From Niebla homalea (taxonomy: Eukaryota > Ascomycota > Lecanoromycetes > Lecanorales > Ramalinaceae), in NCBI GenBank assembly GCA_019925105.1, contig JAHGAU010000028.1, forward strand, positions 620,001-684,000: a stretch of 64,000 nucleotides of DNA, written 5' to 3'. Shown in pieces: positions 1 to 64,000 of the stretch (position 1 is the first letter of the stretch; the number at the start of each line of letters is the position of its first letter). Under the pieces are notes generated by a model. That model was not told the origin of the DNA, did not search any database, and saw nothing but the letters and a program-made list of their open reading frames with translations. The position numbers and the translations under genes were made by a program.

Positions 1-185
1 TACTTAGCTTTGAGCCAACGATCATTTCATGCATTTCAGTCAAGTGAGTCTCCTCATTCTCGTCCTAGCCCTTTTCTATTTCTTTCAATCCTACACAGTC
101 GGCAGCTGTCCAAGCGCAAACACTTCTGGCGTCCCACGTTGAACCATAGTGCATGCTGAATATTATGTGGACATACAGTCTCCAG

Positions 186-881
186 CATGCCTGACGGTCC
201 TGAACATCCGGAGACTTGGGTCTTCCATCTCGCAATGGCCTGGCTTGGCAATCCAGATCACTCCCTCTCTTACTCAGAGCGTCTTGCCATAATCAAAGAT
301 CGTGCAGCCGAGCTCGGTGAGCCCGCGCGCTCAGCCTTTACCTGGATCCCGCCAGAGACTCCTGTACACAAGGCAGACATCAGCTTTTGGGTTTCGCAGC
401 CTTGGGATAACCACGGAGGCAGGATGACGTTGGTGGGCGATGCCGCGCATCCAATGCCGCCATGTGAGTATTGACATTATTCACGCAGTGCTCGGTTGGC
501 ATCCTCTGACATTTCACATCAGATCGCGGCCAGGGCCTCAATCACTGCATCTGCGACGTCTCTCACCTGCTGTCAGCTCTTTTGTCGATCATTGACGGCA
601 CCTCCACGGTCGCTGCCGCTATCGGCGCCTACGATGCAGAAATCGTGCCCAGGGGCGCTGAAGAAGTGAGGTGTTCTGTCGAGAATGGATACATGCTCCA
701 TGACTGGCAGAAGGTGCTCGAGAGCCCTGTGTTTCGGAATGGGTTCAAGCCAATGACAGGAAATGACGGTAAGATCGTGCAGGGAGGCAGGAAAGAAGTA
801 GAAGTAAGCGAGCGTGCGGAGGTACAGACAAAAAGGGAGAAGGACAAGGAATCAGCAAAGCTTGCGGTTGTGGCGCACTGA
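186..881 (+). CDS. FAD-dependent monooxygenase, 3' part (5' end outside or upstream)
   Basis: C-terminal part of a flavin-dependent aromatic-ring/polyketide-type hydroxylase, which uses FAD and NAD(P)H to hydroxylate a substrate. Two exons are readable: 186-463 and 523-881, joined across a 59-bp GT..AG intron (464-522). The key motif is GDAAHPMPP followed across the splice by YRGQGLNH, the second FAD-binding motif of this family (the Asp contacts the FAD ribityl chain). The reading frame has a stop at 157-159, and a branch-like ctgaat with acceptor CAG precedes position 186, so the exon probably starts at a splice site and the FAD-binding Rossmann fold lies upstream. The last 40 residues are Lys/Glu-rich and unlike the family core. 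The substrate cannot be told from sequence. Confidence 0.8.
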
Positions 882-2287
882 AGGGGAGGGTGTCGAGCTT
901 GTGGACCTTGCTCGTCTGTTCTCGAGCATATGTGTTGTCCTCGCCGGCGCTACAGATAATCACAGAAACTCCTAGAATGGAATAGCCACGTGTAAACCGA
1001 GAAAGTTGGGGATTGTCGAGCTATCGTTCGATCTGATGTTGCAACCTATTTCTATAGCCACTTATCATCAGAAAACCGTGAGTATGATGATAAACTCTAC
1101 CAAGAAAGAACGCAAGACATGTGATCAAGCTCGCGAACGGATTCGCAAGAGGCTTATTATGCTGCTCGCGGTGCATTGAAGCCGAGGGTAGTCGGTTGAC
1201 TGGCCTGAAGCTGTGAGCAATGGGAGCCGGGATGAGACGTGAAAGGTTGATGAAGAGCAGAGAAGGCAGCTTGTGGTGTATTATGGTAGAGTGAACTTGT
1301 TTCTAAACCGTGACACGTGGACCTGCATAAACAGTTCGTCTGGGGTTTGGAAGCATCAAAGGTGGTAAACCATTGCCTATATTTCAAAATATCTTTCTTT
1401 CTTGACATGGATGGAACGGCGGACTGACTACTTGTCGAATCCCAAATATAACAAACATATGGGCACACAATGGCAGCGCCTCCTCCATTATTGCGTTCTT
1501 GACGGCAGCCACCACACCAAATCTACCCAAATCCAGAGAAAAAAACTTTGCCACCCTCGGCATAAGACCCTTGTTTCTAGTCCCGAGTATCTAGTCTACA
1601 TTTTATTGAGTCAGGACCCGGATGATATCATGACTTACTTAACATTGAACCCATTCCCGCGTTATTGATTTGTACATACAGCTCGGTAATGGGATACAGC
1701 TCTGTAATGGCTCGATTGCTCACATAGCTTTCCATTTGATTGATCCTTGCTTCCTTTATTGGTAGCAAGGTAATCTTTCTCTCCTACCTTAGTTACTTCA
1801 TGACTTGGGGGTCCTTTGCAGCGTGGCTGGCAATGTCGACTTCGCGTTTGCTGTGAGTCGACCAAACCCGTCTTGTCCTGGAAGGCAATCTATCGGGTCC
1901 AAGCAATGTCGACTTCGCGTTGTACTCTTTGGGTAACGAGTTTCGGAGGGTTTGAAGAACAAGGATTGATACCAAGGGGATAATATCTAGGAAGGGTTGT
2001 TTGTATTGAGTTATGCGATTGCCTTCGCTAGTAGCTAGCTTCGATTGATAGTACATCGAGGTACCCACATGGTACACAATAATCATGGTAGCTAAAACAG
2101 GCTGCTTGCTATTTTGTAGGTGATGCCCCACTCCACGGACATCCACTCCTTTGCCAATGAGCAATGAACCTTTCTCTCGAGGCAAACCAAAGCACTTCGT
2201 TCTCACTCGATCACCCGCATGCAAATTAGCTTACCTATAGTGACCTTGTCACACTCAGGGTCGCCTATCGAGGGATCCTTGAGGCTC
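882..2287. other. Intergenic, no convincing gene
   Basis: Lies between the convergent monooxygenase and exonuclease genes. Short open frames exist, but they lack ATG starts or recognisable domains. It holds an imperfect 18-bp tandem repeat around 1678-1713 and an exact 19-bp sequence (gcaatgtcgacttcgcgtt) at 1830-1848 and 1903-1921. Confidence 0.6.
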
Positions 2288-4632
2288 TTACTTGATACAC
2301 ACCAACCCACACCCACCCCTGGCCTTTTCCACCGCAGACTTCAGAGCCTGCTCCTCTGTGTCTGTCCATCTATCTTCAGGTGCCAGCTCGTTCCATTTCC
2401 TGCCCTCCCTCATGTACAGCCGGCGGAAGCGGTCATGCTGGCGTTGCAGACGGGCCATGGGACGCGGGTCTCCAGTGCCGGAGTAGATGATGAAGAGGGT
2501 GCAGGGGGGAAGGGATGCGTGGATCTGAGAGATGTGGGAAACAAGGTTGGCTAGGGCGGTGTGGGTGGTGGTGTTGGAGGCGGGTATGGCGGTTTGGAGT
2601 ACTGCTGGTCCAGTCGTGGCGTCGTCTTTGTCGTCGGATGTAGTCACGGTATTTCCAAGGGCAGGGGCAGGAGGAGGAGGGCCACCAACGGTGTTATCAC
2701 GCCAGCCCCTCGTGAATTCCAATTCCCTTAGCCGCGCCCATGTGAAATGTACGCTGCCTCCTCCGGGGACGTCTCGTTCTTCCTCGTCAGCCGAAACAAG
2801 TCGCTTCACACCCTCTGTGACTTCGGTGTCATTGGCGCAGGGAAGGTAGACATCTGCCATGGCCCCAAAATTCTTGTCACCGGAGTTGCCTTGATCCACA
2901 ATCGCGCCTTTGAACACCTCTCTTCCTGTAGTCTGATTCATATTGCGTTTCATTCGCTTAAAGATGCTCTCCAAGTTACTTTGTTGGGCGCCGAAGTTGG
3001 GGCCCTTCTCACATTTCAGCTTCACGAGGTCGAGGCAGGCAAGGGCATCTTCTTTCGAGTCGTGGCCCGTCGAGCCATGACCCTTTTGGATTTCTCGGTT
3101 GAGATATTTGTTAGCGAGGTATTTGAGGGAGGATTTCAAAGGTGCACCGCGAGGGTGGGGGAAGAGGATCGATGTGTCTATGATGAAAGGGTGAGTGATT
3201 TGGAGGGCGGTGAGGTCGGAGTCGAGAGAGTGGCCGATGATGATGGTGTGAGGGGTGAGGATATTATTGAGCAGGCGATCTTGGACGTCGCGCAGGGAAG
3301 TCGTGACTGGATCGAGGAGAGAGCTGGTGATGCCTGAATATCTGGTGAACACAAGGGAGTCAGCGAATGTAGTAGGATAACAGGCTGGAGAACAAACGGA
3401 GTCAGGTAGTCGATGATTGGTAAGGCAGGTTTGACCAATTCGTCCAGCACCGTATCGCCAGCCCAATCGATCAAGCTGATACGTGTGAGTGCGGAAGTGC
3501 CGCCCTTTACAGTACACATTTCGCAGTCTAGGGAGAGCACTTGGCGACCAGCCGTTATACTGCCTTTCTCGATGGCCTCCTCTGGGGGTATGCCAGCTTC
3601 GAGTGAGGGCACGTCAGTGTCGAACCACCCTTTGGCCTCAGTCTGCCCGTCTCGGAGCCGGCGGGCGTGTTCCTGTTCCCAGTCGAGGCCAGCTTCTGCC
3701 CAACTTGCATGGTGAAGGACGTATTCGTTTTCACGCAAGACATCGGCCCTTGTAAGGTAGACCACAATACTGGTGCGCTGGTTTGGGAAATTGGGTCGAT
3801 TATTAGACAGTCTTGGGCCTCTATGCATTCTGTCGTCCTCCCTATCCTCCTGTGCTCGCGGGATCTGCGATTGTAGCATGGCTTGCAGAGGAGAATGGAC
3901 CTGCTTCATTCGGTCATCCCCAGGTGCCCAAATTGGCCACACATGATCAAAGACGTCTGCGAGAGGCTTTAGCGGTTCTGTCAGTTTGTCGCTTTTAAGT
4001 TTCAGAGGAAGGTATTCATCTGGATGTTTGGGTCGTGCCTGTAGAGGGCGGCGATTAGAACGGGCATTGTTGGTCACAACATGAGGAAATTGATGCAATA
4101 TTTCAGACTGTTTCTGTGCAAATGCGTCGGAAGCAGCAGACTTGGAAAGGTCATTCATGTCTCGATCTTGGGCAGGCTCTTGGAGCGGAATGCTACCATC
4201 AAACATTCCCTTCTCCAGACCAGGGACGAATAGCACCACAGCTCGCTCGACCATAGCATGGTGTCTCACAGAGACCCATTGCGGAGCGGGAGCATCTGCA
4301 ATGCAATACAGCACAAGATTCTGCAAATCTTGAAGCTTCACATAGTGGTCCAAGCGATGGAGTTCACTGTACCCAAGACTGGGGTAATTCTTGATCTTCT
4401 TTGGCTTCTTGGCCTTGACGGTCTGCCACTCTCCAGAATCGAGCTGCTTGTCGGTACCATCTTGCCCTTGGGTCGGTGAATCCTTCTTCAAGATGGGCAA
4501 TGGTTCCTCATGGAAGTGGGCCCGTAATTGAGCAAGAGCAGCACCAATGCCTCGACTTGTATTGTCATTGCCATCAGTGTGGTGTTCGAGCTTTCGCTTC
4601 TTGTTGCGAGACCCCATATTTGCTTCCGGCAT
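2288..4632 (-). CDS. RNA exonuclease, Rex1/Rnh70 (REXO5-like) family
   Basis: DEDDh-type 3'-5' RNA exonuclease of the nucleolar Rex1/Rnh70 family, which trims 5S rRNA, tRNA and other small RNA precursors. CDS is complement(2288-3341, 3398-4632), about 762 aa. The 56-bp intron (3342-3397) has a GT start, a gctgact branch and a CAG end, and splicing turns IIDYLT-P into YSGIT, the normal family sequence. Catalytic motifs: LSLDCEMC (Exo I), GHSLDSDL (Exo II) and GHDSKEDA (Exo III, with the His). The N-terminus is basic (SRNKKRKLEHH), fitting nuclear import. A conserved-looking C-terminal extension ends with a YSGTGDP motif seen in fungal Rex1 homologues. ATG 4632 is used; ATG 4617 (MGSRNKKRK) is an equally good start. 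It is divergent from mL54, with about 260 bp between starts. Confidence 0.9.
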
Positions 4633-4894
4633 GCAAAAGCCACTAATTCTGCGACTGCGGTCATAGCAATCACAGAGCCAGTCGTGTGGTGCATGTGTGG
4701 CGAGAGTTGATACTCCCTAAGATCCAAAGCTCGTCAACACACGCCAAAACGAAGCTAGTCCCAAACAGGACCTGCATATATAATTTCCCTTCTTTCCCTT
4801 CCCTCCCAAATCTGCCACCATCAACCCCCCTTATCTCGCCCCTCCTCATCCAATCTACAAAAATCCTTGCACCCCACAACAATTCCTCAAAACG

Positions 4895-5612
4895 ATGCTC
4901 TGCCGCCGCTGCGCCGCCCTCTTCATCCTCCCTCCCCGCCTCCCCCCTCCCGCACCTTCACATCCACAACCCTTACCCACCACCCCGAGAACCCCCCTGC
5001 CGCCACCTCCACCTCAGCAGCCCAACCCTTCTCCACGCCCTTCACCCCCTCCCCCTCCAAAACACCAGGCATTTCACCCCCGGCGACAGGCGGGTCGTCC
5101 ACCACCACCACCAACAAACCCGCCTCGCACCCCCTTCCTCCACCCTGGCAGGGACCCCCCTCCGGGGCCTCGGCTACCTCAAACCCCCGGCCCCCGCCCC
5201 CATCGCGCGCGAAGACGCCGAATACCCGCCCTGGCTCTGGACGCTCCTCTCGCCATCCGGGAAGGATGATGCGGCGGCGGCGACGACGACGACGATGGAA
5301 GGGGGGGATGCGTTTGCGAAGAGCAAGAAGCAGCGACGGATGGCGGCCCGGGTTGCGAGGGCGCGGGTGGCCGGGGGTAATGGTGGTGGTGGGATGGCAG
5401 CAGGGGTGGAGGAGGAGGAGGAGGAGGGGAGGAAGGTGGAGAGGCAGAGGCAGAGTGTGGATTTGGCTGTTGATGGGCCCGTGGATGGGGGTGCTGGCCA
5501 TGCGGCGCCCAGCAGGAAGGGGCAGGAGGAGAGGGAGGGGTTGCAGCGCGCGATGAGGAAGGAGAGGAGGGGGAAGGTTAGGGAGGGGAATTTTTTGAGG
5601 GGGATGAGGTAG
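4895..5612 (+). CDS. Mitochondrial large ribosomal subunit protein mL54
   Basis: Subunit of the mitochondrial 54S large ribosomal subunit (MRPL37/mL54 family). The diagnostic block is GTPLRGLGYLK, then EDAEYPPWLWTLL, then SKKQRRMAAR and a basic tail. The ATG at 4895 begins MLCRRCAALF, a plausible mitochondrial presequence. The core block lies in another frame. The only GT..AG pair that restores the frame is 5094-5151 (58 bp, weak donor gtcgtc), giving join(4895-5093, 5152-5612), about 219 aa. The first exon is then unusually proline-rich, while the +2 frame of the same stretch reads as a Ser/Thr-rich leader, so a base error in the C-runs is an alternative. The N-terminus is therefore uncertain. 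Identity rests on the core motif. Confidence 0.62.
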
Positions 5613-5814
5613 ATGAGTAGAGCGGGGGAGGGGCTGGGGGTTGAGAAGGGAGCGAAAACGCAGGCGAAGGGGGGAAGGGCCTTGGACTCTTGTATATCAT
5701 GCGAAGAGATCACATGTGGGGAGTGGGAAGTCATTAAAGTCTGAAGAGAGCATATTGCAGTATGTGAATATTAGCGATACACAAGCCCTGCTTGCAAACG
5801 CCGTATCTACATCT

Positions 5815-8640
5815 CTAGATTCTCGTCGTCTCCAACGGCTTCCTCGCCCATCCGCTCAGACACCGCCACCCAGCCCCTGTACTCTTGCCCTCGTCCATGG
5901 CTGCAGGTACGTTGGCCAACAATCCCTCACACCCAACTTTGACCATCCACTGCTCCCATCCCCATCCGCCTACCAACCCGCTCAAACTCGCTGCATCAGC
6001 AGTGCTGCCCACTGGCCCCCGTACGGCTTCCATCCTTATCCCCACTTCCTCAATACCCGGTGGTGGCGTTTCAGGAATAGCCACGTCCTCCCCTCTCAAT
6101 CCGGTAGCCATGGGTAAGAATGTCCACGCGCGCTTGATATCATCAAAGCCAGCTCTTCTGATCCTCGAGAGGAGAGATTTGGTTGGCGTCGGATCGTATC
6201 CGCGAGACTTCAGCTGGAACGCGAAGGAAACCGAGAGATTGGAGCCACAGGGACCAGCAGAAACGAGCTCGGCGTCCATGGTGTGGAACTCAAGGTAGCC
6301 GCCCGGGCGAAGGCAGCGTAGCGCTTCAGCAAGGGTGAGATCAAACTCGTCTTGAGGGTGGAGATGTGGGTGGGAGAGCTTGAGTGAGGATTGTGGTGCG
6401 CGGAGGGAGATGGCGTGAAAATGGTTGGATGGGAAGGGGAGCTGGTAGAGGGTTTCAACACCAGTGATGCGGTGATTGCGGGGCCCGCGGATGGTTGGGG
6501 TGATGAGATGCGTCTCTACGGTGGCTGTAAAAACACGCGAATGCGGGAACTCGCGCGCACAGTGCCATCCCCAGTCACCGTGTGGGAGCCCACCCAGGTC
6601 GAGCACCCTTGCTGGGTCAAGCACCCGGCCGTTGCGAATGCCTCCAAGTTTGGGGGTGCGAATGGTTTTGCTGCGTGCCGGTGAGTTGAGCAGGGAGCCA
6701 CCGGAGAGGTATTTGGAGGCTTCGATTATCCAGCTGCGCGCAGACACCTGTTCGAGGGCTTGGCGCTCGCGGTCGGCGGTGACGAGTAGCTTTTGGGTAG
6801 AGAGCGTTTCGTCATGAGCTGCGGGACTTTCTTTACCTGGCATCATGGAGATAGGTCGGTGAGAGCTGGGGCGTTCAAACTGGGAGATGTGATATTCGCC
6901 CTGAAGGCGCTTAATGTGCTCATGCGGGAGACAGTGGCGGACACTGTTCACAGAGTCCGAGCGGGCAAGGCGGTGACGGAATGCATCGACTCTCTTTGCG
7001 TCGGAGGTGATGTACGAGAACGCTTCACCATAGATAGGCTCGTCGTCAGAAGATGTCCCCGTCAACATCTCGTGAGACTTCGTGGCAGTTTCTGTTTCTA
7101 GAAATCTGACAGCCTTTCGAATTGGAGAGCCAAGCGAATCCTTGCGAATGTGACTGCTGTTCCTCTTGAGCTTTTTACGATCCGCCTCGGCGCTGATGTC
7201 GTTCACTGGGTTCGTCTCGCGAAGGGCAGCCATGTAGCTAGTTTGCTGAGCCAACCACATTGTCGTCCTATCCAATGACTTCTCTGCGTTCTCCTCAATC
7301 ACCTTATCGTAATCCTCGTCATGCTCGATAATCGGTGACGCGGCCCGATCCCGATTCTCATTTGGTACATAGAAGGCAGTCTGATAGCTAGTCGCAGAGG
7401 CCAATGCAATCTGTCTCGCAGTCGGTGGTCCATCAGTGTTCGAGCTACCATCGTTGTAATGAATAACTTGCTCTACCGGCGGTGAAGCATCTCTGTTCCA
7501 GGGGCAGGCGTAAAATTGCTCTGCAGTAGTAGATGTGGGAGGAAGTGCGGAGACTGGCGCTGAGCCCATATGCCAAGTATGACGGGCGTTGTTTCCAAGT
7601 GATGAAAAGAATTGAGTGGGCGATGGCACACTCATTGCGGAGAGACTGTGCTGGGAGACCGCCGATGCTGGGGCGAAATCCATACCGTTTATGCGGTTCG
7701 GCACCGAGGACTCTTGCATTTCAAGAAAGGCGTAGTCTTCTTCAAGCTGGGAGTCTGGAGGGGGAGGCACGTCTAGCGACAGATGCTGCAGAGTTGCAAG
7801 AGCATCAAAGGGAAGCTCGACGCCTGATTCCGACTCCGCTTTAGAGCCAATGAGAGGACTGTCCGCAGCACTGGACGTGGCAAAATCGCGGATACCGACA
7901 TGATCATCGGGTGTTATGGCAGAGCTCGGCTGCGACCAATCGGGTCTGTTTTGGCTCGTACAGATTGAGATCCTTGGTCTGTGCGCTTTCTTGCTTTCAA
8001 CCTGACCCCATACTTCTCCACTCTTTGGATGGGTGTTAATTTCTGGGGTGATGGGTGCACTTGTCGCATTCCGAGTATCGGTACTAAGACTGCCAGCCAA
8101 AGAGGGTGGGTTGCTAAGTCGGGGGAGATCATGGCCAAGCATTGAAAGCGCCGCGGGCGATAGTGGGATTTTCGGAGGCCTTGGCGGGGACTCCTCGGAC
8201 GGTTTGGGGACAGCAGGCCAGAAAGTCGGAGAGGGTATAACAAGAGACGGATATCTCTTTCCCCTGTGCAATTGATCGGGTGAAGCATCGGCCGAATCGG
8301 AGTGAATGCTAGTACGATCGGTCATGATAGAGGGCGCAAGTTCAGAGTCGCCATCTGACTCCTCAAAAAGGCTGTCCACGTCTCGCGATGTTCTGTTCCA
8401 GTAGTAGGACGAGACTGATGAGGTCAGAGATGGGACTGGTGAGGTAGTCCCGACAGAGCGCGGTGTAGTATATTCAGCGACCCCAAGACTTCCACAGTCT
8501 TGGGTCGCATCGTCTATTCTTTCTTCCTCCCTCTCTCCTCGTTTGTCTTCGATTATAGTATTAAGGTGGTGTTTCCGGGCCAGCCGGGGTGGTGATTGGT
8601 AGGTCATTGCTGGCAGGGTATAGAGGTCCATCTTGTACAT
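5815..8640 (-). CDS. Long disordered protein with C-terminal SAM methyltransferase-like domain
   Basis: Single-exon protein of 941 aa. Residues 1 to about 640 are low-complexity, Ser/Pro-rich and probably disordered, with RTTMWLAQQTSYMAALRE in the middle and a C-terminal domain at about 650-870. That domain has VLDLGGLPHGDWGWHCA (the SAM-binding glycine loop, motif I), LPFPSNHFHAISLRA (post-I acidic/hydrophobic strand) and EALRCLRPGGYLEFHTMD (motif III), typical of class I methyltransferases of the fungal type-11 group. The substrate is unknown; it may be regulatory rather than metabolic because the disordered arm is so long. Starts at 8640, 8631 and 8607 are all possible. It runs convergently towards mL54 with a 200-bp gap. 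Confidence 0.8.
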   Translation of the reverse strand: MYKMDLYTLPAMTYQSPPRLARKHHLNTIIEDKRGEREEERIDDATQDCGSLGVAEYTTPRSVGTTSPVPSLTSSVSSYYWNRTSRDVDSLFEESDGDSELAPSIMTDRTSIHSDSADASPDQLHRGKRYPSLVIPSPTFWPAVPKPSEESPPRPPKIPLSPAALSMLGHDLPRLSNPPSLAGSLSTDTRNATSAPITPEINTHPKSGEVWGQVESKKAHRPRISICTSQNRPDWSQPSSAITPDDHVGIRDFATSSAADSPLIGSKAESESGVELPFDALATLQHLSLDVPPPPDSQLEEDYAFLEMQESSVPNRINGMDFAPASAVSQHSLSAMSVPSPTQFFSSLGNNARHTWHMGSAPVSALPPTSTTAEQFYACPWNRDASPPVEQVIHYNDGSSNTDGPPTARQIALASATSYQTAFYVPNENRDRAASPIIEHDEDYDKVIEENAEKSLDRTTMWLAQQTSYMAALRETNPVNDISAEADRKKLKRNSSHIRKDSLGSPIRKAVRFLETETATKSHEMLTGTSSDDEPIYGEAFSYITSDAKRVDAFRHRLARSDSVNSVRHCLPHEHIKRLQGEYHISQFERPSSHRPISMMPGKESPAAHDETLSTQKLLVTADRERQALEQVSARSWIIEASKYLSGGSLLNSPARSKTIRTPKLGGIRNGRVLDPARVLDLGGLPHGDWGWHCAREFPHSRVFTATVETHLITPTIRGPRNHRITGVETLYQLPFPSNHFHAISLRAPQSSLKLSHPHLHPQDEFDLTLAEALRCLRPGGYLEFHTMDAELVSAGPCGSNLSVSFAFQLKSRGYDPTPTKSLLSRIRRAGFDDIKRAWTFLPMATGLRGEDVAIPETPPPGIEEVGIRMEAVRGPVGSTADAASLSGLVGGWGWEQWMVKVGCEGLLANVPAAMDEGKSTGAGWRCLSGWARKPLETTRI

Positions 8641-9498
8641 CTATTGGGCCAGTCCTCGCAAAGTGGGTATATGAGGGGAAACAAAATGGAAAGCGCCAAA
8701 GAGCTTCTATCAAAATATTGTCACAGTGTGCGGAATGACGATGATAAGTCTAACATATATAAGTTTTTAGACATACAAGATCGACAGAGTAGTAGAAAAT
8801 GACGAAGGAAAAGGTCGCGGCCACGACTTCAGTATATTAATACATTATTCAAGAGTCAGAACAAGCTCTTCGCAGGAGAGCCCAGCGGTTGCATGGACGA
8901 CGCTGTTGAGCTAATGCATCGAACACGAACGACTACGGAATACCTATATCGGGCGCCAAAGGGTGCAGAATCGAAGAAGCAATGCGGAGGCCAATGGCTG
9001 GTGGGGTTAAGTGAAGAGACATGACAGGCCCAGATTGAGGTCGTTGATTGGCTCAAGAGTAAGCGCCCACAATTTCTATTCTGGGGTCGTGAGAGGTTTT
9101 GGGTGGCGATTCGCAGTATTGCTGGGTCGCCATTTACTCCGTGAGGCCACAGCACAGCTTCGAAACATTTTCTGATATTTCTCAGGAAAAGGTTTTGGAT
9201 CTCGAAGCGCTTTGCTGCTGATCCAGAATGAAAGAGCAGGACAAAAGTTTCAATTCCTCATTTCCCCTACCGAGACAGACTGTACCATACCTGATGTGTG
9301 TTAGACTGTTAAGGTAGCCAATAGTTCTACGCCAAGACATATGACGAGCAGCCAGCGGCCTGATCCCGCGAGGACCCCACCGAGACCCAATTGGGATCTC
9401 CTCAATGTTTCGTCGGCGCTTCAATAGTGTTTGTGCCTGTGCTGTGTTGCACAGGGGCGTTATCTGATCAATAGCTTCACTTCCTCTGCCAAGCACGC
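8641..9498. other. Divergent intergenic region
   Basis: Shared upstream region of the methyltransferase-like gene (minus) and RPE1 (plus). The open frames here start at non-ATG codons and show no domain. Confidence 0.6.
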
Positions 9499-10492
9499 AT
9501 GGCTCCTCCTGCTGTGATAAATCCATCAGTCCTTTCGGCCGATTTTGCGAAGCTTGGCCAAGAATGCTCCGATACAATTGCTCGCGGGGCCGACTGGCTG
9601 CACCTGGATGTGGTGGGTATTAGCTGCCCCAAATCTGCCCAGCCTTCACAGACGGTAGCTGAGGTATCCCTAGATGGACGGTCACTTCGTCCCGAACATG
9701 ACTTTCGGCGCTCCCGTTGTGACCAAGATTCGACGGCATGTTGACCGGCCAAAAGCTCCTAAGGGTAGAGGTACCTTCGATTGCCATATGATGATTGCTG
9801 AGGTGGGTAGGTGCAACCGCCCGTACACCCCTTTTCTCCCCTGAATCAATGCAGACTTATCGAGGTCCGCTGTCTTAGAACTAGCAGCTAACCGCTCACG
9901 GTTCTCCCTAGCCCCAGAAATGGGTCCAAGATTTCAAGAAAGCTGGCTGCGATCTTTACTGCTTCCACTATGAAGCTGCGGTCACATCAACTGCCGCCAC
10001 CAATCCTGCCGAGCATTCAGAATCCAAGACTAGTCCCAGAGAGATGATTCGGTTCATCCACGAGCAAGGCATGCTCGCAGGCATTGCCATCAAGCCGGAA
10101 ACTAGTGTGGATGTGCTGTGGGACATCCTGGACGGTCAGGCGAAAGAGGAAGTACCGGATGTGAGTCACACCCGCTCTTGCATCCGACAGGGATTGTGCG
10201 TGAAATTGATTGAGCGGTCTAGATGGTCTTGGTTATGACGGTCCATCCTGGATTTGGCGGCCAGAAATTCATGGCGTCCGAGCTACCAAAGGTCACGGCG
10301 CTTCGGAAAAGGTATCCAGACCTGTATATTGAGGTCGATGGAGGTCTTGGTGAGGGCACAATAGATCAAGCAGCTGATGCGGGAGCAAATGTGATTGTGG
10401 CTGGCTCAGCCGTCTTCGGTGCCAAAGATCCGGCTGCGGTCATAACTGTGCTGCGTGAATCCGTTGAAAAGAGGAGCCATGCTTCGCTATAG
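9499..10492 (+). CDS. RPE1: Ribulose-phosphate 3-epimerase
   Basis: Cytosolic enzyme of the non-oxidative pentose phosphate pathway, interconverting D-ribulose 5-phosphate and D-xylulose 5-phosphate in a metal-dependent TIM barrel. Four exons join without frame loss: 9499-9612, 9674-9802, 9912-10160, 10223-10492, giving 253 aa. Introns are 61, 109 and 62 bp, all GT..AG. Motifs in order: [10 protein letters not shown] at the N-terminus (substrate Ser), [12 protein letters not shown] across intron 1 (catalytic/metal His and Asp), CHMMI (metal His), [13 protein letters not shown] (phosphate loop) and [11 protein letters not shown] (second catalytic Asp), then GSAVFGAKD near the C-terminus. Length and motif order are normal for the family. 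The stop is about 520 bp from the start of the RIP-mutated island. Confidence 0.97.
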
Positions 10493-11013
10493 CTCCAATG
10501 ATAGAAGTTCACGGAGAACAGAAGGTCGCTATCCGTTCATCCCAACAGAATATTTGACTCCTCAGTGTTTGGGTACAAAGGAAGGTCGTCAGGCCCAGGT
10601 ACTGCCGGGCAAGTCAATAAGAGGAGGCGGTATGTGTTTTCGTATCAGTGCATGTGACATGAGGATTTGCATTTATACTTCCCCACTCCAGCGCGGCCTA
10701 CTACACACATCGTTGTTTGCCATTGGGGGAATAGCCTCTCGTCGCGGCAAGCGACTGCTCGAAAGTGGTCTCATGCAAACATACTACCAGTCGCAGCCTT
10801 CGCGAAGAGTAAATGCGATAGAGCTCCTGAAACAATGAAATGGATTCTCAATCACACATGAAGTTTTCCCATACACATATCCTTATCCTTCACTTGTCCT
10901 CACAATATTTTCACAATCGAGTTGCGCCAACTAAGCCCACCACTAAGGTATTTATTATCGATATTGAGAAATTAAGTTCGCGCTAGCACCACGTATCACG
11001 TGAATAAATTACA
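10493..11013. other. Intergenic, normal composition
   Basis: RPE1 3' flank. Base composition is still balanced up to about 11,038 and then falls abruptly to A/T saturation. Small open frames have no recognisable content. Confidence 0.6.
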
Positions 11014-11018
11014 ATCAA

Positions 11019-11151
11019 AGCAAGGGAAGGAAGCAGGGGATTGCTTAATAATCTTTAATCTTAAATAGTACATTTTCATAGTATGAAATATACTATTTTA
11101 CCTTATTTATAGAACCGCTTTACCTGCTTTATGAAAATAACGTATTTTTTT
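11019..11151 (+). repeat. 5' LTR of outer element
   Basis: 133 bp, gap-free match to 27120-27252. The first 20 or so bases (agcaagggaaggaag...) are unmutated, while the rest shows C-to-T and G-to-A changes relative to the right copy. Confidence 0.8.
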
Positions 11152-12965
11152 AAAGGTTTATACCCGGATTTTTTATAGTTTTAAATAACGATTAATTTTA
11201 AATATTAATTTTTTAAGGCGTCCAGAAGTATTTACTTTATTATTTTATATATATTATATATATAAATATTTTGCTTTTTATTCCGTTATATATTAAATAT
11301 ATTATTTTTAATTCCGTATTAAAATTATTTACTTTAATTATATATATTTAAAGTTTTAATAACGTTAAATTTTATTAAGTAAATATTAATGTATTAACCT
11401 TAAAATTATGAAATTTATTACGTTATTTACTTAGCTTTTTAATTTCTTAAAGTTTATAAAATCAGTTATTTATAAGTTTATAATTTAATTAAATTATAAA
11501 AGATTTTTAACTTTATTAATATCTTTAAAGAACTTATAATATATTAATCCGGTAATATATTTAATTTCCCGCTATAATTATTAACCGCTTTAATTTTAAA
11601 TCCTTTATTTAAAGTATTAAAGAAAAAAACGTTTAACCGGAAAATTATTTTTTTATTAAAATTATATTATTAAAATAACGAAATATTATTACTTCTTTAT
11701 TAATAATTCTTTTATAATAAGTTATTAAACTTTCCTTATTATTTAAGAAACTTTAATTCCGAATAATTTAAATTAATTAATTCGTTTTTTAAGTTAATAT
11801 ATTAAAGTACGTTTTTTACTTTAACGTTTTATATTTTAATTAAATTATTAAGCCCCGTTTTTATATTTAAAATATTAAACTTTAAATTATTAATTTTTAC
11901 TTTGAATAAAATAACGTAATAATTAAAGGGTTTAACCTTTATATTTTATAGTATATTTTTTAATTTAAAGAAAATAATTTAAGCGGATTAATAATTAAAG
12001 AAATTTAATTATAAAATAAATAATTATAAAAACGATTTAAAAATTATTAACTTAATTATTTATATTAAAGTATTAAATATAATCCTTATAAATAATATAA
12101 TTAAATAAGTAGAATTTTATTTAAAAGTAATCCGTTTATTCTTAAAATTAAGCTTTATTTAAAATATTATTATTTAATTAAGGTTATAATTTTATAAGAG
12201 GTTCCTTTTATATATTATTAAAGTAATTATTATTTTTATCGATATTTAAATTATAAAATTAAAATAAAATTAAGGAAAATTATTATTAACTTACTATAAA
12301 CGTACTTTAAGACTTATATAATGTATAAGGATTAAAAATAAATTAATATTAAAAATAATTTTAATATTAAGTAAATTAAACGCTTTAAAATTAATCTTCT
12401 TTAATTTAATACTTTAAGTTTTTATTAAGGGATTGTTAAATTTTATAATCTGAAAAAAAGTAATTTAAGGAATAATATCTTTAAATTAATCCCTTAAGTT
12501 AATTTATACCTTAATAAAAGAAATATACCGGATAAAAGTAAAAATTAAGAAACTTTTTATAAAGGAATATTAAGTTAATAAATTAAAATTCCTAAAAAAT
12601 ATATATATAATAATTATATATTATAATAAATAAAAGTAATATTTATTTTATATTATGCTTTAACTTATTAATTAAAAAAGCTTAAAGTATTTATTATATA
12701 ATTAAAGAAGTTTAAAATATTTATTATATAATTTATAAAAATAATTATTATTATTAAGTTTAAGATTTATAAAGATTTATAAGAATTAGCTTTTTCTTAA
12801 ATAAATAATTATAAATAAAATTATCCTCCGTTTATAAAGTAATCCTTATTATTTAATTTAAATTAAAGCAATTTCAAAAAGTTTTTATTTAAGTTTTAAG
12901 CTTTACTTAAAGAATTACCGGAGAAAACTATATTAATAAACCAGTTTATAAATAATTTAATAAAG

Positions 12966-13121
12966 TATTATGTGCATACATAGCATGGGGGATACCAGGG
13001 AGCATTCATAGGTATAGGACACTCTTTATACGTAGAGGACAGATAATCCTTAAGATCTTATCTGTATTCAGGTAGAATTATTATTTATATATTATTATAC
13101 TTTTTGGTTTATACATTAATA
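12966..13121 (+). repeat. 5' LTR of nested element
   Basis: 156 bp, aligned without gaps to 19689-19844. The left half keeps C/G-rich text (tgtgcatacatagcatgggg) while the right half is A/T-converted. Confidence 0.85.
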
Positions 13122-16100
13122 AATAATAGTAATAATTATTTATATTAATATTATATTAATATATATCGTAAGATCCGTTAATATAAATTGAAGTATTAAT
13201 TTATTAACTATAGCGGATACTTCCCTTATAATAATATTAAAGGTATTAACTTTATATCCTTTGGAATACCGCCTTTAATTCGCTTTTAAATATTTTTAAA
13301 GAAAAACCAGAAACGGTATTATAAAGAAAATATATATATTATAGGCTTCTTAAGTATTATTGGATTTTAATATTATTATTTTAATATATTAATTAAACGC
13401 TTTATTAAAATCCGGTAACTTAATAATTATAGCGATTTTATATTTAACTTCGGAAAAAATCGTTTAAATAATTAAGAATAATTAACGATTAAATAACTTA
13501 AGAATTATATTTATTATAAATAGATTATTTCGGTTAAAATCTTTTAAAGTTATAGAATTTATTACTTTTCTTAATTTAATTCTTAAAAATTAAATTTTAG
13601 ACTTTTTAATATTTTAACGTAATTTATTATATTTTAAAGATACTTTATTATTATTATAATTATTATATAAATTATTATCGACCTTAATAAAGTTAAGTAG
13701 GTTTAAATTACGTTAATATAATTAAAGTCCTTAAAAACTTAATATTATAAAATTATTATTTTTATTAAATAGTTTTCTACCTTTATAGTAACTATTAAAT
13801 TTACCTTTTATATTAACGTTAATATTATAATACTCCCCTCCGGTTTTAAGTATTAAACTTAAATTTATTATATTAAATAAAAAGTATTTTTATTAAAAAA
13901 GCAATTTTTACTTAATTTATTAATCCGCTTAATCGGTTAAAAATAATAGGTTTTACTAAAAAATAAATAATATAATTACGGGGTATAATTTAAGAATTAA
14001 TTCCCGTTATTATATAAGGTTAATAATAAAATAATCTTAATAATAATTTATTCTTTTTTCTTAATAACGTAATATAATTAATAAAAGGCTTATAATTAAA
14101 TTAATTAATAAATTTTAATCTTGGTAATATCGGATTTTTTAATCCTTTTTATAAAAATAAGTCCTTTAATATAGCTCTTATAATTAAGTATTCTGGGAAG
14201 TATATTTTTTTCCGGGATATATATATTTTTATTAATTAATTAAAGGATATTATTTAAATAATAAATATATAATTATTACGGAATAATTTATAATTATATT
14301 TAAAAGGTACCGCTTTAAAATAATATACTATAGAGTTATTAAATACCGAGAAATAACTTATTAAATATAATAACGGTTTAATTAAATGGACTTTTTAGAT
14401 TATTATTAAATTTAAGTTACTTTAATAAGTCAGTTTAAATATTCTGGTTATTAAAAAGTATATTATAAATAATATTTTTCGGAATTGGGAGCCCTATAAA
14501 TATATATAAATTATTTTATAGGCTATATATACGTTGAATTTTAATAATATTTAAAATTAACTTACGTTTATTTATAGCGGATTAAATTTAAAATTTTAAT
14601 AAGATTTATAATTATTAATTATAATTATCATTATTAATAATTACCTTAAGTTTATAAATAAATTTAAATATAATTAATAAATTTACATTATTAAATATTA
14701 CGTACCTTTATAGATATATCCGTAAAATCATAGAACGGATACGTTATTTTAAGGTAACCGGAATTTTATAGAAAATTTAGAAACCGGTCCTTTTTCTTAA
14801 TTATTAACGTTATCTTTTTAAACGTATAAATAAAATAAAGCTTATAATATATATCCTTAAAAAAAAGGATAGCAATAATTACCTTTAACGTCGTAAAAGA
14901 AAATATTAATATTAAACTAAGGAAAATTAAAGCCCTTAAAAAAAAAGTCCGATTTTAAATATTAAATATACTATATAAAATAAAAGGCTAATTAAGCCTT
15001 TATATTTAAGGATAAAAAAAAAGAATATATTATTTAATAAAAAAGAATTAAAAAGATCTTAAAATAATAATAATTTTATTATAGAAGAAATATATTTTAT
15101 ATATTTATTCCCCGTACGTTATTAATATATTAAATACGTATTAAAATACTTATTATAAAATAAACTTTTTATTTATTTTAAATATAATTGCTAAAAATTA
15201 AAAAGAGTAAACTTAAGTATTTTTAAGATTTTTCCGCTGAATTAATGGATTTAATCCGTTAATAATTAATATATATAAGTTTAATAAATTAATAATATAT
15301 TATTTATAATTATTAACTTTACCGTAATAAAGAATATATACCTTATAAACTTTATTTTTAAAGTATATTAATATATTATAAGTAAAGTTTAATTTACCCT
15401 TAATTTATCCGTAATAGACTTTTATATAAATAACGGGTATTTTATTATAATTATTAATCGTAATATTATATTCTTTTAAATTTTAAATTTAAATTTTAAA
15501 ATCCAGAAATTACTTAAGTTAATTCCGGTTATAAGTATTAATAATTTTAAGTTAATTATTAATAAATTTATAATATTTAACTTATTCTTCTTAAGGGAGA
15601 AAAATATAATATTTACCTTAAGAAAAATTTTAATTAAAATTTATTTAATACGTAATTTACCTATTAATATTTTAATCGTTATTAATATTATAATTCTTAA
15701 TAAAATAATAATTAATTTTAATAATTAAAAATATATTATTAATATTTATAAAAATATAAATATTAAAATAACTATTTTTACAAAGGAAGTAACGTAATTA
15801 TAACGTATAATTTACGTAAAGTAGCAAATTTGGATCTTAATTTATAGTACGGTATAAATATTAATTATATATTAAAAAAAAGGGACTTTAAAAGAATTAT
15901 TAAAATCCCGGGATTTTATCTTTAAACTATAATTAATATTGTCTTATAATCTTAGATTCCGAAGTAACGTATTTATATATATTGTTAACTTAAAAATATT
16001 AATTATTTAAATTAAAAACGATATTAATTAAAAAGTTAATTTATTACGTAAAATAAAATTTAAAATTTTATATAATTTACCCCCGTAATTTTACTATATA

Positions 16101-16299
16101 GTAATCTTAAGTTTAATAATATTACTCGTTATTTACAGATAAAGAACTTAAAAATTTAAGTTATAAATTTATAAAGTTATTATAATAATAATAGTAATCC
16201 TTATACTCTCCGGAATAATTTTTATAATTTTTAATTATTTAAAGATTTACTTAAACCGGTTATTATAAATTAATAACCGTAAAAAATAGGTTTTATTTA

Positions 16300-19200
16300 A
16301 TAACGTTAAAATTTATATATATAACGGAGATATATAAGTTTAATTAAGTAATATTATTAAAGAATTTAATAATATCTTTAAAAATAACGGTATTATAATT
16401 AATATTCCAGAAAATTAATATATATTTATTAATTTTTAATTTAATATAATTATTAAACTTAAAAAAGTATATAATATTAAGCGTAAAAATTAAAAAATTA
16501 TAAATTAAACTTTAAATAAAATATATAATAAAAGTAAGCTATATTTATTTATATAATTTACGGAATTTTTATATTTTACTTTTATTATTTAATGCGATAC
16601 TTTAAACGGACGTAAGGGCCGTATTATAATTAATATTTAATTATTTAATAAAATAAAGATTTCCGATTTATACTTACTATTATTATAATAAGAAATAATT
16701 TCTTTAATTATAAGTTATAAATATATTATTATAATTAATACCCGCGGTTATTTCTATTAATTTCTTATACGTAAATCCGATTAATATAAACTTTATATTA
16801 TTTCCTATAAAGGTTAAAAGGAATCTTTAGTTATATTAATAGATTTTAAAGGTAATTTTTTATATATATAAAGATAAATAAATAATATATTATATTTAAT
16901 ATAAGATTTTACGTAAATATTTATAAATAATATAATTATTTTTAATTATTTATTAAAAAAACATGTTATTTACCTACGTTAAATTTTTTAGATTCTTAAA
17001 GATAAATACGTAAATTTTTTACCGATAAAATTATTTATCGGTTACTTTATAATTAAGCTCCTTAATTAATAAATCAATTCTTTAAAAATATTTATATTTA
17101 ATAATAAAATTAAGGTTATATAAAACCTTAAATTTCCCGATTTATTAAGAAACCTTAAAGTTTTCCTTAATTTTATAAATTAATTATATACCGGAGTAAA
17201 GAATTATACTTAATATATTACTCCGCTTTAAGTACGTAAAACCTCTTTTATTATAGATTTAAGAAAAGCAGATCTAAAATATACTGGTTTACGCCGTAAA
17301 TAAAGGATATTTCGGATTAAGTTTATATTTACTTAAAAAAAAGACCGTACTTTTAAGGATTTAAAAAACGCGTTTTCAGAACCGTTATTTTTTATATATT
17401 ATAATCTTAATCGACTTTTATTTATTAATATTAATATATTAAAGGAATTAAATATTATAACTATAATATATTATATTAAGGATAATTTATTACTTTATAA
17501 TATTACGGAAACCAATAATTTATTAAAAATTATACGTAATAAAGTATAATTAATAATATTCCTTAATAAAAGCTTAAATATAACTAAGAAAAATTATTAA
17601 TTTACGGAATTAAAGACTACGGGTATAATCTGGATTATACGTAAAATTAAATACTTAATTAAAATAAATTATTATAAATTTAGCTATATAATCTTTATAA
17701 ATTATAACGTAATTATTAATATCTTTAAATAAATTAATTTAAAGACCTTTATAATTAATAAACTTAATTTCTGTTTAATTTATACGTTATAATATTTATC
17801 GATATTTAATATTTTATTACGTTATAAATCGGGTTTAATAAATATTATTCTTAATATATTTTTACGATTAATTAATAATACGTAAACTTTATTTATAGAA
17901 ATCGGAATTCTTAATAACGTAAATAATAATAAATTAATTATTCTTTATTATATTTATATCTTAAATAAATTTAAAGAATAAATTAAAAAAGAATATATAA
18001 AAAATAAAATATAAATAAAATTATAGAAAGTCTTAATAATTAAAGAAGAGTTAAATTTATAAAATATGAAAATTAAATTACGCTTTATATTAAAGGACGG
18101 CCTTATTTATAATTTAAAATCCATTAATTATTTATTATGATTATATATACTTAATAAACTTAAAAAGATAATCTTTTAATAAATATATAATAGTTTATTA
18201 TATAATAACTTTAACCGATTTTACGATAAATTAATAAACTTAATATATCTGCTTAAGTTAAGTAAATAATTACGGAAATATATTGTATATTACCTTAAGT
18301 ATAACCTTAATTAAATTAAAAAATATATACCCTATAAATTACTTTAATTAATTTTAAGTTCATTAATTATTTTTTATATTATTTATATAAACTTTATTAT
18401 CGCTTTATTAAATTAATATAATTACGATATACTCCTTATTATTACCGATACGTTCTTTAAACGGGTATTTTTACTCCTTAATAATATTAAATTTAAGGTT
18501 AATAATTAAGTAAAATTATTATTAATAGAATTAATAAAATAAAATTAAAATATTCCCTCCGATATTATATTAAATAAAAATTATAAATTTATTTCCGTAT
18601 TTTAAAAATCTATATTTAAAGAAATAGATATTTATATTCTTACGTTTAACGTATATTACCTTTAAATTAACGGTTAATTAAAACGGATTAATTAAACGGT
18701 TAAAATCGTATTATATTACTTTATAATTACGTATCCGGATTATAATTAAATAGATATTATCCTATATATTTAAAGTATCTTAAATAATTTAAAATCGGTA
18801 TTAACTAAATTTACTTTAAATAAAATTTATTATAATATAAATATTTATAACCCCTCAAATTTTTTAATAATCTTTTTAATTCTTAAGTACAATATATTTT
18901 AATTATAAAATTATAAAGAAATATAGAACGTATTAAAATTTACGTAAATAATAGTTAAATTCCGGTATAATTAAAGTTATAAATTAATTTAATTTAATAT
19001 TAATAATTTAGTTTATTTAAAATTATATTATAAATATAATATCTTTAATATTAAAAATTATAAACTATATTAATAATACGCCGGACCTTTCTTTATTATT
19101 AAGAAAATCAATTACCTTATATATAAGCTTAAATTACCCGTTAATATAAAGATAATACCGGTTATTTTAATTAATATACTTAAGTTAATTAATAACTTAA

Positions 19201-19577
19201 TAAAAAACCCTTTTAATAAATAACTTAATTATAACGCGCCGTTTATACTTAAAGTAAATTCCGAGAATAAAAAAAAGTATATTATTAAAAGGATTATTCA
19301 TAAAGAAAGAGATAATAAATACTTAATTAAATAAGCTACTTAAAGTATAGAATATAATAGTAAGCTTCCGTTATTAAAGTTATATCCAGATTTACTACGT
19401 GAATTCCATATTATCTATCCTGAATTTAATAATGTTATTATTACCCGTCGTAATAAACCTTATATTATTTTATCGTAATTATTAACGCCTATTAAAATAA
19501 TACCCTTATTATTTACCAGCATTTTTTATACGCTTTATTTTAAACGTAATCGCGGCCGCCCCCGTAAAATCGGGTAA
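16300..19577 (+). pseudogene. Gypsy pol relic: reverse transcriptase, integrase C-terminus, chromodomain
   Basis: Readable as a decayed plus-strand frame. GRKGR at 16608 marks an RT fingers segment. F-I-N-N at 16920-16931 stands where gypsy RTs have the catalytic Asp-Asp, so both Asp codons now read Asn, as RIP on the opposite strand would cause. YAGPF at 19077 marks the integrase C-terminal (GPY/F-like) region. A chromodomain-like segment follows from about 19278, and the frame ends with NRGRPRKIG, an AT-hook-like basic tail. All anchors share one frame over almost 3 kb. Stops are frequent, and no function is possible. Confidence 0.75.
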
Positions 19578-19688
19578 GATTTTAGCATAAAAACATAAGT
19601 ATATCGTATTATTAAGTATTAATATTTATATTGATATATTAAGGTAAACGTTACTATAAGTAGTGGCCTTTTTTCTTTTAATAATATT

Positions 19689-19844
19689 TATTATATATAT
19701 ATATAGCATAAGGGATACCAGGGAGTATTTATAGGTATAGGACACTCTTTATACGTAGAGGACAAATGATCCTTAAGATCCCATCTGCATTTAGGTAGAA
19801 TCATCATTCATATATTATCACACTTTTTGGTCCATACACCAACA
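19689..19844 (+). repeat. 3' LTR of nested element
   Basis: 156 bp. The left (inner) half is A/T-converted and the right (outer) half keeps catctgcatttagg and ggtccatacaccaaca. It is the mirror image of the pattern in the 5' LTR. Confidence 0.85.
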
Positions 19845-22319
19845 TAAAGTAATTAATTATAAATAATAATTTATTATATATTTAATACGGAAAATATAAT
19901 TATAATTTTAATAAATATAAAAATAAAGAATTATTATAATAAGAACGGACTTATTTAAAGTCTATTATATTCGGAAGTATATTATAAGTAAATATTATTT
20001 CTTTTAATATTTTAAAGCTTAAACTTTATAATAATACCTTAAATAAAATTTTATTTTATAAATAAGTTATTTTAATTATTATTTACGCCCCGGAGTTATT
20101 TATTATTAGTAATATTATATAGAGTTTAAGTAAATTAAATAATTTATAGAATTAATTAAAAAAAGAAAATAGACCTTAAGTAGACCATATTAAAATAAAA
20201 TTAAAGAAAGATTTACGTTTAATAAATAAGCCCGTTAAAACTTAAAGCCTTTAATATTTTATAAGGTTAAAAACGAAATAAAGGATAATAAACCTAAAAG
20301 AAAGGGTCAGAAAAAACATAATAAGAAAATTAAGCTTTAATTTTTAATTAAAATATTTAACGCAAAAATAAGAAAATATAAATTACTTATCTTTATTTAA
20401 GAATTATTATCATTTAATATTAAAAACCTTACGTAAATAAATTTTTTTTATTAATCGCTTATAATATTATAAGAAATAAAGCGGTTATTTATACGGATAA
20501 TAAAGAAAACTTTAAAGTAAAAAAGTAAAGTTAAAAATATTATTTTATTAATTATAATCCTTATTATAGGTTAAAATCTTAATTTCCCCGTATTATTTTA
20601 TTAATATTTTAAAGGGTATTAACCTGGTTTAATTATTATATTAAATATTAAGCCGTTATTTTATAATTTTACTTTAACTTTTTCATCCCTTAAAATATTT
20701 AAATTAACTTTATAATTACCGGAATATTAAATAATTTTTATATAAAGTTTCTTTAAATTATAATAAAGAATAAAAAAGCATTTTACGTATAATATATTAT
20801 TAATACTTTAAGGAAGAAATATATTTTAAATAAAATAATTATTTAAATAAATTAAAATGCCGAGTTAAATATTATATTTAAAGGGTTAATTTAAAAACTA
20901 TCCTTTAAATTATATCCTTTAATAAAGATTAATTTTAAAGGCTTATTTGTATAAACCGTTAATTACCGTAATTATATACTTTATTTCTGGGTTTTTTTAG
21001 ATATTATTATTAAAAATATTATTAAGAATATTTATTACTTAATCGCACTAGAAGTTATAGTTATTAATGAAACAGGTTAGGTAAGTTAACTAAGTTTTTT
21101 ACTTAAATTACCGTAACTATAAAATATAAATATTTATATTTTGATTTAAAAGTTATTTATTATAATTAAGGATATTTTAATAAGTAAAAAACCTTAAGAT
21201 ATAATGGGACCTGAATTAATATTCTATAAGGACTATAATTTAATCCTTTATCTTAAATTACTTATAAGGTAAAAATTATTAACGAATAATAAAGCGGATT
21301 CCTTTAATTTAAAGTTAAACTTTAATAATTTAAATAATCTTTTTAATATTAATAACTTAAAGCCGCTTTTTTAATAAGTCTTTAATATAACTTTAAATTA
21401 CTAAGATATTAATATTAAAATAAAGTACTCCTAAGCCCTTTAAACGTCTAACTAATATCCCCGAAGCTAGAGAAAACCTTACCTTTAATTTAAATATATT
21501 CAATAATAAGTCGGTTTATTTTAATTTTCTTAATTTAACCTATTAATCTTATTTTAAAATTAATTAAAGTCTAAATACTAAATCCTTTATTATTATTAAT
21601 TTATTAATTTATATTATTACCAGGATTCTTATTATTATATTTTAAAGTATCCGGAATATTAAGTTTTTATTTAAAAGTATATACGTAAAATTAAAATTTA
21701 ATTTAAAATTTATATTTACATTAATTAATTAATAAAACGTTTTTTATAAGTATAATATTTAAAGCATTCTTAAGATATTAGGAAATAAACGTTTTCTTTA
21801 TTTATAAAGTATACCGTTTATAACCGGATAAAATAATTTCTTTTATTAAACTTAAAAAATAGGTTAAAGAATTAAAATTGGAAAAAGTGCTTAAACCACT
21901 CATATTAATTAAAGCCGATCGGATCCGTATTTTTTAATTATTTTATTAATATAAATATTTAAATAAAAAGGATTTAATAAATCTTTTATATATAGATTTA
22001 ATAATATATAAGATCTATATAAATCTTAAAATAAGATCGTATATTATCAAGAATTAAAAACGCTAAGCTTTATATATAAAATAATAAATAAAGAAAATAA
22101 CCTCGGATAAGATATTAAAAAGAATTTATAAATTAACTATAATAATAAATGGTTAACTATTTTAATAGAATTTAAGGCTTATAATAATTAATAAGGTTAA
22201 GAACTTAATATTAAACGATAAATTAAGAATAACAATTAATTATTTAAGAGTTAATAAGTTATTTCTTAAAGCTTACCTTAAAAGATACTTAAATATCTAT
22301 AATTATTTATTTAACTTAA

Positions 22320-22700
22320 AGTACGGATATTTATTTTTAGCCGACTTAAAGTATATATACTTAATAGTTCCGTTATATATAAATTATCGATATTTCTTTA
22401 CTTTTTCGGTTCTAAGGTTTAATTAGCTATAGTCTATATATATATAATAAGGTTCATAATTAATAGGCTTTATAATAATTAAATTAATATATTATACTTT
22501 CGGATTTATCTTATTATTAAAATTAAAACCGTTTTTATTTTACTTAATAAGCTTAAATTATTTATTACCCCTTATATTTTATATAGATAATTTCTTTAAC
22601 GGATTTAAGGATTTTAAGGAATAATTTACTTTTTACGGGATTATTTTTTTCCTTATTATAAATAAGTATATTTACTATTATTATTTAAGAAGCTCCGGTT
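22320..22700 (+). pseudogene. Reverse transcriptase relic of the outer gypsy element
   Basis: A plus-strand frame gives ADLK at 22340-22351 and, 79 codons later without a shift, FYIDNFF with YIDN at 22580-22591, in the place of the RT catalytic Y-x-D-D. The second Asp reads Asn, again a G-to-A change. The intervening residues fit a gypsy RT of a type different from the nested element. RNase H and integrase should follow in 22.7-24.4 kb, but I could not anchor them. Confidence 0.6.
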
Positions 22701-25700
22701 ATTTACTTTATAAATTAAAGTATTTAAAGTAACTTATAAAATAGGAAATAAAGTTTATATTATTAAAGAATAAATTAAAAAGATTATTAAATAATTAACT
22801 TTAATCGATTAAAAGGGCGTTAAAAGCTTTTTAAGAATGATAATTATAACTTATCGCTAAATTAAGAATTTTATAAAGTATATACGTCCCTTAATTAAAC
22901 TTATTAATAAAGTACCTTAAAAGTAAGGAAATATTAAATAATTATCCTTTAAGCTTTTAAAGATTTTTTATATTATTAAAATTAATATAAATAAAATTAA
23001 TTTACTTAAAACTAATTTATTTTTATATTAATACTTTAATATTTATAGTTAATTTATTAATTATATAAATAAATAATATTATTAAAATTAAAGTATTAAT
23101 CTTATTTAATTTATTTTTATTTAATACTTTATAAAGGAAATATCTTATATATAAATGGGAACTATATACGATTATTAGATTCTATTTAAAGTACGATTAC
23201 CTATTAAAGTACTTATATATACCCATAATTATTTATATAAATTATAGGTTATTAACGTATTTCTTTAAATTAAATCTTTAAAAAAGAATTTATAGTTATT
23301 AAGCGGATATTATAAGAAAATTAAATGTTATTATTATATATATCCTTAATTATTAAAATAAAGTTATAAACGGATTATTAAGGACTTTTTTTTTAAAAGA
23401 CTATTCTGATAATATTTTAATTATTATTACTTATAAATACTTAAATTTAAATGGTTTTATTTAAGTATAAAAAAATAAAAAATATAACTTTTAAACGTTC
23501 CTTTAAGAAATATTAAACTTTAAACGTAAAAAAATTATTAATGAAAAGATATTTTAAGGAGTAAATATATTTATTATAGTTATAGGAAATAAAGTATTTA
23601 AAGTTAAAGTAAATTTAATATTTAATAATTAAAAAAAAGTATATTATTAATACGGTTAATTTTATAGAATTTATAATTATTTAATATTAAGAATTAAACC
23701 CTTTTTAAAAAAGCTATAAAAATCTCTTAATTTTTAAATATTAAATAATTAATTTTAATTTAATTATTAAGGAAGGATATATCCGTATATATTATAAATA
23801 AAAGTCTTCTTAATATTAAATAAAATATATAATGAATTAAACTATTAAGGTTATATTAATATCCTTACTTAACTTAAAAATTATTATTAATTTATAAAGT
23901 CTATAAATATTAATACGTATATTTAAAAATACTTAAAATACGTAAAATACGGCCTTATTATTTAAAGTTAATTACTTTAATTTATATATATAACTTATCC
24001 GTTTTAATTACTTAAAATAAATTTTATAAGATTATTATTAATTAATTACCGTAATTCCCGATATATACTTAATATTTATTATTATTTTTCAAGGTTTATA
24101 ATATTATTTATAATTAAATTAAATTAAATAATAAAAGTAATTAAATCTTTTTATTAATATTCTAATTATTTTAAAAGCCCGATTATATATATTATAATAA
24201 AAAATTATATTTTTTAAATAATATTTTGAGTATTTTCCTTTTAAATAAAAAAATTATTATTTTATATAATCCGTCCGGAGTTAAAAATATTATTAATATA
24301 ATTAAAGGAAATAATTGTTTACTTAAAAATATATTAAGGAAGGATACGGAATTATTAAAATAGGACGAAAGATTATTTAAGGGAATATATAAAGTAAATA
24401 ATAGAATTATTAAGTATTTATAAATATTATTTACTTTAATTTTATTTAAATTATTAAACCTTTAATTTATTTAAGTTTTTATATTAATAACGTTATTTAA
24501 GAAAAATATTTATAAATAAATATATTAATTAAATAATCCGGTTTCTTATATTTTAAAGATATTAAATTATATCTTTTATAAAACGTATCTTTAAGATATT
24601 ATTAATTAAAAATCCAAAAAATAGAAAACGCGTAAAATAATCCGTTATAATAAAAGAGTACGGGAAGTCCGCTTTAAAGCTTAAGATTTTATTTTATTAT
24701 ATTAAAAGGATTTAATAAAATTTTAATTTTATTAATATAAATTATTCCGGGTTGTATATTATAATTCTTATAATATTTCTTTTATGCTTTAATAATTAAA
24801 TAATCGTAAAATAAAAAATATATTCCATAATAATTATTTAAAGTTATTTATATTATAACGTAATTACTTATTTTAAACCTTAAATAATTATATTTCTTCA
24901 ATAGTACTTCTTCTATAATATTAAAATATTAAAGCCCTTAAAGTTAAAACCTTAAATATTATATTAATTAACTTTTAATTATTAAAGAATAAGTAAATTA
25001 TTATTAATAAATATTTTAACCTATTATATTTTATAAATAAAGCTTAAGAAATTAAAAAATTTATTTTAAGGTTAAATATTAATTAAAATTTTATTTTATT
25101 TATTTACTTTTAAATTAAGACTTTAATTAACTATTTAATATATTCTTATACTTATAATTTTTATATTTTTTTAATTCGTTTAATAGTTTTATAACTCTTA
25201 TACCCTTTTAATTCGTTTATTAATTAAATAAAATAATATAAAATTAAAGTAAGATATTAAACCTTATTAAATCTAAAGCTAGTAAAATAAGGGGATTAAT
25301 AAATAAAGTTATAAGAAATAAAACTTTTATAAAAAGAATAATAATAACGGATACTATTAATAATAAGTTTAATAATTAAATTAATAACAATATTAATAAA
25401 AATAGTACTTTATCATTTAAGTGAATAAAAGTATTTATTAAGTTTAAAATTACTTATAAATTAAAAGCTACTTTTAAATTAAAAATAATAATAAGTAAAG
25501 TAAATAAAGTTTTTTAAATGCCTTTAAAAGACTTTTATATTTTATTAAAAGATATAAACTTTAATAATATTATAATAATAAATTAAGTTTTAATTTAAAG
25601 TATTATTATAAATAAATTATCTCTTAATAATGGTTATTTATTATAAAAGAAAATAACGATTATACCTTTTAATATTTATCTTAACTTTACTTTAATAAAT

Positions 25701-26487
25701 ACGATTATATTTATAACTTTAAAATCCGTAATTATTAAAAATATATATAAAATATAAAATAAATTATCTATAATTATAAAAACGGCTATAGGAAAAACTT
25801 TATTAATTAATTTTAATATAAATTATATATTAAAAATAAATGCTTTTTAAGATATAATTAAGGATTATATAAAGTAATTATTATTTATATTTAAACGTAA
25901 TTAAATAAGCTTTTTTATAAAAAAGATCGGGAAATAAGATTTATACTTATTATCTTAAGAGTTATTTTTAATTTTACTTTATAAAAGTAATTCCTTAAAA
26001 TATATATAAATTATAAATATAATAATAAATTAATAAGAAACTTATATATACTTAAAGCTTATATTTTAAAATACTTTAAAATTAAAAGCTATTTATAAAG
26101 TAAAAAAAATATTAATTTAAAGGTAAAATTAAGAGTAAATAATTAAAAGGATTTATATAATATATTTTTAATTTATAATTTTTTATATATAATATTAAAT
26201 AGAAATAGAATTTATTATACGTTAATTTATTATTAATATTAAGAATATTAGAATAGAACTTATTTTATATAATATAATTATTAATAACTTAACGGATTAA
26301 TTATATACAGAAAAAATAATTATCGTTTTATTAATAAAATTTATATTAAACTTATTTAAATTAATATTAATATTAAATAATAAGATTACTTATAATAAGG
26401 CTATTAATATATATAATTATATTAAGCAAGTAAATACGACTCCTTTAATAATAGGTAATTTAACTTTAATTATAATCGGTCCTATTA

Positions 26488-26582
26488 TTTAATTAACTTA
26501 ATTTATTGAATTAATTTAACTAGCTTAATTTGCTAAATTAATTTAATTAACTTAATCTGCCGGATTAATTTAATTAATATAA
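26488..26582. repeat. Short A/T-rich tandem repeat inside the outer element
   Basis: Three imperfect units of about 27 bp built around actTAATyTgcyrrATTAATTT. Units differ mainly by transitions, so they were probably identical before RIP. Confidence 0.5.
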
Positions 26583-27119
26583 TTATTATAATTATCTTTT
26601 CTGCTAAATTAAACTTAATTAAATATTATAATTAATACTTTTATAAAAAATTTAAATATATTTACTTTAAAAGACCGTTAAAAATTAATTTAAAATATAT
26701 TAAATTTTCTAATTTAAAAGGTATTCTATAGGCATAAATATTAATACCTTATTTATAATTAAGGAATAATTATTTAATTAAAAGTTAAGTTAAAAGGTTT
26801 TATATATAAAAAGGTTATTAAGTTAATCGAAAATAAAAAATGAAGTAAAATTTAAAATATATAAAAAAAGAAATATTAAGTTACTATTAAAATTATAATA
26901 ACCCCGTAAATCCGATAGGAAATTATGGATATAATATATTAAGTTAAGTTAAATAAAAAGGTTTTATTAATAAAAGTAAATATATAAAAAGAATTAAAAA
27001 TAGAATTAATTTTTAAGTTAAAGTAATAAGCGATTAAAAAATAATATATTATATTTAAAATATTTATAAAGTCGATACTTTAAAATTGTAAATATTTTCT
27101 TTCTTTAAAGGGGCGGACG

Positions 27120-27252
27120 AGTAAAAGAAGGAATTAAAAGATTGCTTAATAATCTTTAATCTTAAATAGCATATTTTCGTAGTATAAAATACACCACCCT
27201 ACCCTACTCACAGAACCGCTTCACCTGCTTCATGAGAGTAACGTGTTTTTCT
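27120..27252 (+). repeat. 3' LTR of outer element
   Basis: 133 bp, direct copy of 11019-11151. Roughly its first 60 bp are RIP-converted and the last 70 bp (agaaccgcttcacctgcttc...) look unmutated. Its end is about 130 bp from the start codon of the next gene. Confidence 0.8.
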
Positions 27253-27380
27253 ATCAAGTCCGTGAGCATCTGATTCTTTCAAAGCATTGCAGGCGCAGAG
27301 TGAAATATTGCATGCTGCCTTTACATTTACAACAAGGGCACAGTGCCCTGCCTTTCCCTTAGGCCCTTCGGGTCTCAGAT

Positions 27381-29486
27381 ATGGCTGGCCATGAGCAAGT
27401 CAACTCAAGCGGCACATACGAAGAGTTGTCCCCCACCTCATCCGGTGACGATTCCGATAACGACGTAGTGGCCCGCAACCCTCGCAGCTCAACCGAAAGA
27501 GCAGAGCACGATCACACATTACTTGAGGAAGAGGAGGAAAGAGAGAAGCTATTGCTGGGCAAAAGTCAGACCAAGCCAGTCAAGCAAGGCTTTTTTGCAA
27601 CAAAAAGAAGCGGATTCTTGGAGAATGTTGCTGGACGCAAGAAGAGCTACAAGAGCAGGAGGAGACGAAAGGGCAAGACGGCCACGGACGAAAATGGAGA
27701 GTTGATGTTTGAGATGGAAGAGGGTGGTCCCTTGACTCCGCTCAGTGATATCAGCTCGGCATCAGCTAGCTCTACCGACTTGGACAACTTGAGGCTTCAA
27801 GAGCAGCGCTCCTCGAAGGTGAGCCTACCACCTTTGACCAGTGAAAACCAGTCTAATGTATATACTTGACAGAGAAGAAGCCGGTTTCGGCATGCGCTCA
27901 TCTCAGTCTCCATCGTCGTCCTCTTCATCCTCTTGACCTTGGGTGCATACAAGGTCACTCGGGATAGCAGGGGCCCTGCCTCGGACAAGCTCCTATCCAA
28001 TGGAACCTCCAAATTCGCCCAAACAACCATTGTCATCTCCCTAGATGGTTTCCGAGCCGATTTCCTCAATCGCGGCATCACTCCGACCTTGAACCAATTC
28101 ATTGCGGAGGGTGTTTCACCAAAATACATCCATCCAAGCTTTCCTAGCCTGACATTTCCCAATCATTTCACTCTAGTGACCGGCTTATATCCCGAGAGCC
28201 ACGGGGTCGTGGGCAATACCTTCTGGGACCCAACCATGTCGGCCGAATTCTTCTATACAGATCCAGAAAGGAGCATGAAACCAAAATGGTGGGCTGGCGG
28301 TGAGCCCCTCTGGGTGACCGCAGAAAAGCAGAATGTCAAGACCGGTGTCCATATGTGGCCTGGCTCAGAAGCTGGTATGGCGTATTCTGCGACTTATCTG
28401 GACAAGTATAATGGTAGTGAAGTATTGTCGAGGAAGACTGATCGCATTCTGGAACTTCTGGATATGCCCAGCATTGAGTCTTCTACCACCAACATCCGCC
28501 CACAGCTCATTGCTGCGTACGTCCCAGTAGTTGATGCCGATGGACACAAATTTGGCCCCAACAGCACAGAGATTTGGGACACTATCTCAAGTGTAGACGA
28601 CATGCTCCACAACCTTTTCATGGGCCTTGATGAGAGGAATTTGACGGAAATAGTCAATGTGGTGATAGTGAGCGATCACGGGATGGCTACTACGTCTACA
28701 GACCGCTTGATCCAGCTTGACGATCTGATTGACCTTGATCTTGTGGAGCATATAGACGGTTGGCCGCTCTATGGTTTACGTCCGAAGAATCCTCTGGACA
28801 TCCAAGGCTTATATGACCGCCTCAACATCGAAGCAATGCCTAACCCGAATTTCGATGTGTACCTGCGTGACTCTGACATGCCGGCACGGTTTCACTTCTC
28901 CAACAATGAGCGCATTGCTCCCTTGTGGGTCATTCCCAAGGTTGGCTGGGCGATCGTGCACAAAGAAGACTTCAACGTCAAAGAGGCCAAGGCTGCAGGC
29001 CAGACTTATAATCCGAAAGGCTTGCACGGATACGACCACGAGCATCCCCTGATGCGAGCCATCTTCATTGCACGTGGCCCAGCCTTTCCGCATGCGCCGA
29101 ACAGCAGGCTAGAACCTTTCCAGAACACCGAAGTCTATAACATCCTTTGTGACTCTATAGGCATTGAGCCAAAGCCCAACAATGGCACCTTACGCTTACC
29201 TTTGAAGCCTGCCGGCCTTCATTCTGATTTGAGCGTTGAAGATGACAGCCCCGAAGATTTCGCTCCAGAGCCTGATCAAGGCGCTGAAATGCCTGCTGGC
29301 GGTATCGTAGAGCCAGTAGCTGATTACGAAGAGAATAACGATGCTAACGACGAGCCCAAAAAGGTCAACAAGGCTTTCTGGGAGTACATGAAATCGAAAA
29401 TGCATAAGGCCATGCAATGGGCGAAGAATTTGATCCAGGGTCTCAAGAATTCCAAGACTGCCGAGGACGCCAAAGACGAAGGCTGA
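27381..29486 (+). CDS. Type I phosphodiesterase/nucleotide pyrophosphatase (NPP-like), type II membrane protein
   Basis: CDS join(27381-27818, 27873-29486), 683 aa; the intron is 54 bp, GT..AG. It hydrolyses phosphodiester or pyrophosphate bonds in nucleotides or similar substrates, using two zinc ions. The N-terminal 150 residues are cytosolic, acidic then basic, followed by one membrane helix at about 154-172 (HALISVSIVVLFILLTLGAY) and a lumenal/extracellular catalytic domain. Metal and catalytic residues: SLDGFR (Asp), PSLTFPNH (Thr nucleophile and Asn), VDADGHKFGP (Asp, His), VSDHGM (Asp, His) and GYDHEHPLM (His). N-glycosylation sites (NGT, NLT, NST) fit the secretory side. The C-terminal 70 residues are charged. 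Its 5' flank abuts the retrotransposon: the target duplication ends about 124 bp upstream of the ATG. Confidence 0.92.
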
Positions 29487-29853
29487 TAGTTGGAGGATCC
29501 TCAAGACACGTGATTCTCAAAGACATGATCATGTAGATCAGTCCCTTCAAGGGCCTGTTCAGTTCACATGGTCAAGTTTTGAAAGCCTCATGAAAGGACA
29601 TATTCAAGCTTTAAGGGTGTGGAAGCCACAGACGCTCTGAGGCGGCGCCATCGCTTGCACACAAGGCAATGGCGTGCTGCCCTTCCACTCCCGAGAGAGT
29701 CATATCCCCACACATATGTGTCTGGCCGCTCTTGAATTGTGCTGTCATTTCCAGATTCTTTATCTTCCGACTGGATCTTTGAGAGAAGTGTGGAGCTTGC
29801 CAGAAAGCCTTGATTATACTGTGCACTTATACTACCTATACTACTACACGATA
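29487..29853. other. Intergenic
   Basis: 3' flank of the phosphodiesterase and 5' flank of the amidoligase-like gene, both plus strand. The latter's frame is open upstream of 29854, but the ATG at 29854 has the better context and the upstream residues look untranslated. Confidence 0.5.
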
Positions 29854-31443
29854 ATGGCCTCAGTCGCAATGGCAAAGCAGCCAGGTATTGCTGTTTCCGG
29901 AGAGCTGCAACACAAAGAGCAACAAAGCAATGAGCACATCCACCCCTTTTCTAAATATATAGCTCCTTTTCATTGTCCCCCTGGACAGGAAGTCCTATTT
30001 ATCTTTGCATCCCCGTCATCTGAAGGATGTCAAATCAAGCAGACTGCTCTTGACATGTCTTCCGAGTCTTTTCCCTTGACGTTCGGCTTGGAAATCGAGC
30101 ATGTCTTCGCCTTTCACCAGTCTCTTCTGCAGGCACACCTGAAAAATGCAGGCGACGCTTCAAAAATTCAGAAGGACATCGATCAAGACACACGCCAGAA
30201 GCTGCGAGTGGCACCCCAGCGCTATCTCGCAAGCCGAAAACAGTACAACGGTTGGGGTCTGACTGGTCCAACCTCGTATCTTTCAGGAGAAGCTGAGGCC
30301 GGCCTCCAAGATCAATTCGAAGAGCAGCTCGAACAATACGGCTGTCGAGGCTACGGCAATGAGCCGCTCTACGTTGCTCGTAATGCCATGTTCGGAGCCT
30401 CCACATCTGCCAAGGGGGTAGGTGTGGAAGTATCCGTGCACGACTCCTTCAAGCGAAAGCCGACAGACTTCGAAAAGTGGCAGCTAGTCAACGATACCTC
30501 TCTACTAGGGCTACCCCACGCTGATCTTGCGGCTGCTCTCGAGGATTCGGAACCACAATTCATCTCAGGCAGTGCAGATAAATGGGACAGCCATGGCATC
30601 GAACTAGTCAGCCGAGTGCTTCCATTTGTGGAGAATTCCTTCACCGAGATCTCCGACTACCTGGACGTCCTCAAAGGCAACCAAAGCCTACGCCATAGGG
30701 CCTTTCTTTCCGAGCATTGTGGCCTGCATGTGCACATTGGCCACCCCACATCTGGAGAGCAAGGCGAGCAGCGCACAGGCCTTCCCTTGTCTACCCTCCA
30801 GCACCTCGCCTATATCCTGGTCATTTATGAAGGCGCCATATCCACCCTCTTCCCCACTTCTCGCCGCGAAGACAGTCACGTCTCTCGCATGGACATCGCC
30901 TCCAATCGCGATAAATTCTTCAAGGAACCCGTCGCTGAGTACGTGCCCACGTCTGAGGATGATCCCCCATTGACCTACGAGGAGCTGCAATCCGTCGACT
31001 ATCAAGTCCCCGAAGAGCAATTAAGCCCACCATTCTGCTTTCGCGAGGCCCGTGATCTTATTTTTGCTACGGGGCAATCTTACGAGTCACTCGCCAATCT
31101 CATGTGCCCTGAAGGCGTGGGAAGAAACGCCTTAGTCAACTTCATGTACACGGCCCGCAGCCTCGGCGAGGGTGCGCAAACAGTGGAGTTCCGACAACAT
31201 GAAGGGTCCCTCGACGCCAAGGGTATTCGATGGTGGGTCAAATTTTGCGCAGAATTAATTCTGTTTGCGCAACGGATGGCTAGGCAACGCGGCGCCGCTC
31301 AGGAGTATGATGGCACAGGATACAGGTGGACTGAGTGGAACGAGAAGATCGATATAGAGGATCTCATGGCTGAGATGGGCTTCGAAGAAGAGGGAAAGAT
31401 GTGGGCTAGGGAGAGGAAGACGAAGTTTTCTCAGGAGACATGA
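29854..31443 (+). CDS. Putative amidoligase-family protein (fungal)
   Basis: Single exon of 529 aa. It resembles the fungal amidoligase_2 family, an ATP-grasp-like glutamine-synthetase-fold group predicted to form amide or isopeptide bonds. Matching features are LTFGLEIEHVFAF near residue 75 (first strand with metal/ATP-binding Glu residues), HCGLHVHIG near residue 290 (the paired-His strand) and VNFMYTARSLGEGAQTVEFR followed by QHEGSLDA near residue 440 (a late Glu/Arg motif). No signal peptide. The substrate is unknown, and function is inferred only from the family fold. The frame continues 60 codons upstream to 29674, but those residues look like 5' UTR. Confidence 0.78.
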   Translation: MASVAMAKQPGIAVSGELQHKEQQSNEHIHPFSKYIAPFHCPPGQEVLFIFASPSSEGCQIKQTALDMSSESFPLTFGLEIEHVFAFHQSLLQAHLKNAGDASKIQKDIDQDTRQKLRVAPQRYLASRKQYNGWGLTGPTSYLSGEAEAGLQDQFEEQLEQYGCRGYGNEPLYVARNAMFGASTSAKGVGVEVSVHDSFKRKPTDFEKWQLVNDTSLLGLPHADLAAALEDSEPQFISGSADKWDSHGIELVSRVLPFVENSFTEISDYLDVLKGNQSLRHRAFLSEHCGLHVHIGHPTSGEQGEQRTGLPLSTLQHLAYILVIYEGAISTLFPTSRREDSHVSRMDIASNRDKFFKEPVAEYVPTSEDDPPLTYEELQSVDYQVPEEQLSPPFCFREARDLIFATGQSYESLANLMCPEGVGRNALVNFMYTARSLGEGAQTVEFRQHEGSLDAKGIRWWVKFCAELILFAQRMARQRGAAQEYDGTGYRWTEWNEKIDIEDLMAEMGFEEEGKMWARERKTKFSQET

Positions 31444-32947
31444 CGACCTTACTTAATGCTCACGGGGTCCTACCACGCATTCAAAAGAGGTTGACGTGAC
31501 AGGACTGGTGGACGCGCCCCACTTTACCTCGATCCCATATCATAGTGTTTAGGTGGCTGACCAGGTCAAATTTCTGGTCGAACAGAAGGTCAAGACGGCC
31601 TACAAAATCCGCTGATACCCAACAAAGATAATTTCCTCAATGAGTCTCATTTACAGCATCTTTACTCCTATCGTCCGTTGACCCAACCCAGCAGAAATAC
31701 CGTGTCATCGCAGGCGACATCTCGCATGTTGCACCTCTTCCGTTCATCATCATACTGCCACCTGCTAAGGCTATCAAAACGGAGACTTGACGTGGAGAAA
31801 ATAGACCACATGGCCCCAATTCTAGACGAATGGATTGAAGAAGGGGATAGAGAGCCTGCTAACGAACCTCAGGAATCTGGATATGTCATCATTTGTGCCA
31901 ATGGAAAAGGCGTAGACCAGATCAGATACGGCCCAAGCACGAAGCCGAAGGGCAAGTTTGGCTACTTTATCATCGTTACTGGCTCCGATCTCAACAGCAG
32001 CTACGGAAAGTAGCATTATGAAACGTTATTTTCACATACCACTACAAGTAATAGTATACCAGGGCATTTTCTGACGGGTCTGCGAATTCAGCGACAACGG
32101 CAAGATTTCTTTACCGGCAATAGCCTCGTACCTCTATTGAATAGACTCTCCCCCTTTGACCGGAAAATTAACCCGTCACCAAAACATTCTGCCCTTTACA
32201 TCTAAATTTTTGCCTCATCTGCGATTACTTTGAGGAGCAAATGCATTTCATGCATCGCCGTTCGTATCCTTTCTAAAGTGAAGTTTTTCTCTGGAACCGT
32301 TTTGTCAAGCCGTTTATCACCTCATGACACCCCCTGTGCCGCTTGGAGCACAAAGGTCGTTACACGTTGAATGCAGCGGCCGACGGAAAGCCATGGGGCA
32401 TACAAGGCTCACCTATTCAACCATTCCTGGAAGAGCTTGCATAATCACCCGAAATGGAACACCAATTCGATAGAATAAGAGAGTTATACACACAAATTGC
32501 CATTTCCCTTGACGGTTTTTTGGGTTCCCTAGCCGAATTTGACCATCTCATCTGGGAAATCAAACACAGACATACTGCAGATATACAGAGGAGACCCAGC
32601 ATTTTCGGAAATATTGAGCAGTGAGGCGGGGCATCTTGGGGATATCTCAGTGGTGATTCAGTAATGTCCATGACGCCAACTTTCTGATAGCTCTGGTGAC
32701 CTGGAGTCCTTAAGTGTTCTTATAGCTGCATTGCCGTCTCAATCATCCCTTAAGCACGTCTTGATACAGCTTGCATACGACATTACCATGCTCAGACACA
32801 GCTGTAACTACCGGTACCGCGTCGATCTTTCGGGGAGCATCTACCGCGATGCCCAAGTCGTCTCTACAAGCTCTCGAAAACACGAGGATCGTTAGCGCCA
32901 CGACGATGCGCCGCTGAGATCTGCAAGACCAAGATAGACGACCGGGC
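31444..32947. other. Intergenic, no supported gene
   Basis: Several short frames, one ending at 32013 on the plus strand, but they begin at non-ATG codons or show no family. This is the start of the accessory stretch that runs to about 38.6 kb. Confidence 0.5.
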
Positions 32948-34320
32948 ATGGATTGCGTTGACCTGCCATGCATTCCAGAGCTCAAACTTGAATCGGACAC
33001 AGAGGGTTTGCCTCCTGCGGCGCCCCTGCCGCTCTCGGTCCTGACCGAAAGGTATCCTGTCATCGACCACCTGCGAGCTTCCTCTAAATGGATCTATGAC
33101 TCATTGAACAGCACCGCCAAGGCGATGGTAAGCATATCAAAACCAATGAGAACTTCCCCAAAACACCATGCTGCAAGTGTTTGCCCTGATGGCATGTGTT
33201 CGTGCGAGGGGTGTATGATAGCAGCTTCATATGTCTGCGCCGTTTCTGTCGATGCTATCTTGATCAAGATAAAATTTATCTTTACAACGACCCAAGAAGA
33301 CTTGCACGAATTGGAGCCGGACCTCGCAGAGAATCTTGATTCAAGTGGAAATTGCGACCGATCGAGTCCGGCTCGCGGGACTCTGCTCGAGCTTACATGC
33401 GAGGCGAGCGAAGCTCGAGGTCGTGGTGCGTGAAGCGGAGACAGGCGCTGTTGAATCAGTGCTGGAAGATTGGGCGAATCCTGAGACTTGGGCGAGCAGA
33501 CAAAGCTCAGAAAAATGCTCCAAACTAAGATACAACGCTTTCAGGAATTTACCTGCTGCCCCGGATCTGCGAATGGATGCAGCCGATATGCAGGTGATTC
33601 TCCAGGCACAAGAGGCAAATGAACTGTCCAAGCAACCGAAACATCCTGGCGCAGGTGTAAAGGGTAAGGGAAAAGGCAAGGGTCCGGGCAAGGCCAACCA
33701 GAACATCACTGACAATCTAAAGAGTTGCTTGCTTAAGTCTAAGGTTGCCCCAAAATGTACTTTAAGCCTGGAGCAGATGGTGAAGAACAGTAGCAAATGC
33801 CGGACCGTACTCGAAGAGGCAAAGGAAGTCCACTGGAGCAAAAGGAAACGCGAGATCGTAAAGGGCAGGATGGTCAGAACACTGACGAAGATGATGATGA
33901 GGCACAAGACAAAGATGGACGACGTGGTATGGAGGATTTGGGATTGCCACCAGTGCCGAAGCCCGAATCCGACACCGAGGCGAAAGATCAAATTCATGCC
34001 GCTCCTCAAGGTTTCTCGGTCCTCGCTGAAGAGGCTCTTGTCAACGATCATCTTCAAGGTTCGCTCAATTTAGGTCTACGACTCATTGAACAACTTTACG
34101 AATACAGCGGCACCTGCGTCACCAGCCAGGACACGGAGTCCTCGCTCGCGGGCGAATTGTCGAATTCCAGACCGTCAGCTTGTACTCTCAGCGCCCACGG
34201 AATTGATGAGCCAGGACAGACTCACAGCGCTCGAAGATAGTCGTCCAACAGCCAGCACCTTGCGGGAAGTTAGCCAAGCCGACGCCTTCTGTCCAAGCTT
34301 AGGTAAAATGGAGCAGTAAA
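32948..34320 (+). pseudogene. Decayed tandem copies of an uncharacterised gene
   Basis: Two plus-strand segments encode related protein pieces. One starts at ATG 32948: DLPCIPELKLESDTEG, then SVLTERYPVIDHLRAS. The other lies in the frame of ATG 33797: DLGLPPVPKPESDTEA, then FSVLAEEALVNDHLQGS. Between them a third frame (33327-34073) reads as plausible protein with a GKGKGKGPGK linker. The first copy ends at a good donor (gtaagc at 33128), but no clean exon chain follows and the frame changes repeatedly. I read this as a duplicated gene in decay. It may belong with the Zn(2)-Cys(6) pieces just downstream. Confidence 0.4.
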
Positions 34321-34601
34321 GAATCGACATCGATTCGAGTCCGAAGGACAGAGTTCTCCAATTACAACGCGTCGACGGGCAAACCCTGCCGATAACATCA
34401 ATTTGGAAAGCTTGGACGAAGATCAGCTGACCACCCTCATCTTGCTGCTTCCTAGGCCCCCATTTGGCTACGATCACATCAACACCTTCATCACTGTTGA
34501 CGTCCATCATCCACCATACCGACCTGACAGACCAAGAGTCCCACTCCATCCCTATATTTCAATATAGAGACGACGCTCTTATCCCCCTGCCTCGTCACGA
34601 T

Positions 34602-34859
34602 ATGACTCCGAACCCCCTTATAAAATATAATTCGACTGTAAGTGGCTGGCTCCTGATCCTGGAGATCGGTGCATATCCACGATTCTCACGATTCCACTGA
34701 CAGATGGAGTGTTTCCCATGCCGCTTATCGCACGTGAAGTGCATCATCCCACCGGACCAAACCTGTGACCGGTGCAAGAAACACAATCTCCAGTGTGTCA
34801 AACAGCTGGAAAGCCCTGACCGAGCAGAGATCGCCATGCTGTTGCGCGCAGATGGATAG
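34602..34859 (+). CDS. Small Zn(2)-Cys(6) binuclear cluster protein (possibly a truncated gene)
   Basis: join(34602-34637, 34704-34859), 63 aa; the 66-bp intron has perfect ends (gtaagt ... ctgacag). Exon 2 has C-x2-C-x6-C-x7-C-x2-C-x6-C (CFPCRLSHVKC then CDRCKKHNLQC), the zinc cluster of fungal GAL4-type transcription factors, which binds DNA. It stops soon after the cluster with no dimerisation coil or activation domain. Exon 1 may extend upstream (open to about 34464 without ATG). It could be a remnant of a larger regulator. Confidence 0.4.
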
Positions 34860-35225
34860 AATATCTATATCGCAATTTAGATGGGAGCAATCACCGAAGA
34901 CGTCTTACGCGCTGGCGTCATGAGGAAAGCTTGCACATAGGCGCCCCTCTTCTGATAGCAATCCTCCATCACGGACAAATGACGAATTGGGTACCTTCGA
35001 CCGACGGGAGAGTACTGTGACCCCCCTCTTCGACCTAAGAGGGGGAAATAAGTCAAAGCTTATAATATTTTACCAAGAGCTCAAGGATGAAATTCAAGCT
35101 GCCGATGATTCAGCAACGAAAGCTGTGCGAGTGGAACAGAAGAAAGAAATCCAACATAGAGAAGCATTTTCTCATCCAATTCCGTGTTTTCAATATATCA
35201 AGTATCGTATTCTTAGTACCTGAAC

Positions 35226-35666
35226 ATGTCGACTGAGGTAAATGTTCATCCATCTCTTCAGATCCACCTGAAGTCATATCGTTACCGTTTCAGAATACTA
35301 TTGCCGCTGGTGAGACTTTCAACCGTCAAGACCTCTTGTAGCCATGGGGCGAGCAAGCTTGACTGCGTGTCTGCGGTAGACCAAGCAGACCATAATTCTG
35401 GCCTCCAGGAACAGATGGTAACATTGACCTCGCAAACACCATCTCCTCACTGCTTGGCCAGCAACAACAGCAACAAGCGCAGCAGTAACGAGCTAAGAAT
35501 GTCTACATCGGCGCCCATCACTCCAACTCCCGCCGTCACGAATGATGGCCCGTCGAAGAAACGCAAGTACAGCGACATTGAAGACCACAACGTCCAGTCC
35601 AAAGAGCTAGTGCATGATGGCGCTCGCACTACGAGATTCTATCAGAAAAGAGAAGGCAGATTATGA
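35226..35666 (+). CDS. Hypothetical basic protein
   Basis: ATG-initiated 146-aa frame. The C-terminal half is Ser/Thr/Pro-rich with a basic, nuclear-localisation-like SKKRKYSDIED. No domain recognised. It lies among gene relics, and a splice donor (gtaaat) sits four codons in, so the true structure is unclear. Confidence 0.25.
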   Translation: MSTEVNVHPSLQIHLKSYRYRFRILLPLVRLSTVKTSCSHGASKLDCVSAVDQADHNSGLQEQMVTLTSQTPSPHCLASNNSNKRSSNELRMSTSAPITPTPAVTNDGPSKKRKYSDIEDHNVQSKELVHDGARTTRFYQKREGRL

Positions 35667-36755
35667 TGGGTCGAGAGATGAAAACAACAAGCTGCGCAAG
35701 GATGTCGAGGATCTGCGTTGACTAAGAGAACAACGAAGAAGAAACGACGGACTGACACCCTACAACAACGAGACGAACGACTACGGAGTGGGATAAATGA
35801 ACGAGGCGGAACGACTTCCCATTGGAAGTGATTGAAGGCGACGAAACGACGAATACGCGAAAAAGCTCTGCCTACGCACGGGATATAAGACATTGTGGAT
35901 CGTTTAAGGATTGTTCCGCGCAGAATCGCGTCGAATACATTTGTTGTTACAGTCCTATGATTGGCGACATTAAGATCGTGAATGGCTAAAAAACCCTCCC
36001 AAATCACTTTAGTGGAGCTACAAGCTGAACATTGCGAGCGTAAGCCAGGCGGTGAGCAAGCAAAGCAAAACGCCTTCGGCTTCTTGCCACGACCAATTTT
36101 CTCCTGGAGGTCATACGGGGACTACATCTTCACCATTCTGGATGAGAATTTCGCACTGTTCACACCAAAGAAAAAGATTCTAATCGAGTGGTAGAAAGTA
36201 CCCGGAAATGACGAAGGCGAAGGATTCCAGTGATGCGAGTCCTTCTGCAGGGACAACACACGACCAGGAGAGTCCGTGAAAGCTGCGACGCTGCTCATTT
36301 ACCAGCCCTCAGATGCCGTCAGCGGTCAAAACCTGACGAGAAAGACAAAGGCCGAGCATCCCCTGCTCCACCTCCTTGATCTCCTAATGAAGATGCCGCC
36401 ATCCCTATCGGCCTCCCCGCGGAAGAACAGAAAGAAGTAAACACGGGTCTCTTCTAAGTCTTGCTCCAATCACCTTCTGACGGTGTATTATCTACAGTCA
36501 GAGGCGCAGGCGCTACGATGGGCGATGTCCACGCAGCACATGTATGCGCATCGGGACCATACCCTAGTGCGAATCCATGGAGGGAATTTCTTGAATAGCA
36601 CTCCTGGATTTACAACTTAGAGTCAGCAGGAAGTGCCTCGCTCTCAGGCAAGCATGGACCTGCATCAATCCAGCGACAGAAGCAACGGTAATGAACACGT
36701 CTCGGTCGGGAGCTAACTGTCACACCTACTCCCACGACAACCCCCTGCAACACAC

Positions 36756-37175
36756 ATGGCTCCATCGACACGTAATGAAACGCCGGTTTGCCATTTTCCT
36801 CCCTCCATTATCTGTCGCCATTCATCCCTTTCTGTGATCACGACCTCAACACTATTGACGATCAACTACATTAAATCAACCAGTGCACCGAGTGTCGACG
36901 TATATCCAAACGCTGCATTAAGCGTCAGGGCCAGTCCCAATGCGGAAATTGCAAAGAGCGGGGGTTGAAGTGCCAACCTTCGAGGATAGGTCCCGTGAGT
37001 TGGATCCAGTCGCGACTTGCTATCGTCTCATGAATTTTGATCCAATGGCGGGTGCTGCTGTTGCTGCTGCTGCTGCCGCTACCAGTATTCTTCCGTTTTC
37101 CAAGATCTGTCAGCTACTGAGGCCATCCTCTTCCCCCCTCTCTTTCCAATCGCAAATTGGAGATCATCAGTATAA
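36756..37175 (+). CDS. Small Zn(2)-Cys(6) binuclear cluster protein, second copy
   Basis: join(36756-36785, 36884-36994, 37086-37175), 76 aa. Exon 2 holds C-x2-C-x6-C-x8-C-x2-C-x6-C (CTECRRISKRC ... CGNCKERGLKC). Introns are 98 bp (acceptor caaccag) and 91 bp (perfect gtgagt donor, accag acceptor). Exon 1 is ten codons, and the phase-0 intron directly before the cluster repeats the architecture of the copy at 34602-34859. Exon 3 ends quickly at TAA. Downstream, 37,180-37,700 reads as fragments of protein in shifting frames, so this may be the head of a broken transcription factor gene. Confidence 0.4.
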
Positions 37176-38702
37176 CTTTCGACAATGCCTTCTACAACAC
37201 TACTGACTGAGTGCGCGGCAAGAAGTTGTCCGAGATCTGTCGGAGGTTCGGAAATGGGGCAATCCTGTATCTCTAAACAATGCAGTCCCAAATCGAGCTC
37301 TTCTTCGACAAGGATTGGCTCCGCGCACTCGATGCGTCATCGCCTAGCTCCTCGGATAGCTGGGGGTACGCCGACTCAGCTGCATGGCATGGGACACGAC
37401 CCAAAACCTCAAAGAACTCGGCCGCACCTGATGGATGAGAGACTCCGGAACCGCATCCTTGGGTGCTTCTGCCTGCTGACCGCGTTGAAAGAACCACTTT
37501 GGTCATTACGAAACTGCGCTGGCTATCGACGAGGCAAGAAGGATGGTTACTCAGGGTCAGAGATCTGACTCCAAAACCACAACACCTCGACACGTTGGAT
37601 ACCGTCACACCACCGACGTCACGGCAACACCTTTAACACTCTCACAAAGCTCAACAGATGGGCTGTCGCGGAACAAAGGTGTCACAGATGAAGTATATAG
37701 CCGCCTTTCCTCCCAGCCCTCTTCTTTCTTTCCATGTACTCCGTCTTGTATATAGACCTTGATCAAATACGAACGTTACCACCCATAACACTCAGTTCCA
37801 GACCTTAACAGCCTTCCCAACGGGCGTTAATTGATTTGGTGGATTACTGGGTCCGAAAGTCCAGGGGGAAAAACCGTGCGACCATACGCAGAACGATGCA
37901 ACTGATCAACAGATCAAACGAAGAAGTGGTGCAGCATCCCGCCCCGCAAAGAAGGAAAAATCGAGAGCACGACCACGGCGATCAAGACATGAGGCTTTTC
38001 AGACATAATTACCAAAAGTTACTTCCAACTTCCACGGTATCGCTGATCAGGATGGGCATGGCATATCCCTGCCCATTCTTCCAATGTTGATCGCGACCCT
38101 TGCGGGAGATCTCCACCCCCGGCCGTGCCGTGTCGAGCCACGCTCTTGAGAACTATCTAGGCGGGTATTTCGTGCTACTACTCGAAGTTTTGTATGCACC
38201 TCTCAAGATTTGCATTTTACACGTCCTGATTTTCCTCACGTTGTTGGTGTGCGGTCTCAGAATTGCAGAGTTTGCTGATCATTTCGAAGGGTTCGAGTCG
38301 CGAGACGGTAGAGACCGTTTGAAGGAGGCTATGTATGTGAATTCATATGTGCGATTTGTTGGTTATATCATGCAGCAGCTTGTTGAGATATGGTGGTTTT
38401 ACGATGGATGGTTCATTGAGTTTTGATTATGCTGGATCGTAAATTTGGCCGTAGAGAAGAAAAGCCACGCTCACAGCTTTTTGAGAAAACCCGATGCAGT
38501 GAGCTTGCAAAGCAATTTCCCTTTCCGCTTGGGATGTCCCTTTGATAACTACCCGATATCCGATAGATACAGTACAAGAGCTCAGTCTGTGAGTGCCTCC
38601 ACATCCGCGCATGACAGGATTCTAATGCAGGCATCAAAGTTTGCCGCCTAATATACAAATGTGACAATCTGATCGTACAAGACACTTGCACCCCCCCCCC
38701 AA
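37176..38702. other. Gene-relic and intergenic stretch
   Basis: Fragments in different frames (for example DSWGYADSAAWHGTRPKTS near 37,350) look like ex-coding DNA. A plus-strand frame at 38,100-38,426 encodes a hydrophobic piece (LKICILHVLIFLTLLVCGL) but has no ATG until late. A run of Cs sits at about 38,690-38,700, next to the stop of the secreted-protein gene. Confidence 0.4.
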
Positions 38703-39915
38703 TTAAGCAGTCTGAGCCTCCCCCTCCGCCCCACCACTCCCCGCAGCAGCAGCAGCAGCACCCAGCCCCACCATCACCACAATCTGCCTCGCCCCCTCCT
38801 CAGGTCCCACGAACGCGAACCCGCCCACCCCATCCTGGTCCTTGGTGCACCGATTGATGACCCGCCAGAGCGGATCGACGTACTGCCTCAGCACCCACGG
38901 CTCGCCCGCGTGGGTCGTGATCAGACGTCCCGGCGCCTGCCCGTATCGGTAGGTGGCCCGCGTCGAAATGCGTGTGGAGGGTTGGCTCGGCCCCACGGCG
39001 CGGCGGTCCTGGCGAGGGGGTTGAGGAGGGCTTGGGCGCAGTGGCGGCAGTGGATCCAGGGGGTTGAGGAGGGCTTGGGCGCAGTGGCGGCAGTGGATCC
39101 AGGGGGTTGCAGCGCCAGCGCAGTGGGGGTTGGGGGTGGTGAGGTTGGTGGTGTTGATGGTAGTAGGGGAGCATTGCCGCAGGAGCTGGGTTGAGAGTTT
39201 TTGGTTGTCCGCCTCGGACGAGGAGTTGATGGGGATGGAGGAGTCCGAGAGGGAAGGGACGGCGGAGCGGGACACGAGGTCCCGTTCTTCGCTCGTCCGA
39301 TACTTCCCCACCGTCGCCATGGTCTGCCTCCCATCGTTCGGCCCTATATAAGCCGTCCCGCCCTTGCCAAAGCCATCCTTGGTACACTCCTGAATCACCT
39401 GATAGACGAGCCAACTGTACTGCCCAAGGATCCACGGCGCGCCTACCTGTGTTGTCGTCAGCCGGTCGAAGGTGATCCCACAATGGCCAGCACGGGCGAG
39501 GATTGGCAGGTATCCTTTGTCACCGGGGAAGTCGGCGTCAGGGCTGCCCCACCGCATGGGGATGACACTGAGGGGGTTGGCCTGGAAGCCGAAAAAGGCT
39601 CTGGTACAGAGGTGCCGGTCGATGAAAGGGAATTCGATGCCGTCACAGTGGATGTTGGGGATAGCAAGGTTGGTAATGTGGTTGCCAAGAGTTGGGGGGC
39701 GTTGGATGGCGTCGGATGGCGTCGGTGGTGTTAGAGGCGCTTTGGAGGAGGCGGATTGCGAGTTCTCGGTCGATGTCGGAGGAATTTGCAGGATAAGAGA
39801 AGTCAGAAGTTAGGCCAGAAGGACGGTGGGTGGTAGAGACGGCCGAGGTGGAGACAAAATTCAGGGTGGTGACGACGAGGAGAACGGTGCGGACCCGGGT
39901 AGTGAGTAGAGACAT
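38703..39915 (-). CDS. Secreted protein with two internal repeats; frame broken by a 10-bp duplication
   Basis: The ATG at 39915 starts a signal peptide (MSLLTTRVRTVLLVVTTLNF, cleavage near VSTSA). The frame is lost at an exact 10-bp tandem duplication (ggatggcgtc at 39704-39713 and 39714-39723 on the plus strand) and resumes immediately in the next frame, which runs open to TAA at 38703; without the extra 10 bp it would be about 400 aa. The body has two related modules, each with R-L-x-T-T, G-x-PW-x-L-x-QY, CTKD and a GG-x-A/F-x-x-GP block: one at about 39,380-39,490, the other at about 38,800-38,930. No known family recognised; it is effector-like only in being secreted. No good intron would remove the break. 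Pseudogene, assembly error or weak splicing are all possible. Confidence 0.5.
39016..39109. repeat. 43-bp tandem repeat inside the secreted-protein gene
   Basis: Units at 39016-39058 and 39059-39101 are identical, followed by the first 8 bases of a third. 43 is not a multiple of three, so the same DNA is read in two frames (HCRHCAQALLNP, then PLPPLRPSPPQPP). Confidence 0.85.
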
Positions 39916-40648
39916 GGTCGATAGCTGAGAAAGAGTGGGACTCTGTTGCAGATGGACAGGATAACAGGCGGTTCTTGGAAAGATTGGCGGATTGTTTTGA
40001 GAACATCAAGATAGAGTGTGTGGCTGTTTCCAAGTGTGCGAGACATTCGTGCCATTGTGCGACAACATTGGTATGCTTGCCTCTATACCGGAGACATCCT
40101 GGATCATTAAATCGGGGCTGTGAAGTTATTAGAATGATAGGTGACAATATCCTCAGGCAGAGCGCTCATTGTTCCAGAGCGGAAGCAAAGGCCGGAACGA
40201 GCAGCGAATCGTGGAAAACAAACTTTTGGATGGCGATGATTTGTATGGTGTGATTGTCCAGCCGTAGAATCAAGCCTGATACCTGGCTTGGAGAGCGTGA
40301 TGGCCCTGTTAAAGCTTGAAGACGGTACTCGTATTTTCATGATCGCCCGTCACACAGAAGTCTGGTTGTTGTCCCTTAAACGCTACCTCGAAATATGTTC
40401 TGTGTCGCACTGATTATTGATGGCGACCCATCTTGCTTTTCCCGGCTTTTACAGATTTTGTCTGTTCATCCGCCACAGATACATCAACACCCCCATTCCG
40501 AGCAATCCTGCCTCGCGGAACGGCCTGGGTTGAATCCATGCAAAACCAGGGTACTCATAGTGCTTAGAGTAGCTTATTGTTCATCGCCAAACACCTTTAT
40601 GTGGTTTCTCCAGACTTGTAGCTCATGCTCTGTGGCCACTTTGAATGT
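39916..40648. other. Intergenic
   Basis: Upstream of the secreted-protein gene and 3' of the NLR gene. Nothing recognisable. Confidence 0.6.
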
Positions 40649-43600
40649 TTATGGGTCTTCCTCATCATCAGCAAGCCTGCTCCTGATTGCCGATGTATCT
40701 GTATCTTCTATGCCGTAGGCCTTGGTAAGATTGCTCAGCCTCTGGAATTTAATGTCTTCTGCCCCAATTTCTTGGGGTTGATCTTCTTGAATTGGAAACA
40801 GAAGATTCACAGTGAGCATAGTAATTGGATGTTCGGGGCCGAGCCCCTTTTTGCACTTTTCCAGCAACAGCGACACAATTCGCTTGGCCTCAATGGTTTG
40901 ACCTTGCCTGAGTAAATGGGTGGCAAAGTTGCACATAAGCAGTAAGCCTTCTGGATTCTCGGGGCTCATCATTCTTTCTTGAATCTTAGATATTTTCGAT
41001 GCGATTCTCTTGGCCTCAATGGTATAGCCGTGTTCGAGTAAAGCAGCGACAAGCCAGCACATAAGCTCTAAGCTTTGTGGATCTTCTGGGCAAGTCACTC
41101 TTTCTAGGACCTCAGGTATTATCGATACAATAACTTTAGCCTCAATAGTTTGATCCTGCTGGAACAAAGCGAAGGCAATATCGCCGATGAGGTATATGGT
41201 TTTTGGATCCTCTGGCCCAGTCACTCTTTCTAGAATCTTGAATATTCTCAACACAATTAGCTTGGCATCAATGATTTGGCTTTCCTCAAGCAAAGCCGCG
41301 GCAGTGCAGTACATGCGGTGTATGGTCTTTGGATCCTCTGGGCCAAAAACTCTTTCTTGGATTTTCAATGTTTTCAACACAATTTCTTTGGCCTCAATAG
41401 TATGACCTTGCTGGAGCAAACTTTCGGTAAGCCAGTACATAAGCTGTAAGGTTTCTGGATCCTCTCGGTTACCCACTCTTCCTTGAGCCTCAAACAATTG
41501 CAACACAACTTTCTTGGCCTTAATAGCGTGATCATCCTTGAGCAAGGTATAAGCAACCGTGGACATCATCCTTAAGGATCCTGGATCATCTGGGCCAAGC
41601 ACACTTTCTTTAAACTCCAATAATTGTGACATCGTTTTCTCTGCTTCGTCGAAGCGACGCAGCCTTGTCAAGAAGAGAACAATATGGAACGTGATACTAC
41701 ACCGTAGTGCATCGTAGTCGTGAAGTTCAGTGACCACTGCCAGCAACTGCATCGATTCTTCCAATCCCTTGTCTATTTGGCCTTGCTGATACCAATGCCC
41801 GCAAAGACGGTGTCTGCTCGTCAATGTCTCCAAATGCTCGGCGCCGTGTTTCCTTTCGCAGAATCTGATTATCTGCATTTGCACTTCAATTGCCAAGTCG
41901 GGTCGGTTTAGATCGTGCAACACCGCTGCCAGCTCTTCCTTGCAAGACAACGTCTTGGAATGATCCAGACCAAGATCGTCGTCAGCCACCCCTATCTTTA
42001 GTAATAAACACAAGGCTTCCTCGTTGTTACCTTGTTGTCTATACCCTTTAGCCAGTGAGATTATGTGATTGATTATCTGTGAAGGGAAGGGCGGCTCCAT
42101 CTCATTGTAGACAAGATCACAAAGATAGGCTGCCTCGGCGAATTTGCCTCGATCAAGATGGGCCTTAAGTAGGAAACTAATGGAGTCCATCGTGCTCCGA
42201 TGTTTCCAGCCTAGCGCATTGCGACTCTTTCCGACTATCTTCATGCCTAAATCTTCGGCTTCTCCAAATCGGCGCTGATGACGGTATACCGTCCCCAATA
42301 GACGCATGGTCGACAAAGTATCAGGATGCTCCATACCAAGCATTTGGCGTCGAATTTTCATTGCTGTCCTGGCTAGGCTTTCTCCGTCTGATGGTTTCAT
42401 TGTGAAGGTCACTGCATATACGCCTGCATTGTGCATTAATGTAGCGAACTCTTCCAATGCTTGCGCCTCATTCGATAACACTGCTGCTTCAGGCGACTGC
42501 AACAAAGCTGCCTTAGCGTGAGGGAAAAGTAATCGATATTGCTTCATCTTGTCGTAATCGACTAATTCGGCTGGCCATGCCCGAGCAAGAACCTTGAAGA
42601 AATGCCATTTGAATACCTCGAGTTTGCCTTCTCTTGCTAACCAGTTCCGTGTAGCTAACTGCACTAATGCGTGCATTCCAAAGCTCCCGCCTATACTTTC
42701 GGAGATGAATGAATAGCCCCGGAGAGTTACAATGTCGTTTTCGAGGTCAATGTCCACACTGTCCTCTGATGTACTGTCGCTGGCTGACTTTCCTTCAGCG
42801 TCTTGTGCCCCAAGCAGTTCTCCAGGAATGTTTTGTCGGTCAAAGAAGCTCATCAGTGATAGGCGGTCAGCGGCTGATCGGCGTACTTTACGTAAATGCT
42901 CAAACGAAATTAGCCAAGTAGTGAGGATCTTGCTTGAGACATTCAGATCTCTGCGGGGTTGGCCACCTTCCTGGTCCAAAAGCTCACTCCTCTTGCTGTC
43001 GCTCTTCTGGAAATGCTTGTGATACCGCGAGATTGACCAACGCGGTCCTGCGTGGGAGATGAAGGCAGCCGCTTGTGCGATTGCGAGAGGCATACAATCC
43101 AGCGCCGCAACCAAGTCTCTTCCGTTGCGCTCACTGTGCGGATCTGTCAATCCGCCAAGGTATTTCTTCAGAAGTTCAAGTGCATCGGATTCGTCCATTG
43201 GGTCGACCGGAATGATATCAGGATATTCCACCAATTTCTCTGCGATATCTCTATAGCGAGTGGTCATGAGAACGCGTCCATTCTCGGTCTGTGGGAAAAG
43301 CCATGATAGTGGCTGGGATGTTTGGCCTCTGCTACCGGGTGCTTGTGTCTCCTGGCTGCTACCTTCAGACTTGAGGGAGATTTGGGCGTCATCAGCGTTG
43401 TCGATGATCACTAGCCAAGTTCCATTCCTCCCGTCCCGCAACCAATTACGTACGAGCTTGAATTTGTCAGTCTGAGGATCGTTATGTCTAGGAATCTGGA
43501 CAAGGTCGGCTATATCCTTATAATCTTCTTCAAAACGTGCGGGGCTGCCTGCAAAGACCCAGAACACCCACGTATCTGGGCATTGCTCTCTCACCCGGTA

Positions 43601-43999
43601 TCCATACTCAATGGCAAGCTGGGACTTTCTGGATATGGTCAACGACGTACGCACTCGCAATCAGTGTTCATACCTACCCGACACCACCCAAGCCGACAAG
43701 CGCCGTCAGGGATGAGGGAAGGGTGCACTTTTTATCAATCTGATCTAGAATGCTTTCACGCGCGACGAAATCTGGGTCCCTCCTAAACGGGATATTGTGG
43801 TAAGGTGAAGGCGGCTTAACGTTATCCCCTGTAGAATGACATGCTTAGTTATCAGTCTCGAGATTGTGGCAAGATCTCGAATACCGACTAAGGGTGGGAA
43901 GGTTAAGTTATTGATTGTTCCCAGGTTTGAGCCGACTTGCAACCCCTGGTTGCCTCCGCCTCCGAACACAGTATTCAGATAGTTAGTAATGCGTTCCAT
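40649..43999 (-). CDS. NB-ARC/TPR NLR receptor with N-terminal amyloid-like motif
   Basis: STAND-type receptor. CDS complement(40649-43628, 43678-43828, 43885-43999), 1,081 aa. Intron 1 (43829-43884, 56 bp) and intron 2 (43629-43677, 49 bp) are GT..AG; intron 2 splits the last P-loop Gly codon, and splicing gives GLGGVGKSQ at about 84-92. Residues 1-33 carry NTVF-GGGG-NQGLQVGSNLGTI, matching the end of the HeLo gene upstream. Then NB-ARC: Walker B LVIIDNADD at 161-169, MTTRYRDIAE (sensor-like) and CMPLAIAQAAAFI (the GLPLA position). The rest is TPR, the last six 42-aa units being alike. Inferred role: oligomerise on ligand recognition by the TPRs and template amyloid folding of the HeLo partner to trigger cell death. 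An in-frame TAA before ATG 43999 supports this start. Confidence 0.93.
40840..41640 (-). repeat. 126-bp tandem repeats encoding C-terminal TPRs
   Basis: The landmark ggatcctctgggcc-like segment recurs at a 126-bp period (near 40956, 41082, 41208, 41334, 41460, 41586). Each unit encodes 42 aa with IEAK..V, ERV.GPEDP and a helix pair. Confidence 0.85.
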
Positions 44000-44021
44000 G
44001 CTGTCTGATTATGTGCTCCAT
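43983..44021 (-). promoter_or_regulatory. Short upstream ORF overlapping the NLR start codon
   Basis: On the minus strand, ATG at 44021 opens 12 codons ending in TAA at 43985-43983, past the NLR ATG at 43999 and in another frame. The two ATGs sit in a duplicated 13-bp sequence (cagacagcatgga) 22 bp apart. If the transcript includes it, it should lower receptor translation. Confidence 0.45.
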
Positions 44022-44337
44022 GCTGTCTGTTTCTGAGCTTCGTTTTCTTTTTCAACATGAGGGGAGCATGAAAGAGCAGGTAGAGCAGGGTGTTCAATCT
44101 CGCGGGTGATGATAAGAGCAGCCTACCCTGCACACCTCCCTGCAAATAACGACCGAGAAGTGCGGGGTTGTAACCAATAAATACCACGCATGATCTCACG
44201 GGGAGTAAGACTGGGGATCGATCCGAACCAATCTCCGAGGCTAGAATCGAATGGCTTTTGGGATGGAGGGCGATAAAGCTTTGAGATTGGCACAAAGATT
44301 TTATTCGGTCTCACTAGCTTTGCTGACTGCAGCAGTT

Positions 44338-45144
44338 TTATGCAGCTCGACCATTTCCTTCACCCCCCCCAAGTGTGAACCTACTGATAGACCCTGAATT
44401 ATGACCCAATTGCAAGCCTGAGTTGTGACTACCTGAGAACACGGTGTTGTAAGATGCACCTCTGCTCGCTCCTAGCTCAGATAACATGTCTCCCAGAAGC
44501 TTGTCTTGTTCCGAGGCAACTTTTGTCAAGAGTGGTACCGCTGTACTGTCATTAAGTGCCGATACTTCGTCGCTGCAAAGTCTCCGTTGATCTTCCTGAC
44601 TGGCAGGAAAGAGCCCGACAAGATCATCAATGAGCTCTTTTATGTCCTCAATCAGCCGTCTAAAATTTTTCTCTTGGTACAATGCCCACTTGACCTTCTT
44701 CAAGAGACCCGTTCGATTCTGACGCCGTATAGTTATCTGACGCATCTTGCTGCAAAGGTTCGCTGTGGGAGGATCCATATCCTCTTATGGGTTGCAAACG
44801 GCGAGCTGACCGCCGCTGAGCTTCGATTGATTGATATATCTTTTGGAGATGATCTCGGCTTGCTCAAAAATGGCCAGGGCTTGACCAAGCAGCTGTTTGG
44901 CCTGTTCAGTGTTCTTCGAGCCAAGGCGTTCCTCCAGTAATGCCTCGTCTTGAAGATTCTCCCCAAGACCTAGAGATGCACCCCATCTGGACAGGCGTAA
45001 TCTGGCGCATTCTAGGTTGAGCTGACTTGTTGCGAAATCTGTCCCGAAATTGCGACCCAGTTGGATGAACTCGAAGCACTCAACAGCATTGTTGAACAGG
45101 CCGGCAAGTGACATGGCACCTAACGTAATCCCCACAGGATCCAT
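44338..45144 (-). pseudogene. HeLo-domain cell-death effector with C-terminal amyloid-like motif, interrupted by one stop codon
   Basis: Starts at ATG 45144. Residues 1-119 match the HeLo domain (HET-S-like prion-inhibition family): MDPVGITLGAMSLAGLFNN, then ECFEFIQLGRNFG and ARLRLSRWG. The same frame continues after one TAA (complement 44785-44787) with the rest of the HeLo fold (RRQNRTGLLKKVKWALY, FRRLIEDIKELIDDLV) and ends with YNTVF-SGSHNSGLQLGHNSGSI at 44338, 268 codons in all, including the internal stop. No intron can remove the stop (nearby GT/AG pairs are under 30 bp apart). HeLo proteins form membrane-disrupting helical bundles once their C-terminal motif adopts the amyloid fold. 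It lies 339 bp upstream of, and co-oriented with, the NLR that carries the matching motif. As written, only a 119-aa fragment would be made. Confidence 0.87.
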
Positions 45145-47910
45145 GTGACTGATGAATAGCTCAACCAAGATTGCGCTGTTTATCACAAGGCCGCAGAGTC
45201 CAGTAACCAAGAGAGTAATTATAAGAGGACAGAGAGTGAGCGGCTGGGCGAGGGGTTCTGTCTCTCAAATGGCCGTTGCTCACAAGGCAGAGCCTTATGC
45301 GTGAAACCCCACTCTTATCTGCAGCCAATGGCAACAGCTACACCCTGTCAGGCACCAGTGAAGGGCAATACTCTGCTTTGCCATTGGTATGCCTTCATAT
45401 GAACAGAATCTCACATTTCATGAAGCGGAGCTCATCAGCCTTGGAAAAAGACACCGGTACGTGCTTGTCGCCGCCCTACAGAAACATAGACAGTGTAACG
45501 TGTTCGCCGTATGAGATCGGCCTTGGTTTCCAGTGGAGCTACTGGAATCTGACCCGTGATGCTAAATTCCCTGCTTATGTGAGTGACTAAGTCGTGAATA
45601 GGGCGTCAAAGACGTTTGTTATTCATACTTAAGCGTGTTTCGTGAAACTCGGATTTTTTTTACGAGTAGTATTTACCTACATGGTGTAAAACAAGCGAAC
45701 AAAGTAATGATACCAAACATACAGCGGCCGGGTCCTTACCTATACCAAAACAGCATACCATGCTTAAAGATTTACAGTCTATTCACAGAGCAAGCACCGT
45801 TCATAATCGCTGACAATATCAAACATTGCGCTAACGATTCATAATGTATGCATCTTATAAATTGTGTAAGCCCAACCCTGCATTGGGAGGTCCACCAGTG
45901 ATTGCTGAAGGGAAGAGGGCAACATTGCGGACAGGCTCAACAATTCAGCTTTCTGACTTCCAGTATCCAACGTTCGGGGTATCGCTCTTCTAACCATGCT
46001 TTTGGGTCTTGCAGCCCACTCGGGGTTGCTTTGAATCAACTCGCGTAGCAAGAAAGTCAACGGGAAGCACCTCGTAGGAGCAACTAATGCACATGGAATG
46101 AGTGAAGGCTTTCATAATGAACCACAAACCGGGTCAATACGTTTCAGCACATATGAGACTCTCAAATATAGGGTATTTTAACGGTAAAGAGAAAGTCTGA
46201 TTCCATTGTGCGAATTGTTTTGAGCGACGAATGTTGAACGTGGAGAATGAACCTGTCGCGGTTATATCTAAAATTGTATCATCTTGCCAAGCTCACGTTG
46301 CTCGCTTGTCCACCAGTTGGCAAGCTCAGATTACCAGCTTGATCACCAGTAAACCTCAACCAGCCTTTAGCCGCTATCGAAGAGCCAGGGGCATCGACTG
46401 TGAACCTCAAATCACCCATCTGGTAGAGCTCGAAGGTATCCCTAAGCAATAACAAGACAATCCAGACAAATCCATAATCTATCCGCATATCCTGCTCCGT
46501 AATGGAGAGAAGGACGCCATGTTCAGCACACTGATAAGTACCGGACTGTACAGGAGTGGATGATCGGTGATGGAAGATGTCAAGGAGACAGCCGGTGATG
46601 AGGCCGAGGAAGTACCACGCAGGTAGAACAGCTCCGCTGACGTCAAGGTAGTAGATTGTAGAGCCCGCCAGTTTGTACCGGGCACCAGTAATTAGAGGTG
46701 GTCTTATCGGGTCGCCGACGGATTGAATGCTACTATGGTGATAATCAGCACAGGGTTGCCTGTCGTGGGTGATACTGGAAGTGTGTACGAGATATTGGTT
46801 TCGGGAGAAGCAAGACCTTTACCAATAAGGAAGAGAGACAGCAAAGGTATAATACTCCGCGTGGCCGCAAGTAACGGCATCTTGAGAGGCGTTGGGCACT
46901 TTTGTTTTAATTCTTGTCAAATCCCACTAGGTGTGATTTTGAGTAAACTTGAAAAGATTGATTGACATCAGCCCTGATATGTTTCCTCGCCAGTTGTCCA
47001 TGGAGAGGTAGGCTAATGTCCCCACGTGCTAGTCGGCGCCAGTCGCGAATGAGCACTACTCGCGCAAGACTGTGGATCTTGGAGGTGCTTGAATATGCAT
47101 AAGCCTGATGAATATACTCTCCGAAAAATATGCGGCTCTTAATGATCGGACAGCTTAGATTCATTGGAGATCAACCCACGAAATAGTGGATCCCATTCTT
47201 CATGTTCTAGCTCGACCCCGGTTGGACATGCCGTAATGTCCATGTAAGCATTGAACAGATCCAGGCACTGTCTTATAAAGGTGAGCAACATTAAGATTCA
47301 TTGGCTCCATCTCTGCGTTGATTTGCACGAAGTACATGCAATTGAATCATACGAAATCTGGGCGCTGCCGAGTTCCGAACATGTCTGCCAAGTCTATGCG
47401 ACACAAGGACGAATGGAGAAAAGCTGATCGCGTATGTTTGGGCAAGCATTCGAGATCAGCGATCAGAGTGCACAAGGCTTCTGTCGCGCATATTGGAAAT
47501 TATGTAGCGAGCGAAAGAGGGAGCTAACTATTTTGTTGACCAATTGATGGAATAGGGAAAGTGTGAGGGCTGGCATGTCCTGCTCGAATGAGAATCTCCA
47601 AGTCCAGGCCGGAATCGATCAAATGTTTTGAGAGCGATTGCTGATGAGACATAAACAGGTCATAAGAAGTGTTAAGCGTCAATATATGCTTTAGCAATGT
47701 CTATGATCGCTGTGTGATCTGAGCTGGCAGCAAGAATCGAGGTTGAAGCTAACAAGGCATAGCCACACATCGAAATCAGCTGCGCCGAAAATTGGCAACC
47801 CACGCTCGAGTCTTAAGCAACAAAATATATTGATCTCCCCTGACTCCATGCTGATCTAGCTCCTCTGACAAGATATTGAGTCGCCCTTGTGGAACGCGGG
47901 TGGATGCAAG
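45145..47910. other. Intergenic between the two NLR loci
   Basis: No gene is firmly supported. A minus-strand ATG at 46880 opens 58 codons with a signal-peptide-like start (MPLLAATRSIIPLLSLFLIG). From about 46,800 to 46,279 another minus-strand frame is open and encodes hydrophobic segments (AWYFLGLITGCLLDIF, DYGFVWIVLLLLRDTF). A small membrane-protein gene or relic is possible, but I could not find a convincing splice that joins them. Confidence 0.4.
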
Positions 47911-50544
47911 ATGGCGGACGTAGGTGGCCTTGTGATTACGGTCTTGGAGGTTGGTTTTGAGATTACATCAAAGCTTTACCAGTATGGCAAGCAAGTCAAA
48001 GGAGCTCGTCGAGATATCCAAGCCTTGAGTGGCGAGCTGTTCAGTTTGCTTGGTACTCTAGAGCAAGTAAAACGCCAGCAGGAACAAACCTTCCGCAGCG
48101 ATGATGAGACCCTCGTCACTGAGACTGAGGCAACCCAGAGACCGAATACAGATTTGAAGGATCCGAGACAGCCCGTAGCAAATGATGATTCCATTGCCGA
48201 GTCTCAAAGATCAAGCACATGTTCCGTCCTAAATCAGACCCTTGACTTTCTCCAGGATTTATTACAAACCTTAGTACCGAAGAAGGGCCGCTTCGCAAGC
48301 AAAGTGCAGTGGCCATTTAAGGAGAGCGAAATTAGAAACCACCTCAAGAGACTCGAAAGAGTCAAGACGTACTTTCTTCTCTCGCTCGTCACCGATGAAG
48401 CAGACCAATCGCGCAAGGTGATGGAAGAGATCGTTTCTTTGAAATCTATGATGTCTGAGATGTCGTTTGAGAGTCATGATAGCAAGCGATACAAGGAGTT
48501 CACAAAGGTCATGGACTGGTTATCTCCCGTGAGCCCTAAATTGACACGCGACACATTGTCCAAAATCAGGACCGAGGGCACCGGTATCTGGTTCACAAAG
48601 GCCTATCCGTTTGAGAGTTGGAGCAATGGCTCGTCTGGCGAGATCAGGACACTTTGGATTAATGGTTTTACGGGTGCTGGGAAGAGCGTCTTGATGACAG
48701 CTGCCATCAACCGCCTTTTCTCATGTGTTGATGGTGCTGAGGACATTGCATATTTCTATTGCTCTTTCAGCAACGACGAAACACTCAAGACTGTCAATGT
48801 CTTAGGCTCATTATTAGCTCAGCTCCTACATTTATTAGATCCTGGCTACGAGGATCTATTGGCGCAGTATAAGACTCTTTGCCTACAGACTCATGATCAA
48901 CCTCTGCGGCCGGAAAAGCAAACATTAGTGAAAGCATTGTGCCAACGTGCTGGATCCCAGCATCCTATATATCTCCTGGTGGACGGATTGAATGAGTGCG
49001 GCGACCCGACAGAGATTCTTGAGGCCTTGAAAAGCGTCTCTGACGCATGTAGTGACGTAAGAATCTTGATATCGAGCATCAACGAAAAGGGCATTGAGGA
49101 ACAACTTGAAAGCTTCCCGAAACTACATGTAGAGACACTGGGTCCTCGAAGCATGAGACATGATATACATCTTCTTATTTCCTCATCTTTGGAAACCTCA
49201 CCGCGATTGAGGCGATTGCCAGCGGAGCTGAAAGGTGATATCGAATATGCACTTACCCATGGAGCCCAGGGTATGTTTCGATGGGCTCAGTGCCAGCTTG
49301 ACATTCTATCACGGAAGCGAACACCAGGTGGAGTCCGTGAAGCACTCAAGCACCTGCCGCCTACATTGGAAAAGACATACGAACAGTTGCTACTCGGGAT
49401 AGAGGAAGGCGAGGATCGCGACTTGACCCGGCAAATACTCGAGGTAGTCACATTCAGTCTTCGGCCCCTTACAGTCGACAAAGTGAGCGAGATTCTGCAA
49501 ATCACTCCCGGCATGGGAGAGCTCGATGAGAGGAAGCGGCTCAACAATCCACGAGATATCCTAGCTATCTGCGGCAGCCTTCTCGAGTACCGTGACTCGA
49601 GATATGGTGTCGGCACTGTCACTCTAGCGCATCATTCTGTCAAGACGTACCTGACATCAGATCTACAAGGATCGGTATCGCTGTTCAAGTTAGATCCCTA
49701 CAGCGCTCATCGGCGGCTGGCAATGGCTTGTTTGACTTACTTATCGTTTGATACATTCGTCAAAGGTGGAAGTCAATTGGACAGGACACATCCAGATGCC
49801 ACGGACAAACAACATCCATTTGGCTTCTATGCTGGATTCAACTGGCCCTTTCACATCCAGGAGCTCCCAGGTTTCAGCGTCGACACCGATCCAGAACTCT
49901 GGAGTCTGCTACAGACCTTCCTTCTCGGCCCCGCTTTCCGGCACTGGGTTAACTTCTTGATCCCGGGCTCTGTCAACGCAGCCACTACCGCACCTCTCTA
50001 CTACGCCTCATCCTTTGGTCTCACCACAATCGTCCGCTTCCTCCTAGAAATGCCAGATGTGGACGTGGAACAGCGCGGTGGGTTAGGTGGCGCCACACCC
50101 ATCAACATTGCCGCCGGACGGGGTCAGCTGGACGTGGTCCGGATCCTGCTGGACCACGGAGCCGACCCCACGAAACCGGACCTCCTCACGGGCCTGGATG
50201 CGATCCAGTGGGCTGTGTTCTATGACTGGCCGGAGATCGTGAAGCTCTTGCAGAGTAGAGGCTTCTTCTTCCGACCGCTTGACTGGATGAACAACGATGG
50301 CCTGGGATCTTGCAACGGCCTCCGGAGGCTCATGCGGAAGCCTTATGTAGACAGACAGGTTATTGAGCATCTGAACCCTTGGGATGAGCGGAGGGCAGAC
50401 AGATCTTCGTCCGACCCAGTCACCAGGGCTCAGTTGCGGGAGGAAGAATCTCACATTGAAGAAGAGGCTGATATCCAGGAGATACGGCCTAGAAAGGCTT
50501 ATCATGATTCTGAGCCTCTGCACGAGTCTGGACATGAGGATTGA
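47911..50544 (+). CDS. NACHT-ankyrin NLR receptor
   Basis: Single exon of 877 aa from ATG 47911 (the frame is open upstream but without ATG). Residues 1-150 resemble the helical N-terminal domain common in fungal STAND proteins (ADVGGLVITVLEVGFEITSK, then a coiled helix with GARRDIQALSGEL). NACHT: Walker A GFTGAGKS at about 252-259, YFYCSFS, and Walker B-like YLLVDGLNEC; then a winged-helix part with HLPPTLEKTYEQLL and LAHHSVKTYLTSDL. The C-terminus has two to three ankyrin repeats (APLYYASSFGLTTIVRFLLE; TPINIAAGRGQLDVVRILLD with HGADP) and an acidic tail. A role in recognition-triggered signalling or heterokaryon incompatibility is inferred. The ankyrin array is short for this class. Its stop codon lies in the first unit of a minisatellite. 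Confidence 0.9.
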   Translation: MADVGGLVITVLEVGFEITSKLYQYGKQVKGARRDIQALSGELFSLLGTLEQVKRQQEQTFRSDDETLVTETEATQRPNTDLKDPRQPVANDDSIAESQRSSTCSVLNQTLDFLQDLLQTLVPKKGRFASKVQWPFKESEIRNHLKRLERVKTYFLLSLVTDEADQSRKVMEEIVSLKSMMSEMSFESHDSKRYKEFTKVMDWLSPVSPKLTRDTLSKIRTEGTGIWFTKAYPFESWSNGSSGEIRTLWINGFTGAGKSVLMTAAINRLFSCVDGAEDIAYFYCSFSNDETLKTVNVLGSLLAQLLHLLDPGYEDLLAQYKTLCLQTHDQPLRPEKQTLVKALCQRAGSQHPIYLLVDGLNECGDPTEILEALKSVSDACSDVRILISSINEKGIEEQLESFPKLHVETLGPRSMRHDIHLLISSSLETSPRLRRLPAELKGDIEYALTHGAQGMFRWAQCQLDILSRKRTPGGVREALKHLPPTLEKTYEQLLLGIEEGEDRDLTRQILEVVTFSLRPLTVDKVSEILQITPGMGELDERKRLNNPRDILAICGSLLEYRDSRYGVGTVTLAHHSVKTYLTSDLQGSVSLFKLDPYSAHRRLAMACLTYLSFDTFVKGGSQLDRTHPDATDKQHPFGFYAGFNWPFHIQELPGFSVDTDPELWSLLQTFLLGPAFRHWVNFLIPGSVNAATTAPLYYASSFGLTTIVRFLLEMPDVDVEQRGGLGGATPINIAAGRGQLDVVRILLDHGADPTKPDLLTGLDAIQWAVFYDWPEIVKLLQSRGFFFRPLDWMNNDGLGSCNGLRRLMRKPYVDRQVIEHLNPWDERRADRSSSDPVTRAQLREEESHIEEEADIQEIRPRKAYHDSEPLHESGHED

Positions 50545-50965
50545 GTGAGATCCTGGACATCAGGATTGGTTGATTGACATCCTGGACATCAGGATTGGTT
50601 GGTTGACATCCTGGACATGAGGATTGGTTGATTGACATCCAGGATATGAGGATCGAGTGAGATCCTGGACATCAGGATTGGTTGATTGACATAGGATATA
50701 AGGATTGAGTGAGATCCTGGACATCAGGGTTGGTTGATTGACATCCAGGACATGAGGATCGAGTGAGATCCTGGACATCAGGATTGGTTGATTGACATCC
50801 AGGACATGAGGATCGAGTGAGATCCTGGAGATGAGGATTGGTCGATTGAGATCCTGGAGATGAGGATTGATTGACAGCCTGGACATGAGGATTGATTGAG
50901 ATCCTGGACATGAGGATTGATTACATCCTGGACGTGAGGATCCATTGACATCCTTGACATCCTGA
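50526..50965. repeat. Minisatellite, about 30-33 bp units
   Basis: A dozen or more imperfect units of the form gatcctggacatSAGGATTGRttgattgac, some alternating in pairs (about 65 bp). The array begins in the last codons of the NACHT-ankyrin gene (tctggacatgaggattga is both gene end and unit) and fills most of the gap to the lipase gene. Confidence 0.85.
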
Positions 50966-51123
50966 ACCTAATTAATCGGACGAGACCGACATGTACATGA
51001 TCATCGTTGATCCCCACTCTCTACCAAATCCTCTCCAAACGCCAGCGCTAGAACTCCAGATGACGATGACTTGACATGAGGCTGCAGATTCGCAGGATAT
51101 ATATATATATACATAACAAAATC

Positions 51124-53445
51124 TCATCGACAGTGTTCCAAGAACTCAACATCCTGACAACCTCTGGGAACTCTACATTTCGCCCTCACGTCTGGCGGGA
51201 CAGTCTTCCAGAGTACCTGCCTGACCTCCTTTGCCACTTTCTCCACGGCATCCATCGCCCAAAGCACGTCCAAATGCTCGTACTCATCGATGATTTTCGA
51301 ATGCACCACCTTAACATGGGGCTCCCTCCCCCTCTCGAACCTCCGCAGCAATCTTCTCCCATCGACCAGCTCATCCGACCCAGCCACCCACAGCGCAAAC
51401 GGGGGAGCCTGCTCATCATACCACGCCTTCTGGCCGCGCTCCGGCCGATTGCCATTCCTCACCTCGGTCGGATGCTTCGCGCCATTACCATAATATTCCG
51501 CCTGCTCATCCTCCTCATCCTCGCGGTCCTCCTGATTCCGCTCCTCCCTCGTCGCGAGGATACACTTTTGGGTGGCGAAACACTCCCGCCCCAACCACCA
51601 GCGCATACTCTCGGCGCTCACATAGACGGGCGCGAACTGGAACAGCCGGTCCCGGATATCTTGCTCCCACCGGTCGTCCGTCCAGTTGAACAGGAAGGAG
51701 AAGACGCGGTAGCCGAGGGCGCCGTAGAGTCGGCCGGGCAGGAAGCGGTGCATCGTCATCATGAAGGGGATGAACGCGTGGATGCCGAACATGACGCGGA
51801 ACATGCCCGGCGAGATGATCCGCATGAACTTGAAATACATCTTGCCGATCAGGGGCCCTGCGTACACGGCGGGCGCGAGCGCGCAGAACACACTCACTTT
51901 CCTCCCCAGGTCCGGGCGTTGGCCCTTGGCGAGCGCGACGAACGCTTCGGTCGTGCCCTGGCTATGGCAGACGAGCCCCAGCTTCTCGAAGCCCGTATGG
52001 GAGAGCACGCGCGAGACGAGCGCGGGGAGGTCGAGCACGCCCATCTGGCGGATGTTCCAGTTCCACATGCGCGGGTCGGACGGGTGGAGGAGCTGGTGGT
52101 TCGGGTGGAAGCCGCACCGGTTGTTGCCCAGCCAGACGTCGTAGCCGGATTTGGCGAGGTAGAAGGCTAAGGAGTCGTCGTCGTTGGCGCAGTAGGCGCC
52201 TGCGGATTGGAGGAGGCCGTGGATGAGGAGGACGGGATATTTGGCCTTGTCATTGCCATTACCGGTGATTTTGTCATGTCTTCCGGTCTGGGTGCCGTTG
52301 TCGTTGAGGTGAGTGGGGCGAGAAGAGGAAGAGCTGGGGGAGGAGGATGAGGTGGGATCGGCGGGGTCGAGGCCTTTCGTGTCGGAGAAATTCGTTGGGG
52401 AGGTGGCATGTTGGTGGGGGTATGCCAGCGGGGATTTTTCGCGGGGGTTATATATATGCCACAGATCGATGATGAAACCGTCTTCCGTCTGGACTTTGAA
52501 TTCTTCTATGTCCAACCCTACCCTCCTGGCATAGTATCCGACATTACAGATCAAAGGATCCTTGCCTCCCTCTGTAGGCACGAATTCCTCTTCCTGCCCT
52601 TGCCGCCCTTCCACATTCTCTTCTCCTTGCCTTGGTCGACCGTTCTCCTTCACACCCCCAGTAGCCCCTCGGCTATTTCCTCTCGCCCTCCTCTTCCTCC
52701 GCCACTCTTTCGCTTCAGCCCTCCTGACCTCCTTCCTCCTCTTCTCTTCCTCATGAAACGGCCTCCGACTATCGGGATCTCTCCCCCTCAACCTACATCC
52801 AATATGCCTCAGCATCAAGGGTATACTCGTGAACGCACTCCCCAGCACAATCACCATCAGAAAGGCCAACGACAGCACCGCCGACGAAGCGCGGAAAGCC
52901 AGGCACTGGACCCTTCTCAACATTGTGGGGGGCCCGTAAAGCGGGAGTTCAGGGAAGAGGGGGTGCGTTTTGAAGGGAGGTTGAGAATGCGACAGCGTTG
53001 CCGTGGACGATTGGGATGCCGCGTCTTGGAGCGCGGCATCGTGTGTGCTGTACGGTGAACGCTCAAACCCGTTTTGAGTGGCGGTGGCGGGTTTGCCATT
53101 GGGCAGCAGCCGGGAGGAAGTTGCCGTGTTGGTGGTGGTGGTGGTGGAAGATGAAGGTGTGTTGTTGGTCTCGGACTTCCCATTATTTTGCTGTTGGTCA
53201 AGGGTGGGATCGCTGGCGTGGTATTCTTCGCGGAGCTTATTCAGCTTCACTGCTTCCTTGAGGGGAACGGCGGGGAGGCGGCCCCCTGACGCGGTGGTGA
53301 TGACGGGGTCTTGGGGCGTGATGAAGTGGGCTGAGACAGCGGTGTGATCGCTAGATTGTGGAGAGAGGGAGTCGGTGGGTTCGAGGGAAAGTTTGGCGGA
53401 TTGAGACGCGTATTGGGTCTGTGGGTCGGGCTTTTGTGATGACAT
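51124..53445 (-). CDS. Membrane-anchored acid/steryl-ester lipase-type alpha/beta hydrolase
   Basis: 773 aa, single exon. An alpha/beta hydrolase of the acid lipase/steryl ester hydrolase group (Yeh1/Yeh2/Tgl1-like), which releases fatty acids from sterol esters or acylglycerols. The N-terminal 170 residues are disordered, followed by a hydrophobic segment (AVLSLAFLMVIVLGSAFTSIPLML), a basic linker and the lipase-associated region (GLDIEEFKVQTEDGFIIDLWHI). Catalytic fold: LLIHGLLQSAG (oxyanion loop), LVCHSQGTTEA (nucleophile elbow Ser near residue 490), VAGSDELVD (Asp) and YEHLDVLWA (His). An acidic insert (EDREDEEDEQAEYY) precedes the Asp. Membrane or lipid-droplet location inferred. Divergent from PEX6. 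Confidence 0.88.
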   Translation of the reverse strand: MSSQKPDPQTQYASQSAKLSLEPTDSLSPQSSDHTAVSAHFITPQDPVITTASGGRLPAVPLKEAVKLNKLREEYHASDPTLDQQQNNGKSETNNTPSSSTTTTTNTATSSRLLPNGKPATATQNGFERSPYSTHDAALQDAASQSSTATLSHSQPPFKTHPLFPELPLYGPPTMLRRVQCLAFRASSAVLSLAFLMVIVLGSAFTSIPLMLRHIGCRLRGRDPDSRRPFHEEEKRRKEVRRAEAKEWRRKRRARGNSRGATGGVKENGRPRQGEENVEGRQGQEEEFVPTEGGKDPLICNVGYYARRVGLDIEEFKVQTEDGFIIDLWHIYNPREKSPLAYPHQHATSPTNFSDTKGLDPADPTSSSSPSSSSSRPTHLNDNGTQTGRHDKITGNGNDKAKYPVLLIHGLLQSAGAYCANDDDSLAFYLAKSGYDVWLGNNRCGFHPNHQLLHPSDPRMWNWNIRQMGVLDLPALVSRVLSHTGFEKLGLVCHSQGTTEAFVALAKGQRPDLGRKVSVFCALAPAVYAGPLIGKMYFKFMRIISPGMFRVMFGIHAFIPFMMTMHRFLPGRLYGALGYRVFSFLFNWTDDRWEQDIRDRLFQFAPVYVSAESMRWWLGRECFATQKCILATREERNQEDREDEEDEQAEYYGNGAKHPTEVRNGNRPERGQKAWYDEQAPPFALWVAGSDELVDGRRLLRRFERGREPHVKVVHSKIIDEYEHLDVLWAMDAVEKVAKEVRQVLWKTVPPDVRAKCRVPRGCQDVEFLEHCR

Positions 53446-54344
53446 TGTGGGCGTGGAAAGGGGGCTTCTTGTAAACAGGGCTAGGGATGTACAAAGGGGC
53501 CGGATAGAGGAGAGGGCGCTGACGGTTGAGTCATTGTCAATCAGTCTATATATCGTGCCATTGATGATGATGAAGAACCTGAACCATGATATCTCAGCTT
53601 CGTGGGACTGTGTGTACGTGTAGTGGGTGATGAGATGCGGAAGGATTAAGGATTAATTAACTTGGAGATTGATGGCGAGCGATCGGCGTCTAGAACTGCT
53701 AGTGGAGCGCCATCATTGGCTTGACCGCCTATCGATGGAGTCATCTTTGGCTAGGTCAATTGGCGGAGGATGGGATTGTTGGATCAATGGCCTGAATTGT
53801 CTATTATCTATGTAATAATCAAAGGTGTTTCATGAGGCTGCCGTCTGTCGAGGCTCGCTTTTTCTTCATGCAGCACCAACGCCGCTATAGTGCGCCAAGC
53901 ATAGTTCTATTATTAGGTGTATTATGTATTCATGTATCATCTCGCCAAGCAGCCAATGAAAGTGGGACTAGTGCATGCGGATCTAGTTCCGCTGCCCAGA
54001 TTGTGGGAATCCAGATTTACTGAATCACGATTCACCAATCACAAGACATATCAAGTCAGTATCCATTTTTGGGCAGGTGATGATTATGTGAAGAAGAAGT
54101 CGGGTACTTTCGATGATGACTGCTGAATACTATGCTCAGCTTGTTCAACATATAACATATCCAGCCTGAGTCCACCACCCCATGTCACCGGTGCTTCCTG
54201 CCTTCTTTGCCGAAAACTACCTCGGCTGATCTGCTCCGCCATGGCACGCGGTCCTATGACTTCCTGCTCGATTCTTTCCTGATCCATCCCTCATGACTCT
54301 TCATTGATTCCTCACTCATACCTGGTCCTGATATTTCTTCCAAG
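53446..54344. other. Divergent promoter region of lipase and PEX6
   Basis: About 900 bp without a supported gene, probably holding both promoters. No clear binding site recognised. Confidence 0.5.
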
Positions 54345-57300
54345 ATGGGAGAGTACGAGAGGATACATGACCACCGCAAGAGAAAGCGTCGGAGACGCCT
54401 CGAGCGACCACCCATCTCAGGCTTCCTACAGCCGAGTGATCAGTTGAGAGGGGTGAAGGCTTCCATATCCAGCGATTTATTCGAAGACTTCTTCCGTCAA
54501 CAGCTGAACCCTTCCTCAAAGGAGGCGGACTCGACCTCGCTGGAGCAACCTGTCTTTGTTGCTGTAGCTCCATGGGTCCCTGCTCGCTTCAATCACGTTG
54601 AAGCTAACGCATGGACCATAATCCCAGTGAACCCACGCAAAGCGCAAGAGACGGAACTGTCAAAACAAGTCGTCAGCACCGTACAAGTTCCAGCATCAGC
54701 GCCGGCCCTCCAAAATCTTGCCAAACGGCTGCAAGACAATCCATTTGGTAAGAATGGCAATGCGCAAAAGCAGGGCTACGAGATACGGGTCCTGAATATT
54801 GAGCCTCTACCGCTGCATACTGTATATGTTACAGTGGATGGGGATGCTCTCAGGAAACACGAAGAGGTCCAGAAGAGGTTTGGAGGTGGCTTTCCAGGCC
54901 ATCGGACGAATGGGTACTCTGGGAAAGGCAAGAAGCCCGCAAAGCCATTTGCAAATACACCCACAGCTTCATCGAGCCATCAAGATGATGAGCTTGCATC
55001 TGCTGTACGTGAAGCTTTGAGCTCAGCTATTGTCGCCCGTCAAGGAGATCTGTTGCCTCTGCCACTACCTGCCCATCCCATTACCCACCTTCCTTTTCCT
55101 CCTGCTCACATCACCCTTTGTGAACCTGTTAGTCAGGGCTTGCCATCAGGAACCACGAAGATTGTCGTCAATCGTACCCACACTTTCACAGCTGCAAGAT
55201 CGCTTCCTGCCGAGCCTCCCTTCCCTGTCCTGTCCTCGAGCAAGAGTTTGACTGATTTTGACATCACCGATGGAAGCGTCACTTCGAACGAAGCTTTCCA
55301 CTCCGCCACCGAGGACGGCCAACTCCCAGACAGCGAAGACCAGGGGCCGGTCTCAGATCTGGATGGACTCGTCGAACACTCTGAAGGTACATCAGATGAT
55401 TCCGAGGATGAGGTCATTACAATGAGTACCCCCGCATTGCCCGTAAGACCGCCTGGGACGATGTCTGCCAGGACTGTAACGACTCCGAGACCCTACAATC
55501 CTAGAGGTAGTGGCGTGGGTACTCCTGGCTCCATATTCTCAAACATGACCAGCACGACTGCGCGACGGTCCGAGGCTACTAGGAGCAAGCTTTTCAAAAC
55601 CCAGAAGCTCACGCGAAAAATCCCCTGGGAAATGTTACAGCCACCGCCTGGATCTGATGACGACGAGGATTGTAGGATCTTTGTAGACATCAAGGTACTC
55701 GTACGTCTGGCATGCTTTTCGGGTGATTGGGTCAGCATCGAACAGGAAGACGCACCTGACTCTCGACACCAGCTCCAGAGTCTGAGTGCATCACACAGTA
55801 CTCGGAAAAGTAGGCCTGCAAAAATCTATGGATTGCCAGACCTGCAACCAAGTCCCATTGCCCGTAATATTGGAGGCATGTCTCACTCGTGTAAATCAAG
55901 CACCCTCATTTCTCCAGGATACGGTTCAAATGCGTTGAACGTATGGATGCCTCCAATGCTATTGGCGAACCTAGGACAAGCAGAATTTGTACGGATCTCG
56001 GCGCTTATGGAGACGTCCATGGGAAGACCGTCTTCGCGCCAAAAAAGCGGCAACCGCAAGGTCAGCAGCTCCTCCAATCCTCCCGTCGCCAATGAGATGA
56101 CTCTTCTCCGCCTGTCCACTCCTTTGTCGACCGAGCGTGCGTTACAGAACGGCTTGTTCATGGCATTGAAGCAGCACTTCGAGCGTGCAAATCGAATCGT
56201 AAAGCAGGGCGATCTGATCGCGCTACCCTTCGATGTGAAAGCTAGTCGCCTGTTCTCTACCAGCCAAGGGGGTGAGGGTGAGGATGAGATGGAGGAGATA
56301 CTGTCCCATATCGCGAACGATAATCTTGGTGGGGACCATGTATCCGCAACAGCATGGTTCAAAATAGGTTCCGTAATTGAGCCAGAGCCACTTGAAGCAT
56401 CAGAGCTCAACGCGAATATATGGAATGGGGCCGTCTCCATCGAGCCGAGGACGACCCGGATGCGTCAGGCTGGAACGGAGCAAAGCAAGATACCTGCCAA
56501 TCTCGAAGTCACCTGGCCTTTAGATTATGGAAGTTGGACAGCTTCGGACAGTCAGTTGGGTAATACGGCCAGACGCCTCATCCCTCCGCCCCACAAGCCC
56601 TACATAGCCGGCATCAGAAGACGGCTTCGTGAACTGGTAGCGGCAGCAACGAGTCCACGAGCCATACATCTTGGTCTAAAACCCGTGATTATATTGCTGC
56701 ACTCAACCCAGAGAAACATTGGCAAAAGCACATTGGCCACCCAAGCAGCTTCCGATATAGGACTTCATACCTTTCCAATCGATGCATATGACTTACTTGC
56801 AGAAGGTACAGGAGGTGGGGACATCAAGACCGAGGCCTTCCTGAAAGCCAGGGTTGATCGTGGACTTTCATGTGGCGCTTCATTCACCTCCATTCTGCTG
56901 CATCATGTAGACGCACTGAATGCAGAACGCATGACCGGCGCGATCAAGGAGATCATCGCTGACGTCAGAGTCCTCATTGCGACTACGACGGAGCTTGGCA
57001 GTGTGCCTGAAGGGGTGAGAAGCCTGTTCACTCATGAGCTCGAGGTTTCAGCGCCTGATGAAGATGAGCGGCAAGGGCTGTTGCGCAATATCATCAATGA
57101 GCGTGGCTTGCAACTCGCGAGTGATGTTGATATGGGTGCCATAGCGGTTAAGACCGCAGCTCTTGTCGCAGGCAATCTCGTCGATATTGTAGAGAGGGCA
57201 ATCAAGGCGCGCTTGGAACGCCTGGAGGGTCTGGTCACCTCACTCAAACAGCCGACGGAAGCATCCGAGACCGACCTGACATTACGTGACGTGCTCCTCG

Positions 57301-58631
57301 CAGGAGGCGAATCAATACGGTGTATTACCAAAGCAGACTTTGAGCTGGCTGTCGAGGCAGCTCGTAAAAACTTTGCGGATGCGATAGGGGCCCCCAAGAT
57401 CCCCAATGTAAGCTGGGATGACGTTGGTGGTTTGGAAAAGGTCAAAGATGCAGTCATGGAAACAATTCAGCTGCCACTTGAAAGACCGGAATTGTTCGCC
57501 AAGGGTATGAAGAAACGCAGCGGCATCCTCTTCTATGGCCCTCCAGGGACGGGCAAGACGCTACTCGCGAAGGCCATTGCCACTGAATTCTCACTCAATT
57601 TCTTCTCTATCAAAGGCCCTGAGTTGCTCAACATGTACATCGGTGAGTCCGAAGCGAATGTGAGACGCGTGTTTCAGCGTGCCAGGGATGCAAGACCCTG
57701 CGTGGTCTTCTTTGACGAGCTTGATTCCGTCGCGCCAAAACGAGGCAATCAAGGAGACAGCGGAGGTGTGATGGACCGAATCGTCAGTCAACTTCTTGCT
57801 GAGCTTGATGGCATGAGTGATGGTGAAGAGGGCAGTGGTGGTGTCTTCGTCATTGGTGCGACGAATCGCCCAGACCTACTTGACCAAGCACTGCTTCGGC
57901 CTGGTAGATTTGACAAGATGCTTTATCTTGGGGTATCGGACACACATGAGAAGCAGACCACCATCCTGGAGGCTCTTACCAGGAAATTCTCCATGGACCC
58001 TGAACTGTCATTACGGCGTGTTGTAGAGGACTTACCCTTCACTTATACTGGAGCTGATTTGTACGCGCTTTGCTCTGATGCTATGCTCAAAGCCATTACC
58101 CGGCAGGCATCAGCTGTGGATGCGAAGATCGCTAATTTACCGGGCGGTCCTGTGACCACGGCTTACTTCTTCGACCATCTAGCGACGGAGCAAGATGTTG
58201 CGGTCACAGTAATCGAGGGCGATTTTGCTGCTGCGCACAGGGAGCTTGTGTCCTCAGTGAGCGCCAAAGAGCTAGAGCATTACCAGCGAGTCCGGCGCGA
58301 ATTCGAGGGACCCCCGAAGCCCGAATTAGTGAGCGGCGCAAATGCTGCTATACCTCAGCCAAACCATGGGCACATGCTTTCCCCTCGGAAGAGACCAAAA
58401 GCTCCAACGCGCAGTAGTACGACAGTACACAAGCCAGCCGACGAGAGTAAGGGTAAAGGCAAGGGTAAAGCGTCGATGTGGGACAGTGACGACGATGATG
58501 ATGATGAAGCATATGTCACCAGTAATGACTATGCAACGCCTGAGCGGAGAGAACGTGCAGTGACGAATGGTAGTGGTGTAAATGGTTTTAGAGACGTGGG
58601 CGAGGAGTATGACAGTGAGTTGTATAGCTGA
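54345..58631 (+). CDS. PEX6: Peroxisomal AAA-ATPase Pex6
   Basis: 1,428 aa, single exon. Pex6 pairs with Pex1 in a hexameric AAA motor that pulls ubiquitinated Pex5 receptor out of the peroxisomal membrane, so matrix import can continue. The N-terminal domains run to about residue 760, with a disordered Ser/Asp-rich stretch at about 300-440. The D1 ATPase has a degenerate P-loop (HSTQRNIGKSTLA, about 785-800). The D2 domain is fully conserved: WDDVGGLEKVK, Walker A GPPGTGKT near residue 1065, YIGESEANVR (pore loop/linker), Walker B VVFFDELDS, the second region of homology GATNRPDLLDQALLRPGRFD with arginine fingers, and GADLYALCSDAM. An inactive D1 with an active D2 is the known pattern of Pex6. 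The acidic C-terminal tail has a poly-Asp tract. Confidence 0.97.
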   Translation: MGEYERIHDHRKRKRRRRLERPPISGFLQPSDQLRGVKASISSDLFEDFFRQQLNPSSKEADSTSLEQPVFVAVAPWVPARFNHVEANAWTIIPVNPRKAQETELSKQVVSTVQVPASAPALQNLAKRLQDNPFGKNGNAQKQGYEIRVLNIEPLPLHTVYVTVDGDALRKHEEVQKRFGGGFPGHRTNGYSGKGKKPAKPFANTPTASSSHQDDELASAVREALSSAIVARQGDLLPLPLPAHPITHLPFPPAHITLCEPVSQGLPSGTTKIVVNRTHTFTAARSLPAEPPFPVLSSSKSLTDFDITDGSVTSNEAFHSATEDGQLPDSEDQGPVSDLDGLVEHSEGTSDDSEDEVITMSTPALPVRPPGTMSARTVTTPRPYNPRGSGVGTPGSIFSNMTSTTARRSEATRSKLFKTQKLTRKIPWEMLQPPPGSDDDEDCRIFVDIKVLVRLACFSGDWVSIEQEDAPDSRHQLQSLSASHSTRKSRPAKIYGLPDLQPSPIARNIGGMSHSCKSSTLISPGYGSNALNVWMPPMLLANLGQAEFVRISALMETSMGRPSSRQKSGNRKVSSSSNPPVANEMTLLRLSTPLSTERALQNGLFMALKQHFERANRIVKQGDLIALPFDVKASRLFSTSQGGEGEDEMEEILSHIANDNLGGDHVSATAWFKIGSVIEPEPLEASELNANIWNGAVSIEPRTTRMRQAGTEQSKIPANLEVTWPLDYGSWTASDSQLGNTARRLIPPPHKPYIAGIRRRLRELVAAATSPRAIHLGLKPVIILLHSTQRNIGKSTLATQAASDIGLHTFPIDAYDLLAEGTGGGDIKTEAFLKARVDRGLSCGASFTSILLHHVDALNAERMTGAIKEIIADVRVLIATTTELGSVPEGVRSLFTHELEVSAPDEDERQGLLRNIINERGLQLASDVDMGAIAVKTAALVAGNLVDIVERAIKARLERLEGLVTSLKQPTEASETDLTLRDVLLAGGESIRCITKADFELAVEAARKNFADAIGAPKIPNVSWDDVGGLEKVKDAVMETIQLPLERPELFAKGMKKRSGILFYGPPGTGKTLLAKAIATEFSLNFFSIKGPELLNMYIGESEANVRRVFQRARDARPCVVFFDELDSVAPKRGNQGDSGGVMDRIVSQLLAELDGMSDGEEGSGGVFVIGATNRPDLLDQALLRPGRFDKMLYLGVSDTHEKQTTILEALTRKFSMDPELSLRRVVEDLPFTYTGADLYALCSDAMLKAITRQASAVDAKIANLPGGPVTTAYFFDHLATEQDVAVTVIEGDFAAAHRELVSSVSAKELEHYQRVRREFEGPPKPELVSGANAAIPQPNHGHMLSPRKRPKAPTRSSTTVHKPADESKGKGKGKASMWDSDDDDDDEAYVTSNDYATPERRERAVTNGSGVNGFRDVGEEYDSELYS

Positions 58632-58976
58632 GATGAAAAATATGCCGAGCAGGAGTGAATGGAGGGTAAGACAGCCTTCTCATCCTGGACTTTGGTCTTT
58701 CTCTTCACCCTCTAAATGTTCCTGTCAGACGACAAACTGCGTGTTCTTTGCACGCGCCCTACCTTGTGTGCGCGTGATCACGAGACTTTCATTCGTACTC
58801 TCTTCTGTTCCCCAGAATATCATCCGCCCAAAGCAAGTGACCCTCCAACGCCACCTTACTGCCTGCTACTACCATTCATTAACCGTTCCTCGTCATGGTA
58901 CTACTAAACCACACTCTCTGCCATCTCCATCAATTTACATTGCTAGACAAGGGGAATTCAACACGCCGCCATATCA

Positions 58977-60230
58977 ATGTGTCTACCCAGCGAAGTCATC
59001 ATCGTCCAACGACGACGCCCACCTCACCGTCGCCGTTCTCAAGATCGAACTCGCAGCTCGTCGCCCTCACCACAGCCGCGTATCATTCATATATCGCCGA
59101 AGCAGCCGCAAGAGGACTGGTCGAAACCACGGATCGTAATCGCTGCACCAAGAACCACCAGGACTGGGAGGAGTAGTCAAGCGAGCGGTAGCACCAGAAG
59201 GAGAACTTCATCCGCATCCTCATCCTCGACCGATCCGCCCCCCCAACACTTCCCTCCCGGTTCCGTCAAATACGCGCCGCCGCAGCCGCCGCTACCGAAG
59301 TCGCCATCGAGTCCGCATCCCCCCCTCAAACCATACGAGCACTCGCCGAAGTTGCAGCCCCCTCCTCATCCTCCTCCACCACCCTCGCATCGGCCCTCCA
59401 GCCAGGCTGGCCCAGAAGAAGCAAAGGAATATCCATCATCAAAATCTTCACGGAGCAGCACGCCCCATCGCCCACAACCGAAGTTGCAGCAGCCCCCTCC
59501 TCGACCCTCCCCACCACCCTCGCATCGGCCTTCCAGCCAGCCTGGCCCGGAAGAAGCAAAGCAACATCCATCATCATCTTCACCGAGCAGCCCGCCCCCT
59601 CGCCACCAACCGCCCACATCACCCCGCCAGTCCGCGCCCTTACCCCGCCAGTCCGCGCCCTCACCCCGCCATTCAGCGCCCTCACCCCGCCATTCAGCAC
59701 CCTTACCCCGCCAGTCCACGCCCTCACCCCGCCAGTCCACGCCCTCTCCCCGCCCTCCTCCTCCTCCTCCCACGCAGTCCGAGCATCACAGTCGTCATCG
59801 TCCTCCACCACCCAAGCCGAGTTCGCCCACCCCTCCACCTCCACCTGCGCCTTCCCCTCCCCCTCCTCAGCCGCAACCGCGCCGCGCATCGTTCGAGCGC
59901 GTGAGACCGCCCCCCGGTACCGGTACCGGTAGCCCCGCGATGGAGTCGGATGCACCACCATCATCATCATCATCATCGTCAGAGAAGCGGCACCGTCCGA
60001 GGTCGCGGTCGCGGGACTCATCATCATCATCGTCGAAAGTATCGAGCCGCAGCAGTTTCCGCGCTGTGAAGAGGAGGGTCGGTGGACTGTGGCGACGGGT
60101 CGGGGTGCTGGAGCGGGGGGGAAGGAGGGGGAGGGGGGTTGAGGGGGGGAGATGCGGTCGTGGTGGAGTGGGAGGGGGAGTGAGGGAGAGGGAGGAGTTC
60201 AGGCGGTATTATTATTTTCGGAGGGGGTGA
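58977..60230 (+). CDS. Proline/serine-rich disordered protein
   Basis: ATG-initiated 417-aa frame. It opens with an ordered-looking basic stretch (MCLPSEVIIVQRRRPPHRRR) and becomes Pro/Ser-rich, with an imperfect internal duplication (each copy with PPPSHRPSSQxGPEEAK) and a run of seven-residue units of the form SPR-(Q/H)-S-(A/T)-P. A Ser/Arg segment (RPRSRSRDSSSSSS) and a Gly/Arg-rich basic end follow. No catalytic domain. The opposite strand is also open here, a side effect of low complexity, but the plus frame has the better start and composition. Function unknown; scaffold-like or RNA-associated properties are possible but only inferred. Confidence 0.48.
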   Translation: MCLPSEVIIVQRRRPPHRRRSQDRTRSSSPSPQPRIIHISPKQPQEDWSKPRIVIAAPRTTRTGRSSQASGSTRRRTSSASSSSTDPPPQHFPPGSVKYAPPQPPLPKSPSSPHPPLKPYEHSPKLQPPPHPPPPPSHRPSSQAGPEEAKEYPSSKSSRSSTPHRPQPKLQQPPPRPSPPPSHRPSSQPGPEEAKQHPSSSSPSSPPPRHQPPTSPRQSAPLPRQSAPSPRHSAPSPRHSAPLPRQSTPSPRQSTPSPRPPPPPPTQSEHHSRHRPPPPKPSSPTPPPPPAPSPPPPQPQPRRASFERVRPPPGTGTGSPAMESDAPPSSSSSSSEKRHRPRSRSRDSSSSSSKVSSRSSFRAVKRRVGGLWRRVGVLERGGRRGRGVEGGRCGRGGVGGGVREREEFRRYYYFRRG

Positions 60231-60325
60231 GGGGGAGGGGGATGTGATTTGGGGGGGGAAACGTGATGGAGGAGGGGGGAAGGTGATGGAGGAGGGGGGA
60301 ACGTCATTAACAAGGGGGGGTCAAC
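60060..60325 (+). repeat. G-rich tract with 21-22-bp tandem units
   Basis: Long G-runs on the plus strand cover the end of the proline-rich gene and its 3' flank. Just past the stop, the unit aaSgtgatggaggagggggg repeats twice or more (about 60258-60303). G-quadruplex formation is plausible. Confidence 0.6.
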
Positions 60326-61350
60326 GTAAGTAAAGAGCGTTGGTCGTTTAGAAACCTAGCTGGGGAATTTTAACCAGGTTTAGGTCCAATGTGGGTTTTA
60401 CTTCATATCCTCAAAGCTTTACTCTGATTTTATATCTCTTGGTATTGGGATTGAACCAGCGGAGTATGTTGTGTAGGTACTTCACACCAATGTCCTGAAG
60501 GGGCTTTGCCTACGTGCCACTGATTGCGAGACCTTGACAGCACCGGCCTCGATGCCTCCCTCACTTATATCAGCAAATGTAAGTCTATTTTATATATACA
60601 AGAGGTATGGCTTCTGGCTGGCACGTTACATCTCCTCTTGGGTCGTCTTCACTACGTTCCCCAACCTTGTCCAAAAGATCTTAGGAATGTATCATAAAAT
60701 GTTTGTTTGTATCGAACCACCTCACCATCGCAGGCGATCGGAACAATCGGAACCGAATACGGAGCGCTCTGGATATATAATGTGCTCACCGCCTCGCGAG
60801 CGGGTTGCGCGGTCTTTTTTGGTGGATCACTATGCCCTTTTTTTTTCTTTCTTTTTTTGCGCCCAGGGCATTGTTGTAAGCATAGTCACCGCCTCGTCTT
60901 TTTCGGATACAGTGATTTGGCGATGGGGACCGATCGAGCGATCTTTTTGTCTAGATGGAAGCGCGGCATGCATACACACACCTCATGACGATGGTCACGA
61001 TTCCATCAGGTAGGGGGGTCAATGTCGCACAGCGTGAGTGTGAGGCTGGGATGGTTTTGGTTTTTAAAGGGCGCTGCTCTCTCGCTATGGTTTTGGTGGG
61101 TATTGCGATGACTTTCGTGCTCTGGGCTTTTGGTGTCTGTGTAGGTGATTTTGTTACTTTTCGCCTGGGGTTTTTGGAAGGGACTACGGGTTGGAGAGGG
61201 AGGCAACCAGGCGGGCGTTAGCAAGAGGTGGTTTGTCGGATCGTTACACAACCATCGCTGCCAGCGGTGCCTGCTCTCCTATGCTTCCTCGAATCTACTG
61301 AAGTCAGTTCCTCTTGCATCCCCAGTCCCAGACTCATCCTCATCATCACC
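60326..61350. other. Intergenic
   Basis: No supported gene. Short frames include one hydrophobic piece near 61,090-61,180 (MVLVGIAMTFVLWAFGVCVG), without other support. Confidence 0.4.
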
Positions 61351-62276
61351 ATGCCACTCTTCCGCAACCGTAGCATCTCCGACCACAACCCCCTCAACGT
61401 ATCCAACCACCAGGAGAACCGCAAGGGCCAAATTGAGCGGGTCCGGCGCAAGACCGACAGGGGCCCCCAGCCGGCTACGGCGCCGATCATTCCTACAATA
61501 ACAACTATGACCTCTTCCCCGGAGACGGTCGTGGCAAGCTCCCTGTCGACCCACTCTTCAAGGAGCCAAGGGTGGATTATTCTCCTCATTCGAATCTCAC
61601 GACCTATGTTTGTAGACGTCCCAGCACCGGTAGCTCTAAGAGTACCAGGCCCAGGAAGAATTATCAGATACACCCTGCTGTCTATTACGACCATCCCAGC
61701 GGAGTGGATAAGATCCATGCGGGCTACTTCGACAAGCATGGCGGGCGCCATCGCCATGGAGAAGCTGTCTAGGATGCGAACGCGGGTGTCATTGTTGCAG
61801 GAAGGCGGTTGAGGCAGGGAAAGGCTTGGCTTACCACTACTGGCGAAGGTAGAGTTTCTGGTGGGTATCATCCAGATCTTTATCAAATTACCCAGTGTCC
61901 TACATATGTCCAGCCGGAGCGGCAGCATGACAGGCATGTTACGACAAGTGGAGGTCGTGATATTCGCGAGGACCTCGGCCCGAAGACGTCCAGTCCATGC
62001 AGTGTGGACAACATCTATAACACCACTATCACAACCACTCATCATCACCACCACCATTACGGCAGCTCATCAGGCTCGGAGTCTTCCTCGAGGCCCAGTT
62101 CCAGCAGGATCAGTAGCTGGATCGATACCAAGCATAGCGGCTCACCATCATCCCAATCCACCAACCCTACCACCGTATCGTCGTCAAACTCGTTCCACTG
62201 GCCTGGGGAATGTGGGCGGATATTCAGGAGTACGGGTCGCTCACCGGTACATACTAAAAACCTCCTAACCTGCTAA
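61351..62276 (+). pseudogene. Broken gene for a His/Ser-rich protein
   Basis: ATG 61351 starts MPLFRNRSISDHNPLNVSNH and runs well to about 61,465, where a G/C run (ggggcccccagccgg) precedes a change to another frame. That frame then reads plausibly (GKLPVDPLFKEPRVDYSPHS, YDHPSGVDKIHAGYFDKHGG), meets one TAG at 61770-61772, and continues with THHHHHHYGSSSGSESS to TGA-like termination at 62276. No convincing intron removes either break. No family recognised. Pseudogene, or base errors at the homopolymer. Confidence 0.38.
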
Positions 62277-62884
62277 CCTCCAATGTTGATTGTGGGGGTT
62301 GGGATGGCTTATCATCAGGATACAGGACTTTGAGACACCCCCGAATTATGTGGAGATTTCCCCAAGACGTACGCACAGAAGGCGCAGGGCAGGGTCGACT
62401 GATGACAATTTTGCCCTCTACCGCTAAAGATGCGTGACATTGCTGAGAAGGCAAAGGAGCGATCTTGGTATGTTGGGAGGTCGTAGGGCGTTTTGGCACA
62501 ATTGGGGGAGTATGATCAAGGGATGGAGTTTGGGCGTTCTTGAGAGGCATGCGGGCATGTTGGGAGTACGAAGGATAATTTCAGATTGAACTTTTACAGT
62601 TCAGCAGAGTAGAGCGGCAAAAATGATTGAAATGATTGCGCTGTACAATGCGTTGTATAATTGGGCAGAGATTCGACCTTAGTGATTACCCGTGACGTAT
62701 ATTGCACAAGCGCTAGAGCTGATCAGGCCTAGATCCTGCAGCCAACTTCTTGGCATTGGTTTTGTTTTGATTGCTTGCATGCTCTCGTTGTTCAAGTAGA
62801 CGAGCGTGGGAATTCCTATACAAAAGTCTCCCTCACTTTCGCTTCGGAAAAGGCAATGATCACATCTGAAGCAACTCTCTCGTC
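62277..62884. other. Intergenic
   Basis: 3' flank of two convergent genes. Nothing recognised. Confidence 0.5.
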
Positions 62885-64000
62885 CTACCTCAGCCCTCTA
62901 TACATGTCGCTTATATCGTCATAATCATCATTGCTTGATTGTTCAGGAGCTTCCCAAGTCACCTGAATGGCATCATGTTCATGGCTCAGTACCTTCCGAT
63001 CGTTGGATTGGAGCTGGAACTTGAGGTCCGCCGCTCCCAGGATCACCTTGACACAGAACTTTACTCTCACATAAGGTTGCCCAACATTGTACCAGTGCCG
63101 ATTCTTGAGCTTCATGTCCACAATTTTGCTCCTGAGGTTGGATTCTACTCCACAAACAACCTTCACTCCGTCCTCGGCCATGCTATATGGGAGCTGGTCG
63201 CCTGCGGCTGAAGATGTGACAATGTGAGTCTTCCATGGATTAGTCTCCTCACCAGGTCTGATCTTTAGCCAATACGGCTTGGATATACCATCGCTGGGGA
63301 TGATCTCCCCCTGCGCAATCTCAGGTATGAGCAGATGACGCTGCTGAGGAATACTTCCAAGGGGGCTCACCTGCTTCACGAACCAGTCGATAGCGTTTTC
63401 TACATACTTCTTGCCATCTCGAGGGTCCTTGGTGACAAATTTTCCCATGTGTCTGGGGTTGTTCGGGTCGTATGCTTGACGACATCTTACCCCGTAGCTC
63501 ATCCGGCAGCATCGCTCATTGAAGACCGTGTTGCCTCGGCTGATCAATTGAGTCCGATCCATGACCAGACCGTGGACAACCGCCAGCTGGCTGTAGCAAG
63601 CCTAGTCAGTAGTGCCAATGGTCCAGATCAGGGCTCACTTACGGCTCGAAAACGACAATGACTCTTGTCTTTTGGGCGTTTCGTCTCAATGAATCGCCCG
63701 CCACACCAAAGCGTGACTCGAGGCGCTGCTTTACATATGCGGAGCTGCCGAGCCCACCCGAGAGAACCAGGTACGACTTGGGAAAGATGAGTGACCATCC
63801 TGACTGACGCATGGACCGGGGCCTACTCAACTATTCCGACTCCCGGATGATTCTGCTCCATCTTCTCATATTGTCCATCAACCAGATCGAGCATGCCATC
63901 GACCTGAATGTCAAACAGCTGCTTGATCTCTTCACTTACGCACTTTCAGCAGGACCGTACTTCATGATGATTTATTTGATACCTTACCGTCTCAGGATCA
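62885..64000 (-). CDS. Hsp70-like ATPase (HSPA12-type), 3' part; 5' end outside window
   Basis: Actin-fold ATPase of the fungal Hsp70-like family, related to HSPA12 and lacking a standard substrate-binding domain. Readable exons, complement: 62885-63590, 63643-63776, 63832-63934 and 63988 to beyond 64000. Introns are 52, 55 and 53 bp, all GT..AG and frame-consistent. Motifs: EEIKQLFDIQVDGMLDLVD, then YLVLSGGLGSSAYVKQRL (the second phosphate-binding loop, the family's best signature), VVFEPQLAVVHGLV (adenosine-site region) and SYGVRCRQAYDP. The C-terminus (WYNVGQPYVRVKFCVKVILG) is the family's usual beta-rich end. Several fungal genomes carry many such paralogues; the client and role are unknown. 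Confidence 0.85.

Follow-up and report, generated by a model that had tools for sequence, protein, structure and literature searches.

Does a HeLo gene, together with the NB-ARC/TPR receptor gene adjoining it, encode a working fungal amyloid signalosome, and to which class does the motif carried by the two proteins belong? The window, i.e. the whole stretch of 64,000 nucleotides analysed here, covers C28:620001-684000, so that a window position equals the contig position minus 620000; the wider searches covered the assembly of 50.57 Mb in 52 contigs. On balance, the locus is likely to represent an amyloid NLR signalosome of the PP type, similar to hellp/pnt1 but with a HET-S-type HeLo effector, in which a premature stop has probably broken the effector while the receptor remains open.

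The two genes and their shared motif

Both genes lie on the minus strand. The first part of the HeLo frame, which opens with an ATG at 45144, spans 44785..45144 and consists of 119 codons followed by a TAA at 44787-44785. The same frame continues past this stop (44338..44784), encoding the remaining HeLo domain and a C-terminal motif before the final TAA at 44340-44338. With an X placed at the stop, the HeLo domain (PF14479) scores 170 bits, and the protein matches the solved chain 2wvn, annotated as 'small s protein', with an E-value of 6.4e-36. We judged this match sufficient support for assuming a HeLo fold.

The receptor gene begins 338 bases beyond the end of the HeLo frame. Its predicted structure has three exons. 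Exon 1 (43885..43999, start codon at 43999) contains the receptor motif and is followed by predicted intron 1 (43829..43884; 56 nt, GTATTC..CTACAG, with a branch-like CTGAT). Exon 2 (43678..43828) encodes a linker reaching the P-loop (GLGGVG), within which predicted intron 2 lies (43629..43677; 49 nt, GTAGGT..ATCCAG), and exon 3 (40649..43628) carries the remaining NB-ARC domain and the TPR repeats through the stop codon. Given these two introns, the whole NLR is an open frame of 1081 amino acids. The original prediction of an NB-ARC-TPR receptor agrees with the Pfam result (PF13424, 108.6 bits; PF13374, 91.2 bits; PF00931, 30.6 bits), with the addition of the two introns, which the prediction lacked. 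Visual inspection of the translation shows that Walker A is retained (GLGGVGKS), as are a Walker B-like segment (LVIIDNADD) and the stretch GMHALVQ.

The effector motif is at 44460-44383 and the receptor motif at 43975-43907, both on the minus strand within the span for which a paired motif had been proposed. When the two whole proteins are aligned locally, the best match falls exactly here, as an ungapped block of 25 residues between HeLo residues 233-257 and NLR residues 9-33, with a BLOSUM62 score of 73. When the NLR segment was shuffled 20,000 times, the mean score was 23.9 and the maximum 58; as none of the shuffles reached 73, a chance likeness of the motifs was rejected and the proposed pairing stands. 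The anatomy is also as predicted for a fungal amyloid signalosome, with a C-terminal motif on a HeLo effector and an N-terminal motif on the neighbouring NLR.

The class of the motif is PP (pseudopalindromic, RHIM-like), judged from profile and core-pattern matches. The 44-residue effector segment matches PF17046 at 50.4 bits, against a cut-off of 23.2, and the motif scores 49.8 bits in the genome search. The receptor motif falls under the same cut-off, both as a segment (19.0 bits) and in the genome search (19.7 bits), and PF17046 is not listed when the whole NLR is the query (E up to 0.01). The core NxGxQxGxN is present on both sides, as NSGLQLGHN in the effector and, as an exact match to the pattern, NQGLQVGSN in the receptor. 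PF17046 is named 'PP (misnamed SesB)' in a passage of PMC12261475, and the PP core is given as NxGxQxGxN in a passage of PMC9815663; a PP consensus of 17/18 residues is derived in part of PMC3321046, with a printed spacing that differs slightly from that of the present segments. Assignment to the sigma class, which the original prediction had tentatively suggested, is unsupported because both segments carry the NxGxQxGxN core and PF17046 is the only Pfam family listed for either of them (E up to 1). A HET-s motif (HRAM) system finds no support either: its two 21-residue repeats were not found in the effector, for which only HeLo and PF17046 were listed (E up to 0.01), and even with E allowed up to 1 the C-terminal segment matched no family but PF17046.

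In its ancestral intact form, and by analogy with PP and HET-S systems, such a pair would respond to a ligand binding the TPR region of the receptor. The NB-ARC receptor would then oligomerise, and its clustered N-terminal PP motifs could fold into a RHIM-like amyloid, which would template the C-terminal PP motif of the effector. The HeLo domain might then attack the membrane, killing the cell or fusion cell. In this genome, the sequence of events probably breaks off at the effector, leaving an open receptor beside a broken PP effector.

The internal stop of the effector

The reason lies at codon 120 of the 268 HeLo codons, where the in-frame TAA stands upstream of both the remaining HeLo domain and the motif. 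This stop, overlooked in the original prediction, was also reported by the genome-wide HeLo search. The earlier description of a HeLo gene that ends with the motif therefore holds only in part: the motif is in frame at the C-terminus, but the TAA intervenes. Because the TAA precedes it, the motif can be translated as assembled only if the stop is bypassed, and the product is probably a 119-residue HeLo fragment that lacks it.

In the alignment of the best 120 of 277 HeLo relatives, the column of codon 120 holds a residue in all 120, as it does in the solved chains 2wvn and 2wvo. An internal stop at a position where every one of these listed relatives has a residue suggests that the HeLo/NLR pair is probably non-working in this genome. 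The surrounding sequence is well preserved. In the 16-residue segment around the stop, 13 of 15 comparable residues are identical in the relative P0001, and identity to this protein is 87/119 before the stop, 75/105 after it (residues 121-225) and 23/28 in the motif. The frame is thus about as conserved beyond the stop as before it, which makes a recent origin probable if the stop is real. This genome would then show, in nature, a receptor that has outlived the cell-death effector it once controlled, an outcome comparable to HET-s inactivation.

The same preservation can be read in another way, namely that the TAA arose from an error in base calling or assembly and that the true effector is, as in its relatives, a HeLo-PP protein of 268 residues. 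The near-equal conservation on either side of the stop fits such an intact pair, as does the lack of any further stop in the 268 codons. A recent genuine mutation would look identical, however, and single substitution errors should be uncommon in an assembly this contiguous, so that we regard an error as unlikely.

An intron that deletes the stop is less probable still, and we consider it doubtful at best. We collected the GT-AG segments that remove the stop, keep the frame and retain >150 residues (GC-AG donors were listed alongside). There are 13 of these, the shortest being 48, 54 and 63 nt, and frame-keeping segments are thus available. The shortest, at 44810-44763 (GTCAGC..CCACAG), would give a 252-residue effector with an internal deletion of 16 residues. 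The donors GTCAGC, GTTTGC and GTCAAG look weak, however, and a branch-like match occurs in only one of the 13, the 153-nt candidate, where it lies 9 nt before the end; the 48-nt segment is among the 12 that have none. Whichever candidate is taken, none of the 120 listed relatives lacks more than half of the residues that would be removed. Deletion of the 48-nt segment, the only case scored, lowers the HeLo score by 15 bits, from 170 to 155.1. Conserved residues would thus be lost, branch-like matches are missing from 12 of 13 candidates and the HeLo score falls, and an intron was judged unlikely on these grounds.

Very improbable, in our view, is a split gene in which the 119-residue HeLo part is followed by a restart at ATG 44778, giving a separate PP piece of 146 codons that would lack the N-terminus needed for membrane attack and act as a non-killing motif carrier: the ATG is in frame six bases (two codons) past the TAA and conservation persists in the frame beyond it, but ribosome restart after a frame of 119 codons is rare in eukaryotes, and the listed relatives are all single proteins, 0/120 being interrupted at the stop column. 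We give equally little weight to the functional form of this idea, in which a separately translated PP half would make the effector a split or muted carrier, able to be seeded by the receptor into amyloid without killing. Nature would then have produced, in a PP system, the equivalent of the HET-s allele that has lost its toxicity.

Relatives and known systems

A search with the HeLo protein gave 277 matches. The best of them covers 98% of the query at 73% identity, and the near relatives with names, Ramalina farinacea and Puttea exsequens, are both Lecanoromycetes. Intact copies of the effector are present in relatives. PF17046 is carried by 111 of the 120 listed HeLo relatives (the best 120 of 277, counted by hand from a precomputed Pfam column). 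Within the last 80 residues of these 120 proteins, G-phi-Q-phi-[GAS] occurs in 114 and the strict core in 96. The receptor search returned 1379 proteins, and in the first 70 residues of the 120 that were listed the loose pattern is found in 42 and the strict one in 33.

A search for the same gene pair in related genomes had been proposed, and it bore out the expectation, with at least nine pairs of a HeLo gene and an NLR gene in the two lists of 120 matches each. Co-location was taken from contigs of equal size and is backed by consecutive locus tags in three of the nine (OHK93_002456/002457, MMC21_002717/002716 and M1822_009062/009061). The partner NLR model opens with the motif in six of the nine pairs, with P0125 having a variant form. 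No motif was found in the partner NLR models of the three best HeLo matches; these models start past the P-loop. Judged from these listed matches and equal-size contigs, PP signalosomes with a HeLo effector are seen in seven named genera and two further sources. Over seven pairs, including the present one, the motifs are no more alike within pairs (own mean 56.7) than between them (other mean 57.4), and 3718 of 5040 permutations gave a value at least as high; there is thus no sign of pair-specific co-evolution of the motif.

The arrangement itself is of a known kind. According to the part of PMC3321046 (2012) that describes them, HeLo-PP proteins of Arthroderma otae and A. gypseum lie beside STAND proteins with NB-ARC, TPR and a homologous N-terminal extension, i.e. 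the same combination of a HeLo protein with a C-terminal PP motif and an adjacent NB-ARC-TPR receptor. The present locus differs in the internal stop of its effector and in its affinities, since its named near relatives are Lecanoromycetes while A. otae belongs to the Eurotiomycetes; it adds an example of the HeLo-PP/PP-NB-ARC-TPR arrangement from a genome with Lecanoromycetes as its closest named relatives. The pairing with NB-ARC-TPR, singled out as worth a look in the original prediction, proves ordinary for PP systems because it occurs in these Arthroderma pairs and because the architecture of PNT1 is given as PP-NB-ARC-TPR in a passage of PMC12881547.

Adjacent genes and the PP motif are likewise common to hellp-pnt1 of Podospora anserina and hellp-sbp-pnt1 of Chaetomium globosum, as described in a section of PMC7885112. 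The same section reports that the N-terminus of P. anserina PNT1 forms a prion, activates HELLP and partially cross-seeds with human RHIMs. The P. anserina receptor is also PP-NB-ARC-TPR, and its gene has a single early intron of 54 bp (nucleotides 95-148), to which the predicted 56-nt intron 1 of the present NLR is comparable. The difference lies in the effector, which has a HeLo-like (HELL) domain in the hellp systems covered there and a HeLo domain (PF14479) here. HET-S/NWD2 of P. anserina shares with the present locus a HeLo pore-forming effector under a neighbouring NLR through a common amyloid motif, but it combines the HET-s beta-solenoid repeats with NACHT-WD, whereas PP is combined with NB-ARC-TPR here. 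The sigma systems (SesA/SesB/Het-eN of Nectria haematococca) also share an amyloid motif between effector and NLR, and differ in the motif itself.

Other PP sequence in the genome

Genome-wide, the strict DNA core pattern occurs at three places, two of them at this locus and one on contig C14. The PF17046 search of the genome gave at least four, namely the two here and two on C14 that lie ~10 kb apart. The C14 motif that scores 28.1 bits is near a stretch that looks P-loop-like by eye. One C14 motif precedes this stretch, to which Pfam assigns no clear family. The other C14 motif is on the opposite strand and is preceded by pieces, one of them resembling an alpha/beta hydrolase below the Pfam cut-offs and one with no match. 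The C14 locus is similar in arrangement to a PP receptor paired with a lipase of the SBP type, perhaps in a decaying state, and it might supply an effector. Both C14 motifs sit in islands inside AT-rich DNA.

A second PP locus

Outside the window, a second locus carrying PP motifs lies on contig C14 of the same assembly (loci L012 and L017), with one motif on the minus strand at G000:C14:1010568-1010645 and another on the plus strand at G000:C14:1020707-1020787. One of the two precedes a P-loop-like stretch, and the other, on the opposite strand, is downstream of lipase-like pieces that contain AHSLGG; the hydrolase matches of these pieces all fall under the Pfam cut-offs. Both motifs are within islands surrounded by AT-rich DNA, and the frames of the locus are either broken or rich in introns.

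HeLo matches beside NLR matches

On contig C10, a plus-strand HeLo match and a divergent NB-ARC match on the minus strand (L018, G000:C10:826606-828242) are separated by ~600 bases. Inspection by eye found no PP motif at this locus, which adjoins AT-rich DNA. A further HeLo match is in divergent orientation to a NACHT match ~1.1 kb away on contig C9 (L019, G000:C9:266429-268647), with one internal stop in each of the two matched frames. By eye, this HeLo frame closes with a candidate HET-s-type motif.

P0119, a HeLo relative of metagenome origin, is a 421-aa gene model on a contig of 1450 bases, and its Pfam column gives HeLo, PF17046 and TPR. This combination is either a fusion or a prediction artefact.

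Surroundings in the window

The window holds a second NLR, a NACHT-type protein with ankyrin repeats (47911-50541, plus strand; NPHP3_N, 110.9 bits), which lies 2.8 kb past the HeLo gene start and whose long N-terminus has no Pfam match above its cut-off. At ~11000-27000, GC per kb is only 12-21% over 16 kb, compared to near 50% in the rest of the window, and the dinucleotide ratios of this stretch are RIP-like.
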